From contig NZ_AOIQ01000021.1 of the NCBI RefSeq assembly GCF_000337515.1, positions 241,834-305,833 on the forward strand: a stretch of DNA of 64,000 nt, written 5' to 3'. This DNA is from Halovivax asiaticus JCM 14624 (GTDB lineage: Archaea > Halobacteriota > Halobacteria > Halobacteriales > Natrialbaceae). Both the position numbers and the translations under genes were made by a program. Below are positions 1 through 64,000 of this stretch, piece after piece (within the stretch, counting starts at the first letter, position 1; each line of letters starts with the position of its first letter). The notes under the pieces are model-generated. The model searched no databases and was not told where the DNA came from. It saw only the letters and a program-made list of their open reading frames with translations.

Positions 1-26
1 GATCAGATAGTGAGTTTGGGTACAAG

Positions 27-265
27 TTAGAAAAAGCCGCCTCCGAGGAAGCCTTCATCATCCCCGCCGAATTCTTCGGGCTCTTTTCCAAAGTTCTCTT
101 TCCGTTTGTGGACGAATACGACCGTTCGTGTACGTACTCTTCTTCGGGGATCCACGCGTCAACGAGGGTTACATCCTCATCGAATAACTGCCAATCTCCG
201 CTTATCATGGACTGACCCATATAATGGCGATTGGTTGAAGCTTTTTCGCGCACCAACTTCGACAT
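27..265 (-). pseudogene. Small acidic protein, apparently frame-disrupted
   Basis: Reading leftward from the ATG at 265, one frame gives a plausible acidic protein start (MSKLVREKASTN, later LVDAWIPEEEYVHE). Near position 118 the sensible reading moves to another frame that reads VVFVHKRKENFGKE, then an acidic glycine-rich tail ending FLGGGFF and a TAA at 27-29. Without the shift the first frame becomes Ser/Lys-rich and stays open to the window edge. One extra base would give a protein of about 79 residues. I do not recognise the family. It could be a decayed gene, a sequencing error, or a frame that continues past the edge. Confidence 0.35.
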
Positions 266-322
266 TTCCCACCGCGTGGAAAGGGTCAAAAGTGGTTCCG
301 CTACCCGGGACAATAGTGATGT

Positions 323-832
323 ATGACACTCGTTGTTCCCTTCGATGGCTCGGCGCTCGCTGAGGCGGCACTCGTCCGTGCCACGGAGTTCGGGAACGTC
401 TTCGACGAGGACGTCTTGGCGGTCAGTGTCATCCCGAAGGGGAACGCGGACTACGCGAGAGAACACGGCTGGATCGAACCCGACGAGGCGTTCGACATGA
501 CAGCTGTCGTTTCGACGATCCACAGGCAAGTGATCGAGGTGTGTCCAAGTGCCAACTTCCGGCACAAGGTCGTGAGTCGATACGCGCCCGCCGGCACGAT
601 CGCCCTTCGACTGCGGAACGTTGCGCGCGAGGAAGACGCGTCCATGGTCTTCATCGGCAGCGAAAACGCCGGCCGTCTCGTTGCTGCAGTGAGTAGCGTC
701 GGGCGAACTGTTGCCACCGACGAATCCTACGACGTCGTCATCGTTCGACACCGACGCCCGGCCAAAATTGCCAAACTCAGGGAGGTCTCGCCGCACAAGA
801 GCCCAAAATCTGACTTTTATCTTCCTGGCTAG
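323..832 (+). CDS. Universal stress protein (UspA family)
   Basis: 169 residues. The N-terminus MTLVVPFDGSALAEAAL is the first strand and helix of the USP fold, and the C-terminal half (MVFIGSENAGRL...SSVGRTVATDESYDVVIVRH) matches the usual final strand-helix-strand. The family motif G-2x-G-9x-G is only loosely kept (GSENAGRL), so ATP binding is uncertain. USP proteins are small cytoplasmic dimers linked to stress and to regulation of transporters. It stands alone, with no operon partner, and is one of four USP-type loci in the window. The ATG at 323 is the first in frame and begins exactly at the domain. Confidence 0.85.
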   Translation: MTLVVPFDGSALAEAALVRATEFGNVFDEDVLAVSVIPKGNADYAREHGWIEPDEAFDMTAVVSTIHRQVIEVCPSANFRHKVVSRYAPAGTIALRLRNVAREEDASMVFIGSENAGRLVAAVSSVGRTVATDESYDVVIVRHRRPAKIAKLREVSPHKSPKSDFYLPG

Positions 833-1260
833 CTCACGACTGTGCCGGAGCGGTATTTTCACGAGGTGGAACCGGCTGCTCGTGACCCTCTCAGTTTGGG
901 CTCGATCGGCACGATCGCGTTCGAGTGCGACATCTCCGTGACAGCGTCGAGCGACGCACTCGTCGCGTCGCTCACGGCTTCGCCGTTCGCTTTTTCGTGG
1001 CACAAAGCGCCGTGCGACGCTCCTCGCACGTTGTCGCTCGAAAAGTGGGTTGGGGCAGCGTTGAACAACGCCAAGACGTTCCGGCTCGCTCACTACGTTT
1101 GTTCACGGCTCCCGTCGGTCGCCGTTCGCTATCCGAGGCGGTCACTTCGTTCCCGCCTCGCGTTCACTCCCGGGCTGCGACTTGTCTCGTTCAACTCTTT
1201 TCACCCACGTTTCCGACGCGCAGACTCGTCACTCCATTCCTCGTTGGTGCGTCGGAAAAG
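833..1260. other. Gene-poor stretch with a copy of the tRNA-Val 3' end
   Basis: No convincing gene is seen on either strand. Positions 1040-1066 repeat, with one mismatch, the 27 bases at 1255-1281 that contain the 3' end of the neighbouring tRNA-Val and its flank (core AAAAGTGGGTTGGGGCAG). The two copies lie 215 bases apart in direct orientation. Such a repeat of a tRNA 3' end is what integration of an element at the tRNA would leave. The intervening 200 bases contain no recognisable gene, so at most a remnant is left. Confidence 0.5.
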
Positions 1261-1335
1261 TGGGTTGGGGCAGAGTTGAACTGCCGATCTCCTCCATGTC
1301 AAGGAGGTGTCATAACCAGACTAGACTACCAACCC
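1261..1335 (-). tRNA. tRNA-Val (GAC)
   Basis: Read on the minus strand from 1335 the sequence folds as a complete cloverleaf. The acceptor stem is GGGTTGG/CCAACCC with discriminator A at 1261, the anticodon stem is CCTCC/GGAGG around the loop TTGACAT, and the T arm is GGCAG/CTGCC with loop TTCAACT. The anticodon GAC is at 1298-1300 and decodes Val codons GUC/GUU. No intron and no encoded CCA are seen. Confidence 0.95.
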
Positions 1336-1484
1336 ATCTGGCCTGCGTTTCCCTGCACTCGATCGTAGCCCGCCCCCGTAATTGAAGGTTTCGAATCGAT
1401 CGACGGGCGTGGGTCGTTCGCACGGGGAGTTTGATCCCTGCCACTGCCGCTTCGGTGTCTCGATCGAGTCCACGCTCCGGTACG

Positions 1485-1510
1485 CTTAAGTTGGTGTACT
1501 CTTTTGTACA
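1485..1510 (+). promoter_or_regulatory. trp operon promoter and palindromic candidate operator
   Basis: A TATA-like CTTAAG (1485-1490) is followed by the inverted repeat TGTAC-N6-GTACA (1495-1510), 34 bases before the trpD ATG. The repeat would overlap the transcription start, a position suited to repression. The half site resembles the TGTACA TRP box bound by TrpY of Methanothermobacter (established knowledge). That a similar regulator acts here is inference. Confidence 0.45.
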
Positions 1511-1543
1511 TTGTAAGACAAAGACGTTCACCAGTGATTCCCT

Positions 1544-2548
1544 ATGCAGGCCCACGTCGAACGCGTCACGGACGGCATCGATCTCGATCAACGACAGGCG
1601 AGAGCGGCTGCGACGTCGCTCTTCGACGAAGCGACCGACGCCCAGATCGGCGCACTGCTGGCCGGATTGCGCGCGAAAGGCGAAACCGAGGCGGAGATCG
1701 CCGGATTTGCAGAAGGGATGCGTGAGGCCGCGCGCACGGTCAACCCGGACTGTGAAACACTCGTCGACACCTGCGGGACCGGTGGCGACGACTACGACAC
1801 GATCAACGTCTCCACGACGAGTGCGATCGTGGCCGCTGGCGCCGGGGTTCCGGTCGCTAAACACGGTAACGCCGCAGTCTCGTCGTCCTCCGGGAGCTCC
1901 GATGTCCTCCAGGAACTCGGCGTCGAGCTCCTGTCCGAGCCGGCCGCCGTGGAGGCGGCGATCGAACGCGACGGGATCGGCTACCTCCACGCGCCGGCGT
2001 TTCACCCGGCGATGAAGGCTGTCGCTGGCCCGCGGACGGAACTGTCCATGCGAACGATCTTCAACGTCCTCGGCCCGCTGACCAACCCTGCGGGGGCCAC
2101 CGCCCAGGTGATCGGCGTCTACGACCCGGACCTCGTCCCGGTCCTCGCGAACGCGCTCGCGCGGATGTCCGTCGAGCGTGCCCTCGTCGTCCACGGTGCG
2201 GGGACCGACGAGATCGCCATCCACGGCCCGACGCAGGTAGCGGAGGTGACCGGCGAGACCGTCTCGGAGTACTCACTCACGCCAGCCGATCTGGGTCTCG
2301 ACCGCCACGCGATCACCGACATCGAAGGCGGTTCGCCGGCGGAAAACGCCGCCGCCCTCGAAGGGATCGTCACCGGGGAGGTCACCGACGCGCGTCGCGA
2401 CGTCGTCCTCGCGAACGCCGGCGGGGCGATCTACGTCGCCGACGAGGCGTCGACACTCGGGGATGGCGTCGACCTGGCCCGCGAAGCGATCGAAACCGGT
2501 GGGGCCGCCGCGACACTCGACCGACTTCGCGGCGTACCCGCACGATGA
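1544..2548 (+). CDS. trpD: Anthranilate phosphoribosyltransferase
   Basis: 334 residues, normal length for TrpD. The enzyme transfers the phosphoribosyl group of PRPP to anthranilate, the second step of the tryptophan branch, in the cytoplasm. The hallmark DTCGTGGD motif is at about residues 75-82, followed by the TINVSTTSA and KHGNAAVSS stretches that bind PRPP and anthranilate, and NVLGPLTNPA at about residues 174-183. It is the first gene of trpDFEG and overlaps trpF by four bases (ATGA), implying translational coupling. The ATG at 1544 lies just after the promoter and candidate operator. Confidence 0.97.
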   Translation: MQAHVERVTDGIDLDQRQARAAATSLFDEATDAQIGALLAGLRAKGETEAEIAGFAEGMREAARTVNPDCETLVDTCGTGGDDYDTINVSTTSAIVAAGAGVPVAKHGNAAVSSSSGSSDVLQELGVELLSEPAAVEAAIERDGIGYLHAPAFHPAMKAVAGPRTELSMRTIFNVLGPLTNPAGATAQVIGVYDPDLVPVLANALARMSVERALVVHGAGTDEIAIHGPTQVAEVTGETVSEYSLTPADLGLDRHAITDIEGGSPAENAAALEGIVTGEVTDARRDVVLANAGGAIYVADEASTLGDGVDLAREAIETGGAAATLDRLRGVPAR

Positions 2549-3252
2549 CACCTGTCCACGGTGACGACGGCCCTGCGAAATCCACCGACGTCGTTCGGCG
2601 ACCGCGCGTCAAAATCTGTGGCCTGACTCGCCCGACTGACGTCGACGCGGCGGTCGCGGCGGGCGCCGATGCGGTCGGCTTCGTCTGTGACGTTCCGATC
2701 GAGACGCCGCGTGCGATCGACGCGGAGCGTGCAGCCGCGCTGGTCGACCGGACGCCACCGTTCGTCACGACCGTCCTCGTCACGATGGCGACCGATCTCG
2801 ATCGGCTCGAACAGTTCGCCGCCCACGTCGACCCGGACGCGATGCAGCTCCACGGCGAGCGGACTGACGAAGAACTCGCCTCGCTGGCGTCGTCCGTCCC
2901 CGTCGATCTCCTCCTCGCCGTCGACGCGGCAGCTGGCGACGTTCCCGCCCACTACGACGACCGGGCGGACGCCCTCGTGGTCGACTCTGCCACCGACTCC
3001 GGGGCGGGTGGCACCGGCGAGACCCACGACTGGCACGTGACCGCCGAGCGAGTGGCGACGCTCTCTTCACCCGTCGTCCTCGCCGGCGGGCTGACACCCG
3101 AAAACGTCGCCGATGCGGTTCGGATCGCAAACCCGTTCGCCGTCGACGTCTCGACGGGGGTCGAGGCGACCGGCGGCGTGAAGGACCATGACGCGATCGA
3201 CGATTTCATCGAGCAGGCCAAGATGGCCGCCGGCCGAACGGGGTGCCCATGA
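2545..3252 (+). CDS. trpF: Phosphoribosylanthranilate isomerase
   Basis: 235 residues forming a single TIM barrel. It isomerises N-(5'-phosphoribosyl)anthranilate to the 1-deoxyribulose form, the step after TrpD. The N-terminal VKICGLTRPTDVDAAV with the catalytic Cys is clear (about residues 23-38), the acid partner lies in the LVVDSATD region, and the C-terminal phosphate-binding segment reads LAGGLTPENV...FAVDVSTGVE. It overlaps trpD by 4 bases and trpE by 10 bases, so the four genes are one transcript. The N-terminal 20 residues are a haloarchaeal extension before the barrel. Confidence 0.95.
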   Translation: MTPVHGDDGPAKSTDVVRRPRVKICGLTRPTDVDAAVAAGADAVGFVCDVPIETPRAIDAERAAALVDRTPPFVTTVLVTMATDLDRLEQFAAHVDPDAMQLHGERTDEELASLASSVPVDLLLAVDAAAGDVPAHYDDRADALVVDSATDSGAGGTGETHDWHVTAERVATLSSPVVLAGGLTPENVADAVRIANPFAVDVSTGVEATGGVKDHDAIDDFIEQAKMAAGRTGCP

Positions 3253-4979
3253 CGGAGCCGCAACTCTCGCTCGACCGGGCATCGTTCGTCGACCTCGCCG
3301 AAGCCGCTGGGGAACGCCCGGTTATCGTTCGAACCGAGGCCGAACTCGACGTGGAGACGACGCCGATGGCGGCCTACGCAGCACTCTCGGGGCGGAGCGC
3401 GACTCCGATGGCGGCGAACGCGTCGGTCAGCGAGCGTGAAGATCGCTACGCCTTCCTGCTCGAGAGCGCGGAGAAGACGGCGTCGAGCGACCCGGACGGG
3501 GCGTTTCGGCCGACCGATGCGACGGGGGCGCGCCACGCCCGTTTTTCCTACGTCGGCTACGATCCGGACGCCGTCGTCACCGTCACGCCCGACGGCACGT
3601 CGGTCGAGGCGCTCTCGCCGGACGCTCCGGTCGAGCTGGTCGAAACCGACGCGTCGGGTGACGTCGTCGACGCGCTCAGAGCTGCCGTGCCGGACGTCAC
3701 CCTCGCCAACCCGCCCGCTCGCGACCGCCAGCACCTGGACGGCGGCCTCGTCGGCTTCCTCGCCTACGACGCGGTCTACGACCTTTGGCTGGACGACGTG
3801 GGCGTCGACCGACCGGAGTCGCCGGTGCCTGACGCCCAGTTTCTGTTGACGACGAAGACACTCGCTTTCGACGAACGAGATGGAACGCTCTCGCTCGTGT
3901 TCACGCCGATCGTCGAGGCCGACGACGACCCGGGTGCGATCTACGACAACCTGCGGCGTGAAGCGACGCGCGTCGCGGACACGCTCGCCGACGCCGAGGG
4001 GCCGAAGACGGGTGGGTTCGTCAGCACGGGCGAGCGCGCGGGCGATCGAGCAGACTACGAAGCGGTCGTCCAGCGGGTGAAAGCGCACGTCCTCGACGGC
4101 GACATTTACCAGGGCGTCGTCTCGCGTACTCGAGAGCTCGCCGGCGAGATCGATCCGCTCGCGCTGTACGAGTCGTTGCGCGAGTGCAACCCATCGCCGT
4201 ATATGTACCTGCTCGACCACGGCGACCGCACCGTCGTCGGCGCGAGCCCGGAGACGCTGGTGTCGGTCCACGACGAACGGGTCGAGGCGAACCCGATCGC
4301 GGGGACTTGCGACCGCGGGGCGACCCCGGTCGAGGATCGCCGCCTCGCGGGGGAACTACTCGCCGACGACAAGGAACGCGCCGAGCACACGATGCTGGTC
4401 GATCTGGCCCGCAACGACGTGCGCCGTGTCTCGGAGCCGGGGTCGGTTCGCGTCGAGGAGTTCATGACCGTCCGCAAGTACAGCCACGTCCAGCACATCG
4501 AGTCGACCGTGACGGGCGAACTCGCTTCAGGGGCCGACGCGTTCGACGCGACGCGGGCGACGTTTCCCGCCGGAACCCTCGCCGGGGCACCGAAAATCCG
4601 CGCGATGGAACTCATCCACGACCTCGAGGAGCGCCCGCGCGGCCTCTACGGCGGCGGCGTCGGCTACTACTCGTGGACCGGCGACGCCGATTTCGCGATC
4701 GCCATCCGGACGGCGACGATCGATCACGATGCGACGGTCCCCTCCGAACTCGATTCGGACCCGGAGCGTCGCCACGTGGACGACGGCGGTTGCGATCGAG
4801 TCACCGTTCGAGCCGGTGCCGGCCTCGTCGCCGACAGCGACCCGGCCTCGGAGTTCGAAGAGACCGAACAGAAGATGGGCGGCGTGCTGGAGGCGATCGA
4901 GCGGATCACGGCCGACCCGCCCGGCGACGAGTCGATCGCCACCGACTCCCCGGGCCGTTCGCTGGAGGCGAACCGATGA
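3243..4979 (+). CDS. trpE: Anthranilate synthase component I
   Basis: 578 residues. The chorismate-binding enzyme makes anthranilate from chorismate using ammonia supplied by TrpG. The C-terminal catalytic domain shows VSRTRELAG, SPYMYLLDHGD, GASPETLV, the NPIAGT(C)RG-like stretch reading NPIAGTCDRGATP, LVDLARNDVRRV and GAPKIRAMELI in family order. The N-terminal regulatory domain is present but carries a 15-20 residue low-similarity insert near residues 35-60. The start overlaps the trpF end by 10 bases. An insert rich in Asp and Arg (about residues 500-520) precedes the final VRAGAGLVADSDP motif. Confidence 0.95.
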   Translation: MPMTEPQLSLDRASFVDLAEAAGERPVIVRTEAELDVETTPMAAYAALSGRSATPMAANASVSEREDRYAFLLESAEKTASSDPDGAFRPTDATGARHARFSYVGYDPDAVVTVTPDGTSVEALSPDAPVELVETDASGDVVDALRAAVPDVTLANPPARDRQHLDGGLVGFLAYDAVYDLWLDDVGVDRPESPVPDAQFLLTTKTLAFDERDGTLSLVFTPIVEADDDPGAIYDNLRREATRVADTLADAEGPKTGGFVSTGERAGDRADYEAVVQRVKAHVLDGDIYQGVVSRTRELAGEIDPLALYESLRECNPSPYMYLLDHGDRTVVGASPETLVSVHDERVEANPIAGTCDRGATPVEDRRLAGELLADDKERAEHTMLVDLARNDVRRVSEPGSVRVEEFMTVRKYSHVQHIESTVTGELASGADAFDATRATFPAGTLAGAPKIRAMELIHDLEERPRGLYGGGVGYYSWTGDADFAIAIRTATIDHDATVPSELDSDPERRHVDDGGCDRVTVRAGAGLVADSDPASEFEETEQKMGGVLEAIERITADPPGDESIATDSPGRSLEANR

Positions 4980-5629
4980 GCGCGGCTGAGTCGTCAGAAT
5001 CGACCGCGGATTCGTCAGACCCGACGGGGGACTCGTCGAAATCGGTCGACGATCCGTCCATTCTCGTCGTCGACAATTACGATTCGTTCACGTACAACCT
5101 CGTCGAGTATCTGAGCGCTCACGCGGAGGTGACGGTCGTCACGAACACGGCCTCGCTCGAAACCATCCGCGATGCCGACCCGGACGGGATCGTCTGCAGT
5201 CCGGGGCCCGGCCACCCGGCGAACGACCGGGATGTGGGCGTCACCCGCGCCGTCCTCTCCGAATTGAGTCCGTCCACCCCGACCCTCGGCGTCTGTCTGG
5301 GGCTCGAGGCCGCCGTCTACGAGTACGGCGGGTCGGTCGGGCGGGCGCCCGAACCTGTCCACGGAAAGGCCTCGCCCGTCCACCACGACGGCGAGGGCGT
5401 GTTCGCCAGCCTCGAGCAGGCGTTTCCGGCGGGACGGTATCACTCGCTGGTCGCGACCACGGTGCCGTCGTGTTTCGCGGTGACGGCGACGACCGACCAC
5501 GACGGCGAGTCGCTCGTAATGGGCGTTCGCCACCGATCGTATCCACTCGAATGCGTCCAGTTTCACCCCGAGAGCGTCCTCACCGGTGTCGGTCACGCCC
5601 TCGTCGAGAACTTTGTGCGTTCCGTATAG
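4976..5629 (+). CDS. trpG: Anthranilate synthase component II (glutamine amidotransferase)
   Basis: 217 residues. A class I glutamine amidotransferase that hydrolyses glutamine and passes ammonia to TrpE. Visible motifs are ILVVDNYDSFTYNLVEYL, the oxyanion segment CSPGPGHP, the nucleophile Cys in LGVCLGLEA, and the His-Glu pair in QFHPESVLT. The usual GVCLGHQ reads GVCLGLE here; the Cys is kept. An acidic Ser/Asp-rich leader of about 33 residues precedes the domain. The ATG at 4976 overlaps the trpE stop (ATGA). Confidence 0.95.
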   Translation: MSAAESSESTADSSDPTGDSSKSVDDPSILVVDNYDSFTYNLVEYLSAHAEVTVVTNTASLETIRDADPDGIVCSPGPGHPANDRDVGVTRAVLSELSPSTPTLGVCLGLEAAVYEYGGSVGRAPEPVHGKASPVHHDGEGVFASLEQAFPAGRYHSLVATTVPSCFAVTATTDHDGESLVMGVRHRSYPLECVQFHPESVLTGVGHALVENFVRSV

Positions 5630-5695
5630 CCTGAGCGACGCGTCACGGGCTCCCTCGGCTGCGTATACCGTGGCTGCACCGGGCGGTTGGACGCC

Positions 5696-5890
5696 TCAAC
5701 CCAGGTAGCCGATGGCCATGAACGCGCCGAGGAGGATCGCGGCGATCACCGCGAGTCGAATCGCGAGGCTGACGGCGAACTTGACCACGGAGACCGTCGC
5801 GACGACGGCGACGATCGCGAGAACCCCGAAGAGTACCGGTGACTCCGTCGCGAGCGTCTGCGCGGGTTCGACGATCGGTGAGACGACCAT
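5696..5890 (-). CDS. Small two-helix membrane protein
   Basis: 64 residues with two adjacent hydrophobic segments (about residues 20-38 and 41-63: VLFGVLAIVAVVATVSVVKF and then IRLAVIAAILLGAFMAIGYL) and almost no soluble part. I do not recognise a named family, but the composition is that of an integral membrane microprotein and not of a shadow frame. It is convergent with trpG and divergent from the amidohydrolase. Function is unknown. Confidence 0.6.
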   Translation of the reverse strand: MVVSPIVEPAQTLATESPVLFGVLAIVAVVATVSVVKFAVSLAIRLAVIAAILLGAFMAIGYLG

Positions 5891-6063
5891 ACCCTACTAC
5901 TGACCGATATCGTCGTAATCGTTTCGGTCTGCGTGACGATTTCACCTCGGGGGTGCGGTGATTTCTGAGCTGGGGTTATCTGTATGGTCAACGAACGAGA
6001 TTGGACTGTGTGACGTCGGTCGAAACCGGATTGATTTACGTGGTTCGCGCCGAAGCGGGTGGT

Positions 6064-6942
6064 ATGACCCTGCCGACGGCACTCGAGAACGCGGACGGAC
6101 CGCGGGCGATCGACACGCACGCCCACCAGCCGACGAGCGAGTTCCTGCACGACGCTGGCGGGCAGATGATGCAAGACGCCGCCGATCGGTTCGGCGCCGA
6201 TCTGGAGACGGACACCTACGAGAACATGATCGCCGAGTACCGCGAGGCGGGCGTCGGTCGCACAGTTCTGCTCGGCTGGGACGCCGAGACGAACACGGGA
6301 AATCCGCCGGTACCCAACGACTACGTCGCCGAAGTGCGCGACGAGCACGACGACTTCTTCATCGGTTTCGGCTCCGTCGATCCGCTGAAGGACGATTGCG
6401 TCGAGGAAGCCATCCGGTGCGTGGAAGATCTGGACCTCTCCGGGTTCAAGTTCCAGCAGATCGCGCAGGGCTTCGATCCGTCCGACCCGGAACACGACGA
6501 ACTCTTCGCCACCATCGAGGACCTCGGCGTACCCGTCGTCTTCCACGGTGGAAACTCGACGTTGGGCGCGTGTTCGGCCGGTGGTCGCGGTCTCAAGATC
6601 AAGTACGGAAACCCGATGCTGATTGACGACGTGGCCGCGGAACACCCTGACCTGCAGATCCTTATCGCACACCCGGCGTTCCCGTGGGAGAAAGAACAAC
6701 TCGCCATCTGCCAGCAGAAGGGCAACGTCTACATGGATCTCTCGGGGTGGATGCCCCGCTACATCGACGAACAGGTCGTCCACTACGCGAAGAGCCTCCT
6801 CAAAGACAAGGTCATGTTCGGCACGGACTACCCGATGATCGAACCAGAGCCATGGCTCTCGCAGTTCGCCGAGCTCGATTTCTCCGAGGAGATCCAACGG
6901 AAACTCCTCTGGGAGAACGCCGAGGAGTTCTTCGGGTTGTAA
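6064..6942 (+). CDS. Amidohydrolase-2 family metal-dependent hydrolase
   Basis: 292 residues, a TIM-barrel protein of the amidohydrolase-2 family, which includes aminocarboxymuconate-semialdehyde-type decarboxylases and related hydrolases. Metal-binding features are visible: DTHAHQ near residue 17 (HxH), VVFHGG in the middle, LIAHPAFPW (His), and FGTDYPM near the C-terminus (Asp). The substrate cannot be told from the sequence. The ATG at 6064 is chosen because it is 13 residues before the HxH motif; the upstream in-frame codons are not conserved-looking. Monocistronic. Confidence 0.85.
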   Translation: MTLPTALENADGPRAIDTHAHQPTSEFLHDAGGQMMQDAADRFGADLETDTYENMIAEYREAGVGRTVLLGWDAETNTGNPPVPNDYVAEVRDEHDDFFIGFGSVDPLKDDCVEEAIRCVEDLDLSGFKFQQIAQGFDPSDPEHDELFATIEDLGVPVVFHGGNSTLGACSAGGRGLKIKYGNPMLIDDVAAEHPDLQILIAHPAFPWEKEQLAICQQKGNVYMDLSGWMPRYIDEQVVHYAKSLLKDKVMFGTDYPMIEPEPWLSQFAELDFSEEIQRKLLWENAEEFFGL

Positions 6943-7344
6943 CGATCACCGGCCAGCCCGTCGCTTGGTCGATCGGCATTGCCGTTAGTCGAAAGAGAAA
7001 TCCACTTGATGGAACCGAGATAGCCAGTCCGTGGTTCACTTTCACTTCGCTTTGAACACCGTTAAGAGTGATACCGTCCTACTTGAGGTCGAGGCGGAAC
7101 GTCGATGGGATGCGTTCGTACCCCGAACTGCACAGCGACAGCCTTACCAAACAAATTCACTTTCAGTACCTAAATCCTACTTGTGGAGTGGGTTTTGGAC
7201 GTTTGTCTCGGTTTGATGCCGACCGCGCCCCCTTTGTGCTTGGAGTGCCTATCACTAGGCGACATGCTACGTGGTTTCGCGGAATATTCTGTGTTACGTG
7301 ACATTCTTGAAATCGGTACATTAATAGAGTAGCTCATACACCAA
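6943..7344. other. Intergenic region ahead of nrdJ
   Basis: About 400 bases without a supported gene. The base composition is lower in GC than the neighbours. A TATA-like TTAATAG lies at 7321-7327 near its right end, about 35 bases before the mini-ORF at 7361, and is the likely promoter of the nrdJ transcript. Nothing else is recognised. Confidence 0.5.
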
Positions 7345-7360
7345 TTGGGCGTCTTCAACC

Positions 7361-7429
7361 ATGCAAGTGAGTACCCGGTCCGACTGTCGAAATGGCCCCC
7401 GGAGCCCCGAACGAGGTGTGCGCGCGTGA
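7361..7429 (+). CDS. Putative 22-residue leader ORF coupled to nrdJ
   Basis: An ATG at 7361 opens a 22-codon frame (MQVSTRSDC...RGVRA) whose TGA at 7427-7429 overlaps the GTG start of nrdJ at 7426 (GTGA), the same arrangement as coupled genes in an operon. It starts about 35 bases after the TATA-like box, so it would be the first ATG on a short-leader transcript. Whether it is translated is inference; a short frame like this can arise by chance in GC-rich DNA. Confidence 0.35.
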   Translation: MQVSTRSDCRNGPRSPERGVRA

Positions 7430-10400
7430 GTGAGTCAGACCGCGCAGTGGACGAGATCACACTACCCGTCAAGCGCAACGAGGGAGAGACCCTCGCAGAC
7501 CGCATGACGGACAACGCCTACGAGAACATTCTCCCTGCCCGGTACCTGCGCAAGGACGCCGACGGCGAACTGATCGAGACGCAGGAGGACCTCTTCGATC
7601 GCGTCGGCAAGAACATCGCCCTGGCCGAAGCGGTCTACGAGGCGAACAACCAGGATGTCGAGATCACGGTCTCCCCCGACCAGTTGAAGCCCGACCACCC
7701 CCGTCGGGACGAGCTGGCTGCCGAGGTCTTCGGTGCAGGCACCACCGTCGAGGATGATGTCGAAACCACCCTCACCGAACACAACGTCAACAAGTTCGCC
7801 TACGACACGATCGTTCCCGAGCTTCCGGCGTCCGTCCGCGAGCACGTCGAGGACGTGACCGAGACGTTCGTCGAGGGCATGTCGAGCCTCTCGTTCATGC
7901 CGAACTCCCCCACGCTGATGAACGCCGGTGACGAACTCCAGCAGCTCTCGGCGTGTTTCGTCATGAGTCCCCAGGACGACCTCTCGAACATCCACGAGAC
8001 GGCCAAAAAGGCCGCAGAGGTCTTCCAGTCCGGCGGCGGCGTCGGCTACGGGTTCTGGCAGCTGCGACCCTACGGCGACTCGGTCGGCTCAACCGGCGGC
8101 ATCGCGTCGGGCCCGATCACGTTCATGCGGACGTACGACCAACTCTGTGAGACGATCGCCCAGGGTGGCACCCGTCGTGGCGCCCAGATGGGCATCATGC
8201 GGGTCTCACACCCTGACGTCATCGAGTTTATCCACGCGAAGAACAAGGACGTCTCGCTGGCCCACTGTCTGCGACTCAACGACCCCGACGACTACACCTA
8301 CACGACCTTCTCGGAAGCACTGGAGGAAGCCCGCGGCCTCATCGACGAGGACGGTCGCGTCCCCAAGCACCTCCGCAACGCCGTCGAGGGCCACCTCTCG
8401 AACTTCAATATCTCCGTCGGTGTCACCGACGACTTCATGGATGCCGTCCAGAACGGTGGGGAGTACACGTTCACCAATCCCCGAACCGAGGAGCCACACA
8501 TCGCCACGGCAGAGACCAAGGAGATGTACAGTCGGTACGACCTCGGCGAGCACGTCGAGGTCGGCGAACCGCTCTCGATTCCTGCCGAACTCGTCTGGGA
8601 ACGGATCGTCGAGGGCGCCCACGAGAACGGCGAACCCGGCGTGATCTACTTAGAACGGGTGAACAAGGAACACTCCTTCGACGTCGAGAAACATCCCGAC
8701 CACCGCATCAAGGCGACGAACCCCTGCGGTGAACAGCCGTTAGAAGAGTTCGAGGCCTGTAACCTCGGCCACATCAACCTGAGCACCCTCGCCAACCTCG
8801 ACGCGCCCGACTGGCGCGTCTGGGCCGACGAGCACGCAGACGAGTACCCGAGCCAGGACGCTGCCATCGAGGCGTTCCTCGAAGAGGCGATCGACTTCGA
8901 GGAGTTCGACGACCGCATCGAGTACGGCACCCGCTTCCTCGAGAACGTCGTCACGATGTCCGATTTCCCGGTCGACGAGATCGAGCAGACGGTCCGCGAC
9001 ATGCGCAAGATCGGGCTCGGTATCATGGGGCTGGCCCAGCTGTACGTCCAGCTCGGTGTGCGCTACGGCAGCGACGCGGGCAACGAGATCGCCCGCCAGC
9101 TGATGACGCACATCAACCACGAGGCCAAGTGGACCAGTCACGAACTCGCGCTCGAACGCGACTCGTTCAACGACTGGGACGACTCGAAGTACGCCGATCC
9201 CCAGGAGTACCGTGAGTGGTTCGAACAGCAGACGGGCCTCGATGCCGAGAAGTACCCCGACGGCTTCCCGATCCGCAACCACAACGTCACGACGATCGCA
9301 CCGACGGGCACGACCTCGATGGTCGGCAACACGACCGGCGGCTGCGAGCCCATCTACAACGTCGCCTACTACAAGAACGTCACCGACGACGTCCAGGGCG
9401 ACGAGATGCTGGTCGAGTTCGACGACTACTTCCTGCGTACCCTGGAGGACAACGACATCGACGTCGATGCCGTCAAAGCCGAAGCCCAGGAACAGATGGC
9501 CAACAACGAGTTCGACGGCGTCGAAGGACTGGAGACGGTTCCGGACGCGATCGGCGAACTGTTCGTCATCACGGCAGATATCTCGGCCAAGCAACACGCC
9601 GCCGTCCAGTGTGCCTGTCAGGCCGGCGTCGACTCGGCCATCTCGAAGACGGTCAACGCCCCCAACGATTCCTCGATCGAGGACGCCAAGGAGGTCTTCG
9701 AGTGGGTCTACGAGAACGGTGGCAAGGGCGTCACCTATTACCGCGACGGCACGCGCTCGAAACAGGTCCTCACCACGCGCGCGGACAACGCCGAGTTCGC
9801 CGACGAGGACGAGGCCGCCGAGGTCATCGTCGAGCAGATTCGAGACGTCTTCGGCAGCCTCGAGGCCTTCTTCGAGAGCGAGGACGTCCAGTCGGTCGCC
9901 GAGGACGAACTCACTGCGCTGCTGTCCGCCGATGTCGACTACACCGAAAAGCGTGAGCGCCCCGATTCGCTGCAGGGTGTCAGCCAGCGTATCGACACCG
10001 GCTACGGCAAGGTCTACGTGACGATCAACGAGGACCCCGAGACCGGCCAGCCGTTCGAGCTCTTCGCCAACATCGGCCACTCCGGTGGCTTCACCAACTC
10101 CTTCACGGAGGCGCTCGCGAAGGTCATCTCGACCGCACTCCGGTCGGGCGTCGACCCCGAAGAGATCGTCGACGAACTCTGTGGCACGCGCAGCCCGAAG
10201 GTCGCCTGGGACAAGGGCGAACAGATCCAGTCGATTCCGGACGCGATCGGCACCGCGATGCGACGGTACCTCGCCAACGAGATCGACAAACCGTACCCCA
10301 AACAGCAGACGCTCGGTGAATCCGCCGACGACGTCACGACTGACGCCGATGCCAGTGCGACGTCGGTCGCACCGGACGAACCCGAACCCGACGGCGGCGC

Positions 10401-10542
10401 CGCCACCCATCAGTCGGCCGACGCCACGCAGGACCTGATCGACGCCGGCGAGTCGCCAGAGTGTCCCGACTGTGGCTCGCTCTCGCTGTACTTCTCCGAA
10501 GGCTGCAAGACCTGCGAGTCTTGCGGCTGGAGCGAGTGCTGA
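7426..10542 (+). CDS. nrdJ: Adenosylcobalamin-dependent (class II) ribonucleoside-diphosphate reductase
   Basis: 1038 residues from the GTG at 7426. It reduces ribonucleotides to deoxyribonucleotides using a thiyl radical generated with adenosylcobalamin, supplying DNA precursors. Seen in order: the N-terminal Cys region LSACFVMSPQDD, GGGVGYGFWQLRPYG, the TRRGAQMG loop, the radical Cys in ATNPCGEQPLEEFEACNLG, and the APTGTTSMVGNTTGGCEP motif. The C-terminal tail ends CPDCG...CKTCESCG, a zinc-ribbon-like end that would carry the redox Cys pair. GTG is preferred because SESDRAVDEITLPVK begins the recognisable protein; an in-frame TTG at 7345 would add 27 unconvincing residues. Confidence 0.95.
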   Translation: MSESDRAVDEITLPVKRNEGETLADRMTDNAYENILPARYLRKDADGELIETQEDLFDRVGKNIALAEAVYEANNQDVEITVSPDQLKPDHPRRDELAAEVFGAGTTVEDDVETTLTEHNVNKFAYDTIVPELPASVREHVEDVTETFVEGMSSLSFMPNSPTLMNAGDELQQLSACFVMSPQDDLSNIHETAKKAAEVFQSGGGVGYGFWQLRPYGDSVGSTGGIASGPITFMRTYDQLCETIAQGGTRRGAQMGIMRVSHPDVIEFIHAKNKDVSLAHCLRLNDPDDYTYTTFSEALEEARGLIDEDGRVPKHLRNAVEGHLSNFNISVGVTDDFMDAVQNGGEYTFTNPRTEEPHIATAETKEMYSRYDLGEHVEVGEPLSIPAELVWERIVEGAHENGEPGVIYLERVNKEHSFDVEKHPDHRIKATNPCGEQPLEEFEACNLGHINLSTLANLDAPDWRVWADEHADEYPSQDAAIEAFLEEAIDFEEFDDRIEYGTRFLENVVTMSDFPVDEIEQTVRDMRKIGLGIMGLAQLYVQLGVRYGSDAGNEIARQLMTHINHEAKWTSHELALERDSFNDWDDSKYADPQEYREWFEQQTGLDAEKYPDGFPIRNHNVTTIAPTGTTSMVGNTTGGCEPIYNVAYYKNVTDDVQGDEMLVEFDDYFLRTLEDNDIDVDAVKAEAQEQMANNEFDGVEGLETVPDAIGELFVITADISAKQHAAVQCACQAGVDSAISKTVNAPNDSSIEDAKEVFEWVYENGGKGVTYYRDGTRSKQVLTTRADNAEFADEDEAAEVIVEQIRDVFGSLEAFFESEDVQSVAEDELTALLSADVDYTEKRERPDSLQGVSQRIDTGYGKVYVTINEDPETGQPFELFANIGHSGGFTNSFTEALAKVISTALRSGVDPEEIVDELCGTRSPKVAWDKGEQIQSIPDAIGTAMRRYLANEIDKPYPKQQTLGESADDVTTDADASATSVAPDEPEPDGGAATHQSADATQDLIDAGESPECPDCGSLSLYFSEGCKTCESCGWSEC

Positions 10543-10580
10543 GCGGCCACTGACACTTTTATTGTCCTTCGTCCGACGCT
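10543..10580 (+). terminator. T-rich end of the nrdJ transcript
   Basis: Directly after the nrdJ stop there is ACACTTTTATTGTCC (about 10553-10567), the kind of short U-rich tract at which archaeal RNA polymerase releases. No stable stem accompanies it. Confidence 0.3.
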
Positions 10581-10649
10581 GTTCGGCCCGTCCTGACGGA
10601 CCCGATAGCTTCATGGGCGACGACGCGAACCCGTGCGTACCGATCGTGG

Positions 10650-10793
10650 ATGGGAGACACGTCAGATACCGACCCACCGTCGAAGCAAGGTCCACCCTGT
10701 CCGTTCTGTGAAGCGGGGATGTACAAACGCCATTGTAAGTACGTCTGTCCCAACCACGGTGTCGTCTACGATTGTTCCGACCCGTTCCGGTAG
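10650..10793 (+). CDS. Small haloarchaeal zinc-finger protein (47 residues)
   Basis: A 47-residue frame from ATG 10650 to TAG 10791-10793, missed by simple length filters. It reads MGDTSDTDPPSK and then a Cys/His core: CPFC, CKYVC, PNHG, YDC. The spacing of four Cys plus a His and the acidic start match the compact CPxCG zinc microproteins common in haloarchaea (family resemblance to HVO_2523-type proteins from memory, not searched). Such proteins are usually cytoplasmic and of unknown function. It sits alone between nrdJ and the response regulator, same strand. Confidence 0.75.
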   Translation: MGDTSDTDPPSKQGPPCPFCEAGMYKRHCKYVCPNHGVVYDCSDPFR

Positions 10794-10893
10794 CGCACGT
10801 CTGCACACTACACCCCTTCGACGTTCGAATCGAACGCTGAGTCCGACGATAGGGATAGGTGGTCGTCGGTCCGTCGTGCAATCGAACGACTGC

Positions 10894-11421
10894 ATGGAAT
10901 CTCAACCGACGATTCTCGTCGTCGACGACGAGCGCGAACTCACCGATCTCTACGCCACTTGGGTCGACGGCGAGTACGCCGTCCGGACGGCCTACAATGG
11001 AACACAGGCACTCGAGCAGGCCGACGAGGCCGTCGATATCGTGTTGCTCGACCGGCAGATGCCCGACTTCACGGGCGACGAAGTGCTCGAACGAATCCGA
11101 CAGCGTGGACTGGAGTGCTGGGTCATCATGATCACGGCTGTCGATCCTGGGCTGGATATCGTCGAACTCGATATCGACGACTACATCACGAAACCGGTGA
11201 GTCGCTCGACGTTGATCCGTCTCGTCGAGAACCTTCGCGTCCAGTCGCGCTATACCGACACGAATCGTCGCGAGCTGACGTCGATCTCGAACAAGATGGA
11301 GACGCTGGAAGATGCGGATTCGGTCGACGACGTCCGCGATTCCGAGGCCTACCGCGAACTCGAGACCGATCTGAAGAAATTGAGCGACTCGCTGGTCGAG
11401 GAGTTCGACGGGAACGAGTAA
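10894..11421 (+). CDS. HalX-domain response regulator
   Basis: 175 residues. Residues 1-120 are a receiver domain: acidic pocket VVDDERE, phospho-acceptor Asp in IVLLDRQMPD (about residue 51), Thr/Ser switch in IMITAVD, and the Lys in YITKPVS. The C-terminal segment, from about residue 120 (RRELTSISNKMETLEDADS...LKKLSDSL), is the helical HalX domain found after receivers in haloarchaea. There is no classical DNA-binding domain and no histidine kinase gene beside it, so it is an orphan regulator. The ATG at 10894 directly precedes the first receiver strand. Confidence 0.92.
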   Translation: MESQPTILVVDDERELTDLYATWVDGEYAVRTAYNGTQALEQADEAVDIVLLDRQMPDFTGDEVLERIRQRGLECWVIMITAVDPGLDIVELDIDDYITKPVSRSTLIRLVENLRVQSRYTDTNRRELTSISNKMETLEDADSVDDVRDSEAYRELETDLKKLSDSLVEEFDGNE

Positions 11422-11476
11422 GCGACCGGGTTTCCAGAGCGGTCTGTCGGGGACTCCGTCTCGATTTTCTCGAGGC

Positions 11477-12181
11477 CTACGCGCCCGGCCCCGATCGATC
11501 GCGATCCGCCAGCGTACGATACAGAGGCCTGGCGATGACGAGGCCCGCTGCGAGGAGACAGCCAGCGAAGAGGAGCGGGTCGAACTGCTGACCATCGACG
11601 CCGGTCAGCGATGCCGCCGATGCACCGATGGTGACGGCGGCGACCGTCCACGGCAGTTCGCCGATGGCGGTCCCGACGAGCAGTTGCGGGATGGAGACGC
11701 CGCGAACCGCCGCACAGGCGGTCGCGACGTCCGACGGGATCGGTGCGAGTCGAGAGACGACGACGCCGCGCGTCGCGCCGACCGCGTCGTAGTATCGGTC
11801 GACGTACCGACGTGCTCGATCGAGCGTCGTCTCGAACGCGCCGGTCGCGTTTCGCTCTCTCTCGTCCGGTCGACTCGTCACTCGTCGAATCACGACGAAC
11901 GGCGGGAGGATCGTCACGAGGATGCCAGCGGTGGCGATCGGGATCCCGGCACTGACGCCGAAGCCGTAGCCGACGACGGCGGCAAGCGGTGTCGTCGGCC
12001 AGGCGAGTGCCGGTCGGACGAGATAGAGCACCGCGACGAGGAGTCCGAACGAAAGCGGATCGTTCGCGAGGGACTCGAATCGGGCGAGCGCAACCGATGG
12101 GGAGACGAGGAGGCCGGCACCGACGATCCCCAGGACGGCGACCGCGCCGAGAACGACACGCTGGGGTGGCGAGATACCCAT
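11477..12181 (-). CDS. TVP38/TMEM64 family (DedA-like) membrane protein
   Basis: 234 residues with about six hydrophobic segments. The central region (VRPALAWPTTPLAAVVGYGFGV and later VVSRLAPIPSDVATACAAVRGVSIPQLLVGTAIGELPW) is the re-entrant-loop signature of the VTT/SNARE-associated family: the (F/Y)G-type motif followed by R-x-x-P. Members are linked to lipid scrambling or membrane homeostasis; the exact role is unknown. It is convergent with the response regulator and divergent from the small protein at 12277. Confidence 0.88.
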   Translation of the reverse strand: MGISPPQRVVLGAVAVLGIVGAGLLVSPSVALARFESLANDPLSFGLLVAVLYLVRPALAWPTTPLAAVVGYGFGVSAGIPIATAGILVTILPPFVVIRRVTSRPDERERNATGAFETTLDRARRYVDRYYDAVGATRGVVVSRLAPIPSDVATACAAVRGVSIPQLLVGTAIGELPWTVAAVTIGASAASLTGVDGQQFDPLLFAGCLLAAGLVIARPLYRTLADRDRSGPGA

Positions 12182-12276
12182 CGACTACGATTTGGGGGAC
12201 GGGATTGAAGGTTTTGTGTCTTCGTCGCGCCGCCGGGGCAGAACCCTTATTCGAGTCGTGTCCGGATGCGTAGCCG

Positions 12277-12630
12277 ATGGACGATCGGGTCGAACGTGGT
12301 ATCGCGCTGCTCGCCCGACTCGAACACGAGTCACTCTCGCTCGCCGAGACGATCGACCGGCTCGAAGCCGTCACCACCGACCCGACGGCGATCCGGACGA
12401 TCCTCGACGAGGCAACCGTCCGCGGCATCATCGAGCGCGCGGACGGGACGGTTCGACCCCAGAGCAGCCAGTACCTTCGGTTCGGTCGCGACGTGATCTC
12501 GAAGGACGGCGAGTTCTCGTGCAAGCGCTGTGGCTCGTCACTCTCGACGGGCTACTTCATGGATCTGGAGGCCGGTGAGATCGGCCCCTTCGGGTCGACG
12601 TGTATCCGAAAGGTCACCGGACGCGAGTGA
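12277..12630 (+). CDS. Conserved haloarchaeal protein with helical N-half and zinc-binding C-half
   Basis: 117 residues. The first 75 residues look like a winged-helix-type helical domain (LLARLEHESLSLAETIDRLEAV), and the last 40 contain CKRCGSSL...GPFGSTCIRKVTGRE, three Cys arranged as a likely zinc or treble-clef-like element. It resembles the DUF5830 family of haloarchaea as I remember it. No function is established. The ATG at 12277 is the first in frame after a divergent promoter region. Confidence 0.75.
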   Translation: MDDRVERGIALLARLEHESLSLAETIDRLEAVTTDPTAIRTILDEATVRGIIERADGTVRPQSSQYLRFGRDVISKDGEFSCKRCGSSLSTGYFMDLEAGEIGPFGSTCIRKVTGRE

Positions 12631-12728
12631 GGGTGGTGGCGGCTGTCGGAACGCACCGCTCTCGCGTTTGTAGGACGATGTGACGACGAACGGTCGGTTC
12701 TACCGGTGTCCGCGCTCAGGTGGGGCGC

Positions 12729-13841
12729 TCACCGACCGCGTCGGAGTTCTTCGATCAGCTGTTCGATGGTCTCCTGTTGGCGTTCGAGCATGGCGGTCTG
12801 TCGCTCGACGGTTTCTTCGAGGGCGTCGAGTCGTTCGAGGACGGCCGCGTCGTCGCCCGCCGTCGCGGGCTCGAATCCGCTCGCCTCGAACGACGCGACC
12901 GACTCGTTCCCGCCATCCGTCGGCGAGCCACTGCCGACGGCCGTCTCGGTCTGGGCTGGTGTTGGTTGGTTCGTGTCGACTTCGAACTCCTCAGTTGCCG
13001 ACGTGTCCGCGGCCGACGCGCTCGACTCGGTGTCAGTCGACTCGTGAGCCGATTGCGACCCACTGGCGTCGATCTCCGCCATCGCCGCGGTGGTGTCGAT
13101 CTCCGGGTCGGGCTCGGCGTCTTCGTCGCTCGAATCGGTGCTCAGCGGGTCGACGCCTTCACCGAAGTCGACGGTCGAGGTGTCGGCCTCGGCGTCGTCT
13201 TCCAGCCCGACTTTCTCGTGGAGTTCGTCGAGCGAGTCGACGTCGTGAACGGCGAAGATGGCCTGCTGGAGGCGCTGGCGCAGCTCCGTCGCTTGTTCGT
13301 TCGGTGCCTTGATCCGCTGCTGGCGGCCGTCGACTTCGAGGACGACCTGCGTCGCGACGCTTCCGGACTCGAACGTGAGGCCGGTGACGTCCTCGTAGCG
13401 GTACTCTTCGAAGTCTTCGTCCCAGACGGCGCTGCCGATGTGTTTGACGAGGCGCTGGCTGGTGACGATGACCGTGAGCTCGCTGAAGCGGAACGTCTGG
13501 ATGACGCGCTCGCCGGGGTCGGTGATGCCGTTACCGGCGAGGACGCCGGCCAGAACCGGGTGGACGACGGCGTCGGTCACCGAGCCCGGAATCTTGAACT
13601 CCCGCGTCCCTTCGATGGCGTATTCGAGGGTGAGTTTGGTCTTCCGTCGCCCTTCGGAGACGGAGAGGCGCGTCGCTTCGTGGGGGTATTCGTCGACCGA
13701 TTCGTCGCTCAGGAGTCCGTCGGATCGGTAGATGATGGTACTCTCGGAGGTGACGAAGAGTTCGTCCTCGCCGCCGAGTGAGACCCGCTCGACGACCTCC
13801 GCGTCGCCGAGGGCCGACTGGACGATGGCGGGTACGCTCAT
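12729..13841 (-). CDS. Haloarchaeal protein with PH-like N-domain and acidic linker
   Basis: 370 residues. Residues 1-190 are beta-rich and contain two similar halves (VERVSLGGEDELFVTSESTIIYRSDG and VIQTFRFSELTVIVTSQRLVKHIG), a pattern typical of tandem PH-like domains. Residues 215-330 are a low-complexity acidic Ser/Thr/Glu linker. The last 40 residues (LERLDALEETVERQTAMLERQQETIEQL) form a coiled coil. It is probably cytoplasmic or membrane-peripheral. I do not assign a function. Confidence 0.7.
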   Translation of the reverse strand: MSVPAIVQSALGDAEVVERVSLGGEDELFVTSESTIIYRSDGLLSDESVDEYPHEATRLSVSEGRRKTKLTLEYAIEGTREFKIPGSVTDAVVHPVLAGVLAGNGITDPGERVIQTFRFSELTVIVTSQRLVKHIGSAVWDEDFEEYRYEDVTGLTFESGSVATQVVLEVDGRQQRIKAPNEQATELRQRLQQAIFAVHDVDSLDELHEKVGLEDDAEADTSTVDFGEGVDPLSTDSSDEDAEPDPEIDTTAAMAEIDASGSQSAHESTDTESSASAADTSATEEFEVDTNQPTPAQTETAVGSGSPTDGGNESVASFEASGFEPATAGDDAAVLERLDALEETVERQTAMLERQQETIEQLIEELRRGR

Positions 13842-13943
13842 GGACCGGTGTTTGCATCACCGTATGATAAATCCGTGGGTGGGCGGGCCACGTCGACGTG
13901 GAATCGGAAGGGTTTAGAAAACGTCCCGACAACGGACGAACGA

Positions 13944-14087
13944 GCCCGGGTGGCTTAGCTGGACATAGCGCCGCACTCATAGGGTTCAGAGATTCGGTGC
14001 GGCACAGCGAGTCCGTGTCCCACGAGGACCGCCGAGCCTCGAACCTGGGACATGCGGAGATCGAGGGTTCGGAGCCCTCCCCGGGCA
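13944..14087 (+). tRNA. Elongator tRNA-Met (CAT) with a 70-base intron
   Basis: Exon 1 is 13944-13981 and exon 2 is 14052-14087. They form acceptor GCCCGGG/CCCGGGC with discriminator A, anticodon stem CCGCA/TGCGG, and T arm GAGGG/CCCTC. The anticodon CAT is at 13978-13980. The intron (13982-14051) sits after position 37, the canonical archaeal site, and its ends can pair (GGTTC with GAACC) as expected for a bulge-helix-bulge splice site. An intron in elongator tRNA-Met is known in Haloferax. The mature length would be 74. Confidence 0.93.
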
Positions 14088-14540
14088 CTTTTCACTCGTC
14101 ACGAGCCGAAGGCGAGTGACAACAACGAAACAGTGCCGTGGGAGGCGGAGAACCCGTAGGTCTTCGAGAGTGAACGAAGTGAACGACCGAAGGCTCGCGA
14201 GAGCTCGCTCTCGCGGTGGTTCGGAGCCCTCCTGGCATTTCTCAAACACTGCGAGCGATGTCGAGAGATGTATGTTAAAATACTATTAAGGGGTTGACAA
14301 TCAGTCAGTGTTCGAAAGGGATCTATGTGACCGGTCGAAGGGTGGTGAGCGATGCCGCTACCATGACTCGGACCGCTTCACTGGAGGACGAAAAGTAATC
14401 TCGAGGAGTCGTCGACCCTCTGGGCTGTCCGCCCGGACTTTACCCCACGATTGGTAAGTGGTGCGGAGAAATCATGCCGACGATCGATGGGCAGAGAGGT
14501 TAGCGAACGGCTGTTAGCCACTGGGGGTGAATGTCGGTTG
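14088..14540. other. Gene-poor stretch with a copy of the tRNA-Met 3' end
   Basis: No supported gene. Positions 14218-14237 (GGTTCGGAGCCCTCCTGGCA) repeat the T-arm and acceptor end of the upstream tRNA-Met (14066-14087) with small changes, 150 bases downstream in direct orientation. Between them are short inverted repeats such as CTCGCGAGAGCTCGCTCTCGCG near 14193-14215. This looks like a decayed tRNA fragment or an old attachment site. The remaining 300 bases up to 14540 hold nothing I recognise and have reduced GC content. Confidence 0.4.
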
Positions 14541-14723
14541 CTATCCACGTATTCGTTCCCTCGTATCACCCGCATCGATACTATTCGCATAGTCGGTTAC
14601 AAACCCGATCATCGAGACGAGTATCCCGACAATCACGAGAACGAACAGTTCACTAACGTTTGCTCCTATCACACTCAACTGTAATCCGAATAAAAGAAGC
14701 TTCGTGCCACTAGGTGACCTCAT
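14541..14723 (-). CDS. Small membrane protein, leaderless
   Basis: 60 residues with one or two hydrophobic helices (LLLFGLQLSVIGANV and LFVLVIVGILVSMIGFV, about residues 9-42) followed by a short polar tail. Support comes from an AT-rich TATA-like element 20-28 bases before its ATG, the normal spacing for a haloarchaeal leaderless gene. The family is unknown. It lies in the low-GC interval between tRNA-Met and the SoxB-like gene, and points leftward. Confidence 0.5.
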   Translation of the reverse strand: MRSPSGTKLLLFGLQLSVIGANVSELFVLVIVGILVSMIGFVTDYANSIDAGDTRERIRG

Positions 14724-14742
14724 CTGATGCTAATTGAATTTC

Positions 14743-14751
14743 TAAATATAT
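14743..14751 (-). promoter_or_regulatory. TATA-like box of the small membrane gene
   Basis: On the minus strand ATATATTTA lies 19 bases before the ATG at 14723, matching the TATA-to-start distance of a leaderless haloarchaeal transcript. Only the match and the spacing support it. Confidence 0.5.
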
Positions 14752-14839
14752 GGTCGTTTTGTGTCGAACCTGTAATCTGTCAACGGATCGCCTCACGGAT
14801 GGCTCCCCAGTGTGCTCTTCATCGTGACCTTCGAACCTC

Positions 14840-16621
14840 TTACCGCGTCCGATTCCGCCCCTCCTCGGGAAAGTCGATCCCGCGCGGAATCATCGACGTC
14901 TCGCAGTAGGCGTCTCCCTCGGCGTAGTCGACGCCCGGCTGGATATAGGGGTACGGGCCGTCGGCGGGCGTATTTTGGACCTCGCCGCCGTCGTCGGCCG
15001 TCTCGACGAGGCCCATCACCTCGTAGTCGACGGGCGAGTGCTCGGCCAGGTAGTCGCCGATCACGTCGGCCGGAATCGTCTCTTCGTCGACGCGGATGTC
15101 CTGAAAGGGGAAGCCGCAGCCGCCCAGGTCGCGTTCGGGGTCGCCGGGGCGGGTGAACGTGGCGACGGAGTAGGTTGCCTCGGGGTCGATCGGGTCGCCG
15201 TCGATGCGGAGTTCGACGAGCCGGCGCTTTCGCTTCGCGGTCGGATCGATGGTCACCTCGACGTTCGAGGAGTAGTTGCGGACGCGTCCGTCCTCCTGCT
15301 GGTAGGGGTACGGCGTGAAGTTGTCGACGAGGAAGTCCTCCATGTGGGCGGTGAGCTGTTGCCCGTAGGCGACGCCGCGGGCGACGGGCGCCGTCTGCGG
15401 GAAGAACGTGTAGAGCTGGCCGAGAGTGACCTCGCCCGGCGGGATGGCGGTCCCGTACCGGAAGCCGTGGGCGACGGCCAGGTCGGCGTCGAAGTGTGCC
15501 CGGAGCGCGTCGTTGAACAGCGTGTTCCAGGCGCTCTCGAGGAACGATTGGCGATACAGCGGCTGCTCGGTTTCGCCGACGACGGTGTCGAGCGGCCGGT
15601 CCAGCGTGCCGGCGCCCCGCTCGAAGTCAGGGTCGTTCGCGACGAACGGTGCTCGCACCGACTCGACGGTCTCCCGGGCCTCGGAATCGGGCTCCGGCGT
15701 CTCGTCGTGGCCCTCGACGAGCGGGTAGAGGTGGTGGCGAAACTGCACCTCGCCGTCCACGATGCGAAGGTCGACTCGCCCCAGGGCCTCGCCCATGCCC
15801 GACTCGACGACGACCGTCTCGGTGTCCGCGACGACGATCGGCTCCCAGGTGTACTCGTGGGTGTGGGCGCTGAACATCACGTCGACGTTCGGACAGTCCT
15901 TCGCGGCCTGGACCATCCAGGGCAGGCCGATCTCGGTCACGGCGACGACGGCCTCGGCACCCGCTTCACGCGCTGCTCGTGCTGACTCTTCGAGGAGGGC
16001 GGGATGCTTGCCGAAGCGGTACTTGCCCTCGGCAAACGCGGGGGCCATCCGGTCGACGTAGACGTTGGTCATCCCGACGACGCCGACATCGACGCCGCCG
16101 ACCTGGATGAGACGAAAGGCGTCGTACAGCAACTCGCCGTCGTCCCAGCTGTACAGGTTGTTCGCCAGGACCGGCGCGTCGAGGGCGTCCATCAGGTCGA
16201 CGAAGTTGCCATCCTCGGCGGCCTCGTTTCCGAAATCCCAGTTTCCAGGGACGTAGATGTCGGGGCGAAGGTGGCGGTTGATCGGTTCGAGCATCGCCCG
16301 GCCGTTCGTGTACGTCGTGACCGCCGAGCCGTGGAAGGTGTCGCCGCTCATGAGCGTGCAGACCTCGTGATCGGTCCGCAACTCGTCAACCTTCGCCGCG
16401 ATGACCGGAACGCCCCCGCCGCGCTCGATCGTCCGGTCGTCGACGCTGAAATCGAGATCGGGGGCGGACGTCGGATTGTCGTAGTAGACCTGATACCGCG
16501 GCGTGAGTTGGCCGTGCAAATCGCTGACGTGGACGAAGACGACGTCTGGGTCGCCGTTCTCGTCGACAGCTGTTCCGTCGAGCGATCGCCACTCTCCGCC
16601 GGACGGAGTATCGTGAGTCAT
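14840..16621 (-). CDS. SoxB-like 5'-nucleotidase family metallophosphatase
   Basis: 593 residues. The N-terminal metallophosphatase domain shows HVSDLHGQL (metal ligands Asp34 and His36), MSGDTFHGS (about 91-98), GNWDF (126-130) and SAHTHEY (251-257); the C-terminal 5'-nucleotidase domain covers about residues 340-560. GNWDF has Trp where ordinary 5'-nucleotidases have the catalytic His, as in the thiosulfohydrolase SoxB (GHWEF). The usual LSHxG His reads VTEIG here. There is no signal peptide, so it should be cytoplasmic. It is divergent from a TauE/SafE-type exporter, which fits a sulfur role, but a nucleotidase role remains possible. Confidence 0.8.
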   Translation of the reverse strand: MTHDTPSGGEWRSLDGTAVDENGDPDVVFVHVSDLHGQLTPRYQVYYDNPTSAPDLDFSVDDRTIERGGGVPVIAAKVDELRTDHEVCTLMSGDTFHGSAVTTYTNGRAMLEPINRHLRPDIYVPGNWDFGNEAAEDGNFVDLMDALDAPVLANNLYSWDDGELLYDAFRLIQVGGVDVGVVGMTNVYVDRMAPAFAEGKYRFGKHPALLEESARAAREAGAEAVVAVTEIGLPWMVQAAKDCPNVDVMFSAHTHEYTWEPIVVADTETVVVESGMGEALGRVDLRIVDGEVQFRHHLYPLVEGHDETPEPDSEARETVESVRAPFVANDPDFERGAGTLDRPLDTVVGETEQPLYRQSFLESAWNTLFNDALRAHFDADLAVAHGFRYGTAIPPGEVTLGQLYTFFPQTAPVARGVAYGQQLTAHMEDFLVDNFTPYPYQQEDGRVRNYSSNVEVTIDPTAKRKRRLVELRIDGDPIDPEATYSVATFTRPGDPERDLGGCGFPFQDIRVDEETIPADVIGDYLAEHSPVDYEVMGLVETADDGGEVQNTPADGPYPYIQPGVDYAEGDAYCETSMIPRGIDFPEEGRNRTR

Positions 16622-16700
16622 GCTCTGGGATATCGACGTACACCTGAGACGCCCTCATAGGTTGGGGTGGTCCTGTATCGTGGCGTCACACCAGCGAACC

Positions 16701-16748
16701 GTCCAGTCGCGACGACGATCACGCCCGATTATCGTCCAGTCGCGACGA
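16701..16748. repeat. Two direct 15-base repeats between divergent genes
   Basis: GTCCAGTCGCGACGA occurs at 16701-16715 and again at 16734-16748, 33 bases apart (about three helical turns), in the interval shared by the divergent SoxB-like and TauE-like genes. The spacing on one face of the helix would suit a regulator binding site. This is inference. Confidence 0.45.
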
Positions 16749-16841
16749 TTGTCACGAACGCCACGACAACCGGGATAACGGAGGCCGTGGTCGTCTCCCA
16801 CGTCAGATGCACGAGAACCGTCTCCGTCGGGGTCGGTCACG

Positions 16842-17627
16842 ATGACGACGAACTGGGTAACGACCGGCCTCACCTCGGTCGTGATACTGGTCGCGTCGAT
16901 CGTCCACGGCATCGCGGGCTTCGGCTTCGCGCAGGTCTCGATGGGGTTGATGCCGCTGTTTCGATCGCCGGCCAGCGCCTCGATCATCTTCACGGCGACG
17001 GCGGTCGTGAGCAACGGCCGGGTCTGGTGGAGCGTTCGCGACGCGTTCGACTGGCGCAAGTGGATCGTTCCGGTCGCCGGCCTCGTCGTGGGGATGCCCC
17101 TCGGCATCTACGTCTTCAGTCGGTTCGATGCGGATCAGATGCGCGTCGCCATCGGTGTCGTTCTCGTCCTGGCGGTCATCGTCGTCGGCGCGACCCAGCA
17201 ACTCGACGTCGTCACCAACTGGATCGAGGAACGGGACTATCGCCCCGGCAAGGCCGTGGGAGCGACCGCTGGCCTGTTCGCGGGTATTCTCGGCGGGTCG
17301 GTCGCCGTGCCCGGCCCGCCGATGATCGTCTACGGCGCGTTCATGTCCGCGAGCGGCTTCTGGAGCGACGAGGAGATGAAGGCGGTGTTCACCGCCTTCT
17401 TCGGGACACTCATGCTGTACCGACTGGCCAGTCTGACCTACACAGGTGCGGTGACGACGCCGCTGATGATCGAGGCGGCCGTCGCGATTCCGATGGTGTT
17501 CGTCGGCGCCTGGGCTGGCGTGTACATCTTCGACAATATCCCGCAGCGGGTGTTCCAGTGGCTCGTCCTCGTACTACTGACCGTGAACGCGTTCGTCCTC
17601 CTGTTTACCGCGATCCCTGAACTCTGA
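16842..17627 (+). CDS. TauE/SafE family sulfite or organosulfonate exporter-like protein
   Basis: 261 residues with seven to eight membrane segments and the two internal half-repeats of the family: IVHGIAGFGFAQVSMGLMPL near the N-terminus and ATAGLFAGILGGSVAVPGPPMIVYG in the second half, both with the G-x-G-F or G-x-x-G-P loops. Family members move sulfite, sulfoacetate or other small anions across the cytoplasmic membrane. Pairing with a SoxB-like enzyme suggests export of a sulfur oxyanion. The ATG at 16842 opens directly into the first helix. Confidence 0.88.
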   Translation: MTTNWVTTGLTSVVILVASIVHGIAGFGFAQVSMGLMPLFRSPASASIIFTATAVVSNGRVWWSVRDAFDWRKWIVPVAGLVVGMPLGIYVFSRFDADQMRVAIGVVLVLAVIVVGATQQLDVVTNWIEERDYRPGKAVGATAGLFAGILGGSVAVPGPPMIVYGAFMSASGFWSDEEMKAVFTAFFGTLMLYRLASLTYTGAVTTPLMIEAAVAIPMVFVGAWAGVYIFDNIPQRVFQWLVLVLLTVNAFVLLFTAIPEL

Positions 17628-17675
17628 GTGACGTCTTGGTGACGAATTCCGGTTGCTCCCACGAATTCCGTCGCG

Positions 17676-17864
17676 ATGCTCTCCGGGATGGTTATCGACG
17701 CGAACCCGTTCTCGGGACACTTCCAGTTGTTCGCCGCGTTCCCGTTGCTCGCATTTCTCGCGGTGTATACATACTCGGCCGGGGAATCGAAGCGATCGAT
17801 TAGACGAGTGGCGAGCGAGTGGTCTTCCATCGGACAGCGAGTGAAAATCGCCGGCGACGAGTGA
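17676..17864 (+). CDS. Possible small membrane protein
   Basis: 62 residues (MLSGMVIDANPF, a hydrophobic stretch FAAFPLLAFLAVYTYSAG, and a basic tail). It follows the TauE-like gene by 48 bases on the same strand and ends just before the convergent phoU. I see no family. It may be a real microprotein or a chance frame; the single clean hydrophobic helix followed by positive charges favours a real one slightly. Confidence 0.35.
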   Translation: MLSGMVIDANPFSGHFQLFAAFPLLAFLAVYTYSAGESKRSIRRVASEWSSIGQRVKIAGDE

Positions 17865-17867
17865 GTC

Positions 17868-18539
17868 TCAGTAAATGAGTTCGTCGTCGTTTTCGACCAT
17901 GTACAGCGTGCGTGCGGCGATGTTGACGGCGTGGTCGCCGACACGCTCTAGGTCGCGAATCGTTAGCAAGAGTCTGGAGACGTCCTGAAGGAGCGATTCG
18001 ACTTCGGACGCGTCCTCGAGCTCGCGTTCGATGAGGTCTCGGACGACGATCTCGCTGGCTCGTTCGGCGAAGTGGTCGACGTCGTCGTCGCGAGTCGCCA
18101 GTTCCCGGCAGGCGTCGATATCTTCACGATCGTACGCTTGCACCGCGTCGTCGACCATGTCGAGGGTGACGACGCCCATCTCCTGAATGTCCACGTCGGG
18201 GAAGAGGTCTCGAGTCGCGTCAAGCGTGTACTCGCCCAGATTGACCGCGAGGTCGGCGATGCGTTCCAGATCGGTGATGATCTTGAACGAGGCCGCGATG
18301 AATCGGAGATCGCTCGCGACGGGTTGCTGGAGCGCCAACAGGTCGATACACTGCTGTTCGAGTTCGAGGTACATCTGGTTGACCTCGTAGTCGCCCTCGA
18401 TCACCTCGCGAGCAAGGTCCTCGTCCTTCCGGTCGAGCGCGTCGAGTCCCATCCGGAGGCGTTCCATGACGACTTCGCCCATATAGCAGACGTCCTCGCG
18501 AAGTCCCTCGAGTTGTTCCTGATATGAATCTCTGGCCAT
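17868..18539 (-). CDS. phoU: Phosphate uptake regulator PhoU
   Basis: 223 residues made of two PhoU three-helix repeats. The metal-binding E/DxxxD-type motifs appear as KIITDLERIADLAVNLGEY in the first half and TIRDLERVGDHAVNIAARTLY in the second. PhoU proteins restrain Pst transport and phosphate signalling when phosphate is plentiful. The ATG at 18539 (MARDSYQEQLEGLREDV) is the usual family start; in-frame starts further upstream at 18566 and 18587 would only add a poor extension. It is on the same strand as pstSCAB but separated from it by a dehydrogenase gene. Confidence 0.93.
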   Translation of the reverse strand: MARDSYQEQLEGLREDVCYMGEVVMERLRMGLDALDRKDEDLAREVIEGDYEVNQMYLELEQQCIDLLALQQPVASDLRFIAASFKIITDLERIADLAVNLGEYTLDATRDLFPDVDIQEMGVVTLDMVDDAVQAYDREDIDACRELATRDDDVDHFAERASEIVVRDLIERELEDASEVESLLQDVSRLLLTIRDLERVGDHAVNIAARTLYMVENDDELIY

Positions 18540-18617
18540 GTTCGACGTTCCACGACGAACTGCCATGTAGCTTGCGCCTCGTTGCACGTCGCTGCCGATT
18601 TCGCCAGGTTGGGTGTC

Positions 18618-18664
18618 CTGCTGCTTTCATCAGGATGACCGCTCTGCTGCTTTCGCCCAGGATG
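18618..18664. repeat. Imperfect 26-27 base tandem repeats upstream of phoU
   Basis: CTGCTGCTTTC occurs at 18618-18628 and 18644-18654, each followed by CAGGATG (18631-18637 and 18658-18664); a third partial copy (CCTGCCGGTTTC) follows. The repeats lie 80-125 bases before the phoU start, where a regulator could bind. No other function is evident. Confidence 0.4.
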
Positions 18665-18811
18665 CCCATCCTGCCGGTTTCGTGCGTGGTCGGAAACCGG
18701 TCCGATTCGTGACTCTGGCCGAACCCACCCGGCCAGACCGAGACGGCTGTCCCGGAGTTGCAGGCCGTCACGCGATCGCAAAACCGGTGGGTGTCTCAGC
18801 CGTTGCGTGTC

Positions 18812-19981
18812 TCAGGGTTCGAGCAGGACCTTCGTGACGCCCTCTTCGCGTTCGTCGAACCGCTCGTACATCTCGGGCGCCTCGTCGAGCGATGCCGTGT
18901 GTGAGATGACGAACCCGGGTTCGGCCTCGCCGGCGACGATCATGTCGCGGAGTCGGCGGTTGTACCGCTTGACCGGACACTGGCCCATTCCGAATCGGAG
19001 TCCCTTCTCGAACGCGGTGCCGAGGTAGACGCGCAAGAGGCCCTGTTCACCGATGTGGTCGGGTTGGTCGGGATCGTCGGAGACGTAGAGGCCGACGATC
19101 CCAATCTTCCCCGTCGGCCGGACCGCGTCGATAAGCTGATTGAGGATGATCGAGGGATTTTCCCGTGATTCGTCGTAGATCGACTCGCCATCTCGACCGT
19201 CCTCGATAGCCTGGTACCCCACGGCGTCGACGCCCTTGTCGACGCCACCGCCGTGTGCGTCGGTGATCGCCTCGACTGCGTCTCGTTTTTCGAAGTTGAT
19301 CGTCGTCGCATTGCAGTGTTCGTCGGCCAGTTCGAGCCGACTCTTCACTCGATCGACGACGTAAATCTCGGAGGCACCGCGGAGGTGGGCGCTGTAGGCG
19401 GCCATCAGTCCGACCGGTCCGGCGCCGAAGACCGCGACGGATTCGCCCGGTTGCAGGTCCGCGAGTTCGACGCCGTGCCAGCCGGTGGGGAAGACGTCGG
19501 CGAGCATGATGAAGTCTTCAGGCGTGCCGTTGGCGGGATCGTCCGGGATCTTCAGCGCGTTGTGATCGGCGTAGGGCACCCGAACGCGCTCGGCTTGCCC
19601 GCCCTGGTACGAGCCCATCTTCACGTAGCCGTACGCACCACCTGGCGTCTCCGACTCGACGTTCTCGCAGTAGCCGTAGTGACCGTCCTCGCAATTCCGA
19701 CAGTAGCCGCAGGCGACGTTGAACGGAAGAACGACCCGATCGCCCGGTGACAATTGCTCGACGCCGTCGCCGACCTCGCTTATCTCGCCCATGATCTCGT
19801 GACCGAACGCCATCCCCGGCTCCGCGCCGGCGCGCCCTTCGTACATGTGCAGATCCGAGCCACAGATGGCCGTCTGCGTCACCTCCAGGATCGCATCGTT
19901 CGGACTCGTCAGTTCCGGATCGTCGATTTCTTCGATCGAAACGTCGTGTGCGTCGTTGTAGACGACTGCTTTCGTTGTCAC
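18812..19981 (-). CDS. Zinc-dependent alcohol dehydrogenase, formaldehyde-dehydrogenase-like
   Basis: 389 residues of the medium-chain dehydrogenase family. The catalytic zinc site is CGSDLHMYEG...GHE (Cys near residue 40), the structural zinc site is CGYCRNCEDGHYGYC (about 92-106), and the Rossmann loop is GAGPVGLMAAYSA. The overall pattern, including a YEGRAGAEPG region and a long C-terminal half, resembles glutathione-independent formaldehyde dehydrogenases. The natural substrate is uncertain. It lies between pstB and phoU but has its own upstream gap with several hairpins, so it is probably transcribed separately. Confidence 0.88.
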   Translation of the reverse strand: MTTKAVVYNDAHDVSIEEIDDPELTSPNDAILEVTQTAICGSDLHMYEGRAGAEPGMAFGHEIMGEISEVGDGVEQLSPGDRVVLPFNVACGYCRNCEDGHYGYCENVESETPGGAYGYVKMGSYQGGQAERVRVPYADHNALKIPDDPANGTPEDFIMLADVFPTGWHGVELADLQPGESVAVFGAGPVGLMAAYSAHLRGASEIYVVDRVKSRLELADEHCNATTINFEKRDAVEAITDAHGGGVDKGVDAVGYQAIEDGRDGESIYDESRENPSIILNQLIDAVRPTGKIGIVGLYVSDDPDQPDHIGEQGLLRVYLGTAFEKGLRFGMGQCPVKRYNRRLRDMIVAGEAEPGFVISHTASLDEAPEMYERFDEREEGVTKVLLEP

Positions 19982-20108
19982 AGGAACTCACCCGCGTCGC
20001 TCGACATCGAACCGGTGCCAAAAGGTTCCCCACGCAGGTGCAACGGGCGGCGTGGCTGTGCGGACGGAACGGCTTGCGGACGGTTCGAGAGATGGGTTTC
20101 ACCGCGAA

Positions 20109-20229
20109 CGAGTCCGATAGGACTCGTGAGCGGGCCGACGACTGACCCAAAAGCGCCGCTTCGCGGCGCTGTCGGGGAAGGAGGAGTGCTTTTCATCGAC
20201 GTTTTCCCGAGGGCCGGCGGAGCCGGCCC
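20109..20229. terminator. Three hairpins between the pst operon and the dehydrogenase
   Basis: Three perfect stem-loops lie close together: CGAGTCC/GGACTCG (20109-20126, loop of 4), AGCGCCGC/GCGGCGCT (20152-20170, loop of 3) and GGGCCGGC/GCCGGCCC (20211-20229, loop of 3). The last two follow the pstB stop on the minus strand and are likely transcript-end or RNA-stability structures. All three are in non-coding DNA. Confidence 0.5.
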
Positions 20230-20247
20230 GCAGAGGAAAAGGTCGGT

Positions 20248-21117
20248 TCAGCCGAACTTCCCGGTGATGTAGTCTTCGACGCGCTGGTGGTCGGGGTTCT
20301 CGAAGATCTTGTTGGTGTTGTCGAACTCGACGAGTTCCCCGCCGGTGAGGAAGACGGCCGTCTTGTCGGAGATGCGGGCGGCCTGTTGCATGTTGTGGGT
20401 GACGATGACGACGGTGTAGTCCTCGGCGAGTTCCTCGATTAGGTCCTCGATCTTCGAGGTGGCGACAGGGTCGAGCGCGCTCGCCGGCTCGTCCATCAGG
20501 ATGACTTCCGGGTCGGGGGCGATGGCGCGGGCGATGCAGAGGCGCTGTTGTTGCCCGCCGGAGAGTTCGAGGCCACTCTCGTCGAGTTGATGTTCGACCT
20601 CGTCCCAGAGGGCGGCGCGTTTGAGGGCGGTTTCGACCTTCTCGTCGACGTTCTCGTCGTCGCCCTGGACTTTGAGTCCGTAGGCGACGTTGTCCCGGAT
20701 GGACTTGGGGAACGGGTTCGGCGACTGGAAGACCATGCCGATCTTGCGCCGGAGTGCGACGGGGTCGACGTCGTCGTCGTAGACGTTCTTGCCGTCGAAC
20801 AGGAGGTCACCCTCGATGCGGGCGGTGTCGACGAGGTCGTTCATGCGGTTGATCGAGCGCAGGAACGTCGATTTCCCACAGCCCGACGGGCCGATGACGG
20901 CGGTGACCTGTTTTTCTGGGATCTCGATGTCGACGTCGGTGAGCGCCTGTTCGTCGCCGTAGTAGACGTCGAGATTCCGCGCTTCGAGCAGGGTTCGGTC
21001 CATCATCGTTCGCTGGTCAGGCCCGTCACCGTCGTCGACGATGTCGGAATCGAGCGTGGTGTCTGGTTGGTCGGCGGCCGATTCGGTCTCCGAGTGGGAC
21101 ATCTGTGGTGGTGTCAT
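20248..21117 (-). CDS. pstB: Phosphate ABC transporter ATP-binding protein
   Basis: 289 residues. ATPase of the high-affinity phosphate importer. Walker A is GPSGCGKST, the signature is [10 protein letters not shown], Walker B is VILMDEPAS, and the switch His lies in IVTHNMQQ. About 45 acidic, disordered residues precede the domain. It is the last gene of pstSCAB and starts 2 bases after pstA. The PstB-specific stretch [23 protein letters not shown] is visible in short pieces. Confidence 0.96.
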
Positions 21118-21119
21118 GA

Positions 21120-22010
21120 TCAGGTGGAGCGCTCAAAGCGGTTGCGGATGACGATCGCGATCGAGTTGATGGTGAGCAGGATGACGAGCAACGTGACGAC
21201 GCCCGCGGCGACGACCCCGTACTGGAACGCCTGCTGTGGATACGAGGCCCAGTTGTAGATCTGCAGCGGCATCGCGCTGACCTTGCTCAAGAGGCCGGTC
21301 GGGACGCCGAAGACGGTCGTGGGAGCGGCGATCATGATCAGCGGCGCCGTCTCCCCGATTGCGCGACCGAGCGCGAGGATCGTGCCGGTCATGATTCCCG
21401 GCATGGCTCGTGGTAAGACGACGTTGCGGATCGTCTGCCACTTCGTCGCGCCCATTCCGTAGGAGGCCTGGCGCTGCGAGTCGGGCACCGCGCGGATCGC
21501 CTCCTGGGCGGAGATGATCACGATCGGCAGGATGAGCAGGCCGACGGTGAACGCGGCGGCGATCACCGACCCGTAGCCGATATCGAGCATCCCGACGAAC
21601 AGGCCGAGGCCGAGCAGGCCGTAGACGATCGACGGGACGCCGGCGAGGTTGGCGATGTTGAGCTGAATGAACGTCGTCAGTGGGCCGTCGCTCGCGTACT
21701 CTTCTAAGTAGACGGCGGCGCCGACGCCGAGCGGGAAGGTGATCAACGCGATCAGGAGCATGATGGCGAGCGACCCGACGATCGCCGGGAGGAAGCCGGC
21801 CTGGTCCGGGAACGGGTGCGGCGGACTCGTGAGGAAGCCCCAGTCGAGCCAGCCGACGGCGTCGACGGCCACGTTGGTGAGCAAGAGCGCCAACGAGACG
21901 ATCCCGACGAGGGTGGCGGCGAGTGCGAGCAGTCGGAAGGCGACGTCCTTCCGCCGACTGATATGGCCGAACGCGGAGTCAGTCGTCGCGTCGGTCGATT
22001 CGGCAGCCAT
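21120..22010 (-). CDS. pstA: Phosphate ABC transporter permease PstA
   Basis: 296 residues, six membrane segments. The permease EAA-type loop reads [26 protein letters not shown], then [14 protein letters not shown], which is diagnostic for Pst permeases. It partners PstC in the membrane channel. The ATG at 22010 overlaps the pstC stop (ATGA). Confidence 0.95.
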
Positions 22011-22933
22011 CAGTGATACACCTCCCGGTAACGCGAGGCAACGAACTCGCTGATCAGATTCATGATGAACGTGATGACGAACAGCGTGAGGCCGACCGCG
22101 AAGAGGCTCTGGTACTGTACGCCCTGGCTGACCATGTCGCCGGTCCCGATCTTGACCATCGCGGCCGTCATCGTCTCGATCGAGTCGAGAAACATCCCGG
22201 CCGGATTCGCGAGGTCGACCATTCGCGGCGTCTGGCCTGCGGCCATGGCGACGATCATGGTTTCCCCGATCGCCCGGGAGAGGGCGAGGATGAACGAGGA
22301 GAAGATGCCCGACAGCGCGGCCGGGACGACGATCGTCGTAGAGACGGTGAACTTCGTCGCGCCGAGGCCGTAGCCGGCCTGGCGGAGCGAGTCCGGGACG
22401 GCGCTCATCGCGTCCTCGCTGATCGAAGAGACCATCGGGATGATCATGATTCCGACCATGATCGACGCCGAGAGGGCGTTGAACGTCCCGATGGGGAGGA
22501 ATCGATTGAGCGCTGGCGTCACGTAGACCAGCGCGAAGTAGCCGTAGACGACCGTCGGAACGCCGGCGAGCACTTCGAGGGCCGGCTTGAGGTAGGCCCG
22601 GCGGCGCTCGGAGGCGTACTCGGAGAGGTAGATCGCGGTCAGCAGCCCGATCGGCAGTGCGACCGCCGCGGCGCCGATCGTGACCGTGAGCGTCCCGGAG
22701 ATAAGTGGCAGCACGCCGAACGAGATGGGTTCGTGACTCGGCGTCCACCTCGTTCCGGTAAGGAAGTCGACGATAGATACCGTCCCGAAGAAGTTGACGG
22801 CGTCGACGAGAAGTGTGAGGATGATCCCGAGCGTCGTCGCGATCGAGAGGAGTGCACAGAGCAAGAAGAGGTAGCGAAACGTCGTGCCACGAAGGGTTCG
22901 AATGCCGTCGTGTGAGAAGTCTGGCTCGCTCAT
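22010..22933 (-). CDS. pstC: Phosphate ABC transporter permease PstC
   Basis: 307 residues, six membrane segments. The cytoplasmic loop reads [23 protein letters not shown] and is followed by [17 protein letters not shown]. The periplasm-facing [19 protein letters not shown] segment is typical for PstC. The start overlaps the pstS stop by four bases, and the end overlaps the pstA start, so the whole set is coupled. Confidence 0.95.
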
Positions 22934-23907
22934 GCGGTCACCTCGTCGATGTTCGATTCGAGCTTGTCGATGTTCTCCGCCTGTTTTTCCTCGTTCAGCG
23001 GTACGTACCCGATCTCGGCGATCAGGTCACTCGTCGTCTGTTCCATGTAGTAGCGGACGAAGTCGCGAACCGTCGGGTCGGCGAGCGATTCCTTCGCGAC
23101 GTAAATATACAGGTCACGTGTGAGCGGTGTGTACTCGCCTCTCTGTGCCGTTTCGAGCGACGGTTCGACGCAGCCGTCGCCGTTGTCGACGGCGACTGCC
23201 TTGACGGAGTCGGGGTTTTCGCTGTAGTAGGCGAACCCGAAGTAGCCCATCGCGCTTTCTGAGCCCTGCACCCCCTGGACGATCGTTCGATCCTGTTCCG
23301 TCGCGTAGTAGTCGCCGCGATGGTTCGTCTCTTCGCCCACGATCTCCTCTTTGAAGTAGTCGAACGTTCCCGAGGTGGTCGCGGCCCCGTAGAGCTCGAG
23401 CTCTGCGTCGGGGAACGAGTCGTCGATGTCGCTCCAGCGATCGGCGCCGTCGGCGCGCCAGATCTGTCTGAGCTGTTCGACGGTGAGACAGTCGACGAAA
23501 TCAGCGTCCGGATTGACCACGACGGTGAGCGCGTCGGTGGCAACTGGAAACTCGATCGGTGTGACGTCGTTGTTCCCGCACTGTTCTTCTTCGGCTTCGG
23601 CAATCCCCCGACTGGCGTTGTTGATATCGGTTCGGCCCGCACAGAAGAAGTTCCCGAACCCGCCTCCGGTTCCGGTCTTGCTGAGCGCGATGTTGGTCGT
23701 GGGATTCTCTTCCGTGTACGCGGAGGCGATCGCTTCGGTCACGGGGAAGACGGTACTGCTCCCCGCGACGTTGATCTGATTGCCTTCCGCGGCGAGAATT
23801 CCACTGCACCCCGCCAGTGCACCAGAAACGGAGACGCCAGCCGCGGCGAGAAGTTCTCGCCGGCCGACTCCGGCCGGCCCGGCCGCAGGTGAGTCTCTCG
23901 ACATCAT
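22930..23907 (-). CDS. pstS: Phosphate-binding lipoprotein PstS
   Basis: 325 residues. The N-terminus carries a twin-arginine signal with a lipobox ([10 protein letters not shown]...LAGCSG), so it is a Tat-exported lipoprotein anchored outside the membrane, usual for haloarchaeal binding proteins. The mature domain begins [17 protein letters not shown]; phosphate-binding Ser/Thr/Asp residues lie in [12 protein letters not shown] and [10 protein letters not shown]. It is the first gene of pstSCAB. The promoter lies in the 390-base gap shared with the divergent PhoU-like regulator. Confidence 0.95.
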
Positions 23908-24297
23908 CGAATAGGAATCACAGCGTAGGTAAGTAGACTTCTATGATGGCTATATAGGGATATGTATTGTCACAGTAGATGGCAGTGTCTGCCTGCAATC
24001 GACGGTTGCTATGGCCTGACCAGGACCGTGCCCTCCTCAGTGATCGTCGCGCACTCCGCCTCTAACTGGGACCGTCCATCTGGTCGCTGTATCTCGACGG
24101 TTCGGTCGAAACCGCTCGACGCGGCAGTGACGATCGTCCAGGAAGCGGGTCGTGGATTTGCAGGCTGTGTGGGGAGTTCGGGTCAGTTTCGAAACCGATC
24201 TCGCGGGTAACCGCAGCTTTCTTCGCCGCTTCTGTATCTCTGGGGTAGAATACATAGATCGTAGTACATTTATATTCTGGTGGGCCAATACTCACGT
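23908..24297. other. Divergent control region of pstSCAB and the AbrB-PhoU gene
   Basis: About 390 bases. Toward pstS (minus) there is an AT-rich segment with CTATATAG at about 23950-23957, 43-50 bases before the ATG. Toward the right gene there is a TATA-like TTTATATT at about 24269-24276, some 22 bases before its ATG. Phosphate-responsive sites would be expected here, but I cannot identify a consensus. On the minus strand 24009-24182 has an open frame with protein-like composition but no start codon (see rejected items). Confidence 0.5.
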
Positions 24298-25293
24298 ATG
24301 GAGACCCGCAAGGTGCAGGTGACCGGCGGTTCTACGTATACCGTCTCGTTGCCCAAAGAGTGGGCGACGGCGAACGGGGTCGATGCCGGAAGTACCGTCG
24401 AATTCTATCCGGAGGATGGGGCCCTTCTGTTGACGCCGCGGCGTGAGAGTAGCCATCAGGAGGGGACGATGGACGTCACGGATATCACCGACGAGCAGCT
24501 CACCAGGGCGGTCATGACGATGTACGTGAGCGGGTTCGACCTCATCCGACTGACCGCCGATCGCGTCACGACCGATCAGCGCCGCGCGATTCGGGACGCG
24601 ACACAGAATCTGGTCGGCGTGGAGGTACTCTCGGAGACGACGGACAGCGTCGTCATCCAGGACCTGCTCGACTCGGCCGAACTCTCGATCGTCAACGCCG
24701 TCTCCCGCATGCGACTGATCGCCGAATCCATGCTCGAAGACGCCGTCACCGCGATCGTCGAGAACGACGACGACATCGCCCACGACGTGATCCAGCGCGA
24801 CGACGACGTCGACCGACTCTTCCTCGTCGTCTCGCGGATCTTCCGGGCGACACTGCGCTCCCCGACGGCCGCCGAATCACTCGGCGTCACGCGCGAGGAC
24901 TGTTTCGACTACCACTCGAGCGCCCGCCAGTTAGAACGCGTCGCTGACCACGCCGTGAAAATGAGCAAAATCGCGCTGAAACTGGCCGAGATCCCCGGTC
25001 CCGTCGCCGATGCACTCCACGCACTCTACGAGGACGCCGACGACGTGATCCGCACGTCGATGGATGCACTCGACGCGGACGACAGCGACCACGCGACCGA
25101 ATTCGGCCACGAGGCTCGCCAGATGGTTCGCGAGATCGACGAACATACCCGCCAGATCGACGATCGACTTCGCGAACTCGACCCGGTCGAGGCCCAGTCG
25201 CTCGGCCTGATCGTCGACTCGCTCTCGCGGTGTGCAGACTACGGGGGCAACATCGCCGAAACAGCGCTTCAGAAGGCGGCGCCGCGGCCCTGA
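24298..25293 (+). CDS. PhoU-like regulator with N-terminal AbrB/SpoVT DNA-binding domain
   Basis: 331 residues. Residues 1-50 (ETRKVQVTGGSTYTVSLPKEWATANGVDAGSTVEFYPEDGALLL, seen as a swapped-hairpin AbrB fold) should bind DNA. Residues 90-325 contain two PhoU-type helical repeats with RQLERVADHAVKMSKIALKL and the final DSLSRCADYGGNIAETAL. Such fusions are thought to be archaeal phosphate regulators acting on pst genes. It is divergent from pstS, which fits direct control of that operon. The ATG at 24298 follows a TATA-like box at leaderless spacing. Confidence 0.9.
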   Translation: METRKVQVTGGSTYTVSLPKEWATANGVDAGSTVEFYPEDGALLLTPRRESSHQEGTMDVTDITDEQLTRAVMTMYVSGFDLIRLTADRVTTDQRRAIRDATQNLVGVEVLSETTDSVVIQDLLDSAELSIVNAVSRMRLIAESMLEDAVTAIVENDDDIAHDVIQRDDDVDRLFLVVSRIFRATLRSPTAAESLGVTREDCFDYHSSARQLERVADHAVKMSKIALKLAEIPGPVADALHALYEDADDVIRTSMDALDADDSDHATEFGHEARQMVREIDEHTRQIDDRLRELDPVEAQSLGLIVDSLSRCADYGGNIAETALQKAAPRP

Positions 25294-25362
25294 CCCGGCG
25301 AACCGACGCCCCGTTACGCGGAATCGGTACGTCTACTTGCCATCACTTCCTTTCGGCGACCG

Positions 25363-25899
25363 ATGACCAACGACGCCGTCAGTGTTCGCCCCGCAGTCTG
25401 CGCCGATGCCTCCGCGATCCGCGCAGTGTGCGTCGCCGGTTGGCGAACCGCTTACGCCGATCTCCTTCCCGACGGCTACGTCGAGGCGAACGTCGAAACG
25501 TTCTACGAGACAGCTCGACTTCGCCGCGAAATCGCCGACCCGGGTGACGCCGGTCGCTGGCTCGTCGCGGTCGCCGAAACGGGATCGGCGGCCGCGTCCG
25601 TCGTCGGCGCGGGGCGTGGAACCCCGCCGACGGACGGCGATTGCGAGGTGTTCACCCTCTACGTTCACCCGGACGCCCAGGGTTGCGGCGTCGGCAGCGA
25701 ACTCCTCCGAACGATGACGGCTTGCCAGCGAGCGGCCGGCGGTCGCGTCCAGTTCGTGGACGTCTTCGCCGACCACGAGGGGGCTATCGGCTTCTACGAG
25801 AGCCGCGGCTTCGAGCGGTACGAAACGCGACCCGCGGACGTGGTAGACGGCGTCGATCCGAATCACCGGACGGTACGGCTCTCTCGTCGAATCGGGTGA
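25363..25899 (+). CDS. GNAT family N-acetyltransferase
   Basis: 178 residues, a single GNAT domain. The acetyl-CoA site is LYVHPDAQGCGVGSELLR, close to the consensus Q/R-x-x-G-x-G/A. The last strand reads FYESRGFERYETRPADVV. The substrate is unknown; proteins of this kind acetylate amines, antibiotics or protein N-termini. It follows the PhoU-like gene by 69 bases on the same strand but looks independent. Confidence 0.88.
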   Translation: MTNDAVSVRPAVCADASAIRAVCVAGWRTAYADLLPDGYVEANVETFYETARLRREIADPGDAGRWLVAVAETGSAAASVVGAGRGTPPTDGDCEVFTLYVHPDAQGCGVGSELLRTMTACQRAAGGRVQFVDVFADHEGAIGFYESRGFERYETRPADVVDGVDPNHRTVRLSRRIG

Positions 25900-25967
25900 G
25901 GCGGCTGGTTCGAAGTCGTCGCGGATCGAAGCTGCGAGAAATCTGTGATGGAGGCGTCCAACCGACG

Positions 25968-26339
25968 TTACTCGAGAAGCACGGCGTTGACCTGGGCCGT
26001 CTGGCCCGGTCGGGACGTGACGCGCGCGGTCCCTTCGGAGGTCTCGATGACGGCACCTTTCGTGATGATGTTTCGGCGCACGTAGTTGGGGTTGGCGTCG
26101 TTTTCGACGACGTTCTCGATCGTCGCAGAAATGGTCTCCTCGCCGTCGTTGACCTGCGCGACGTCGGTCGCGAGTGCGCGCGTCTTCGAGCCGTTGCCGC
26201 GCGAATCGACGGTCTGGAATCGCGGTTCGCCGACCTGCGTCTCGGTCGGTTCGCGGCCGAGTTCGTCCTTTCGCGGGTTTCGTGCGTGCTTGAGACGTCC
26301 ACCGGTACGCTTGCGCGTCGAGCGGCCCTGATCTTGCAT
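25968..26339 (-). CDS. rps8e: 30S ribosomal protein S8e
   Basis: 123 residues, full length for the archaeal protein. It shows QGRSTRKRTGGRLKHARNPRKDELGREPTET and NDANPNYVRRNIITKGAVIET, both typical of S8e. It is part of the small ribosomal subunit and is present only in archaea and eukaryotes. A TATA-like CATATAAG on the minus strand (about 26364-26371) lies 24-32 bases before the ATG. Confidence 0.97.
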   Translation of the reverse strand: MQDQGRSTRKRTGGRLKHARNPRKDELGREPTETQVGEPRFQTVDSRGNGSKTRALATDVAQVNDGEETISATIENVVENDANPNYVRRNIITKGAVIETSEGTARVTSRPGQTAQVNAVLLE

Positions 26340-26453
26340 GCGTGGATAGACTGTCGGCGGTTACTTATATGGCTCGATACGACCCGTTCGTCCGACCTGG
26401 GGCCGCTCGCGGAACCGTCACGGTTAACGGGGCCGTCGCGAAACGAGGCGTCG

Positions 26454-26909
26454 ATGAGTCTTCGGGTCGCCGCAGCCGCACCGTTCGTCCAGCGAGGGAC
26501 GCAGTCGATGCGCGAGAACGAGTTCGTCGTCTCGCTCTCGATGGATCGGGACTGGTTCTCGCCCGATCAGGCCACGCGCCTCGTCGACGTCGCGACGGAG
26601 GCCGGCATCATCGAGCGCGACGGCGAGACGCTCGTGCTGACGACCGACGTCGGCGAGGTACAGGTTCCGGAGGAGTTCGTCCCCGACGAGGACGTTCTCA
26701 CCGAGCGCTCGCCGTTCGAGCGGATCCTGGACGCGATCGTCGCCGACGGCCAGCCCAAACACGAAGCTGTTGGCGCGATCAACGCCTGTCAGCAGTCGCT
26801 CGGCCTCACGATCGAGGCCGCGGCGCTGGTCTACGCGCGTCGCGAGGGCGTCGACGTCGCCGACGTCAGTCCGGACGTGCGTGAGGCGGTGCTCGACGCG
26901 GACGCCTGA
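26454..26909 (+). CDS. DUF2240 family protein
   Basis: 151 residues. It begins MSLRVAAAAPFVQRGTQSMRENEFVVSLSMDRDWFSP, a helical domain of DNA-binding appearance followed by VPEEFVPDEDVL and a C-terminal helical bundle. The arrangement matches archaeal DUF2240 proteins of unknown function. It is divergent from rps8e, a common neighbourhood for conserved archaeal genes. The ATG at 26454 is 7-8 codons upstream of the first conserved-looking helix. Confidence 0.75.
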   Translation: MSLRVAAAAPFVQRGTQSMRENEFVVSLSMDRDWFSPDQATRLVDVATEAGIIERDGETLVLTTDVGEVQVPEEFVPDEDVLTERSPFERILDAIVADGQPKHEAVGAINACQQSLGLTIEAAALVYARREGVDVADVSPDVREAVLDADA

Positions 26910-27048
26910 CTGGTCACACTCGCTGGCGCTGGCATCGCCGTGACGGCGTCCGTACGGGCGTCGGTTGCGTTCAGGTTGCCTTTCTCGCGATTGTCATCGC
27001 CTCGCCATCGACCGAAGGCGATTAGCGCGCTGACCGACACGATGGCGT

Positions 27049-27462
27049 ATGGTCGAGGAGCGAGTTACGGACGGGGTCAGGATCGCCGAGTTGCTCGCCT
27101 CCGAAGTCGAGGGCCGCACGGATGGCCCACTCGGATCGGTTCGCGTGACCGACGCGGACACGGACGTCGAACCGACGGCGAACGGGGCACGTGCGTACAC
27201 GATTACTAGGGAAGCGGGCGACGGCACCAACGGTAAGGAGGAAGATACTACCCTCGTGACGGTGAACGTTCACGACGATCGTATTCACCTCGCGTTTCGA
27301 GTCGTCCCGGACGTCGCGACCGACGTGGCCTCGGGGGCTGGTCTCAGAACGCGCCCGAAGGCGACGACGCCGCCACAGACGCTCGTCTTCGTCGAGTCGG
27401 GCGGGGAGGTCAAACGGGCGGTCCAGGTCCTCGCGACGGTTTGTGGTCGAATCGGCGAGTGA
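27049..27462 (+). CDS. Conserved haloarchaeal hypothetical protein
   Basis: 137 residues. It starts MVEERVTDGVRIAELLASEVEGR and has an alternating beta pattern (TTLVTVNVHDDRIHLAFRVVPDVA) ending TLVFVESGGEVKRAVQVLATV. No Cys, no membrane segment and no catalytic motif are evident. I do not recognise a function; the N-terminal helix followed by a sheet looks like a small globular cytoplasmic protein. It is convergent with the HAD gene, with 10 bases between them. Confidence 0.65.
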   Translation: MVEERVTDGVRIAELLASEVEGRTDGPLGSVRVTDADTDVEPTANGARAYTITREAGDGTNGKEEDTTLVTVNVHDDRIHLAFRVVPDVATDVASGAGLRTRPKATTPPQTLVFVESGGEVKRAVQVLATVCGRIGE

Positions 27463-27472
27463 CCGGACTCGT

Positions 27473-28129
27473 TCATTCGACGTCCAGTTCGTCGAGGATA
27501 GTGGGGAGTGTCGACGCGAGGTCCGGCTGGTCGACGTGTGCGTCCGCTCGCGGATCCGGGGTGGCGTCCGGGAGCAGCACCTGGACCGTCGCCATCCCGG
27601 TCTCGGTCGCGCCCTCGATGTCGGTCTCGACGTCGTCACCGACGTAGACGGCCTCGCCCGGGTCGACGTCGAGGGCGTCGAGAATTGCGGCGAACGCACG
27701 TTCGTCGGGCTTGCCAGCCGGGAGTTCGCCTGTCACCCGGACGGCGTCGAAGGGCGATTCGAGGCCGAGGGCTTCTAATTTCGTTCGCTGGGCGCGGACG
27801 GGCCCGTTCGTGAGGAGCCCGAGGCGGTACCGCTCGCCGAGGCGTTCCAGCATCGGCTCGACGCCGGGCAGGATGGACAGCGAGTTTGTCACCGACTCGC
27901 GATACGCCGCGGCGACGCTGGCCGGATCGACGTCAGCGTCCGCGAGCAACTCGTCGAAGATGGGTTCGCGCGTCTCGCGGGTGAGGTGGCGGCGGTGGAC
28001 CTCGACGTACTCGCTCCGATCGAGCGACGGGGCGCCGGTCGCCTCGGTCGCTTCCGCGAGCAGGGTCGCCCGGTCGCGGTCGGGCACGGCGAGCGTCTCG
28101 TCCAGATCGAAGACCACCGCGCGGAGCAT
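27473..28129 (-). CDS. HAD superfamily hydrolase
   Basis: 218 residues. Motif I is VVFDLDETLA (nucleophile Asp near residue 8), motif II is LLTNGP, motif III is the Lys in GELPAGKPDERAF, and motif IV is YVGDDVETDIEGA. A helical cap is inserted between motifs I and II (subfamily IA). It should be a small-molecule phosphatase; the substrate is unknown. The ATG at 28129 is preferred because the domain starts two residues later. Confidence 0.9.
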   Translation of the reverse strand: MLRAVVFDLDETLAVPDRDRATLLAEATEATGAPSLDRSEYVEVHRRHLTRETREPIFDELLADADVDPASVAAAYRESVTNSLSILPGVEPMLERLGERYRLGLLTNGPVRAQRTKLEALGLESPFDAVRVTGELPAGKPDERAFAAILDALDVDPGEAVYVGDDVETDIEGATETGMATVQVLLPDATPDPRADAHVDQPDLASTLPTILDELDVE

Positions 28130-28236
28130 CGTCTGGGTGTAGGCGCCCTGTGGGTTCAAGGTTTCCGTCGACCTGCACTGGATCGGAACCGGGTGCGTTC
28201 GGTCTCGGTTGCGAGTATCAGTCCGCCTCGTTCACG

Positions 28237-29772
28237 TTACGACCGCCAGTACGCCTTGGTCAGGAGCACGAGCACCGGGAAGATCTCCAGCCGTCCGATC
28301 CACATGTAGAGGATCATGAGGAACTTCGAGGTCGTGGGGAAGGAGCCGTAGCCGCCCATGGGCCCGGTGACCTCGCCGAGGCCGGGGCCGATGTTGCCGA
28401 GCGTGGCGATCGATGCGCTGAGAACGTCGAGCAGGCTGACGTCGAGCCCGAGGCGGGCGGCGTCCGCAGCCAGCAGGGCGACGCCGACGAAGAAGAGGAC
28501 GATGTACAACAGGGTAAAGGCGTAAATTCCGCGGACGGCTTCCTCGTTCAACACACGCCCGTTCATCCGGACCGGTCGAACGGCCTCGGGGTGGACCGTC
28601 GTGAACAACTCACGGCGAAGCGTCTTCAGAATCACCAGCCAGCGGAGGATCTTGACCCCTCCGCCGGTCGAGCCAGTCGATCCGCCGACGAACATGGCGA
28701 ACAGCAGGATGCCCTTCGCCGGGCCGCTCCAGGCGTCGAAGTCCATGTTCGCGTAGCCCGTCGAGTTGGTTATCGAGGTGATCTGGAACACTGCGTACCG
28801 GAGTGATCGCTCGATATGGCCGCCAACCATCCCTGTTTCCGGCGTTTCGAGGGCGGAGAAGAACAGCACGAGCGTGGCGACCAGAGACAGGACCGTCACG
28901 GCGCCGAGATACAGGCGGAATTCCGCATCGCGAAGGAGTGACCACGGATCTCCCGTCAGGACGTACCACCAGAGGACGAAGTTCACGCCGGCGATGAAGA
29001 GGAAGGGGACGAAGAGCCACTGTACGATCGGAGTAAATGCCTCGATACTCCGTGCCTCCGGGGAGAAACCGCCGGTCGGGAGCGTCGTGAAGCCGTGCGC
29101 GATGGCGTTGTAGAGCGTCATGTTCTCCGCGAATCCGAGGACCTGGAGCGCATACAGGAGGACGATGAAGAGGACCGTGAAGAACACGTACGCGAGCCAG
29201 AGTGCTCGAGCCGTCCGAGCGATGTGCGGAGTCAGCTTGGACACGCCGGGCCCGGGCGTTTCCGCCCGCATCAGCTGGGCGCCACCGACGGCCATCTCCG
29301 AAAGGATCGCGACTGCGAGGACGATGATCCCCATGCCCCCGAGCCATTGGGTGAGCTGGCGCCACATGAGGACCGCGTGGGAGTGGTGGTCGAGCGAAAT
29401 GTTGTCCATGACGGTCGCGCCAGTGGTCGTAAAGCCGCTCATGCTCTCGAAGAAGGCGTTTACGGGCTGGGCGATGGCGCCGTCGCCGGCGAGGACGTAG
29501 GGGAGCGCGCCGAAGACCGCAGCGAAAAGCCAGGTGAGTGCCACGACCATGAACGCCTCTCTCGCACCGGGGTCGGGGTGCGGGTCCAGCTGCCGGAGCG
29601 AGAGGCCGAACGCGGCGGTCGCGACGAGTGTGGCGACGAACACCCAGAGGTCCTCGCCACCGTGGGTGAGTGCGACGACGATTGGCACGACGTACGCGAC
29701 CGAAAGCGCCGCAGTGAGCGTTCCAACGAGGCTCAACCCCGCCCGGACGTCGACCCGCAAGTAACCGTACAT
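28237..29772 (-). CDS. trkH: TrkH-type potassium uptake channel subunit (first copy)
   Basis: 511 residues, four M1-P-M2 repeats in the cytoplasmic membrane. The four filter loops read FTTTGATV, TTLPTGGFSP, ITNSTGYAN and IATLGNIGPGLG. It conducts K+ and is gated by the RCK protein TrkA encoded immediately upstream in the same operon. The spacing to trkA is zero bases (trkA stop at 29773). High K+ uptake is central to the salt-in strategy of haloarchaea. Confidence 0.95.
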   Translation of the reverse strand: MYGYLRVDVRAGLSLVGTLTAALSVAYVVPIVVALTHGGEDLWVFVATLVATAAFGLSLRQLDPHPDPGAREAFMVVALTWLFAAVFGALPYVLAGDGAIAQPVNAFFESMSGFTTTGATVMDNISLDHHSHAVLMWRQLTQWLGGMGIIVLAVAILSEMAVGGAQLMRAETPGPGVSKLTPHIARTARALWLAYVFFTVLFIVLLYALQVLGFAENMTLYNAIAHGFTTLPTGGFSPEARSIEAFTPIVQWLFVPFLFIAGVNFVLWWYVLTGDPWSLLRDAEFRLYLGAVTVLSLVATLVLFFSALETPETGMVGGHIERSLRYAVFQITSITNSTGYANMDFDAWSGPAKGILLFAMFVGGSTGSTGGGVKILRWLVILKTLRRELFTTVHPEAVRPVRMNGRVLNEEAVRGIYAFTLLYIVLFFVGVALLAADAARLGLDVSLLDVLSASIATLGNIGPGLGEVTGPMGGYGSFPTTSKFLMILYMWIGRLEIFPVLVLLTKAYWRS

Positions 29773-31107
29773 TTATAAGAGATCGATGACTTCGTCCAGG
29801 ATCCCTGCGTCGACGAAGACGACGACGTGGTCTCCGGGCTTGACGATCGTCGTCCCGCGCGGCGTGATCAGGTCGCCGCCGCGGGAGATCGCGCCGATGA
29901 CGACGCCGTCGGGGAGGTCGTTCGTCGCCTCGGCGATCGGCTTGCCGGTGAGCGTGCTACCTGGACCGACCTCGATCTCGATGACCTCCGCGCGGTCGTG
30001 TTCGAGCATCGCGACCTTCTCCGTGCGCGCCGCACGCGTAAAGCGGACGATCTCTTCGGCTGTCTCTTCACGCGGGTTGATCACCACGTCGACGCCGACC
30101 GTCTCGAACAGTGCGGCGTACTCGACGTTCTCGATGACCGCGACTGTGCGTTCGACGCCGACGCGGTGAGCGAGCAGGGCGGCGAGTAAGTTCTTCTCGT
30201 CGCTGTCGAGGGCGGCGACGAGGACGTCGGCCTCGTCGATGTGCTCGCGCTTGAGAAAGTCGGTGTCGGTGGCGTCGCTCTGGAGGACCATCGTGTTCGG
30301 CAGGTCCTCAGCCGCCTCTCTGGCTCGCTCGGGATCTCGCTCGATCATACGGAGCCGATGGCCGTGCTCTTCGAACTCACGGGCCGCTTGGATGCCGATC
30401 TCGCTCGCACCGACGATGACGACGTCTTTCGAGCCGTTGTCGATCGTCCCTGCGACCTCGTTCGCGAATTGGGTGATGGACTCCGGACTGCCGATGACGA
30501 CGATGCGGTCGCCGTCCCGAATCATCGTCTTGCCCGTGGCGACGAGCATCTCGTCGTCGCGGAAGACCGCCGCGAAGGTCAGCGAGTCGTACCGGTCGGC
30601 TTCCTGGACGGTCTGGCCGGCGACGGCGCTGTCGGGGCTGATCTCGAACTCGGCCATCCGGACGAGGCCGCCGGCGAACATGTCGACGTCACGGGCTGCG
30701 GGCAGCCCAGTGATGCGGAAGATGGCCTGGGCCGTCAAGAGATCCGTACAGACCATGAAATCGACGCCGAAGGCGCCCTCGGAGCCCTGCCAGGTTTCTA
30801 GCAAGGTCCGTCGCCTGACGCGAGCGATGGTGAACGCGTCGCTTTCGGTCTTCGTTGCCCCGCAGACCACGACGTTCGTTTCGTCGCTGTCAGTACACGC
30901 GATGACCATATCCGCCTCGCCGACCTCCGCGTCGCGAAGCGTCCCGAGCTCGGTGCCGTCGCCGGCGATCGAGAGGACGTCGTGTTCGTAGGTCAACTCC
31001 TCGACGATGTCCTCGTCCTGGTCGACGACGATCACGTCGTGACCGTCGGCCAGGTTCTCGGCGATCGTTCGGCCGACCGCACCGGCCCCGACGATCACGA
31101 CGCGCAC
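29773..31107 (-). CDS. trkA: TrkA, potassium channel RCK regulatory subunit
   Basis: 444 residues with two RCK_N/RCK_C tandem units. Both nucleotide loops are visible: VVIVGAGAVGRTIAENL at the N-terminus and VVIVGASEIGIQAAREF near residue 225; the second is degenerate (A-S-E-I-G), as often seen. The C-domains include ISPDSAVAGQTVQEADRY and VGPGSTLTGKPIAEATND. It binds NAD(H) or ATP and gates TrkH. Transcribed with trkH1, and divergent from trkH2, so one TrkA may serve both. Confidence 0.95.
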   Translation of the reverse strand: MRVVIVGAGAVGRTIAENLADGHDVIVVDQDEDIVEELTYEHDVLSIAGDGTELGTLRDAEVGEADMVIACTDSDETNVVVCGATKTESDAFTIARVRRRTLLETWQGSEGAFGVDFMVCTDLLTAQAIFRITGLPAARDVDMFAGGLVRMAEFEISPDSAVAGQTVQEADRYDSLTFAAVFRDDEMLVATGKTMIRDGDRIVVIGSPESITQFANEVAGTIDNGSKDVVIVGASEIGIQAAREFEEHGHRLRMIERDPERAREAAEDLPNTMVLQSDATDTDFLKREHIDEADVLVAALDSDEKNLLAALLAHRVGVERTVAVIENVEYAALFETVGVDVVINPREETAEEIVRFTRAARTEKVAMLEHDRAEVIEIEVGPGSTLTGKPIAEATNDLPDGVVIGAISRGGDLITPRGTTIVKPGDHVVVFVDAGILDEVIDLL

Positions 31108-31382
31108 GATCGGTCACCGTCGTTCATTGGCGGCGATTGCCGAGCCACTATCATATACGTTCCGTCATCCGGATACGGTACTTCGAGTGTTGGAGGGTGT
31201 GAAGAACGGTGGATACATTCGAATCGGCGGGCGCTACTGGCTTTAGGTCGCCCCGTTTTCCGGTCGCCCGTTCGAGTCACAACGCGCCAGTTCGAGCGAC
31301 CCGCTCTCGGAGGAAATCGGATCGGTACCCTATCGACGTTCCGAACCGTTATTTCCCCGCCTGTCCCAGCGGATGGTACACG

Positions 31383-32951
31383 ATGGCCCTTCGGGTAGAC
31401 TGGCGGTCGAGTGCGAGCCAGACGGGGACGGTACTGAAGTGGCTCTCCGTCCCGCTCGCCGCGCCGCTGCTACTCGCGCTCTTCGACGGCAGGGCCGTCG
31501 TCCCGTTCGCCGTCGCGATCGCCGTCACGCTGGCCCTCGGCATCGGGATGGAGCGATTGTCTCCGGTCCGGAACCTCGGCCATCGGGAAGCGTTTCTCGT
31601 CGTCGCCTCGGCCTGGTTGGGTGTTGCCCTCGTCGGGGCGATCCCGTTCGTCCTCGTCGGACAGTCGGCCCCGCCCGAGTCGGCATTCGCCGGGGTTCCG
31701 ATAGCAGTCGGCGGTGGCGTCAGTCTCACGGGTGAGTTCGGTGGCGCCGTCAACGCCCTCTTCGAGAGCATGAGTGGGCTGACGACGACCGGGGCGACGA
31801 TCATGAGTGGATGGGACTTCGAGCACCAGTCCCGGGCCATCCTCCTCTGGCGTCAGCTCCTCCAGTGGCTCGGCGGACTCGGCATCCTGATCGTCGCCAT
31901 CGGCCTCTTTTCGAACCTGCGGGTCGGTGGTGCCCAGCTGATGGAGACCGAGACCCAGACACAGAGCGTGAACAAGCTGACTCCGGAGATCGAACAGACG
32001 GCGCGAATCATCTGGGGGCTGTACGTCGGATTGACGCTCGTGACGATCGCCGTCCTGTACGGGCTGAACGTCGTCGGCCTCGCGCCGGAGATGACCCTCT
32101 TCAATGCGGTCGCCCACGCCCTTACGAGCGTCTCGACGGCCGGCTTCTCGCCGGAGGCCGAGAGCATCGCGGCCTTCGCGCCGATCGTCCAGTGGGTCCT
32201 GATCCCCGTCATGCTCCTTGGGGCAACGAACTTCATTCTGCTGTGGTACGTCGTTCAGGGTGACCGCGACCGACTGTTGCGATCGGAGGAGTTTCGGTTC
32301 TACCTCGGCGTCGTCGCATTCGCCTCGTCGATCGTGATCGGCGTGCTCGTCGTCGATCCGGGGCACATCCAGTCTGTCGAGGCCTCTATCAGACACGGCC
32401 TGTTCAACGTGGTCTCGATGATTACGACCACCGGGTACGCGTCGTTCGACTACACCACGTGGGGTCCCGGCGCCCAACACGTCCTCTTCCTGAGCATGTT
32501 CGTCGGCGGGATGGCCGGCTCGACGACGTGTTCGATCAAGACGCTTCGCTGGCTGGTCATCCTGAAGGGGCTGTACCGCAACCTGTTTCTTGCTATCCAC
32601 CCGACGGCGGTCCGCCCGATCCGGCTCGGCGACTCGGTCGTCGACGAGGAGACGATCGGCGACATCTTTTCGTACGTGATGCTCGCCCTCCTGATCTTCT
32701 TTGCGCTCACGGTGCTCATCGTGACCGACGCCTCGCTCGCCGGTCGGGCGGTCTCCGAGTTCGACGCGCTGGGCGCGGCCGCGTCGATCGCGCTCAACAT
32801 CGGTCCCGCGTTCGGCGAGGCCGGCCCGATGGACAACTACGCGGTGTTCCCCACCTCGACCCGGTTCGTCATGGTCCTCATGATGTGGATCGGCCGGATC
32901 GAGTTCGTCCCCGTGCTCATTCTGCTCCTGCCCGCTTTCTGGAAGTCCTGA
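31383..32951 (+). CDS. trkH: TrkH-type potassium uptake channel subunit (second copy)
   Basis: 522 residues, the same four-repeat architecture. Filter loops read LTTTGATI, TSVSTAGFSP, ITTTGYAS and ALNIGPAFG, so loops 2 and 4 differ from the first copy (TGG becomes TAG; GNIGPGLG becomes LNIGPAFG). It also has CSIKTLRW where the first copy has GGGVKILRW. These changes could alter ion selectivity or gating. It is divergent from trkA. ATG 31383 is used; longer upstream frames are not hydrophobic. Confidence 0.92.
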   Translation: MALRVDWRSSASQTGTVLKWLSVPLAAPLLLALFDGRAVVPFAVAIAVTLALGIGMERLSPVRNLGHREAFLVVASAWLGVALVGAIPFVLVGQSAPPESAFAGVPIAVGGGVSLTGEFGGAVNALFESMSGLTTTGATIMSGWDFEHQSRAILLWRQLLQWLGGLGILIVAIGLFSNLRVGGAQLMETETQTQSVNKLTPEIEQTARIIWGLYVGLTLVTIAVLYGLNVVGLAPEMTLFNAVAHALTSVSTAGFSPEAESIAAFAPIVQWVLIPVMLLGATNFILLWYVVQGDRDRLLRSEEFRFYLGVVAFASSIVIGVLVVDPGHIQSVEASIRHGLFNVVSMITTTGYASFDYTTWGPGAQHVLFLSMFVGGMAGSTTCSIKTLRWLVILKGLYRNLFLAIHPTAVRPIRLGDSVVDEETIGDIFSYVMLALLIFFALTVLIVTDASLAGRAVSEFDALGAAASIALNIGPAFGEAGPMDNYAVFPTSTRFVMVLMMWIGRIEFVPVLILLLPAFWKS

Positions 32952-33338
32952 ACCGCGAAGCGGGTACGGACGCTTGGCTGTGTATCTATGCGTGTACAGA
33001 TCGTCCCTGCAGTATCGCGCCAGCGTCGATCAGTCCCGAACTATTGGTCTCGAAAGGCCGACGAGAGCAGGGCTATCCCCTGCGATGTCGACGCCCTCGC
33101 GGGTTTGGATTGTCAGCCACAGTGACCGAACAGGTGTGAGCCACGACGCGGCTGCCCGCCCAGCGGCGCCACGAGATGCTTGCCTCTCGACAGTCGCCAT
33201 CCACGACGGCGCAACTGCTCGTGAGCATCCCCCCAATGGGGTCGAATCCGAGAATACAACTCGCGACGCGGCGCTATCGGCGGAAAATCGACGGGCTGGC
33301 GTGCGAGACGTTTATGTCTCGTGGGCAGATACGCAATC
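32952..33338. other. Intergenic stretch after trkH2
   Basis: About 390 bases with no supported gene on either strand. Open frames there are Arg/Ala-rich and unlike acidic haloarchaeal proteins. The palindrome GAGAC-GTTTAT-GTCTC lies at 33305-33320 with TTTATG inside it, 20-25 bases before the ATG of the following small frame. Confidence 0.4.
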
Positions 33339-33521
33339 ATGGCTTCAGCCTCTTCGGTGGAAGCCACGTCTCGGGTGTTGGCGCACCCGGGGCATTTCGG
33401 CGCATCCCCCTGCGGCAGTTTGGAGACGATGACTTCCAGCGAAGGCTACGCTGTGGAATCGCTTATAATTACTGGTGAAATGAAGAAAGTATCGGGGGTG
33501 GCCGTCGATCAGGCCGGATGA
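33339..33521 (+). CDS. Possible small leaderless protein
   Basis: 60 residues (MASASSVEATSRVLAHPGHF, then SPCGSLETMTSSEGYAVES and a short tail). A TATA-like TTTATG within a palindrome sits at leaderless distance before the ATG. The protein has one Cys, no membrane segment, and no family I recognise. GC content is below that of neighbouring genes. Confidence 0.35.
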   Translation: MASASSVEATSRVLAHPGHFGASPCGSLETMTSSEGYAVESLIITGEMKKVSGVAVDQAG

Positions 33522-33636
33522 GCGACGAATCCGTTCGCAACCACCTATCGAGTTGACGATGGCCGCACGTCGCCGCTGCAACCCGGCTCGCGGTACCAAT
33601 CCTTTTGCCCTCACTCGACCAATCGTCGGCCATCGC

Positions 33637-34056
33637 ATGCACTTTCGACATCTGCTGGTTCCGGTCGCCTCCGAGGCCGACGCGGACGTGACCTGTCACG
33701 CGCTCTCGGGCTACCTCGACGACGTCGACAGAGTCACGGCCGTTCACGTCATCGAGAAAGCCGGCGGCGGCATCGACAAGGCTCCGCTCGGCAAACGAGA
33801 GGAAGACACGGTGGACATCCTCGAGGACGTCGAGAACACACTGGGCGATCGGGTGCAGGTCGATACGGACCGATACTACGGAACCGACGTGGCGGAGACG
33901 ATCTTCGAGGCTGCCGCCGACGTCGACGCTGACGCCGTCGCGTTCCGTGCACGCGGGGGCAGTCGGATTGCCCGCCTGCTCGCGGGTGATGTCTCCACTC
34001 GGATCGTAACGGACCCGTCAATTCCGGTCGTCTCGCTCCCGAAACCGGCCGAGTAA
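33637..34056 (+). CDS. Universal stress protein domain
   Basis: 139 residues. It begins MHFRHLLVPVASEADADVT and has the alternating beta/alpha pattern of USP, with VDADAVAFRARGGSRIARLLAGDVSTRIV at the end instead of the classic GSHG loop, so ATP binding is doubtful. It neighbours the APC permease whose own C-terminus holds two USP domains (convergent, 33 bases apart). This suggests regulation of transport. Confidence 0.85.
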   Translation: MHFRHLLVPVASEADADVTCHALSGYLDDVDRVTAVHVIEKAGGGIDKAPLGKREEDTVDILEDVENTLGDRVQVDTDRYYGTDVAETIFEAAADVDADAVAFRARGGSRIARLLAGDVSTRIVTDPSIPVVSLPKPAE

Positions 34057-34089
34057 TCCGCGACGGCGAACCAGTTTTCGACAGCCCGA

Positions 34090-36381
34090 CTACGACCGGC
34101 CGAACAGTCGTTCGAAGAGAGAGCGTTTCGTCGGCCGTTCGGCCAGCAGGACCGAACACTCGACCTCGTCGACGACGTCGTAGACGAGTGACCGATCGAC
34201 GAGTCTGGAGAGCAGTCCGCGCTCGGTCGCCCCGATGAGCAGGAGGGTTCGATCGCTCGATTCGCGTCGGATCGCCTCCTCGACGTCGCCCGAAGTGTCG
34301 ATCGTGCGACCGACGTCGGAAAGCCCGTGTTCTTCGGCCCACGCCGAGAGGAACGCTTCCCCCTCGTCTCGTTCGGACGGATCGTCGGCGACGTAGAGCA
34401 GTTCGACGTCCGCGTCGCTCGTCCGCTGTAAGGTGCGGGCGACGTCCGCACTCAGGTCCGAGTCCGGGCCACCCGCGGTCGGCAGCAGGATGCGCGAGGT
34501 GTCGAAGTCCCGCTCGTTCAGGACGAGGAAATCACACGGCAGGTTGTGCGTGAGTTCGTCCAGCGGGCGTTCGGCTCGTCCGGCCGCCCACGGTCGATCG
34601 TCTCCCCAGCCCATGACGACCGTGTCGGCGTCGTGTCGTTCGGCGGCGTCGAAGATGGCCTCGAACGGGCGGTGCGAGACGACCGTCGTCGTCTCGATCT
34701 CGACATCGGACCGGGAGACGCTCTCGCGGGCCTGGTCGAGCAGTCGCTGTGATTCGGCGTCGATGCGATCGGTTACGGCGGCGCCGCGATCGAGCGGCGT
34801 CTGATCCGGCACCTTGACGATGTGGACGGCGTGGACGACGCCGTCACGGTCCGCGGCGAGTTCGCTCCCGAGCTCCATCAGCGCCCCTTCGGTTCGCGGA
34901 TTCGAGAGCGGGACCATCACGCGATCGGGGACCGCCTCGTCCGGAGCCGCGACTTCGGCCGCGGAGACGGCGGCGTCGGGCATCTCCTCCGACCGGTCGA
35001 GGATGTGTTCGCTGAGAACGCCCTGGACCGTCGTGTGTCGCCGAGCGTAGAACCAGTACCAGGCGATCGAACCGACGACGAACGCCATGCTCAGCGCGAT
35101 GACGATGCCGTCCATGAAGTAGACGAGCCCGAACGAGAGCACCGCACCCACGATCGGCGTGATCGGGTAGAACGGCACCCGGAAATCCGGATCGTACTCC
35201 GGCACGTCGGCCTCGCGAAACGCGATGAGCGCGACGTTCATCAGGGCGTAGACCACGAGGTGGAGGACGCTCGCGGCTTTCGACAGCACCTGGAGGTCCT
35301 GCCCGAGCAGGACGATGAACAGGAGGATGAGGCCGCCGGTCAGGGCGATCGACCGGTATGGCGTCGCGAACCGTGGGTGGATCTCGTTGAGTTCGTCCGA
35401 GACGAGTTTGTCACGCCCCATGGCGAAGTTGATCCGAGCCGAAGCGAGGATCGACGCGTTCGCCGAGGAGGCGGTCGCGAGCAGCGCCGCCACCGAGATG
35501 GCACCGACCCCGAGGAGCTCGAGGACGGGGACGCCGGCGAAGCTGAGTTCGGCTACCTGTGAAACCGGCGTCTCCGTGTCCAGTTCGTTCCAGGGGACGA
35601 TTCCGACCATCAGGGTGACGAGAATGGCGTAGAATACCGTGACGATCGCGACGCTGCCGATGACGGCACGAGGGAGGTTCCGTCCCGGATTCTTCAACTC
35701 TTCCGCGACGGTCGCGATCTTCGCGTAGCCGAGGAACGAGACGAAGACGAGCGCTGTTCCCGGGAGGATCGCGCCGTACCGCTGGTCCGTCGGTGCGACA
35801 CCGTCTTCGAGGAGCGTGCTCCACTCGAACTCGAAGAACCCGGCCGCGGCGAACACGGTCAAGATGAGCAGCAACAGCGAGACGATGACGGTCTGAATGC
35901 CGCCGGTTTCTTTCGCACCGATGTAGTTGACACCGACGAAGAGAACGCCAGCGAACAGGGCTCCGAGCTGAACGTCGGTGAGGACGAGCAGGCCGAGATC
36001 GATCGACGGGAGCGCGAACATCGTCCCGCCGAGCAGTCCGGTGAGGTAGCCACCGAAGCCGATGCAGTAGAACGCCGACGCGAAGGCGAGCCCCATCCAG
36101 TCACCCATGCCGGAGATCGAGCCGAACATGGGTCCGAGTCCGCGATTGATGTAGTAGTAGCCACCGCCGGCTTTGGGCATCGCCGTGCCGAGTTCGCTCA
36201 CGGCGAGTGCGTTCACCATGGCGATGACGCCGCCGATGACGAACGAGACGACGACGATCGGGCCCGCCTCGCGCGCCGCGATCCCCGGGAGGACGAAGAT
36301 ACCGGCTCCCATCATCGTCCCGATCCCGATCATCATCGCCGAGACCAGGCCGAGGTCCTTGGCGAGTTCCTCGTCGCTCAT
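34090..36381 (-). CDS. APC family amino-acid permease fused to two USP domains
   Basis: 763 residues. Residues 1-450 are an APC transporter with about twelve helices; MMIGIGTMMGAGIFVLPG near the N-terminus is the family substrate loop, and PKAGGGYYYINRGLGP follows. Residues 490-620 and 625-745 are tandem USP domains (RVMVPLSNPRTEGALMELG; SRILLPTAGGPDSDLSADVART; LLLIGATERGLLSRLV), presumably cytoplasmic sensors or regulators. The substrate is probably an amino acid or organic cation. A 27-codon frame precedes it by three bases. Confidence 0.92.
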   Translation of the reverse strand: MSDEELAKDLGLVSAMMIGIGTMMGAGIFVLPGIAAREAGPIVVVSFVIGGVIAMVNALAVSELGTAMPKAGGGYYYINRGLGPMFGSISGMGDWMGLAFASAFYCIGFGGYLTGLLGGTMFALPSIDLGLLVLTDVQLGALFAGVLFVGVNYIGAKETGGIQTVIVSLLLLILTVFAAAGFFEFEWSTLLEDGVAPTDQRYGAILPGTALVFVSFLGYAKIATVAEELKNPGRNLPRAVIGSVAIVTVFYAILVTLMVGIVPWNELDTETPVSQVAELSFAGVPVLELLGVGAISVAALLATASSANASILASARINFAMGRDKLVSDELNEIHPRFATPYRSIALTGGLILLFIVLLGQDLQVLSKAASVLHLVVYALMNVALIAFREADVPEYDPDFRVPFYPITPIVGAVLSFGLVYFMDGIVIALSMAFVVGSIAWYWFYARRHTTVQGVLSEHILDRSEEMPDAAVSAAEVAAPDEAVPDRVMVPLSNPRTEGALMELGSELAADRDGVVHAVHIVKVPDQTPLDRGAAVTDRIDAESQRLLDQARESVSRSDVEIETTTVVSHRPFEAIFDAAERHDADTVVMGWGDDRPWAAGRAERPLDELTHNLPCDFLVLNERDFDTSRILLPTAGGPDSDLSADVARTLQRTSDADVELLYVADDPSERDEGEAFLSAWAEEHGLSDVGRTIDTSGDVEEAIRRESSDRTLLLIGATERGLLSRLVDRSLVYDVVDEVECSVLLAERPTKRSLFERLFGRS

Positions 36382-36384
36382 CGG

Positions 36385-36468
36385 TCAGGAGGCCTCGACC
36401 GCAGCTGTGTCGCCACCGATCGGTGGGGGACGTTGCGACTCGCGTTCGATTTCGACAGTCGGGTTCAT
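36385..36468 (-). CDS. Putative 27-residue leader ORF ahead of the permease
   Basis: From ATG 36468 the frame reads MNPTVEIERESQRPPIG... and stops three bases before the permease ATG. A TATA-like CTTAAG lies about 25 bases before its ATG, so it would be the first codon of a leaderless message. The stop-to-start spacing suggests translational coupling. Existence as a translated peptide is inference. Confidence 0.35.
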   Translation of the reverse strand: MNPTVEIERESQRPPPIGGDTAAVEAS

Positions 36469-36563
36469 GCTCAATGGCTACTAGCGACCCACCTTAAGCG
36501 TTCTGAGGGCGCTCGATCGACGGTGGACGCTCGGTCCGTTCGACGCGACTCCCTCGGTCGCTC

Positions 36564-37829
36564 TCAGGTCGATTTCGTCTCGAGACGCGGAACGACGACC
36601 CCTTCGATCCGGTCGGCGTAGCCCATGAGCGTCGTACCGAGGACGCTCATCGCGAGGACGTAGCCGACGGCGAGGGCGTAGAGTTCGTCGGCGACGCCGG
36701 CGGGGACGACGCCGTTGGCGCCCGCGGTGAGCGCGATGCTCGCGATGATGAGGGAGAATTCGCCGCGGGTCGTCATCCCGAGCGCGACGCGGAGGGAGCG
36801 CCGTTCCGAGAGGTCGTAGACCCGGCCGCCCCAGTAGGCCGTGACGAGCTTCGAGGCCGTCGTGACGACGACAGCGATCGCGATCAGCCCGACGACGGGT
36901 CCGAACGAGGCTGGATCGGTGAGCAAGCCGATCCAGAGGAAGAACAGGGCGGCGAACGTGTCGCGGACGGGCTCGAGCAAGCGCTCCAGATCGTGGACGT
37001 GGTCGGTCGAGGCGAATCCCATCCCGACGAAGAAGGCCGCGACGGCCTCGCTGACGCCCAGGGAGAGCGCCACGCCGGCGATCAACACCGTCAGTCCGAG
37101 CGTCCGGATGACGGTGAACTCGTGGGAGGCGCCCGCGAGCAGCCGGTCGAAGATGGGCTCGCCGAGGGTCACCAGCGCGAGGAGGGCGACGATGAACCCC
37201 ATCCCGACGGCGACCGAGGTGAGCGCCTCCGAGACGCCGCCGGTTCCCGTCGCGATCGCCGTGACGATCGCCAGATAGATCGCGATGAAGAGATCCTCGT
37301 AGACCAGGATACCCAGGATCGGGTCGGCCTCGTCGTTGGCGATCCAGCCGAGGTCGATCAGCGACTTCGTGATGATCGCCGACGAGGAGATGTAGACGAT
37401 CCCGGCGACGAAAACGGCCGCCAGCACGCCGCCGAACAGCACCCAGCCGAGGGCGAAGCCGACGACGAAGTTGGCCAGGTCGATCGTTCCCGCTGTGCCG
37501 ATCCTGTGTCGGGATTCGAGCAACCGCTCGATGTTGAACTCCAGCCCGAGGAAGAACAACAGGAGGACGATCCCGATCTCGGCCCCGAGCACGACGAAGC
37601 CGGTCGTGCCGTCGACGGCGATCGCACTTACGGACCCGACGACATCCATTCCGGCGAGCTCGACCGGTGGGAGGACGTCGGGAAGCCGCCCCAGCACGAA
37701 GGGGCCGAGGGCCATTCCCACGAGAATGTAAAGCGGGATCACCGACTGGTCGATCCGGTCGGCCGCGACGCCGGCGACCGCCGCTGCGGCGAACAGCACC
37801 CCGACCTGGAAGAGCGTTACCTCGGCCAC
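36564..37829 (-). CDS. CPA2-type cation/proton antiporter (KhtU/KefB-like)
   Basis: 421 residues, about twelve membrane segments. Typical CPA2 stretches are visible: VVLGAEIGIVLLLFFLGLEFNIERL, SSSAIITKSL, and GMTTRGEFSLIIASI near the end. The GTG at 37829 has a strong Shine-Dalgarno GGAGG eight bases upstream. It lies downstream of a TrkA-C (KhtT-like) gene, so the pair likely extrudes K+ in exchange for protons. No C-terminal RCK domain is present, as expected when the regulator is separate. Confidence 0.9.
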   Translation of the reverse strand: MAEVTLFQVGVLFAAAAVAGVAADRIDQSVIPLYILVGMALGPFVLGRLPDVLPPVELAGMDVVGSVSAIAVDGTTGFVVLGAEIGIVLLLFFLGLEFNIERLLESRHRIGTAGTIDLANFVVGFALGWVLFGGVLAAVFVAGIVYISSSAIITKSLIDLGWIANDEADPILGILVYEDLFIAIYLAIVTAIATGTGGVSEALTSVAVGMGFIVALLALVTLGEPIFDRLLAGASHEFTVIRTLGLTVLIAGVALSLGVSEAVAAFFVGMGFASTDHVHDLERLLEPVRDTFAALFFLWIGLLTDPASFGPVVGLIAIAVVVTTASKLVTAYWGGRVYDLSERRSLRVALGMTTRGEFSLIIASIALTAGANGVVPAGVADELYALAVGYVLAMSVLGTTLMGYADRIEGVVVPRLETKST

Positions 37830-37921
37830 GGTCGGCCCTCCTGCGGCGCGGCTTCGCTCGACACCACGCGGCTTTCGGGTCGTTCAACGCGGATCTCGGC
37901 CGGTAGACGGTGTGGGCTCAT
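37817..37921 (-). CDS. Possible 34-residue ORF between the KhtT- and KhtU-like genes
   Basis: ATG at 37921, nine bases after the KhtT-like stop, preceded by a GGTGA Shine-Dalgarno-like sequence. The frame (MSPHRLPAEIRVERPESRVV...) ends at TAA overlapping the antiporter start by 13 bases. It could encode a peptide or simply hand ribosomes to the antiporter. Composition is Arg/Pro rich, so chance is not excluded. Confidence 0.3.
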   Translation of the reverse strand: MSPHRLPAEIRVERPESRVVSSEAAPQEGRPWPR

Positions 37922-37930
37922 CGCATCACC

Positions 37931-38422
37931 TCAGGCGTCGTCTCCCGAGACCAGCGATTCGAACGCCTGACAGTCTTCTCGCGAACCGACGATGACGACC
38001 GTGTCGCCGGCCTGGATGACGTCGGTCGGCTCGGGCGGTGAGAGCACGTCGTCACCGCGCTGGATCGCGACGACCGACACGCCGGTCCGTTCGCGGACGT
38101 TCGCGTCGGCGAGCGATTGGCCAACCAGCTCGGCCCCGTCGTCGACGTTGTACCACTCGATGAGCGTCTCGTCCGAGAGCAGCGTCTCGACTTGTTCGGT
38201 CTCGACCGGCTGGAAGTACGCGCCCTCGAGGATCGTTCCGACCGTTCTGGCGAGTCGGTCGGAGAGTTCGAAGAGCCGCTCGCCGTCGGCGTCCGGCGAC
38301 TCTTTCCGGTAGACCTCTCGCTTCCCTGTGTTGTGCGTGATGATGACGAGGCGAGCGTCGTCTTCGAGTTCGACCTCGTGTTTCTTCCCGACGCCCGGCA
38401 GGTCGCTCTCGTAGATGTCCAT
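37931..38422 (-). CDS. TrkA-C domain regulatory subunit (KhtT-like)
   Basis: 163 residues. N-terminal half: MDIYESDLPGVGKKHEVEL, the typical start of KhtT-type proteins. C-terminal half: an RCK_C domain (LVGQSLADANVRERTGVSVVAIQRGDDVL...VIQAGDTVVIVGSREDCQAF). It regulates the antiporter encoded downstream. No membrane segment. The same-operon order matches the khtT-khtU pair of bacteria and haloarchaea. Confidence 0.9.
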   Translation of the reverse strand: MDIYESDLPGVGKKHEVELEDDARLVIITHNTGKREVYRKESPDADGERLFELSDRLARTVGTILEGAYFQPVETEQVETLLSDETLIEWYNVDDGAELVGQSLADANVRERTGVSVVAIQRGDDVLSPPEPTDVIQAGDTVVIVGSREDCQAFESLVSGDDA

Positions 38423-38509
38423 ACCCGGATACGGGAACGAACCGCCTTAAATCGGTTGTCGGCGCTCGTCACCGTGATCGGCTCGAACGGCTGCCCATCA
38501 CGTTCGTCC

Positions 38510-38540
38510 GATGAGTCGTCGAGCACTTCGACGACTCATC
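38510..38540 (-). terminator. 13-bp perfect stem-loop after the lipoprotein gene
   Basis: GATGAGTCGTCGA pairs perfectly with TCGACGACTCATC around a five-base loop (38523-38527). It lies 12 bases beyond the stop of the lipoprotein gene (minus strand) and upstream of the khtT-like gene, so it probably ends the lipoprotein transcript or stabilises its 3' end. Confidence 0.6.
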
Positions 38541-38551
38541 TCTGCGCCCGG

Positions 38552-39226
38552 TCACTCGTCCGGCTCGACCTCGACCGTCGGTGGGTGTCGTGTCGACTTG
38601 ATCGTCGTCCAGACGAGTTCGCGGTACTCGGCCGTCGTGTAGCGTCCCGCGTTGTAGGCGCTCGCCCAGTCGGTGTAGACGACCGTGCTTCCGATCGGTT
38701 CGTCGGGCGATTCGAGGATCGTCGTCCCGAGCGCGTACGCGTCGTACCCGGCGTCGACCAGTGCCGCGTAGGCGCCGGCGAGTGCGGCGACGTGGTTGCC
38801 GATCCCTTCGCTCCGATCGACGTCCGTGACGTACGCGACGGACAGGACGTCTCGATCCTCGCGAACCGATTCGAGGCGCGGAACGCGGACCGTGACGACG
38901 TCGGCGAACGTCTCGACGTCGCTGACGTCCGCCCCGGCGGCCGCCTCGACGCTCGCGTCGAATCGGTCGGCTCTGGTCTCGATGGGCAGCGACGGGGTCA
39001 GTTCGGCGACCGGCCACTTCGTGTTCGGTGGCAACTCCGACCCGACGTCCTCGGTACAGCCGGCCAGTCCGATGAGTCCCGCAACTGCGCCGGTACGGAG
39101 CACGCGCCGGCGAGTCGTCCAACCTGTCGGCGACGTCGAGCGCGCATCGCTCGTCTCGTCGGCCTGCGATCGCTTCTCACCGCCGTCGGTGGTCGCATTC
39201 ACCGGTTCGGCGCGACGTCCGGTCAT
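38552..39226 (-). CDS. Tat-exported lipoprotein of unknown function
   Basis: 224 residues. After a 40-residue polar leader comes a twin-arginine signal TRRRVLRTGAVAGLIGLAGCTE, giving a Cys-anchored extracellular lipoprotein. The mature part is mixed alpha/beta with VAALAGAYAALVDAGYDAYALGTTIL. No catalytic motif is recognised. It lies between the KhtT-like gene and a divergent NhaP-type antiporter, which suggests (no more) a link with ion homeostasis. Confidence 0.7.
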   Translation of the reverse strand: MTGRRAEPVNATTDGGEKRSQADETSDARSTSPTGWTTRRRVLRTGAVAGLIGLAGCTEDVGSELPPNTKWPVAELTPSLPIETRADRFDASVEAAAGADVSDVETFADVVTVRVPRLESVREDRDVLSVAYVTDVDRSEGIGNHVAALAGAYAALVDAGYDAYALGTTILESPDEPIGSTVVYTDWASAYNAGRYTTAEYRELVWTTIKSTRHPPTVEVEPDE

Positions 39227-39404
39227 AGTCGATGCTGGGGGTCGGCGCCGAACTACGGTGGGCTTGCGTACGTCGGGCGGCGGGATACCCACGAACGATG
39301 GCAGCGCCGGCCCGATGCCGCAGTGGAGTGCTTCCCGTGGACAGTGGCAGGTGACCGCTCTCCGTGGACTGTGGTTTTTGTCGGTGCTCGTGGGAGGTGG
39401 CCAC

Positions 39405-40655
39405 GTGGCGTTCGAACTGTACGATCTGCTGGTGATCGTCGCCGGTATCCTCCTGTTCGCCGTTGCGATCTTGCCGCGGTTCGTCGCCCAGCGAGCCATC
39501 TCGCTTCCGATCCTCTTCGTGGCGTTCGGTGCCGCCGTCTTTTCGCTGCCGATCGGGCTCCCGGCGCTGGATCCGTTAGAACAGCCCGCGGCGACCGAAC
39601 GACTGGCCGAGTTCGGGGTGATCATCGCGCTGATGGGCGTTGGGCTGAAACTCGACCGGCCACCGGGGTTGCGAGCCTGGGCCTCGACGTGGCGGTTGCT
39701 CGCGATCGCGATGCCGCTGTCCATCGCCGGTGCGGCGGTACTCGGCTGGTGGGTGATCGGCTTCGTCGCACCCACGGCCATCCTCCTCGGGGCGGTCGTC
39801 GCCCCGACCGATCCCGTCCTCGCCGCCGAGGTGCAGGTCGACGAACCCCAGACGGGAGCCGAGTACGAGGATAGGCCTGTCGGTGACGACGACGTCTCGT
39901 TCGCCCTCTCCTCGGAGGCGGGACTCAACGACGGGCTGGCGTTCCCGTTTACCAATCTCGCGATCGCGATCACCCTGATCGGGCTGGCGCCGGGCAACTG
40001 GGCCGTCGAGTGGCTCCTCGTCGACGTGGGCTACCGCATCGTCGTCGGCACCGTCCTCGGCGTCGCGTTGGGGTGGCTCGTCTCACGACTCATCTTCCTC
40101 ACCGTTCCGGACACCAAGATCGCCCAATCGGTCCAGGGACTCGAAGCCGTCGCCGGGACCCTGCTCGTCTACGGACTTACGGAGGCGGTCGGTGGCTACG
40201 GCTTCATCGCCGTGTTCGTCGCCGCCGTGACGATCCGCAGTTCCGAGCGCTCCCACGAGTACAACGACTCGCTCCACCAGGTCGCCGAACTCGCCGAACA
40301 GCTCGCGATGGGCGTCATCATGATCTTCTTCGGCGGGGCGATCGCGAGTGGCTTGCTCGCCCCGCTAACTGTCGAGGCGGCCGTCGCCGCGGCCGCGATC
40401 GTCTTCGTGGTCAGACCGCTCGCCGGCGTCGTCTCACTCCTCGGCTTCGACCGACCGTGGACGGAACGCGCCATGATCGCGTTCTTCGGGATTCGCGGCA
40501 TCGGCTCGTTCTACTACCTCTCGCACGCGCTGAACGAGGCGGTCTTCGCCGAGCCCGACGTGCTCTGGGCGCTGGTCGGTGCGGTGGTTCTCATCTCCAT
40601 TGTCGTCCACGGCATCACGGCGACGCCGATCGTCTCCCGGGTCGCCGACTCCTGA
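39405..40655 (+). CDS. CPA1 family Na+/H+ antiporter (NhaP-like)
   Basis: 416 residues, about twelve membrane helices. Key segments: VVAPTDPVLAAEVQV (the P-T-D-P motif) and SEAGLNDGLAFP with the N-D pair that carries the ion-binding acid. It exchanges Na+ or K+ for protons. GTG at 39405 is chosen because a Shine-Dalgarno GGAGGTG is six bases upstream and the protein starts directly in the first helix; an ATG at 39315 would add 30 residues. Confidence 0.9.
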   Translation: MAFELYDLLVIVAGILLFAVAILPRFVAQRAISLPILFVAFGAAVFSLPIGLPALDPLEQPAATERLAEFGVIIALMGVGLKLDRPPGLRAWASTWRLLAIAMPLSIAGAAVLGWWVIGFVAPTAILLGAVVAPTDPVLAAEVQVDEPQTGAEYEDRPVGDDDVSFALSSEAGLNDGLAFPFTNLAIAITLIGLAPGNWAVEWLLVDVGYRIVVGTVLGVALGWLVSRLIFLTVPDTKIAQSVQGLEAVAGTLLVYGLTEAVGGYGFIAVFVAAVTIRSSERSHEYNDSLHQVAELAEQLAMGVIMIFFGGAIASGLLAPLTVEAAVAAAAIVFVVRPLAGVVSLLGFDRPWTERAMIAFFGIRGIGSFYYLSHALNEAVFAEPDVLWALVGAVVLISIVVHGITATPIVSRVADS

Positions 40656-40717
40656 TTGGCCAGCTCGGTCCACTGGGGACGCTCGCCGGAGTACTAACCG
40701 GAGCGACCGCATCAGGT

Positions 40718-41734
40718 TCACGCCGTCTCGTCGTCGACAGGCGGCCACTCCCAGGCGTCGCCGCGGACGACGCCGAGCGTCGTCCGCCGCCGCTCGCTCC
40801 GTTTGGCGAGTGCGTCCGCGAAGGCGTCGTCCGAGACCGTGTCGATGTCTGCCCGTCGCAGTCGATCAAGCGCCGGTAGGGGTGGCGGGTCGTCGGCGGG
40901 ATCGACGAACGCCGTATCGAGCGTGTGCAGGTACTGATCGACGCTCGCGCGAGCGACGCGCCACGCCGTTCGATTCGGTCCGTCGCCCTCGGGAAGCCCG
41001 CACTCGAAGACGGTCAGCGCGTCGTCGAGAATGGCGACGGCGACCGCCGCTGATTCGGTCGGCCGTTCGCTGTGGTAGTAGTGTAAGATGGGGTAGGACT
41101 GGTGCTGGTCAGCGAGCTGGCCGAGCTGTTCGCCGACCGACTCGAGCGGCCGTTCGATCCCGTCGAAGCCCTCGGTGTCGGTGTGGCCGGCCCGAACGAA
41201 CGCTTCCGACCGTTCGCCGAGGCCGGTGACGGCACTCGCGAACGAGCGCTTCTGGGAGACGGCGCTCAGGACGGTGAGGACGTAGGAGACACCGAGGGTC
41301 ACGAACGCCATTCCCGTGGCGGTAGTGAGTGCGCTCGCCAGTTCCCAGACGTCACCCCGCGGGGAATAGTCGCCGTTTCCATCAGTGAACATGGTGTAGG
41401 CGACGTAGTAGATGCGGCCCGGCCAGTCGGCGGGAAGCCCTGTTCTCGTGCTCACGAGCGCCCAGGGCTCGGCGGCGAACACCAGGCTCCATCCGGCCCA
41501 GATCCCGGCGATCCACAGGACGAGCGTCCCGGTGAGGATGAGCGGGCCCGCGGTGCTGAGCGTCCGCCGCTCGTCACTCACTCGTCGCAACCCCCGCCAG
41601 ATCCCGGTCGATAGTCGTCCGGCGAGCGGGCCCGAGCCGCCGTCGACCCACAGCGTCGTCCAGAGGATGTCGATCACGGTCGCGACGAGGATGCTCGCGC
41701 CGAGTACCACATACGGCCAGCGCATCGACGCCAT
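40718..41734 (-). CDS. Potassium-channel-like membrane protein with atypical filter
   Basis: 338 residues. Residues 1-150 contain four hydrophobic segments with a pore-helix-like loop IYYVAYTMFTDGNGDYSPRG where K+ channels have T-x-G-Y-G-D; here the signature reads D-G-N-G-D. Residues 160-330 are soluble and mostly helical, without an RCK domain. Related haloarchaeal proteins are annotated as two-pore or ion-channel family. ATG 41734 is used; a GTG at 41740 would add two residues. Confidence 0.7.
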   Translation of the reverse strand: MASMRWPYVVLGASILVATVIDILWTTLWVDGGSGPLAGRLSTGIWRGLRRVSDERRTLSTAGPLILTGTLVLWIAGIWAGWSLVFAAEPWALVSTRTGLPADWPGRIYYVAYTMFTDGNGDYSPRGDVWELASALTTATGMAFVTLGVSYVLTVLSAVSQKRSFASAVTGLGERSEAFVRAGHTDTEGFDGIERPLESVGEQLGQLADQHQSYPILHYYHSERPTESAAVAVAILDDALTVFECGLPEGDGPNRTAWRVARASVDQYLHTLDTAFVDPADDPPPLPALDRLRRADIDTVSDDAFADALAKRSERRRTTLGVVRGDAWEWPPVDDETA

Positions 41735-41874
41735 GTACACCGACGAAGCACGTCAAAGGCGTCCACCGGGGCCGACGGCTGACTGGCCATGTTTTACCAC
41801 CCGGTTCGTGGAAGCGAGCCCCGGGCTGTGGCCGGGGCCGCGTCCCGTGCTCCGCCAGCCACGTCAAATCGATC

Positions 41875-44181
41875 ATGACACCGAATCCCCCCACCGACGA
41901 CGGCACGGAAGACGAATCGTTCGAGGAGGATCCCCCATCGACGGCCACGGGCGACGACACTGCAGAAGCGACGGACGAGACAGTCGAGGAGTCACCCGAC
42001 GAGACGGCCGCCGACGGCGGCCAGCCAGGAACGAGTGACGGCGAGGTGGTCGACGCGAAGGCGAAACAGCGCCAGCTCGACGAGGTTCGCGAGGACGGGA
42101 GCGACGAGTTCCTGACGAGCGATCACGGCGTCAGGATCTCGGAGACGGACAACTCCCTGAAGGCGGGTCAGCGGGGGCCGACGATCATGGAGGACTTCCA
42201 CTTCCGGGAGAAGATGACGCAGTTCGACCACGAGTCGATCCCGGAGCGGGTGGTCCACGCCCGGGGAACGGGTGCCTACGGCTACTTCCAGCCGTACGAG
42301 GATCCCGACCTCGGCGAGTACGACGACATCTCGGAGGTGACGAAGGCTTCCTTCTTACAGGATCCGGCCCAGAAGACGCCGGTGTTCACCCGATTCTCGA
42401 CGGTCGTCGGCTCGCGCGGATCGGCGGACACCGTGCGGGACGTTCGTGGCTTTGCGATCAAGTTCTACACGGAGGCAGGCAACTGGGATCTCGTCGGGAA
42501 CAACATGCCCGTCTTCTTCATCCAGGACGCGATGGAGTTCCCCGATCTCGTCCACGCGATCAAGCCCGAACCCGACGACGCGGTCCCGCAGGCGGCCTCG
42601 GCTCACGACACGTTCTGGGACTTCGCCTCGCTCAAGCCGGAGATCACGCACATGCTCATGTGGCTCCTCTCCGGGCGGGCGCTGCCCAGAGCCTACTGGA
42701 TGATGCAGGGCTTCGGCGTCCACACCTTCCGGTTCGTCGACGACGGGGGCGAGTCCGTCTTCGTCAAGTTCCACCTCGACCCGAAACTCGGCACGAACGA
42801 ACTCGTCTGGGACGAGACCCAGAAGATCGCGGGGAACAACCCCGACTTCAATCGCGAAGGACTCTACGACGTCATCGAGGCGGGACACGAACTCGAGTGG
42901 GAGGTCGGCGTCCAACTCGTCGAGGAGGACGAAGCCGATCAGTTCGACTTCGACCTGCTCGATCCGACGAAGATCATCCCGGAGACCGAGGTCCCGGTCA
43001 GACCGATCGGGACGCTGGTGCTGAACGAGACGCCGGACAACTTCTTCGCCGAGACCGAACAGGTGGCGTTCCACCCCGGCAACGTCGTCCCCGGCATCGA
43101 CTTCACGAACGATCCGCTCTTGCAGGGACGGCTCTTCTCATACCAGGATACGCAACTCAACCGCTTCAACAGCGCGAACTGGGACGAGATACCGATCAAC
43201 CGACCGCTGGCCGAACGGCACAACAACCAGCGCGCAGGATTCATGCGCCAGGAGATAAACACCGGCACGGCGTCGTACAAGCCCAACTCCATCGGTGACG
43301 ACGATCCGGCGGAGGCGTCCGCCGCTGAGGGCGGCTACGAGCACCACGCCGAGAAGGTCGACGGGCGGAAGATCAGAAACCGAAGCGAGAGCTTCGAGGA
43401 TCACTTCTCGCAGGCTCGGCTGTTCTGGAACAGCATGACCGATCACGAGAAACAACACATCGTCGACGCGGCGCACTTCGAACTCGGCAAGGTCGACCGG
43501 ATGCAGATCCGCGAACGCGTCGTCTTCGACCTGTTCAACAACGTCGATCACGAGTTCGCGAAACGGGTCGCCGAGGGCATCGGTGTCGAGCCGCCGGACA
43601 CACCTGGTGACGAGATCGACGACCACGACCGCGAGGATCCCTCACTGAGCATGGCGAACCGAACGCCGGAGACGATCGAGACGCGCAAGGTAGCCGTCCT
43701 GCTCGACGACGGCGTCGACGCGGAGCAGGTCGAGACGATACGCACTGCCCTCGAGGACGAGGGTGCACGCGTCACGATCGTCTCGAAGCTTCTCGGCGAC
43801 CGAACGGCGGCCAGCGGCGATCCGATCGAAGCCGACGAGGCCCACGCGACGACCAGCTCCGTCCTCTTCGACGCAGCCATCATTCCTGGTGGGCGCGACA
43901 GCGTCGATGCGCTCTCCGAGCAGGGGGACGCGACCCACTTCGTCGCGGAGTTGTTCAAACACAAGAAGCCGATCGCCGCGGTCGGCGAGGGTGTCGACTT
44001 GCTCGACGGACTCGACCTGCCGGACGTCGACCTCGCGGACGACGGTGATGGGACCGTCTCGGCGCGCGGGGTCGTCACGACTCGCGACGATTCGTCGCTC
44101 GATTCCGTTCTCGACGCGTTCGTCGACGCGATCGCTGCCCACCGACACTGGGATCGGGACCCGAAAGACGTGCGGGCCTGA
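41875..44181 (+). CDS. katE: Large-subunit catalase (HPII/KatE type) with DJ-1-like C-domain
   Basis: 768 residues, the size of clade 2 catalases. The heme domain has the catalytic His in ERVVHARGTGAYGYF (near residue 129), Asn in LVGNNMPVFF, and the proximal Tyr in RLFSYQDTQLNR. The last 150 residues (KVAVLLDDGVDAEQVETI...DAAIIPGGRDSVDAL) form the DJ-1/PfpI-like domain of the large catalases, without an obvious catalytic Cys. The first 75 residues are acidic and disordered. It breaks hydrogen peroxide to water and oxygen. A GC-rich hairpin (CCCCGG/CCGGGG) lies about 45 bases before the ATG. Confidence 0.96.
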   Translation: MTPNPPTDDGTEDESFEEDPPSTATGDDTAEATDETVEESPDETAADGGQPGTSDGEVVDAKAKQRQLDEVREDGSDEFLTSDHGVRISETDNSLKAGQRGPTIMEDFHFREKMTQFDHESIPERVVHARGTGAYGYFQPYEDPDLGEYDDISEVTKASFLQDPAQKTPVFTRFSTVVGSRGSADTVRDVRGFAIKFYTEAGNWDLVGNNMPVFFIQDAMEFPDLVHAIKPEPDDAVPQAASAHDTFWDFASLKPEITHMLMWLLSGRALPRAYWMMQGFGVHTFRFVDDGGESVFVKFHLDPKLGTNELVWDETQKIAGNNPDFNREGLYDVIEAGHELEWEVGVQLVEEDEADQFDFDLLDPTKIIPETEVPVRPIGTLVLNETPDNFFAETEQVAFHPGNVVPGIDFTNDPLLQGRLFSYQDTQLNRFNSANWDEIPINRPLAERHNNQRAGFMRQEINTGTASYKPNSIGDDDPAEASAAEGGYEHHAEKVDGRKIRNRSESFEDHFSQARLFWNSMTDHEKQHIVDAAHFELGKVDRMQIRERVVFDLFNNVDHEFAKRVAEGIGVEPPDTPGDEIDDHDREDPSLSMANRTPETIETRKVAVLLDDGVDAEQVETIRTALEDEGARVTIVSKLLGDRTAASGDPIEADEAHATTSSVLFDAAIIPGGRDSVDALSEQGDATHFVAELFKHKKPIAAVGEGVDLLDGLDLPDVDLADDGDGTVSARGVVTTRDDSSLDSVLDAFVDAIAAHRHWDRDPKDVRA

Positions 44182-44417
44182 TCACCCGCGATCGCCGCGT
44201 CGACTCCCGGATCGGCCGCCAGACCTGCGCCAGGTTCTCCGTCCGCACGTTCGTGATCCGCCCGCTGTCGACCCGCCCTCCTGTCAATCCGCTCAGTGAC
44301 GATCTGTGGCGGCACTCCATGCCCGGCCGTCGCGGTTGCGGGGCGTCTAGATCACGTTCGCGAAAAATGAGACGGACGGCGTCGGTCGGCCGATCGAACG
44401 GCCGTGTCGCCGCGTCG

Positions 44418-45848
44418 TTATTCGTCGCCGAGTCCGGAGTCGTCTCCGGTGCCCATCATGTCCTCGTGAGCGTAGACGTAGATCGTCGCGCGCTCGACGG
44501 TCCAGGTCGTATCGGCTTCTGTCTGTTCGTCGGTCGTGTCGTCTTCGGAATCGTCGGTACCGACGCCAGCGTCGGACTCGTTGTCGTCAGCGCCGATGCC
44601 GGTGTCCGACTCGTTGTCGTCCATCCCAGCGTCAGTTTCGTTTTCGTCGGTTCCAACGCCAGTGTCCGACTCGTTGTCGTCCATCCCAGCGTCAGTTTCG
44701 TTTTCGTCGGTTCCAACGCCAGTGTCCGACTCGTTGTCATCAGTGCCGACGCCAGCGTCAGTTTCGTTGTCGTCGGTGCCAACGCCAGCGTCCGACTCGT
44801 TATCGTCGCCGACACCAACGCCGATGTCGGATTCGTTGTCGTCCATACCGACGCCAGCGTCCGTCTCGTTGTCGTCAGCGCCGATGCCGCTATCGGACTC
44901 GTTGTCAGCGACGTCGGTTCCGCCGTCGGTTGCGGCCGCGCCCGCATCCTCGGTCAGGTCGGCAAGTGAGCCCGTCGTATAGACGAAGATGGTCGACGTG
45001 TTGATGCTCACGTCACCACCGTCGGTCATTCCGGTCTCGGACTCGTTGTCCATACCGGTGTCAGTGTCGTCGGACTCGTTGTCGTCGGTGCCGACGCCGG
45101 TGTCGGACTCGTTGTCGTCCATCCCAGCGTCAGTGTCGGATTCGTTGTCGTCAGTGCCGACGCCATTGTCCTCGCCCATCATCGAGTCGTCGGTCTCGTC
45201 GCCGACGGCGATGAAGATCGAGGCCGAGTCGAGTTCACTGTCGCTCAGACTCGTTTCTCCGTCCGCACCCGTCCACTCGTCGTCGTCGATGACGACGAAG
45301 ACGGTGGCTTGTCCGATGGTCAGGTTCTGGCCAGCGTCGGCCATGTCGCTGCCGGTGGCGCCGTTTTCGGTCTCGGACTCGTTGGTCTCGTCACCGGCCA
45401 TTCCGGTCGAGTCGTCCGTCTCCATGCTGGTGTCGCCGAGATCGACGATGTTCGCCGACGCCACGGTTACCTCCATGTGGACTTCGTCCAGTCGCTCGAC
45501 GCTCTCGGCGCTGGTCCCGTTCGCCCCGTCGTCCATTCCGGTATCGGATTCGTTGTCGTCGGTTCCGACACCGGTGTCGTCCGACTCGTTATCGTCCATA
45601 CCGGACTCGTTGCCGTCCGTCGCGTTATCGGCCATGTCGCCCGCTCCGTTCATGGGAACGTTCGACTCGTCGGGGACGACGAAGACGGTCGCGTTCTCGA
45701 CAGTGACGGTGAGTTCGGTCCCGTCCGTCGAGTCGTCTGTTTGATGCTGGTCGGTCCATGCGCCCGGAGCCGCCAGTCCCACTGCGGCGATGCCCGAAAG
45801 GAGCATGGCCACTGTGAGTGTGACGGCTATCAGTTTTTGTCTACTCAT
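44418..45848 (-). CDS. Secreted sequon-saturated repeat protein
   Basis: 476 residues. A Sec-type signal (MSRQKLIAVTLTVAMLLSG...) is followed by an extremely acidic mature protein. By hand I count about 24 N-x-S/T sequons, nearly all in Asp-Asn-Glu-Ser/Thr units such as GVGTDDNESD repeated in two blocks (about 230-272 and 313-432). Between these lie six short hydrophobic beta segments with a shared pattern, for example NATVFVVP (52-59), QATVFVVI (180-187), TSTIFVYT (284-291) and RATIYVYA (453-460). No membrane anchor or catalytic motif is seen. If the sequons are used it would be a heavily glycosylated surface or secreted protein. Confidence 0.8.
   Translation of the reverse strand: MSRQKLIAVTLTVAMLLSGIAAVGLAAPGAWTDQHQTDDSTDGTELTVTVENATVFVVPDESNVPMNGAGDMADNATDGNESGMDDNESDDTGVGTDDNESDTGMDDGANGTSAESVERLDEVHMEVTVASANIVDLGDTSMETDDSTGMAGDETNESETENGATGSDMADAGQNLTIGQATVFVVIDDDEWTGADGETSLSDSELDSASIFIAVGDETDDSMMGEDNGVGTDDNESDTDAGMDDNESDTGVGTDDNESDDTDTGMDNESETGMTDGGDVSINTSTIFVYTTGSLADLTEDAGAAATDGGTDVADNESDSGIGADDNETDAGVGMDDNESDIGVGVGDDNESDAGVGTDDNETDAGVGTDDNESDTGVGTDENETDAGMDDNESDTGVGTDENETDAGMDDNESDTGIGADDNESDAGVGTDDSEDDTTDEQTEADTTWTVERATIYVYAHEDMMGTGDDSGLGDE
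44602..44738. repeat. Perfect 60-base tandem repeat, 2.3 copies
   Basis: Bases 44602-44678 recur exactly 60 bases later, ending at 44738; the period is 60 with no mismatch over 137 bases. It lies within the sequon-repeat gene and encodes two 20-residue units (DNESDTGVG... and DENETDAGMD). Exact identity implies a recent duplication or conversion. Confidence 0.9.
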
Positions 45849-46068
45849 GCCTCGCGAACCGAGTGACGGTGGCATCCGGGTTAAAGTAGATGAACGATTT
45901 CATCCAGTAAGTGGCTCTTTCGCGGCGAAATTCACGAGTAGGTTGATCTTCCTCAGGTTCTCTGGCGTACTTTCTTCCACTCGTGATATTTTCCTCCGCG
46001 TGTCGGACGTGTTCGACTTCGATCGCGAGCAGGCGGGCCAGTAGCGCCCGCTCTGTCTCCCCTCGTTT

Positions 46069-46509
46069 CTACCTGTCTCCGTCTCCCCGGGCCACGAGGA
46101 CGGAAACCGGGGAGCGCCGGACGACGGTTTCTGCGACGCTCCCGAGCAGGACGCGCGAGAGGCCCTCCTTCCCGTGGCTGCCAATGACGATCAGATCCAT
46201 CGACTCCGCTTCCGCGTAGGCGACGATCCGATCGTCCGGTTCGCCGGTCACGTACGTCGTCTCCAGGTCCCGTCCGTATTTCGCCGCGATGTCGCTCGCC
46301 GACTGGAGGATGTCTTCGGCGTGTTCTTCGACCCGATCACTGACGGGGAGTTGGAGTTCGGGGCCGATGAGCTGGGCCCAGTGCCCCTGTGGGATCTCGA
46401 TGACGTACAGCGCCGTCACGTCGCCGTCGGGGAATTCGTCGAAGACCAGTTCGAGCGCCGCTCGCGACTGTGGCGATCCGTCGTAGGGTACGAGAATCCG
46501 GTCGGCCAT
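46069..46509 (-). CDS. Universal stress protein (UspA family)
   Basis: 146 residues, a canonical USP. N-terminus MADRILVPYDGSPQSRAALEL; the ATP loop reads IVIGSHGKEGLSRVLLGSVAETVVRRSPVSVLVAR, which matches G-2x-G-9x-G(S/T). This is the one USP in the window with an intact nucleotide-binding motif. A TATA-like ATTATAT on the minus strand is about 30 bases before the ATG. Confidence 0.95.
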   Translation of the reverse strand: MADRILVPYDGSPQSRAALELVFDEFPDGDVTALYVIEIPQGHWAQLIGPELQLPVSDRVEEHAEDILQSASDIAAKYGRDLETTYVTGEPDDRIVAYAEAESMDLIVIGSHGKEGLSRVLLGSVAETVVRRSPVSVLVARGDGDR

Positions 46510-46590
46510 GCGCCCCCTATTCGCTCGGTCGATATAATACTGTCCAGCACGGCGACAAATTACGGATTCGCCGGCGCAGTTGCTGAACGC

Positions 46591-46624
<34 letters not shown>

Positions 46625-46708
46625 AATTTCCTTGCTACTTCGTCAGCGAGTGCCAGCGCGGACGGGTGGAATCGACCACAGTCTCAGGACCGACCGGTTC
46701 GATGCCGC

Positions 46709-47743
46709 TCACGAGGCCGTTCGGGTTTCCTTGGCTGTCTCGGCCATCGTCTTGAGGCGCTCGATACGGCGGGCCGTTTCGGGATGCGTCCGGACGAACC
46801 GGCTCCTCGAGCGCTTGGCTGGCGGGAGGATGTCGAGCGTGCTCGTCGACCGCGCGTACTCGCGCTTGTCCTGCGTCGGGGGCCCACGACTGTCGTCGAG
46901 CGTCTCGAGCGCGCTTGCCAGTGCGCCGGGTGACCCGGTTAGCTCCGCCGCGGTGCGATCGGCCGCGAACTCGCGCCCGCGTGAGAAGAGTCCGATACCG
47001 AGTTCACACAGGCGTTCCTGTCCCGTCGTTACCGCGGTCAGTACTCCCCACGCGAGGAGTCGACCGCCGTGGCTAATCGGGCTCAATCCGTGAACCCGAT
47101 TCAGGGTCGGTCGCTCGTCGGCCTCGATCCGTTCGGCGACGAGCAGCGGGACGAGCAGTCGGCGCATGAATCGACTGTCGTCGTTGGCCAGGTGTGCCAC
47201 TTCGTGGGCGAGCACGGCGACCCGCTGTTCGTCGTCGAGTTCGCGAATCAGGCCGCGGGTGAGGACGATCGTCCCGCCGGTTCGGCCGCCGATCGCGTAC
47301 GATTCGGGGCGTCGTCGGTTGACGATGCGGAGGTCGGGCTCAGGAATCCCCGCCTGAGCGGCCAGTTTCCTGTTCGCCGCGGCGAGTTCGGGGTGACGGT
47401 CGTCCGCCGGCGTCCCGGGACCGGCGATCGCCTGTTCGAATGCCCGAATCTCGGCTCGGACCGGCCGCAGGTACACGACGGGGAGCGCGACGAATCCGAT
47501 TCCGATCGCCGCCGCGACCACCGTCGTCGGGGGAAGGTCCCAGAAATTCACGATCCAGGTCCCCTCCAGAACTGGGGAAAACAGGGCAGACAGCAGTGCC
47601 AGTCCCGTTCCGACGACGAGTAAGGCGGTGGCGCCGAGGACGCCCGCCGCGATCACGGCGATCGTGAGCGAAACGCAGGTGACGATCACCAGTGCGCCGA
47701 GCCCGCGTCCGAGCAGGGACAGGTGGCGCCGTGTGAGTGACAT
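46709..47743 (-). CDS. htpX: HtpX-like M48 family membrane metalloprotease
   Basis: 344 residues. Two N-terminal membrane segments (ALVIVTCVSLTIAVIAAGVL and TVVAAAIGIGFVALPVVYL) precede the zinc motif HEVAHLAN (near residue 187), and the third ligand lies in RGREFAADRTAAEL. It degrades misfolded membrane proteins. ATG 47743 (MSLTRRHL) is preferred over an upstream frame start that has no membrane-protein features. Confidence 0.92.
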   Translation of the reverse strand: MSLTRRHLSLLGRGLGALVIVTCVSLTIAVIAAGVLGATALLVVGTGLALLSALFSPVLEGTWIVNFWDLPPTTVVAAAIGIGFVALPVVYLRPVRAEIRAFEQAIAGPGTPADDRHPELAAANRKLAAQAGIPEPDLRIVNRRRPESYAIGGRTGGTIVLTRGLIRELDDEQRVAVLAHEVAHLANDDSRFMRRLLVPLLVAERIEADERPTLNRVHGLSPISHGGRLLAWGVLTAVTTGQERLCELGIGLFSRGREFAADRTAAELTGSPGALASALETLDDSRGPPTQDKREYARSTSTLDILPPAKRSRSRFVRTHPETARRIERLKTMAETAKETRTAS

Positions 47744-47934
47744 GGTTGAGCCTCGTTGGTGATTGTTTCCCGCGGTGGCGCATGAATATTGTGGTCGTTG
47801 ACACGAACGCTGGGCGCCGGTAGCCACTCTGGTGAGATGAGGGTGCCAACGGGAACCTTCGACAATTGTCCAGCCTGCGTTGTCCGGGGCCTGCGTTTTG
47901 ACGAGTGGAGTGGTCGACCGAACGGGTGTGACCA

Positions 47935-48303
47935 GTGCTCGGTACGACGACGTGGGCCATCCCGGAAGGCTACATTCCCATGGGAAGCACCGGTCCCGAA
48001 CCGGAACTGGAGAGCCACGAGACGGTGTGTCTCTTGAACGCGGGCGATGAGATTGCAGCCGTCGAGATCACGATCTACTTCGCCGATCGAGAACCGGCAG
48101 GGCCGTACGACGTGACGGTTCCGGCGAGACGGACCCGCCACGTCAGGTTCGACGAACTGGACGAACCGGAGCCGATCCCGCGCGGGACTGACTACGCCAG
48201 CGTCATCGAGGCCGACGTTCCGATCGTCTGCCAGCACACGCGGCTGGACTCACGGCAGGCCGAGAACGCGCTCCTCTCGACGATGGCGGCGCCGATCGAG
48301 TGA
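47935..48303 (+). CDS. ASRT-like protein (sensory rhodopsin transducer family)
   Basis: 122 residues. MLGTTTWAIPEGYIPMGSTGPEPELESHETVCLLNAGDE and EITIYFADREPAGPYDVTVPARRTRHVRF match the Anabaena sensory rhodopsin transducer family (PF07100) in order and length as I recall it. The family also occurs next to sugar-metabolism genes and may bind carbohydrates. No rhodopsin gene lies in the window. GTG start at 47935. Confidence 0.75.
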   Translation: MLGTTTWAIPEGYIPMGSTGPEPELESHETVCLLNAGDEIAAVEITIYFADREPAGPYDVTVPARRTRHVRFDELDEPEPIPRGTDYASVIEADVPIVCQHTRLDSRQAENALLSTMAAPIE

Positions 48304-48395
48304 GGGAAATTCGGACGAGGTGGGGACGACTGTACGCGGACCGACGCGGCCGCGTCGATAGCAACGTTTTCGACCCTCGTCGCGAAACGCGGGGT

Positions 48396-49217
48396 ATGAA
48401 CTTCTTCGATCGGCTGCACGACCGGATCGTCACGGTCGACAGCGTCGTCTCCGTCGGGCTCGACCCCGACCCGTCGCGCATCCCGGATCACTTGCAGGAT
48501 CACGACCTTCCGCGGTGGGCGTTCAACCGGCGGATCATCGACGCGACGCACGAACACGCGGCCGTCTTCAAACCCAACGCGGCGTTCTACGAGGATGCGG
48601 ACGGGTTCCGGGCCCTGGAAGAGACGATCGCGTACGCCCACGGCAAGAACGTCCCCGTCTTGCTCGACGCCAAGCGGGCGGACATCGGTAACACGACGCG
48701 ACAGTACGCCGAACTCGTCGATCCCGACTCGTCAGGGCCGTCGGCGGACGCGATCACCGTCAATCCGTACATGGGTAGGGACTCGTTACAGCCGTTCTTC
48801 GCGAACGAGGAGGCCGGTGTCTTCGTCCTCTGTCGAACCTCGAACCCCGGCGGGGCGGATCTCCAGGATCTCGAACTCGAGTCCGGCGAAGCGTTGTACG
48901 AACGCGTGGCCGCACTTGCCGACCTCTGGAACGAGAACGACAACGTGGGCCTGGTCGTCGGCGCGACGAAACCCGAGGAACTCGAGGAACTCAGAGAACA
49001 GGTGCCGGACCTGCCCTTCCTCGTCCCCGGCGTCGGGGCCCAGGGTGGCGACGCGGAGGCGGCCGTCGAGTACGGCCTTGCGAACGGCGTCGGACTGGTC
49101 AACTCCTCGCGCGGGATCATTTTCGCTGGCGAGGACGCGGGCGCAGACTTCGACACGGCGGCAGGGAGGGCCGCGAAACGCCTCAAGAAACGGCTGAATC
49201 AGTACCGCGACGAGTAA
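48396..49217 (+). CDS. pyrF: Orotidine 5'-phosphate decarboxylase
   Basis: 273 residues, the longer (type 2) OMP decarboxylase. The active-site motif is LLDAKRADIGNT (near residues 87-98); AVFKPNAAFYE and VPGVGAQGGD also match. It makes UMP from OMP, the last step of de novo pyrimidine synthesis. ATG 48396 directly opens the domain. Monocistronic. Confidence 0.96.
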   Translation: MNFFDRLHDRIVTVDSVVSVGLDPDPSRIPDHLQDHDLPRWAFNRRIIDATHEHAAVFKPNAAFYEDADGFRALEETIAYAHGKNVPVLLDAKRADIGNTTRQYAELVDPDSSGPSADAITVNPYMGRDSLQPFFANEEAGVFVLCRTSNPGGADLQDLELESGEALYERVAALADLWNENDNVGLVVGATKPEELEELREQVPDLPFLVPGVGAQGGDAEAAVEYGLANGVGLVNSSRGIIFAGEDAGADFDTAAGRAAKRLKKRLNQYRDE

Positions 49218-49255
49218 GTCTCTCTCTTTGTCTACCCTCGCCACGTAGGCGCTCC

Positions 49256-49432
49256 CTAGAACCGGTGAATATCCGTGTCGTCGGCATCGCCCGGTTGGGC
49301 CTGCGCCGCACAATCCGCACAGAGGCCAAGCCCGCCCTCGAAGTGGACGTCACAGACGAGCGCCCCGCAGTTCTCACACCGATGCTCCGCGGGCCGTGAC
49401 TCGCAGATCTGACAGAGGCCTTCGACGCTCAT
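49256..49432 (-). CDS. Small zinc-finger protein
   Basis: 58 residues with four CxxC-type pairs: CQIC, HRCENCG, CDVH and CADC, a HIT or B-box-like treble arrangement. Acidic C-terminus. Likely a cytoplasmic zinc microprotein. ATG 49432 is chosen because the upstream in-frame residues are basic and unlike the rest. Confidence 0.75.
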   Translation of the reverse strand: MSVEGLCQICESRPAEHRCENCGALVCDVHFEGGLGLCADCAAQAQPGDADDTDIHRF

Positions 49433-49552
49433 ATTCTTCGCACGACGGCGACGGGCTTGAAAGCACGGCCGAATAGTTGCCAATCCCGTACCGCTCCTTC
49501 AATTCCGATCAGTTCGGCGTTATTCTGTCCCGTGAGGTCGATAGCGTGTCTC

Positions 49553-49840
49553 TCACTTTCCAGTTACCAAACTCTGACGGACGATAGGCAGCGAACTCAC
49601 GACGACGGCTCCCACACCGACGTAGTACAGGAGATGCACGACGGCGAGGCCGACCCATGGAATCCCGTGTTCGGGCCCGCCCCAGCCACCGAGGAATATC
49701 GCTCCGGCGATGCTGTCGCCGAGTGTCCGTGGATCGACGAGCGTCGTCACCGCCAGTTCGTCGACGAGAACCGCGGTGACGATCCCTGGTAGCATCAACG
49801 CCAGACCGAGTGTCAGGTCTGATCGGTCAGGAGCGTGCAT
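49553..49840 (-). CDS. Small membrane protein
   Basis: 95 residues with two or three hydrophobic segments (LALMLPGIVTAVLVDELAV, IAGAIFLGGWGG, VVHLLYYVGVGAVVVSSL). No recognisable family or motif. Probably an inner membrane protein of unknown function; the spacing of segments and the acidic loop are reasonable. Confidence 0.55.
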   Translation of the reverse strand: MHAPDRSDLTLGLALMLPGIVTAVLVDELAVTTLVDPRTLGDSIAGAIFLGGWGGPEHGIPWVGLAVVHLLYYVGVGAVVVSSLPIVRQSLVTGK

Positions 49841-50077
49841 GTCTTGCCATTCGGTCTGGCCTGTATGTGTTTTGTGTTCAGTGACTGGTCGAGGGAATTC
49901 TTGGGGGCCGTCTCTACTCGGGGCGATTCGAGTCCTATCGTCCCTATCGTACGTAACCGGAGCCTGTCAACGGTCGCTGTCTCATCGGAGCAGACCGAAG
50001 CGGACGCCGGTCTGAGGTGGAATGCTAGCACGCATCACTGGCGAAGATTTTTCCTGTGTGAGTGGGTACCGAACTGT

Positions 50078-51760
50078 ATGTCCCGTGACCGGGCCCTGTT
50101 GCAGCGGGCCCTGAACCGTGGCGAGGAGGACGGTGGCAACGTCGAATTCAAAGAGCGTCTCTCCCGGCACGTCCACCTGGCGGAGGGGCGACGCGAGAGT
50201 CTCGCGGCGCAGTTGCGCCATCGGGTCCTCTCTGGCGACGGAAAGGCGACTTACGTCGTTGGAGTCACCGACGATGGCGGGCTCGCCGGCATCTCGCCGG
50301 ACGCGTTCTCCGAGTCGATGGACGTCCTCTCGTTGCTCGCCGAGGAAGCCGATGCCCACATCGAAGACGTCCAGACGTGGGGCGTCGATCGGTCCAACGT
50401 GGGGGCGGATTCGTCCGTCAAGGACGGGAAGACAGCCGCGTCGGAGGGAGCCGGTGAGGCCGACTCCGCGAGTGGCCTCGTCGGCGTCGCGACGGTGTGT
50501 GACGGCGCGGTACTCGAGACGGACACCGAACACGTCGTCGTCGGCACCGCCGGCCACGTCGACCACGGCAAGTCCACTCTCGTCGGCTCGCTGGTGACCG
50601 GCCGGGCTGACGACGGCGAGGGCAGCACGCGGAGCTTTCTCGACGTCAAGCCCCACGAGGTCGAACGCGGCCTCTCGGCGGACCTCTCCTACGCGGTCTA
50701 CGGATTCGACGACGATGGCCCGGTTCACGTCCGGAATCCGAACCGCAAGGGCGATCGCGCGGCGGTCGTCGAGCAGGCGGATCGCCTCGTCTCGTTCGTC
50801 GACACGGTCGGCCACGAACCCTGGCTGCGGACGACGATCCGCGGCCTCGTCGGGCAGAAGCTCGACTACGGGTTACTCACTGTCGCCGCTGACGACGGGC
50901 CCACCCGCGTCACGCGCGAACACCTCGGCGTGCTCCTCGCGACGGATCTGCCGACCATGGTCGCCATCACGAAGACGGACCTCGTCGAAGACGAGCGCGT
51001 CGAAGCGGTCGAACGCGAGGTCGAACGCCTGCTTCGAGACGTCGAGAAGTCGCCGCTGTCGATCGAGCGCCACGGCGTCGACGCGGCCGTCGAGGAGATC
51101 GGCGAGACGGTCGTTCCGATCGTGCGCACGAGCGCGGTCACGACTGCGGGCCTCGACACGCTCGACGAACTCTTCGATCGACTTCCCAAGACCGCCGGCG
51201 AGGACGGCGCGTTCCGGATGTACGTCGATCGCTCCTACTCGGTGACCGGCGTCGGCGCGGTCGCTTCGGGGACGATCAAGTCGGGCGAAGTCGAAGCGGG
51301 CGACGAACTGCTCGTCGGGCCGATGGCCGACGGCGGCTTTCGCGAGGTCGAGGTCCGCTCGATCGAGATGCACTATCACCGCGTCGACCGGGCCCGGTCG
51401 GGCCGAATCGTCGGCATCGCCCTGAAGGGAATCGCCGAGTCGGCCTTAGAGCGCGGGATGGTCCTCTTGCCGGCCGACGCCGATCCCGACCCAGTCCGCG
51501 AGTTCGAGGCCGAAGTGATGGTGTTAAACCACCCGACTCGCATCGGCGACGGCTACGAACCGGTGGTTCACTTAGAGACCATCGGCGAGGCAGCCGCGTT
51601 CCATCCAGACGACGGACGCCTCCTCCCCGGGGACTCCGGGACGACCCGCGTTCGATTCAAGTTCCGCCCATACCTCGTCGAGGAGGGCCAGAAGTTCGTC
51701 TTCCGCGAGGGGCGCAGCAAGGGCGTCGGGACGGTGACCGACGTGACGCCGGTCGAGTAA
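50078..51760 (+). CDS. GTPBP1-like translational GTPase
   Basis: 560 residues. After an N-terminal helper domain of about 150 residues come the G motifs: GTAGHVDHGKST (156-167), SFVDTVGHEPW and AITKTDLVED. Domains II and III follow (YSVTGVGAVASGTIKSGEV and a C-terminal KFVFREGRSKGVGTV barrel end). This is the elongation factor-like GTPBP1/2 family found in archaea and eukaryotes, linked to ribosome rescue or RNA turnover in eukaryotes. Its archaeal role is not established. ATG 50078 begins the helper domain. Confidence 0.9.
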   Translation: MSRDRALLQRALNRGEEDGGNVEFKERLSRHVHLAEGRRESLAAQLRHRVLSGDGKATYVVGVTDDGGLAGISPDAFSESMDVLSLLAEEADAHIEDVQTWGVDRSNVGADSSVKDGKTAASEGAGEADSASGLVGVATVCDGAVLETDTEHVVVGTAGHVDHGKSTLVGSLVTGRADDGEGSTRSFLDVKPHEVERGLSADLSYAVYGFDDDGPVHVRNPNRKGDRAAVVEQADRLVSFVDTVGHEPWLRTTIRGLVGQKLDYGLLTVAADDGPTRVTREHLGVLLATDLPTMVAITKTDLVEDERVEAVEREVERLLRDVEKSPLSIERHGVDAAVEEIGETVVPIVRTSAVTTAGLDTLDELFDRLPKTAGEDGAFRMYVDRSYSVTGVGAVASGTIKSGEVEAGDELLVGPMADGGFREVEVRSIEMHYHRVDRARSGRIVGIALKGIAESALERGMVLLPADADPDPVREFEAEVMVLNHPTRIGDGYEPVVHLETIGEAAAFHPDDGRLLPGDSGTTRVRFKFRPYLVEEGQKFVFREGRSKGVGTVTDVTPVE

Positions 51761-51864
51761 CCGTGATGCCGGTGGGTACTGGACACCGGGCGGATAGCTA
51801 CGATACCGGTCAGGTACCCGGGACACCGGTCGGCCGGTCCTGACTTCGGCCGTCTGGTACTCGT

Positions 51865-52368
51865 TCAGGCTCGATAGCCGTCGCCGACGCGTTCGACCAG
51901 GTCGAACGCGACCGCCCAGCCGAGAATTCGGCGAATCCGGTCGGTCCAGTGCGCCTCGAGCTGGTCGCCGTGTCGGCGCCTAGCCGACCGCGGGATCGCG
52001 TCTGCGTCGTCGAGCCGAGCGAAGAGCGTGTTCGGTGTGAGCGGATCGTCGGCCGCTTCGAGCGTGTCGATCACCTCGTCGGCCCCGAGGACGCGATCTC
52101 GGAACGTCGGCCCGAAGCTGGGTCGATCGAGGGTGGCGGATCGTCCGGTACGTCGGTAGCCATCGGGTTCCGCTGCAGCGAGTTCGAGCGCGCGACAGAA
52201 CGTCAGCCAGTCGCCGGCCTCGTCGCGCGTCTCGACGGCCGTTTCCGCCATCACGCTGGCACAACAGTCCAGATTCGGCTCCGGTGTGCTCGGCAGCGCC
52301 GATCGTACCCGCTCGAGCGTGTCGAGCGGGTCGTCGGTCGGCGGGTCGGGAAGCGGTTTGAATTGCAC
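51865..52368 (-). CDS. Haloarchaeal hypothetical protein with helical C-half
   Basis: 167 residues. It contains LERVRSALPSTPEPNLDCCASVM (a Cys pair), WLTFCRALELAAAE, and a C-terminal winged-helix-looking region with ILGWAVAFDLVERVGDGYRA. No function is recognised. It lies downstream (same strand) of the Mch gene, 22 bases away, and may be co-transcribed with it. Confidence 0.7.
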   Translation of the reverse strand: MQFKPLPDPPTDDPLDTLERVRSALPSTPEPNLDCCASVMAETAVETRDEAGDWLTFCRALELAAAEPDGYRRTGRSATLDRPSFGPTFRDRVLGADEVIDTLEAADDPLTPNTLFARLDDADAIPRSARRRHGDQLEAHWTDRIRRILGWAVAFDLVERVGDGYRA

Positions 52369-52390
52369 GGACCGGTCCTCCAGGGATGGA

Positions 52391-53323
52391 TTACAGGTCG
52401 AAGGATTCGACGAGTACGTCTTCGTGCGTCTGGCCGAACGTGTGCGTCTCGCCGCCGATCACGTCGACGGTTACGGTCGCGGGGCCAAATAGTTCGGCCG
52501 GTGCGTCGTCGAAGTGCCAGTCCATTCCCTCGAAGATCTCGACGAACGGCACGCCGTGGTCGGCCGCGGCGGTCGACGTGATCGCGTCGAAATCGTCGAA
52601 CGGTTCGCGGACGACCAGGTGAGCGCGCCCGCCGTAGGCCAGCGCGTCGGTCGTTCGGGCGATGGCCGTGCCCTCGTCGTCGGCCACGGGGGCAACCGGT
52701 GCGCGCCCGCTCGCCGAGACGATGTCGCGCGGGTCGTAGCCCAGTTCGGCCAGCCGGTAGGTCGCAAGCTCCGCGGCTCTGGCGGCGTTCGTCACGCTGC
52801 CGACGAGACTCGCGCTCGGGTACGCCAGCAGGAAGACGCCGCTGGGCTGGACGTCGGCGAACGCGGCGACCTGATCCGCGGCGGCTTCGGTCGGGGACTG
52901 GTCGGTTTCGACGGCGAGTGCGGTCAGATCGAACGTCTCCGAGTAGCCGATCCGATGGAAGACGTCCTCCTCGCCGACGAGTGCGCGGGCTGGACCGCTT
53001 CCGAGTCCCTCGAAGTCCTCTGTTGTGAGTTCCCAGCCGGCTTTCTGCGCACAGAGCAGTGACAGGGCGGGTTGGTCGGTCGAGAGTTCGACGTACGGCA
53101 CCGTCGCGTTGCCGACAGTCCCGAGCTCGCGACGGAGCGTCGCGAGGCCGGCCGTCTGAATCTCTGCGAGCAACAGCCCGCCCTCCATTCCGCCGGGGTG
53201 ATCGATACCGAAGTCGAGGACGGTCGACTCGGAGTCCAGCTTGGTGACGCCGACGTTCAACTCCTCGGCGTACTCGAGCGCTTCGTCGACCAGCTCGATC
53301 GCCATCCGATTCAGTTGGTCCAT
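52391..53323 (-). CDS. mch: Methenyltetrahydromethanopterin cyclohydrolase
   Basis: 310 residues. The sequence MDQLNRMAIELVDEALEYAEELNVGV, YDPRDIVSASGRAPVAPVADDEGTAIARTTDALAYGG and the final GQTHEDVLVESFDL fit the archaeal Mch family. It interconverts 5,10-methenyl- and 10-formyl/5-formyl-tetrahydromethanopterin-type folates. In non-methanogens it serves C1 transfer, probably with haloarchaeal folate analogues. Full length, no missing segments. Confidence 0.92.
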   Translation of the reverse strand: MDQLNRMAIELVDEALEYAEELNVGVTKLDSESTVLDFGIDHPGGMEGGLLLAEIQTAGLATLRRELGTVGNATVPYVELSTDQPALSLLCAQKAGWELTTEDFEGLGSGPARALVGEEDVFHRIGYSETFDLTALAVETDQSPTEAAADQVAAFADVQPSGVFLLAYPSASLVGSVTNAARAAELATYRLAELGYDPRDIVSASGRAPVAPVADDEGTAIARTTDALAYGGRAHLVVREPFDDFDAITSTAAADHGVPFVEIFEGMDWHFDDAPAELFGPATVTVDVIGGETHTFGQTHEDVLVESFDL

Positions 53324-53496
53324 GCGGGCCCTACTGGCCCCCCGGTAAAACAGTTTGTCAGATAGATCGAGTCACGAGGGCCGTCTGGAGCGGGGGAGAG
53401 CGCTCGTCGAGCCGTTCGAACGGGCGACGCCGAGACTTGCTGGCGCGTGCCTGAAGAAAAAGGCTTGTATACTGGAGGTGGCCTAGGCTCGAACGA

Positions 53497-54456
53497 ATGA
53501 CCCGTACGGTGGAGAAAGTGAACTCGCTCCTTCGCGAGGACGCGGAGATGGAGTCCGCCCTCGAATCGATCAGGGAGCACGCGGACGAAAACGGGGGCGA
53601 GGTCGCGTGGGGCGACGTCAGCGACGACCTCACGAGCGGCCAGTGGGGCCGAATCATCGAACAGGGCGTGCTGGTCGATGGAAATGGGGGCTTCGAGATC
53701 GCCGATCGCGAGGCGTTCGACGAAGCCCTGGACGGTGATGGAGACGACCAACCGCTCGGCGGCGTCGAGATCGATCCCGAGGCGTCGAAGTGGTCTCAGT
53801 GGGACAAACTCGCCGGGCTGACGGCACTCTTGCTGATGATCGGCTACATGTCTGGGACCGTCCGCAACGCCGTCGGTAACACGATGAACGTGTTTCTCGG
53901 CCCGCTCGACGCGAACCTTCCGTTCTACGCCGTCATCCTCTCGATCTCCCTGCTGACCGGGCTGGCCTCGGCCCTCGTCCAGTCGAACGTCATGGACCCC
54001 GAACGGATGGGGAAGTACCAGAAGCGCATGCAGGCCGTCAGCGAGCGGACGAAGGAGGCCCAGAAGGCGCTCAAGGAAGCGAAGGAACGCGACGCCAACG
54101 AGGCCGAGATCGAACGCCTCCAGAACGAGGTCGACCGCGTCCAGAAAGAGCAGATGGAGTCGATGGGCGAGAACCTCGGTATGTTCAAAGAGCAGGGCCG
54201 GATGATGGTCTGGTCGATGCTCTTTATCATCCCGCTGTTCCTCTGGATGTACTGGAAGCTTCGCGCCTCCGGGTCGCAGGCGGTCGGTGGCATGGAAGCC
54301 CAGATGATCCTCCCGATGATCGGCGAGACGTCGTTACGTGACGGCGCGCTCGGTCCGATGCCAGCCTGGATCGTCTGGTACTTCCTGTGTTCGATGGGTT
54401 TCTCGCAGGTCATCCGCAAGGCCCTCGACATCAACATGAGCCCAACCACGGACTGA
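53497..54456 (+). CDS. DUF106 (archaeal YidC-like/EMC3 family) membrane protein
   Basis: 319 residues. The N-terminal 90 residues are soluble; then a membrane helix, a second helix (FYAVILSISLLTGLASALV), a long charged coiled coil (MGKYQKRMQAVSERTKEAQKALKEAKERD), and two final helices. This is the order of archaeal YidC homologues, which assist membrane protein insertion. Its position before cmk and cbf5 is the usual archaeal neighbourhood, following secY-adk elsewhere. Confidence 0.92.
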   Translation: MTRTVEKVNSLLREDAEMESALESIREHADENGGEVAWGDVSDDLTSGQWGRIIEQGVLVDGNGGFEIADREAFDEALDGDGDDQPLGGVEIDPEASKWSQWDKLAGLTALLLMIGYMSGTVRNAVGNTMNVFLGPLDANLPFYAVILSISLLTGLASALVQSNVMDPERMGKYQKRMQAVSERTKEAQKALKEAKERDANEAEIERLQNEVDRVQKEQMESMGENLGMFKEQGRMMVWSMLFIIPLFLWMYWKLRASGSQAVGGMEAQMILPMIGETSLRDGALGPMPAWIVWYFLCSMGFSQVIRKALDINMSPTTD

Positions 54457-54700
54457 AGTTCGCCGGTCCGACTCCCCTCTTTCGCTGGTCTGCACCGAAC
54501 CTGGTTCATCTGTCCGTTGTCACCGACGCTCGGTTCACGCTCCGGTGATCGAGCGTCGGTCCGTTGTCTCGCCCAACGGCCGTGATCCACGGTCGTGTGT
54601 GCTACTGTGTCGGGGCGAGTAGTGCTCAGCGGATATCCCTCCGTACGCGGGACGAACGGCGATTCAAAACCCCTTTCAGGTCCCCCCGCGCACATCGGGT

Positions 54701-55276
54701 ATGTTACTGACCGTCTCCGGCCCACCCGGGAGCGGAAAGAGTACGACGGCGGCCTTGCTCGCCGAACACTTCGACCTCGAACACGTAAGCGGCGGAGACA
54801 TATTCCGAGAACTCGCCGACGAACGAGACTACACGCCACTCGAGTTCAACAAACTCGCCGAAGAGAACGACTCGATCGATCGTGACCTCGACCGGCGTCT
54901 CCGCGAGGTCGCCGTCGAACGCGACGATCTCGTCCTCGAATCCCGGCTCGCCGGCTGGCTCGCCGGTGAGCACGCTGACTTCAAGTTCTGGCTCGATGCA
55001 CCAGCCCCGGTCCGGGGTGAGCGCATCGCCGAGCGCGAAGAGAAGGATCCGGCCGCTGCGACCGAAGAGACGCGAGCTCGCGAGGCCAGCGAGGCCCAGC
55101 GCTACGAGGAGTACTACGGGATCGACATCGAGGATCTGAAGATCTACGACCTCTCGGTCAACACGGCCCGCTGGACCCCCGAGGCGGTGCTCGATATGCT
55201 CACGACCGCCGTCGAGGAGTACGACGCCGACGGTGACGAGGGCCTGGCTCCCGTCGACCTCGACGTCGACTTCTGA
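54701..55276 (+). CDS. cmk: Cytidylate kinase
   Basis: 191 residues, the short archaeal Cmk. P-loop [24 protein letters not shown], then [10 protein letters not shown] (CMP-binding), [14 protein letters not shown] and the lid region. It phosphorylates CMP/dCMP to the diphosphates. Followed after 10 bases by cbf5. ATG 54701 opens the P-loop. Confidence 0.94.
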
Positions 55277-55286
55277 CCCCTCACTT

Positions 55287-56225
55287 ATGACGCTCCGTGA
55301 CCCACCCGACGACCGGTCGATCGCGTCCCTGTTGAGCTTCGGCGTCGTGAACCTCGATAAGCCGTCTGGTCCCTCGTCGCACCAGGTGAGCGCCTGGATC
55401 AGAGACGCCGTCGACGACCGCCTCGCCGAAGCCGGTCACGACCCGATCGGACGAGCGGCCCACGCGGGGACGCTGGATCCCAAGGTAACCGGCTGTCTGC
55501 CCGTAATGCTGGGTGACGCGACCAGGCTCGCACAGGTGTTTCTCGAAGGGGCCAAGGAGTATATCGCTGTCCTCGAGTGCCACGGACCGGTTCCAACCGA
55601 CGTCGAATCGACGCTCGCCGAATTCGAGGGGCCGATCTACCAGAAACCGCCGCGAAAGAGCGCGGTGTCGCGCCGCCTTCGCGTCCGGGAGATCTACGAC
55701 ATAGACGCGCTGGAGATAGAGGACCGTCGGGTCCTCCTGCGAATTCGCTGTGAGAGCGGGACCTATGTCAGGAAACTCTGTCACGACCTGGGCCTCGCAC
55801 TCGGAACCGGCGCACACATGGGCGATCTGCGGCGGACGGCGACTGACCCGTTCGACGACCGCGATCTCGTCAACGCGACCGATCTGATCGATGCGCTCGC
55901 CTTCTGGATCGAGGACGACGATACGGACCCGCTCCGGTCAATGGTGGACCCCGCCGAGCGCATTCTGTCGGACCTGCCGGCGGTGACGATCGCGGAGAAC
56001 GCGGCGGCGGAAGTCGCCAACGGGGCACCGGTCTACGCACCGGGAGTTCTCGACGTAGACGGCGTGGATTCCGGGCGCGATGGGGCCGACGGCGATGGGC
56101 CAGCTGACACGCCGTTGGTCGCCTGCTACACGCCGAACGGCTCGGCAGTCTGCCTCGGCAAACTGGTCGGTGATCCCGATGCGGATTCGGGAACGGTCGT
56201 CGACCTCGAACGTGTGCTAGTGTAA
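55287..56225 (+). CDS. tRNA/rRNA pseudouridine synthase Cbf5 (TruB/dyskerin)
   Basis: 312 residues. The catalytic motif is GRAAHAGTLDPKVTGCLPV with the conserved Asp (near residue 69), then GAKEYIAVLECHG, YQKPPRKSAVSRRLRVREIY, and a C-terminal PUA domain (about residues 225-310). It forms pseudouridine in tRNA and, with H/ACA RNPs, in rRNA. The region near residue 255 holds a short acidic insert. Shares the operon with cmk. Confidence 0.95.
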   Translation: MTLRDPPDDRSIASLLSFGVVNLDKPSGPSSHQVSAWIRDAVDDRLAEAGHDPIGRAAHAGTLDPKVTGCLPVMLGDATRLAQVFLEGAKEYIAVLECHGPVPTDVESTLAEFEGPIYQKPPRKSAVSRRLRVREIYDIDALEIEDRRVLLRIRCESGTYVRKLCHDLGLALGTGAHMGDLRRTATDPFDDRDLVNATDLIDALAFWIEDDDTDPLRSMVDPAERILSDLPAVTIAENAAAEVANGAPVYAPGVLDVDGVDSGRDGADGDGPADTPLVACYTPNGSAVCLGKLVGDPDADSGTVVDLERVLV

Positions 56226-56309
56226 AGTCGAGGCGCCCGGGCCGGGATAGCAGAGTCGATCGCGCTCAAACGACACGCTTAAACGGCAACCGGCCGTCGA
56301 TCCGGGTAC

Positions 56310-56380
56310 GGGACCGTGGGGTAGTGGTATCCTCTGCGGATGGGGTCCGTAGGACCCGAGTTCGACTCTCGGCGGTCCCA
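56310..56380 (+). tRNA. tRNA-Pro (GGG), likely attachment site
   Basis: Complete cloverleaf: acceptor GGGACCG/CGGTCCC with discriminator A, anticodon stem TGCGG/CCGTA with loop ATGGGGT (anticodon GGG at 56342-56344), and T arm CCGAG/CTCGG. No intron. The mobile-looking gene cluster starts 110 bases after its 3' end, the usual place for archaeal integration. The matching downstream copy of its 3' end is not seen in the window. Confidence 0.95.
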
Positions 56381-56466
56381 TCAGTAATTTTACTGGATGT
56401 AGATTACGAAGCGTAGCAGTCTCGCCATCCCAACTTCCTCAGCAATGCGTCGTTACTTCAACTACC

Positions 56467-56489
56467 CTTTTTAAGTGGGGTGGTGCGGC
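56467..56489 (+). promoter_or_regulatory. Promoter and Shine-Dalgarno of the overlapping polycistron
   Basis: A T-rich TATA-like CTTTTTAAG (about 56467-56475) precedes the first ATG (56490), and GGGGTGGTG just before it could act as a Shine-Dalgarno. It is the only plausible promoter before the fifteen-gene run. Confidence 0.4.
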
Positions 56490-56609
56490 ATGAGCGCCGG
56501 CGTCGAGATGACGAGCGAGCCGGTGCTCGTCTGTGAGTTCTGCGGCTTCGAGATCGAGGAGCCCGGACAGCCATGCGCCGCACTCGACGACGGGAGGTGT
56601 AGCCCATGA
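56490..56609 (+). CDS. Element gene 1: 39-residue Cys-pair microprotein
   Basis: From ATG 56490: MSAGVEMTSEPVLVCEFCGFEI and a short tail with two further Cys (PCAALDDGRC). The CEFCG pair plus two distal Cys would bind one zinc. It opens the polycistron and overlaps gene 2 by four bases (ATGA). No known function. A second in-frame Met at residue 7 could also start it. Confidence 0.65.
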   Translation: MSAGVEMTSEPVLVCEFCGFEIEEPGQPCAALDDGRCSP

Positions 56610-56944
56610 TCGACCTGGCGGCACCCGCCGACGGGTCGACCTGCCGGAACTGCGGCAATGACGTCACGAAGCAGTTCGCCCGCGTGTTCGGCGACAACGA
56701 CGATGTTGTCCACCGCTGCCCCGAGTGCGATAACTACCGACGGATGAGCCGCGCGAGCGGCGCCGGAAAGTCCCTCGAGGGACATCCGGATCCGGAGACC
56801 ACGGCCGGGCATCACGGGAACGATGCGCGAGCCGACGGCGGTCGTCGACGCGATCGCGGCCAGACCTCCGTTGGGTGGCTCGTCTTCACGATCGTCATGC
56901 TCGGGCTCTCTGTCGTCCCGCTCCTGGTGGTGATGACGGCATGA
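56606..56944 (+). CDS. Element gene 2: zinc-ribbon protein with C-terminal membrane helix
   Basis: 112 residues. The N-half holds CRNCGNDVTKQFARVFGDNDDVVHRCPEC (seen as CRNC...CPEC), a complete zinc ribbon. A short charged linker leads to a single helix VGWLVFTIVMLGLSVVPLLVV at the C-terminus. It resembles the DUF7563 proteins of haloarchaea. The ribbon would sit on one side of the membrane, most likely inside. Overlaps gene 3 by four bases. Confidence 0.7.
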   Translation: MIDLAAPADGSTCRNCGNDVTKQFARVFGDNDDVVHRCPECDNYRRMSRASGAGKSLEGHPDPETTAGHHGNDARADGGRRRDRGQTSVGWLVFTIVMLGLSVVPLLVVMTA

Positions 56945-57543
56945 GCCAGATCGACTGGCCGCTCGAACTCGATCGCCACGCGGAGGGTGAGCGTCGCGAA
57001 ACGACGAAGTTCGAGGTCGAACTCTCGCAGGCGGTCGACGACCTCGAGACGGAGATGGATCGTCTCGACGTAGACGACTGGCGGCTCGAGACGGCGATGG
57101 ATCACCAGTCTCAGAATCCCAACTATCCCTACGCGAACCAGCCCCAGCCCGACGATCCGGGTGCAGTGGTCAGCTGGACGATGGACGGTGAGGATTACGC
57201 GGTCGGATGTGACCGATGGACCCGCGTTCGCGACAACGTTCGCGAAATCTGTCTCTACGTGGGGGAGAAGCGGAAGATGGAGGATCGGCCCGTTTCGACG
57301 GGTCAATCCGAATTCGCCACGGCCCGCCTTCCGAGCGGAGACGGTGACGCTGTCGCGGCCGGCCCGCCGGCCCACGTCACCCTCGGTGTCCGCCCGGACG
57401 CCGATCGCGACGAGATCCGAGAGGCCTACCGCGAACGCGTCAAGGAGGTCCACCCCGACCAGAACGGCGGCGGGGATAGTGAGGCGTTCCAGCGCGTGAA
57501 GCGTGCGAGAGACGCGCTGCTCAACGGTGGTGAGTCCGCATGA
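56941..57543 (+). CDS. Element gene 3: J-domain protein
   Basis: 200 residues. Residues 1-135 are soluble, with a coiled-coil-like start (DRLDVDDWRLETAMDHQ) and a central domain with several Trp. The last 55 residues form a J-domain: LGVRPDADRDEIREAYRERVKEVHPDQNGG with the essential His-Pro-Asp. J-domains stimulate Hsp70 (DnaK), so it could recruit the host chaperone. The last J-domain helix ends at the stop. Overlaps genes 2 and 4 by four bases. Confidence 0.8.
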   Translation: MSQIDWPLELDRHAEGERRETTKFEVELSQAVDDLETEMDRLDVDDWRLETAMDHQSQNPNYPYANQPQPDDPGAVVSWTMDGEDYAVGCDRWTRVRDNVREICLYVGEKRKMEDRPVSTGQSEFATARLPSGDGDAVAAGPPAHVTLGVRPDADRDEIREAYRERVKEVHPDQNGGGDSEAFQRVKRARDALLNGGESA

Positions 57544-58088
57544 CGGGCGGATCCTACCGGCGCGAGTGCTGGGCGTGCGAGGCCTCGATCACGATGGCCG
57601 CGCGTTACTGCCCGCACTGCGGTGAAGTCCAGTCACACGAGGGCGACGACGTCGAACTCGCAACCGTCGAGCGTGCGGTCCTCGAGGAGTTGGTCGAGAA
57701 CGCGAAGGGGAAGCTCGAAGGTGACGTGAGTCGCTTCGGACCGGACGCGACCGGCTACGATACCGACGAGTTCGCCGCGACGATCGAGGCCGCGGAGGAC
57801 GCACTCGACAGCGTTCCCAGCGCCGAACTTCGCGCCGACGGCGGTACCACCGTGAGTGGGCTCGAGAGTCGCGTTGCTAAACTCGAGTCGATCATCAATC
57901 GAGAGCTCGGTTACAATCTCGGAAACCTCCCGATGGAACCACAGACGGTCGATTGCGTCTGTGGAGAGGCCTTCGAGGTAAACGTCATCAACGGCCTGGT
58001 CTGCCCCGAGTGTGGGCGTGGCTCTGACGACCGAGATCGAGCGGCAGACACAGTCACCGGTGACCCAAACGGAGGCGATCGCCCATGA
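57540..58088 (+). CDS. Element gene 4: protein with two zinc ribbons
   Basis: 182 residues. An N-terminal ribbon CWAC...CPHCG (residues 10-27), a central helical region with VAKLESIINRELGYNLGNL, and a C-terminal ribbon with DCVCGEAF...LVCPECGRG. Two ribbons separated by a helical middle suit nucleic acid or protein binding. The function is unknown. Starts and ends in 4-base overlaps. Confidence 0.7.
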   Translation: MTGGSYRRECWACEASITMAARYCPHCGEVQSHEGDDVELATVERAVLEELVENAKGKLEGDVSRFGPDATGYDTDEFAATIEAAEDALDSVPSAELRADGGTTVSGLESRVAKLESIINRELGYNLGNLPMEPQTVDCVCGEAFEVNVINGLVCPECGRGSDDRDRAADTVTGDPNGGDRP

Positions 58089-58441
58089 CGGGCTGTTCGT
58101 ACTGCGGCCGGCCCGGCTGCGGCTACGACGAGTGTCCCGAGCGCCTCGAGGACAAACTCGGCGTGCCCAGCGACTACGATCCCGATTGCGAAGGCGAGCT
58201 CAAGACCGACGGCGGTACCTCCACCGACGGTGTTGACCGGCCGACGGTCGGCGTTGACACCCTGGAGTACGACGGGGCGGAGACGCACACGGACTCGGAC
58301 GGAGAAGTGGTTACTCGGCACTACTACGAGTGTCCGAATTGCGGCTTTCCGATATCGACCTGGATGGATTGCCCCGAGTGTCTCTGGTACGACTCAGATA
58401 CCTGGGTTAACACGCTCGCGGAGGAGGATCGGGATGTCTGA
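58085..58441 (+). CDS. Element gene 5: multi-Cys zinc-binding protein
   Basis: 118 residues. N-terminal MTGCSYCGRPGCGYDECPERLEDKLG carries four Cys; the C-terminal part carries YECPNCGFPISTWMDCPECLW (second pair set). The middle is acidic and disordered. Overlaps gene 6 by eight bases. Confidence 0.65.
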   Translation: MTGCSYCGRPGCGYDECPERLEDKLGVPSDYDPDCEGELKTDGGTSTDGVDRPTVGVDTLEYDGAETHTDSDGEVVTRHYYECPNCGFPISTWMDCPECLWYDSDTWVNTLAEEDRDV

Positions 58442-58634
58442 GGGCGGTATGTACCGAACCACGACCGCCGAGAAGGTCAACGTGGTCGGTTTCGTTGTCC
58501 TGTTAATCGGTATCTATTCCGGGTACTCGAAACTCTCGATGGCTGGATTCGCTGTTTCTGGCGCCTCCACCGTGTATCTTCTCACTCGTTCACTACAGGC
58601 GGCCACGGAACACGCGGAGGGATCCGACCGATGA
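58434..58634 (+). CDS. Element gene 6: small membrane protein
   Basis: 66 residues (MSEGGMYRTTTAEKVN). Two hydrophobic helices (VVGFVVLLIGIYSGY and MAGFAVSGASTVYLLT) joined by a short turn. No Cys. A second Met six residues in is a possible start. Ends in a 4-base overlap with gene 7. Confidence 0.6.
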   Translation: MSEGGMYRTTTAEKVNVVGFVVLLIGIYSGYSKLSMAGFAVSGASTVYLLTRSLQAATEHAEGSDR

Positions 58635-58795
58635 GCCGCCCGTTAGACGTCTGGGTCGGCATCTCTCTCGGCGCGACGTCCACCTGGGCGCTGACGACGT
58701 ACACGTCCTTTCCCCTGGTTGAGGCCGCGTTCGCCACTGCGATCTGCGCGATGATCGGCACGCTACTCACTCTGACCACGGGTGATGTGCGATGA
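58631..58795 (+). CDS. Element gene 7: 54-residue membrane protein
   Basis: MSRPLDVWVGISLGATSTWALTTY followed by FPLVEAAFATAICAMIGTLLTLT, a two-helix protein. Too short for most gene finders but placed exactly between genes 6 and 8 with 4-base overlaps (ATGA on both sides), which is the main support. Confidence 0.65.
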   Translation: MSRPLDVWVGISLGATSTWALTTYTSFPLVEAAFATAICAMIGTLLTLTTGDVR

Positions 58796-59181
58796 GCCGC
58801 ACCGAAGGCCTCGGTCGCTACGGCGTCCGCCCGCCGACGATCGTCCGCGAGCCGGCTACCGACTCGCAGGGCATCCCGATCTGCCCCGAGTGCGGCCATC
58901 CCGTCCCGCAGACCAAGCAGAGCCATCAGGTCCACCAGCCCGACGTCGTCGATCGCGACCTTCGCGAGCGCCTCGAGGGTGCGCTCGTCGTCTTCGGCTG
59001 GCGGTGTGACCAGCACGCCTACGAGATCGTGATCCCCGCGCGGTGTGACGCCGACGCCACTCACATGGTTGAGGGCTGGACTGGCGTCGGACTCGAGTTT
59101 GCCGACGGGCACGCGCGATACGTTGCTGTCCCGAAGAAGACGCTGCTCGACGTCGCCGCGGAGACGGGGGTGGGGCCATGA
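58792..59181 (+). CDS. Element gene 8: Cys-pair protein of unknown function
   Basis: 129 residues. One ribbon half CPECG near residue 31 with a lone distant Cys pair (RCD...ARCD), and a beta-rich C-terminal part (ALVVFGWRCDQHAYEIVIPARC). It may form one zinc site. Sequence context gives no function. Confidence 0.6.
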   Translation: MSRTEGLGRYGVRPPTIVREPATDSQGIPICPECGHPVPQTKQSHQVHQPDVVDRDLRERLEGALVVFGWRCDQHAYEIVIPARCDADATHMVEGWTGVGLEFADGHARYVAVPKKTLLDVAAETGVGP

Positions 59182-59426
59182 CGGTCGCGAGTCGACCGAA
59201 GGGCCGGCCACGGTTCCCATCTGATGAGACCGAGCCAGACAGGTGTGAACTCTGTAAGAAGGCTCTCACAGACTTCTACTACGCCAACGGCGTGTCTGTG
59301 TGCGCGATCTGTTACGGGTTCAAAATGGGGTACTACGGAGTGCGCCCAGCAGATCACCCCCGGATCGGCCCCGATGTCGAAGCTGTCGAGCAGCACCTTC
59401 GTACGAACGGAGGTGAGTCGCCGTGA
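59178..59426 (+). CDS. Element gene 9: small zinc-finger protein
   Basis: 82 residues with DRCELCKKAL and VCAICYGF, a four-Cys finger, then an acidic C-terminus. The last of the genes that start with ATG. 4-base overlap with gene 10. Confidence 0.65.
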   Translation: MTVASRPKGRPRFPSDETEPDRCELCKKALTDFYYANGVSVCAICYGFKMGYYGVRPADHPRIGPDVEAVEQHLRTNGGESP

Positions 59427-59920
59427 AATTCGATTGCTGTGCGTTCTGCGAGTACCGACACAGCCCGCAAAACACGTACAGGCGGGACGGATGGGACTAC
59501 CCTCACGGCGACGAGGAAGACGTCGCTGAACCCGTTACGGAACGGATGGCGGTCCTACCTGACGGGATCTGTCTTCGCCTCACTCCTCCGTGTCAGCCGA
59601 CCGTCGACGAGATACTCGAACCAGGGGCGCTGATCACGACCAGCTACAGCCCTGACCGCATTCAGAAGGTCTTCCACGTGCGTGAGCGGCCGGTATACGG
59701 AGTTCCGACTTACTCGATCGCGATCGGCGATCCCGATACGCCAGCTGGTCGCGACGGCTACCCGAAGCGCTACAGAGGCCGCAACATCAAGGAACTCGTC
59801 TATCAGGACGGTGCGATTCGGAAGCTGTTCTGGAACAACGACGACGAGATCAAGGTCGTCGGCTACGATGGAATCGAGGCCGACTACCAGGCGACGATCT
59901 CCGCGGGGTGGTCTGCGTGA
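59423..59920 (+). CDS. Element gene 10: 165-residue protein with N-terminal Cys cluster
   Basis: Starts GTG at 59423. MKFDCCAFCEYRHSPQ gives three Cys within seven residues; later the chain is beta-rich (SPDRIQKVFHVRERPVYGVPTYSIAIGD). No family recognised. The first gene of the set with a GTG start; the remaining five also use GTG. Confidence 0.6.
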   Translation: MKFDCCAFCEYRHSPQNTYRRDGWDYPHGDEEDVAEPVTERMAVLPDGICLRLTPPCQPTVDEILEPGALITTSYSPDRIQKVFHVRERPVYGVPTYSIAIGDPDTPAGRDGYPKRYRGRNIKELVYQDGAIRKLFWNNDDEIKVVGYDGIEADYQATISAGWSA

Positions 59921-60219
59921 CGGGACTCGGTAGTCCGGACGCCAGCACGCTGACGCGCCGGCGTCGGGAGAAGCGGACGGACTTCGTGATCGAACTCTCG
60001 TTCGGCGAGCCGCTGGTAAGCTATTCGTGCCCGGGTTGCGGGACCGAAGCCCTGGCGACGCTGCTCGTCCCGACGGATGAGCCCACGTTCGGCAACTGCT
60101 CGAACTGGGACTGCGATGCGTTCCTGAAGTTTATCCACGACGGTGGCGACTCGAACGGATCGGCCGGGCACAACCGCCCGCTCGGTGCGTTCGCTACTGA
60201 CGGAGGTCGATCGGCGTGA
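59917..60219 (+). CDS. Element gene 11: zinc-binding protein
   Basis: 100 residues from GTG 59917. A mid-protein ribbon YSCPGCGTEALATLLVP plus FGNCSNWDCDAF provides four Cys. A basic N-terminal stretch (TRRRREKR) could contact nucleic acid. Overlaps neighbours by four bases on both sides. Confidence 0.6.
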   Translation: MTGLGSPDASTLTRRRREKRTDFVIELSFGEPLVSYSCPGCGTEALATLLVPTDEPTFGNCSNWDCDAFLKFIHDGGDSNGSAGHNRPLGAFATDGGRSA

Positions 60220-60413
60220 GTCGAATCGACCGCGACATGGCAGAGAAGGAGCGCGGGCTCCTCGAGCAGGACTACGCGACCCCGTGTCCGAACTGTGGCG
60301 GAGTTGTCTTCGAGTGGTCTGACTCCGATACCTGCTCTGACTGCGAAGACGCCAACGGCGAGACCACGGAACAGGCTACGCTCACGGCCGACGGGGTGAG
60401 TTCGCGTGACTGA
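60216..60413 (+). CDS. Element gene 12: 65-residue zinc ribbon
   Basis: GTG start. CPNCGGVVFEWSDSDTCSDC makes one complete zinc ribbon with little else around it. Overlaps gene 13 by eight bases. Confidence 0.65.
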   Translation: MSRIDRDMAEKERGLLEQDYATPCPNCGGVVFEWSDSDTCSDCEDANGETTEQATLTADGVSSRD

Positions 60414-60597
60414 CTCGACACCGGTCTGGCTCGGTAAAGCGTTCGCTCACGCCACCTTCGCGGTCATTCCGATGTACACGGCCCTGGTGATGGTTGCTGT
60501 TGTCGATCCAGCGCCAGTCTACTGGTTCCTCGTGGGAGCCGTCGCGGTCCAGGCCATCGACGCAGCCGACGACATAGCTCACGAGGTGATTTGGTGA
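60406..60597 (+). CDS. Element gene 13: small membrane protein
   Basis: 63 residues from GTG 60406. Two hydrophobic helices (AFAHATFAVIPMYTALVMVAVV and YWFLVGAVAVQAIDA). Ends DDIAHEVIW, overlapping gene 14 by four bases. Confidence 0.6.
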   Translation: MTDSTPVWLGKAFAHATFAVIPMYTALVMVAVVDPAPVYWFLVGAVAVQAIDAADDIAHEVIW

Positions 60598-60713
60598 GCC
60601 GCGTGATCGAACCCGCCGAGTGCGAGCGTTGTGGCGCTCGCGTCGACGGGCTTCGACAGGTCTGCACTGACTGCGTGCAAGAGGTGCGCCGGGCTCGAGG
60701 TGGTCCGCTGTGA
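60594..60713 (+). CDS. Element gene 14: 39-residue zinc microprotein
   Basis: GTG start at 60594. CERCGARVDGLRQVCTDC is a compact four-Cys zinc unit; almost nothing else is present. Its placement between overlapping neighbours (GTGA at both ends) supports it as real. Confidence 0.65.
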   Translation: MSRVIEPAECERCGARVDGLRQVCTDCVQEVRRARGGPL

Positions 60714-62371
60714 GTTCGGAGGCCTCAGCACCCGGTAACGTCGACGACGTCACCGGGACCGAGCGCGATCAATTCCCAGAGCCTCGTGCCCACGGCGCCG
60801 CCGTCATGAACCACTTTTCGGACCTGGAGGGAAAGCTCTCCGATCCGTCTCACGAGCGCGGAACGCTCTACGACCAGGCGCTCGCGTACTGGCGTGAGCA
60901 TATCGGCGATCCCGAGAACCAGCCGTACCTCGCGGTCGAAGACTTCGACGCTGGGTGGCTGGGATCTGACCGCCAGCACGCGATCGTCGCGAAAAGCTCC
61001 GGCTGGAAAGCCGGCTACGGCCACGGTGACGACTATACGCAGTACTACGAGCAGCATCTCATGCTCCGCGAGGTCCGCGAGGACGAGAACGGCGAGCTGG
61101 AGTTGACCGAACCGGCGCTCTCGGCGAACGTCAACATCCAGCCGCAGTTCCGGGACATGGTCTATAAGAGCGGTGACGCCCTCGAGTGTCCCTACGGTGA
61201 CGGCACGCGCGTCGTCTGCCAGACCACCTGGGCGGAGGATCCCTACGAGATCGAGCGCCGGATGTACGACATCCTTCGGGCTGTCTACGGTCCTGATGTG
61301 ATCGATCTCGACGATCGCGTTCACGACGCGCGGCGAGCTGCGAAAGCCGAGGCGCACATCCGGTTCCGGATCGGGAAGAAGGCCGCCGCGATCGAGACGA
61401 TCGAGCAGTCCAAGCAACTCGTCGCCTGGGGCGGCGAGGCCGAGATCGACGCCTACCAGAAGCGGATCCAGGAGGGCTGGCTCGAAGCCCGCGTCAGTAA
61501 CGATCGCTGGCACCTGCTCGGTTTCGATCACCAGCCGTTCGATACCGAGGTGAAACTGTATCAGGCCGCCGCCTGGTTCAAGAAGCCGAAGACCAGCCCG
61601 TACCACCATCCGAAGCTCGAGGCCAGCTTCGACGGCGTCAACGAGGGGAAGCTCCCGCACATCGAGCAGTGGGACGAGATCATGGACTACCTGCGGAACA
61701 TCGTCGCGACGCACGCACGATGGGCCGGGATTGAGCGCTCCGATCTCGTCGCCGACGACTTCTTCGACGGGCCACACTGCGCGCCCTACGAGTTCGAGAA
61801 GCCGACCGGTCGACGTCGGATGCTCCGGCGACGGTACGAGGACCTGGCGACCGACATCTACCGCGAGGCGCTGAAAGAGTCGACGACGTCCGTCTACGAC
61901 ATCCTGCGCGTGATCGCCGAGCACGACGGTGCGACGTACGACGAGCTCGAAGAACGCACGGGACTGGCGCGATCGACGATCCGCTACCACGTCGCCCGGC
62001 TCGCCGAGAGCGGTGTCGTGAAGCGGCTGTCGAACCCCGTGCTCGTCGTCTTCGTCTCCCAGGTCGTCCTCGAGCGGGCTCGCGAGATTCTTCGCGAGGT
62101 CCGGCCCGAAGACATGGCCGACGACATGGACGCGCGGGCCGAAGAACGCCGTGAGCGGCGCGAGGAGCGTTCGGAGACAGACAGCGACCAAGAGGACTCA
62201 GTCGACGAAACGGCGAGCGACGCGGCCAGCGATCCGGACGAGATCGGCTTCCGCTACCTGAGCGAACTTGCCGCCTCGATCCACGACGTCGCCCACCGCG
62301 TCGATCGCGACGAGCTTGACGATCGCGACGTTCGGGTTCGCGCTGACGAACTCCCACCGCCACTCCGGTAA
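60710..62371 (+). CDS. Element gene 15: winged-helix protein of 553 residues
   Basis: Residues 1-390 form an unrecognised, mostly helical and Trp/Tyr-rich domain. Residues 395-445 (SVYDILRVIAEHDGATYDELEERTGLARSTIRYHVARLAESGVVKRL) are a clear winged helix-turn-helix, followed by a charged coiled-coil tail. It is by far the largest gene of the run and the last, so it could be a regulator or a replication initiator. Neither can be shown from sequence. GTG start, 4-base overlap with gene 14. Confidence 0.75.
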   Translation: MSSEASAPGNVDDVTGTERDQFPEPRAHGAAVMNHFSDLEGKLSDPSHERGTLYDQALAYWREHIGDPENQPYLAVEDFDAGWLGSDRQHAIVAKSSGWKAGYGHGDDYTQYYEQHLMLREVREDENGELELTEPALSANVNIQPQFRDMVYKSGDALECPYGDGTRVVCQTTWAEDPYEIERRMYDILRAVYGPDVIDLDDRVHDARRAAKAEAHIRFRIGKKAAAIETIEQSKQLVAWGGEAEIDAYQKRIQEGWLEARVSNDRWHLLGFDHQPFDTEVKLYQAAAWFKKPKTSPYHHPKLEASFDGVNEGKLPHIEQWDEIMDYLRNIVATHARWAGIERSDLVADDFFDGPHCAPYEFEKPTGRRRMLRRRYEDLATDIYREALKESTTSVYDILRVIAEHDGATYDELEERTGLARSTIRYHVARLAESGVVKRLSNPVLVVFVSQVVLERAREILREVRPEDMADDMDARAEERRERREERSETDSDQEDSVDETASDAASDPDEIGFRYLSELAASIHDVAHRVDRDELDDRDVRVRADELPPPLR

Positions 62372-62953
62372 ACTCGCGGTACGTGTTCGCCCGGTCGATA
62401 GCGGTAGCTGTGTGCGGTTTGACTTTTTTGCATTGTGACCCTACAACGGTTCTACCTATTCAACTCGATAGGTCTGGGTTCTGATGGTAGTTTCACTTTC
62501 ACCAGCCTGTTAACGGGTGCGTACCAGCCAGTTTGGGGCCAGTTTCTCGAGATCGACGTCAGTAGAGAACGCCTACGAGCGGATTTCTTCCCGTCGATTT
62601 CGGCCGCCTCAGCGGTTTCGGTGGCCACCGCGGTTGTCAGGTCCCCCTACGGTAGGTGCCCCTAAGGGGGCGGGGTAATCTTGCGGCGCGCAGAACGCGC
62701 GCCGCGCTGGTGGTTGGCCGGGAAGGCTGTAGACAGGCGGCTCACCAGGGTGAGGGTAGCAGAACGACAGGGTGGTACCTTGATAACCGAGATTGTCGGA
62801 TGGCCTTAGGAGGGGTTCAGAAACTCTTCAGCATACTTAAAGCAGACTCAATAAAACCGCAAGGGCTGCCCAGCCCGCATCTGCAGATGATAAAGTCGAA
62901 ACCACCTCTACGGCGGTACCTTTTCGTATATGTAGTCCCGTTTGGATTTCATT
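62372..62953. other. Non-coding stretch with hairpins and a T tract
   Basis: About 580 bases without a credible gene. A T6 tract at 62424-62429 follows the polycistron and is a likely transcription end. Further on, CCCC/GGGG (62659-62669) and GCGGCGCG/CGCGCCGC (62683-62705, loop of seven) form GC-rich hairpins, and ACCTAT/ATAGGT lies at 62454-62473. A TATA-like CGTATATGT (62925-62933) is at leaderless distance from the next ATG. Confidence 0.45.
62424..62429 (+). terminator. T6 tract after the overlapping polycistron
   Basis: GACTTTTTTGC, 53 bases after the stop of gene 15. Archaeal termination needs little more than such a U run. No stem is required. Confidence 0.45.
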
Positions 62954-63574
62954 ATGGCAGATAATGGTGACCAAATTTTCGATCATCAGGTTCAGAAGGA
63001 GCAGGAGGAATTGAACGAATTATTCGGTGAAGGGACCCTCCTACAGTTGCGGAAAGACTGTTGCGACATCTACGAGCGATTTATGGACAACTCGGACGCT
63101 ACGCCAGAGGACAAGCTACAGTGGACAATCGTCGGTAAGTACGGTCTCGACGAGACCCGTAATCGATATCTCTCGATTGACCGCAGCCTGAACATGATTA
63201 ATTTCATCAACCTCTTCGCATCTGCTGTTCTCGTAGGAATTCTTGTGCAGGTCTTCCAATGGATCGGCGTCCCAGCAATGTCAGAATATGTGATTTCGGT
63301 GATTGTTGGTTTGTTATTCTATTCACTTGACGCTGGTCTACTGATAGCCAAAGCCCTCGTCACCGAGGTCGCATATCCGAAAGATGATTTTTCTCCTCGA
63401 TTACCGCCTGAGAAGCTGTATTTTATGGCTGCATGGAACAAGGCAGTAATTCAATCGACTACGACCTTACTGGGCCTCGTCATCTATGGCCTTATTTCAT
63501 CACCTGGCTCGAAGAGCTACGAGATCGGACTGGACCTTGTTGAATGGTGGGTCAAACGTCGGTATGGGCCCTGA
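62954..63574 (+). CDS. Membrane protein of the element, low GC
   Basis: 206 residues. A soluble N-terminal 85 residues (acidic, QVQKEQEELNELFGEG) is followed by three hydrophobic helices (FINLFASAVLVGILVQVF, VISVIVGLLFYSLDAGLLIA, TTLLGLVIYGLI). Codon use is clearly less GC-rich than its neighbours, indicating a different origin. ATG 62954 has a TATA-like box about 22 bases before it. No family recognised. Confidence 0.7.
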   Translation: MADNGDQIFDHQVQKEQEELNELFGEGTLLQLRKDCCDIYERFMDNSDATPEDKLQWTIVGKYGLDETRNRYLSIDRSLNMINFINLFASAVLVGILVQVFQWIGVPAMSEYVISVIVGLLFYSLDAGLLIAKALVTEVAYPKDDFSPRLPPEKLYFMAAWNKAVIQSTTTLLGLVIYGLISSPGSKSYEIGLDLVEWWVKRRYGP

Positions 63575-63595
63575 GTGGGCGCAGGTTTTTACGCG

Positions 63596-64000
63596 ATGAC
63601 GCGGCCAGAGACCCCGATGCACAGACATCCACAGGACGACCTAATCATCGCTGAGGCGCTTACCTGGATGGCTCGCCAGTACTCCGAAGGCTCGGAAATG
63701 TGGCATCACTGCTGGGCGATGGTTGACGAGATCGCCCACGAACATGGGCTGACGCTCGTCGAGGCGATCGAGCAGCGCGAGCCGCTGGAAGACCCGCAGT
63801 ATCGGAAACTCGGAAACGGCCCTGAAACAGATACATCGGTGCCGTCCTCAGGTGTCCCCATGAATGACCGACAACTGAAACAGCAACGGAAGCGGCGGGT
63901 CATTCGCTTCGAGGTTGGCAAGCGATTGCTCGAGCTCCGCGGCGGCGACGTCGAAGCGATGGCCGATGCGATCGCGACTCGGACCTTCGATGGTCGCGTC
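63596..64000 (+). CDS. Unidentified element gene, cut by the window end
   Basis: From ATG 63596 the frame stays open to base 64000, at least 135 residues: MTRPETPMHRHPQDDLIIAE, then a helical His/Trp-rich part (MWHHCWAMVDEIAHEHG) and a basic helix (KQQRKRRVIRFEVGKRLLELRGG). The C-terminus is outside. No function assigned. A T-rich GGTTTTTACG precedes the start. Confidence 0.6.
   Translation, partial: MTRPETPMHRHPQDDLIIAEALTWMARQYSEGSEMWHHCWAMVDEIAHEHGLTLVEAIEQREPLEDPQYRKLGNGPETDTSVPSSGVPMNDRQLKQQRKRRVIRFEVGKRLLELRGGDVEAMADAIATRTFDGRV

Follow-up and report, generated by a model that had tools for sequence, protein, structure and literature searches.

A chain of fifteen overlapping genes in Halovivax asiaticus as the probable att-proximal part of a betapleolipovirus-like replication operon

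The fifteen consecutive genes g01-g15 of Halovivax asiaticus JCM 14624 very probably belong to a temperate, betapleolipovirus-like virus that is integrated in a tRNA-Pro gene, and make up the att-proximal part of its replication operon. They lie in a 64,000-nt stretch of contig NZ_AOIQ01000021.1 (hereafter, the window), which contains the left end of the provirus. The anatomy of the element, its protein families, the att repeats, an ORF spanning attP, a conserved tyrosine and an origin-like hairpin can be read directly from the sequence; homology with SNJ2, a haloarchaeal pleolipovirus of Natrinema, leads one to expect that the operon is transcribed after excision, that nicking starts replication by rolling circle and that the small proteins are needed. 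An operon that is split by integration and whole only after excision is a known arrangement, of which the Halovivax case is an unusually gene-rich example. This reading gives a probable function, the replication of a virus genome, to a cluster of mostly nameless small proteins, and extends the excision-switch model of SNJ2 to a Rep lineage that is too divergent for simple BLAST and for which a specific origin is predicted. It also shows that such an operon can take up many accessory genes, a J-domain protein among them, and its predictions are open to test with existing SNJ2-type vectors.

Layout of the gene chain

A re-check of positions 56490-62371 found all fifteen + strand ORFs and their coordinates correct, and a recount of the 14 junctions gave twelve overlaps of 4 nt (seven ATGA and five GTGA) and two of 8 nt, as a preliminary description of this DNA had reported. 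Among the other same-strand neighbours in the window, an overlap of 1 or 4 nt occurs in only 5 of 26 pairs, so that overlap at 14 out of 14 junctions is far above the local rate. A codon-usage gene finder trained on the other genes of the window recovered 14 of the 15 ORFs unprompted; it missed g14 because this gene, with only 39 aa, is too short, and g14 is conserved in other genomes despite that. The protein classes named in the preliminary description also hold. Ten of the fifteen proteins have four or more Cys and one or more CxxC motifs, which agrees with its ten zinc-ribbon-type Cys-pair proteins (among the remaining called proteins of the window, 6% have a CxxC); its four membrane-helix proteins are a fair count, being clear in g02, g07 and g13 and borderline in g06 by hydropathy; its J-domain protein is g03, and its winged helix is present in the last gene, g15.

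56490..56609, +: g01, 39-aa zinc microprotein; homologue 48% over 29 aa at a Rep-Arvir locus (L062)
56606..56944, +: g02, DUF7563 zinc ribbon with C-terminal membrane helix (Pfam 8.6e-20; tblastn 3e-17 to SNJ2 gp25)
56941..57543, +: g03, J-domain protein with HPD motif, accessory (Pfam DnaJ 8e-12; phrog_9210 2.8e-62)
57540..58088, +: g04, 182 aa, two zinc ribbons, accessory
58085..58441, +: g05, 118 aa, two Cys clusters, accessory, rare
58434..58634, +: g06, 66 aa, probable membrane protein, accessory
58631..58795, +: g07, 54 aa, membrane protein, accessory
58792..59181, +: g08, 129 aa, core family phrog_21250 (2.7e-40; 14 relatives aligned)
59178..59426, +: g09, 82 aa, zinc ribbon, accessory
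59423..59920, +: g10, 165 aa, orphan, accessory (0 matches in 105 other family genomes)
59917..60219, +: g11, 100 aa, zinc protein, accessory, rare
60216..60413, +: g12, 65 aa, zinc ribbon, accessory
60406..60597, +: g13, 63 aa, membrane protein, accessory
60594..60713, +: g14, 39-aa zinc microprotein, homologue of SNJ2 gp23/ORF23 (tblastn 2e-11)
60710..62371, +: g15, expected Rep-Arvir initiator (DUF7845 plus winged helix; PF25227 1e-12), candidate catalytic residues Y284 and E304

A probable operon split at its att site

The earlier proposal of an integrated element beside a tRNA is supported by two 13-bp att copies, the tRNA-Pro and an SNJ2-type integrase.

56310..56380, +: tRNA-Pro (GGG), integration target (ARAGORN)
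56368..56380, +: attL core CTCGGCGGTCCCA, 13 bp, copy of the tRNA 3' end
56381..56493, +: 3' part of the attP-spanning ORF, orf26 equivalent, ending ...FKWGGAA*
76335-76347 (extended coordinate, outside the window): attR, second copy of CTCGGCGGTCCCA, 84 nt behind the integrase stop

A search of 60 kb found no second exact copy of any 15-mer from the tRNA, and the 13-bp core came to light with shorter words; its two copies lie 19,967 bp apart, the length of the provirus, and comparison at att revealed element-free sites in same-genus genomes. The integrase beside attR matches that of SNJ2 at 4e-40, and an integrase of this type with its att in a tRNA 3' end is a mark of temperate pleolipoviruses. 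SNJ2 itself integrates in a tRNA-Met, and relatives of the Halovivax element adjoin tRNA-Pro, -Arg, -Ala, -Tyr, -Val and -Ile.

The chain does not start at g01: in the circle it runs on across att into the attP-spanning ORF, the integrase and five more genes. When the att ends are joined in silico, a 70-codon ORF runs across attP and shares an ATGA with the integrase stop and another with the g01 start; the circle therefore holds 22 consecutive overlapping genes, with Rep and origin last. Integrase, attP-spanning ORF, CxxC gene and Rep all lie on one strand and are joined only in the circle, which is a trait of the SNJ2 operon. In the integrated state the operon is severed: the integrase and five zinc microprotein genes, which make up the front half, stand at the right end, the back half g01-g15 stands at the left end, and the attP-spanning gene is broken between them. 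The chance that the 205-nt spacer of a single Halovivax element forms such a two-sided ORF is 5%, so the case rests on the relatives: equivalents occur in 8 of the 10 with a definable att, and five of these ORFs end in WSA* and overlap the first gene as GTGA. Equivalents have also been described in known viruses (PMC7911831, PMC13107129), as was, in 2021, a CxxC gene adjoining such an ORF (PMC7911831). In Halfvol1, Halfgib1, Harhisp1 and HRPV-9 (PMC7911831), an ORF between integrase and CxxC protein is likewise whole only in the circle, but its sequence is a different one, and the Halovivax ORF overlaps its neighbours as ATGA at both ends.

Two side observations concern the borders of the chain. 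The five further overlapping genes and the integrase lie beyond the end of the window and were invisible to the preliminary description. Furthermore, a TATA-like TTTTTAAG stands about 18 nt upstream of g01, so that some expression while integrated is possible.

The preliminary description knew of no described system of this composition. However, the SNJ2 replication operon (orf3-orf2-int-orf26-orf25..orf19, with the transcript start inside int; PMC13107129, NC_074646) has the same architecture and contains homologues of g02, g14 and the g15 family. By experiment it is a single transcript, which lends support to the single coupled gene chain proposed before, and a nonsense mutation in each of orf19-26 stops replication (PMC13107129). 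Both operons have an integrase, an attP-spanning ORF, a DUF7563 CxxC protein beside att, a 39-aa zinc microprotein and a large DUF7845 Rep as last gene, followed by a TAAG-loop hairpin; in both, the genes are compact and overlapping and the operon is split by integration, and gene order and position follow gp25..gp19, with g02 as gp25 and g14 as gp23. They differ in that the SNJ2 operon has 11 genes and the Halovivax circle 22, the latter adding the J-domain protein and about ten further genes, and in that the Reps are only distantly related, at 17% identity; homologues of SNJ2 ORF21, 22 and 24 were not found in the Halovivax element. HRPV-3 (ORF12-ORF9, NC_017088) and HHPV4 (gp24-gp20, NC_047943) also place small genes before a wHTH/DUF7845 protein that faces the structural block, but their arms comprise four to five genes and encode other small proteins.

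A candidate origin behind g15

62646..62656, +: inverted repeat CCTACGGTAGG, candidate Rep-binding site
62658..62671, +: hairpin GCCCC-TAAG-GGGGC, candidate nick site of a double-strand origin
62683..62705, +: second conserved GC-rich hairpin, GCGGCGCGC-AGAAC-GCGCGCCGC

The hairpin at 62658-62671 is the single one with a TAAG loop and a stem of at least 5 in the 64 kb, and together with the upstream inverted repeat (62646-62671) it forms a block conserved in 12 aligned loci, with the loop of SNJ2. Within the g15 group, CCCC-TAAG-GGGG is present in 17 of 19 distinct loci, the loop lying 282-331 nt behind the rep stop, while four betapleolipoviruses have GGC-TAAG-GCC 179-190 nt behind it, the latter being the SNJ2 origin hairpin as defined by experiment (PMC13107129). 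The stem is thus TGGC/GCCA in SNJ2 and GCCCC/GGGGC in the Halovivax element, and the hairpin lies 190 nt and about 290 nt downstream, respectively. Searching the g15 clade for the SNJ2 origin motif failed (mostly 5-6 mismatches), the SNJ2 motif sequence 183-197 (GTGTGGCTAAGGCCA) has at least 6 mismatches everywhere in the window, and Rfam at gathering score returned nothing for 56000-64000; the origin of the clade was found by comparing hairpin architecture, not by sequence. The same TAAG loop on another stem therefore indicates a variant origin, not SNJ2's own.

According to the proposed mechanism, excision at the 13-bp att would create one chain of 22 overlapping genes, along which coupled translation could proceed through the small proteins to g15. 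Once bound to the inverted repeat, the g15 protein would nick the TAAG loop downstream of its gene and so start rolling-circle replication, while g03 may recruit host DnaK for the remodelling of the initiation complex.

Proposed core helpers and accessory genes

Of the fifteen, only g02, g08, g14 and g15 are regular companions in other genomes, where relatives keep the order g02-g08-g14-g15 behind various tRNAs, with about 3-8 genes there, not 14. The gene-order comparison suggested in the preliminary description bears out the linkage of these four, but not that of g03, which turns up at many unlinked sites, nor of g04, g05, g10 and g11, which are rare. Homologues of g02 are SNJ2 gp25/ORF25 and Harhisp1_065; relatives of g14 are 54-67% identical and lie upstream of closer g15 homologues; and in g08 CxEC and C..H are invariant among the 14 aligned relatives, its predicted fold having no relative in the PDB. 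It is proposed that g02, g08 and g14 are core helpers of the g15 clade. In SNJ2, ORF25 and ORF23 are each essential for replication (PMC13107129). Nonetheless, ORF19 alone replicates a plasmid, though unstably, and the small proteins may therefore serve stability rather than initiation.

The remaining genes (g01, g03-g07, g09-g13) are accessory and mostly rare, those tested being g04, g05, g10 and g11, and are mostly inserted in two pockets, g02/g08 and g08/g14; any role ascribed to them is conjectural. NCBIfam returned only generic J-domain, zinc and HTH matches. The g03 family occurs in many unlinked places, tailed viruses included (44% identity to HCTV-2 gene 5 and 40% to BJ1 ORF5, which lacks an exact HPD), there outside any pleolipovirus operon.

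Could the chain instead be an early host-takeover or counter-defence operon, whose zinc microproteins and J-domain protein act by binding host proteins of transcription, repair or defence, with g15 only as regulator? About ten accessory genes vary between elements and the tested ones are rare, which makes them look like cargo; haloarchaeal zinc microproteins such as Brz regulate genes (PMC2253796), and g03 is shared with HCTV-2 and BJ1. However, PADLOC gave no defence or counter-defence family beyond the generic winged helix and marginal matches. In SNJ2, replication stops when the counterparts of the core genes g02 and g14 are lost, and the last gene of the Halovivax chain encodes a DUF7845 Rep and is followed by an origin-like hairpin. 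Host takeover, which the preliminary description had considered, is thus unlikely, and genome replication is the best-supported function. A reading as a defence system was dropped after the PADLOC test.

Within the replication reading, one extension is put forward tentatively and has perhaps a minor chance of being right: a second, sequence-divergent Rep-Arvir lineage, whose own origin keeps the TAAG loop but differs in stem and spacing, may have made the operon a platform for accessory genes, in which 22 genes are coupled only in the excised circle and the viral J-protein assembles with many zinc microproteins into a complex for replication initiation or host interaction. Genome topology would switch on the supply of this complex.

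Virus, plasmid or remnant

62954..63574, +: 206-aa provirus membrane protein without family match
63575..64000, +, past the window end to 64225: 216-aa provirus protein (phrog_25699), with homologues in related elements

Between the two ends of the provirus lie an NTPase (5e-32 to Hardyhisp2, 2e-17 to SNJ2) and a spike-like protein (phrog_2231, 2e-51; tblastn to pleolipovirus spikes weak, 9e-5 to 8e-3), and beside them further PHROG-matched membrane proteins in pleolipovirus order, the VP3 gene being at most a candidate. Pleolipoviridae, whose virions are membrane vesicles, have VP3-like, spike, ORF6/ORF7-like and NTPase genes in one block. An integrated plasmid or a dead remnant would fit with the presence of Rep-Arvir on plasmids and conjugative elements (PMC13107129), with the weak spike match to known viruses and with a sequencing-adapter insertion inside the assembled spike gene. 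The latter is an assembly artefact and not a biological break, the NTPase, membrane proteins and spike-like gene stand in the order of a pleolipovirus, and close SNJ2/HHPV4 structural homologues occur in related elements that share the left arm, all of which makes either alternative quite improbable.

g15 as a probable replication initiator

On the model of SNJ2, g15 is expected to be a replication initiator of the Rep-Arvir family, a link that came from Pfam and gene neighbourhood. Its DUF7845 domain (PF25227) scores 48.6 bits against a curated cut-off of 27 over residues 108-353, with invariant K-x-Y and HPK positions in this N-terminal domain. The candidate catalytic residue Y284 corresponds to SNJ2 Y283 and is Tyr in 35 of 35 aligned sequences, and E304 corresponds to E303 and is Glu in 33 of 35. 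E25 is essential in RepSNJ2, and its position is a glycine (G29) in the g15 group, in a part where the N-terminal alignment is uncertain. The g15 profile matches the SNJ2, HRPV-3, HHPV4 and Harhisp1 Reps with an hhalign value of 6e-6; tblastn against phage records gave no match at 1e-5 and a viral-contig scan was likewise empty, so the tie to isolated viruses rests on profiles.

That g15 is a transcriptional regulator, with replication left to another gene, is very improbable: its winged helix (HTH_24/MarR_2 at 392-443) has MarR-type regulators as best PDB matches, and PHROGs (phrog_15150) and GenBank virus records name the family accordingly, but the winged helix covers only ~390-465 of 553 residues, DUF7845 keeps K-x-Y and HPK, mutagenesis identifies the SNJ2 member as an initiator, and the provirus has no further recognisable Rep or Orc1/Cdc6. 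The fold criterion for Rep-Arvir is a TBP-like/Rep_trans-like N-terminal domain; Foldseek of the g15 N-terminal domain against Rep_trans was without significance (best named Rep inovirus G2P, E 0.05), and the best viral match of the g15 AlphaFold model (pLDDT 77.8) was A5Y2C5 (528 aa, E 1.5e-13).

The gene chain within an integrated element

The fifteen overlapping + strand genes (g01 to g15, 56490-62371) that the preliminary description took for one coupled module of an integrated element proved exact in their coordinates on rechecking, and the pattern is real: twelve of the overlaps measure 4 nt (seven ATGA, five GTGA) and the other two 8 nt, just 5 of 26 same-strand neighbour pairs show an overlap elsewhere in the window, and CxxC proteins make up 10 of the 15 products versus 6% in the rest of the window. 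A codon-usage gene finder, with the rest of the window as its training set, found 14 of the 15 frames unprompted and missed the 39-aa zinc microprotein gene g14.

The window lies in a 460-kb contig, which was read beyond the window end in coordinates that continue the window numbering. Past g15, three + strand genes are followed by a minus-strand block (64.8-71.1 kb) encoding an NTPase (tblastn 5e-32 vs Hardyhisp2, 3e-31 vs His2 and 2e-17 vs SNJ2), a 582-aa spike-like protein (phrog_2231, 2e-51; by tblastn it resembles HRPV-10/11/12 VP4 and the Hardyhisp2 spike only weakly), and further membrane proteins. Beyond this block come five zinc microprotein genes and then a 388-aa, SNJ2-like (4e-40) tyrosine integrase (75085-76251). 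The att repeat CTCGGCGGTCCCA is the 13-base 3' end of the tRNA-Pro preceding g01; its second copy stands 84 nt past the integrase stop, and the element so bounded measures 19,967 bp. In same-genus genomes the element is absent, and tRNA to post-attR sequence spans 1.1-2.2 kb. The chromosomal flanks, named by reading the sequence, presumably hold a cytidylate-kinase-like gene and truB (54701-56225) before the tRNA-Pro, and a TiaS-like gene past attR.

A Nextera adapter junction (CTGTCTCTTATACACATCnAGAGATGTGTATAAGAGACAG) has been assembled into the spike-like gene (L069:12274-14022), at about 68400-68440 and thus outside the window, where the protein reads CLLYTSLDVYKRQ; this is an assembly artefact, and no such junction sites were found within the window. 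The element also encodes a 259-aa conserved unknown at 72640-73419 (L069:16674-17453; phrog_14115, 7.9e-96), without a Pfam match and also present in other elements of the group (L121, L127).

The probable replication initiator and its candidate origin

The last gene of the chain, g15, scores above the gathering threshold of PF25227. This family received the name Rep-Arvir in 2026, once SNJ2 ORF19 (RepSNJ2) had been demonstrated to initiate replication in an origin-dependent manner (PMC13107129). When 31 g15 homologues were aligned with four virus Reps, Y284 of g15 coincided with Y283, which is essential in RepSNJ2, in every one of the 35 sequences, and E304 with E303 in 33; the position of E25 is non-acidic in the g15 group. 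Compared as profiles, this group and the four virus Reps score E 6e-6 across 294 columns, and their K-x-Y and HPK positions coincide. For the AlphaFold model (pLDDT 77.8), the PDB matches are MarR winged helices; in a viral structure library it matches a 528-aa viral protein unnamed in the table (A5Y2C5, E 1.5e-13), probably from Pyrococcus virus PAV1.

RepSNJ2 requires a hairpin about 176-197 nt past its gene, and replication is lost when loop bases A191-A192 are altered or the stem is disrupted (PMC13107129). The SNJ2 hairpin sequence is absent 3' of g15, and origins were compared by hairpin architecture, not sequence. SNJ2, HHPV4, Harhisp1 and HRPV-3 have a GGC-TAAG-GCC stem-loop in common, whose loop falls at +179 to +190, whereas 17 of 19 distinct g15-group loci carry CCCC-TAAG-GGGG, that is, the same loop on a different stem and farther downstream, at +282 to +331. 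The conserved block contains the following features.

Features of the candidate origin
62658-62671, candidate origin hairpin with TAAG loop, architecture shared with g15-group loci
upstream of that hairpin, inverted repeat CCTACGGTAGG
downstream of that hairpin, second GC hairpin

Apart from the hairpin at 62658-62671, the 64 kb contain no TAAG hairpin whose stem reaches 5. Because its fold energy is not unusual in the short fold (z -0.4) and reaches z -2.2 in the longer one, the candidate origin rests on conservation, not on stability.

A probable operon split across att

With the ends joined at att, the integrase stop lies 205 nt upstream of g01, and a 70-codon ORF fits this gap exactly, sharing ATGA with both the integrase stop and g01; for this element taken alone, such an ORF has a 5% chance expectation. 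Equivalents that start at or just past the integrase stop and end at or over the first gene exist in 8 of 10 relatives with a definable att, five of the eight ending in WSA plus stop with GTGA. Genes spanning attP have been known in pleolipoproviruses since 2021 (PMC7911831), and one was shown in 2026 to belong to the SNJ2 replication operon (PMC13107129). Since the five zinc microprotein genes upstream of the integrase (74205-75088) also overlap by 4 nt among themselves and with it, the circle would carry an unbroken run of 22 overlapping genes, 8.1 kb in length (these five, the integrase, the attP ORF and g01-g15). In SNJ2, a single transcript that begins within int covers orf1-orf19, and replication stops when any one of orf19-orf26 carries a nonsense mutation (PMC13107129). 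By homology to SNJ2, we infer that integration has cut a replication operon in two and that g01-g15 are its back half, which excision would rejoin to the front. For some genes of the operon, the SNJ2 authors suggested a part in replicon stability and not in replication itself (PMC13107129), and the accessory genes here may do likewise.

This kind of system is already known; what is new here is the divergent lineage of Rep, which has an origin stem of its own, together with the doubled gene number and the accessory content. Members of that lineage may be listed in the supplementary tables of PMC13107129.

A TATA-like sequence (TTTTTAAG / CCCTTTTTAAGTGGGG, 56465-56480) about 18 nt upstream of the g01 ATG could allow some expression before excision. 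For a nearly leaderless transcript, the in-frame ATG further on, at 56508, would be the better fit.

Relatives and gene content

About 45-50 of 391 Halobacteria genomes encode a protein that is homologous to g15 along most of the g15 sequence. As to the shared gene order asked of other haloarchaea, it holds in part: the closer homologues are preceded by g02 (DUF7563 zinc ribbon), g08 (phrog_21250) and g14 in unchanged order and strand, whereas the J-domain gene g03 is common in haloarchaeal genomes and also found in tailed viruses, and for g10 none of the 105 other genomes compared within the family gave a match. Few matches, mostly partial, were obtained for g04, g05 and g11. The closer relatives directly abut the 3' end of tRNAs for Pro (three anticodons), Arg, Ala or Tyr, and more distant members those for Val or Ile; the SNJ2/HHPV4 structural block lies downstream in most of these. 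Their tRNA-to-rep arm usually spans 0.9-1.9 kb with about 3-8 genes, versus 4.3 kb and 14 genes here, where the additional genes occupy two pockets (g02-g08 and g08-g14); one locus (L123) has a 3.7 kb arm with few recognisable genes.

The HPD motif is retained in 29 of 32 g03 homologues. A g03 homologue directly follows a g02 homologue in two other elements (L115 and L116, genomes G352 and G263), one with an HRPV-3-type Rep in place of the g15 type and the other with no Rep recognised, which points to module exchange. Replication of lambda, P1 and F depends on DnaJ/DnaK, and a J-protein beside a Rep recalls this, as a possible lead.

In one stretch (L084, genome G260) the full g15 homologue is accompanied, some 9 kb away, by another, partial one of about 128 aa. 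A further genome (G385 C1) carries two nearly identical g15 copies and three equal-scoring copies of the g03 homologue, as if it held an element in more than one copy or the assembly were redundant.
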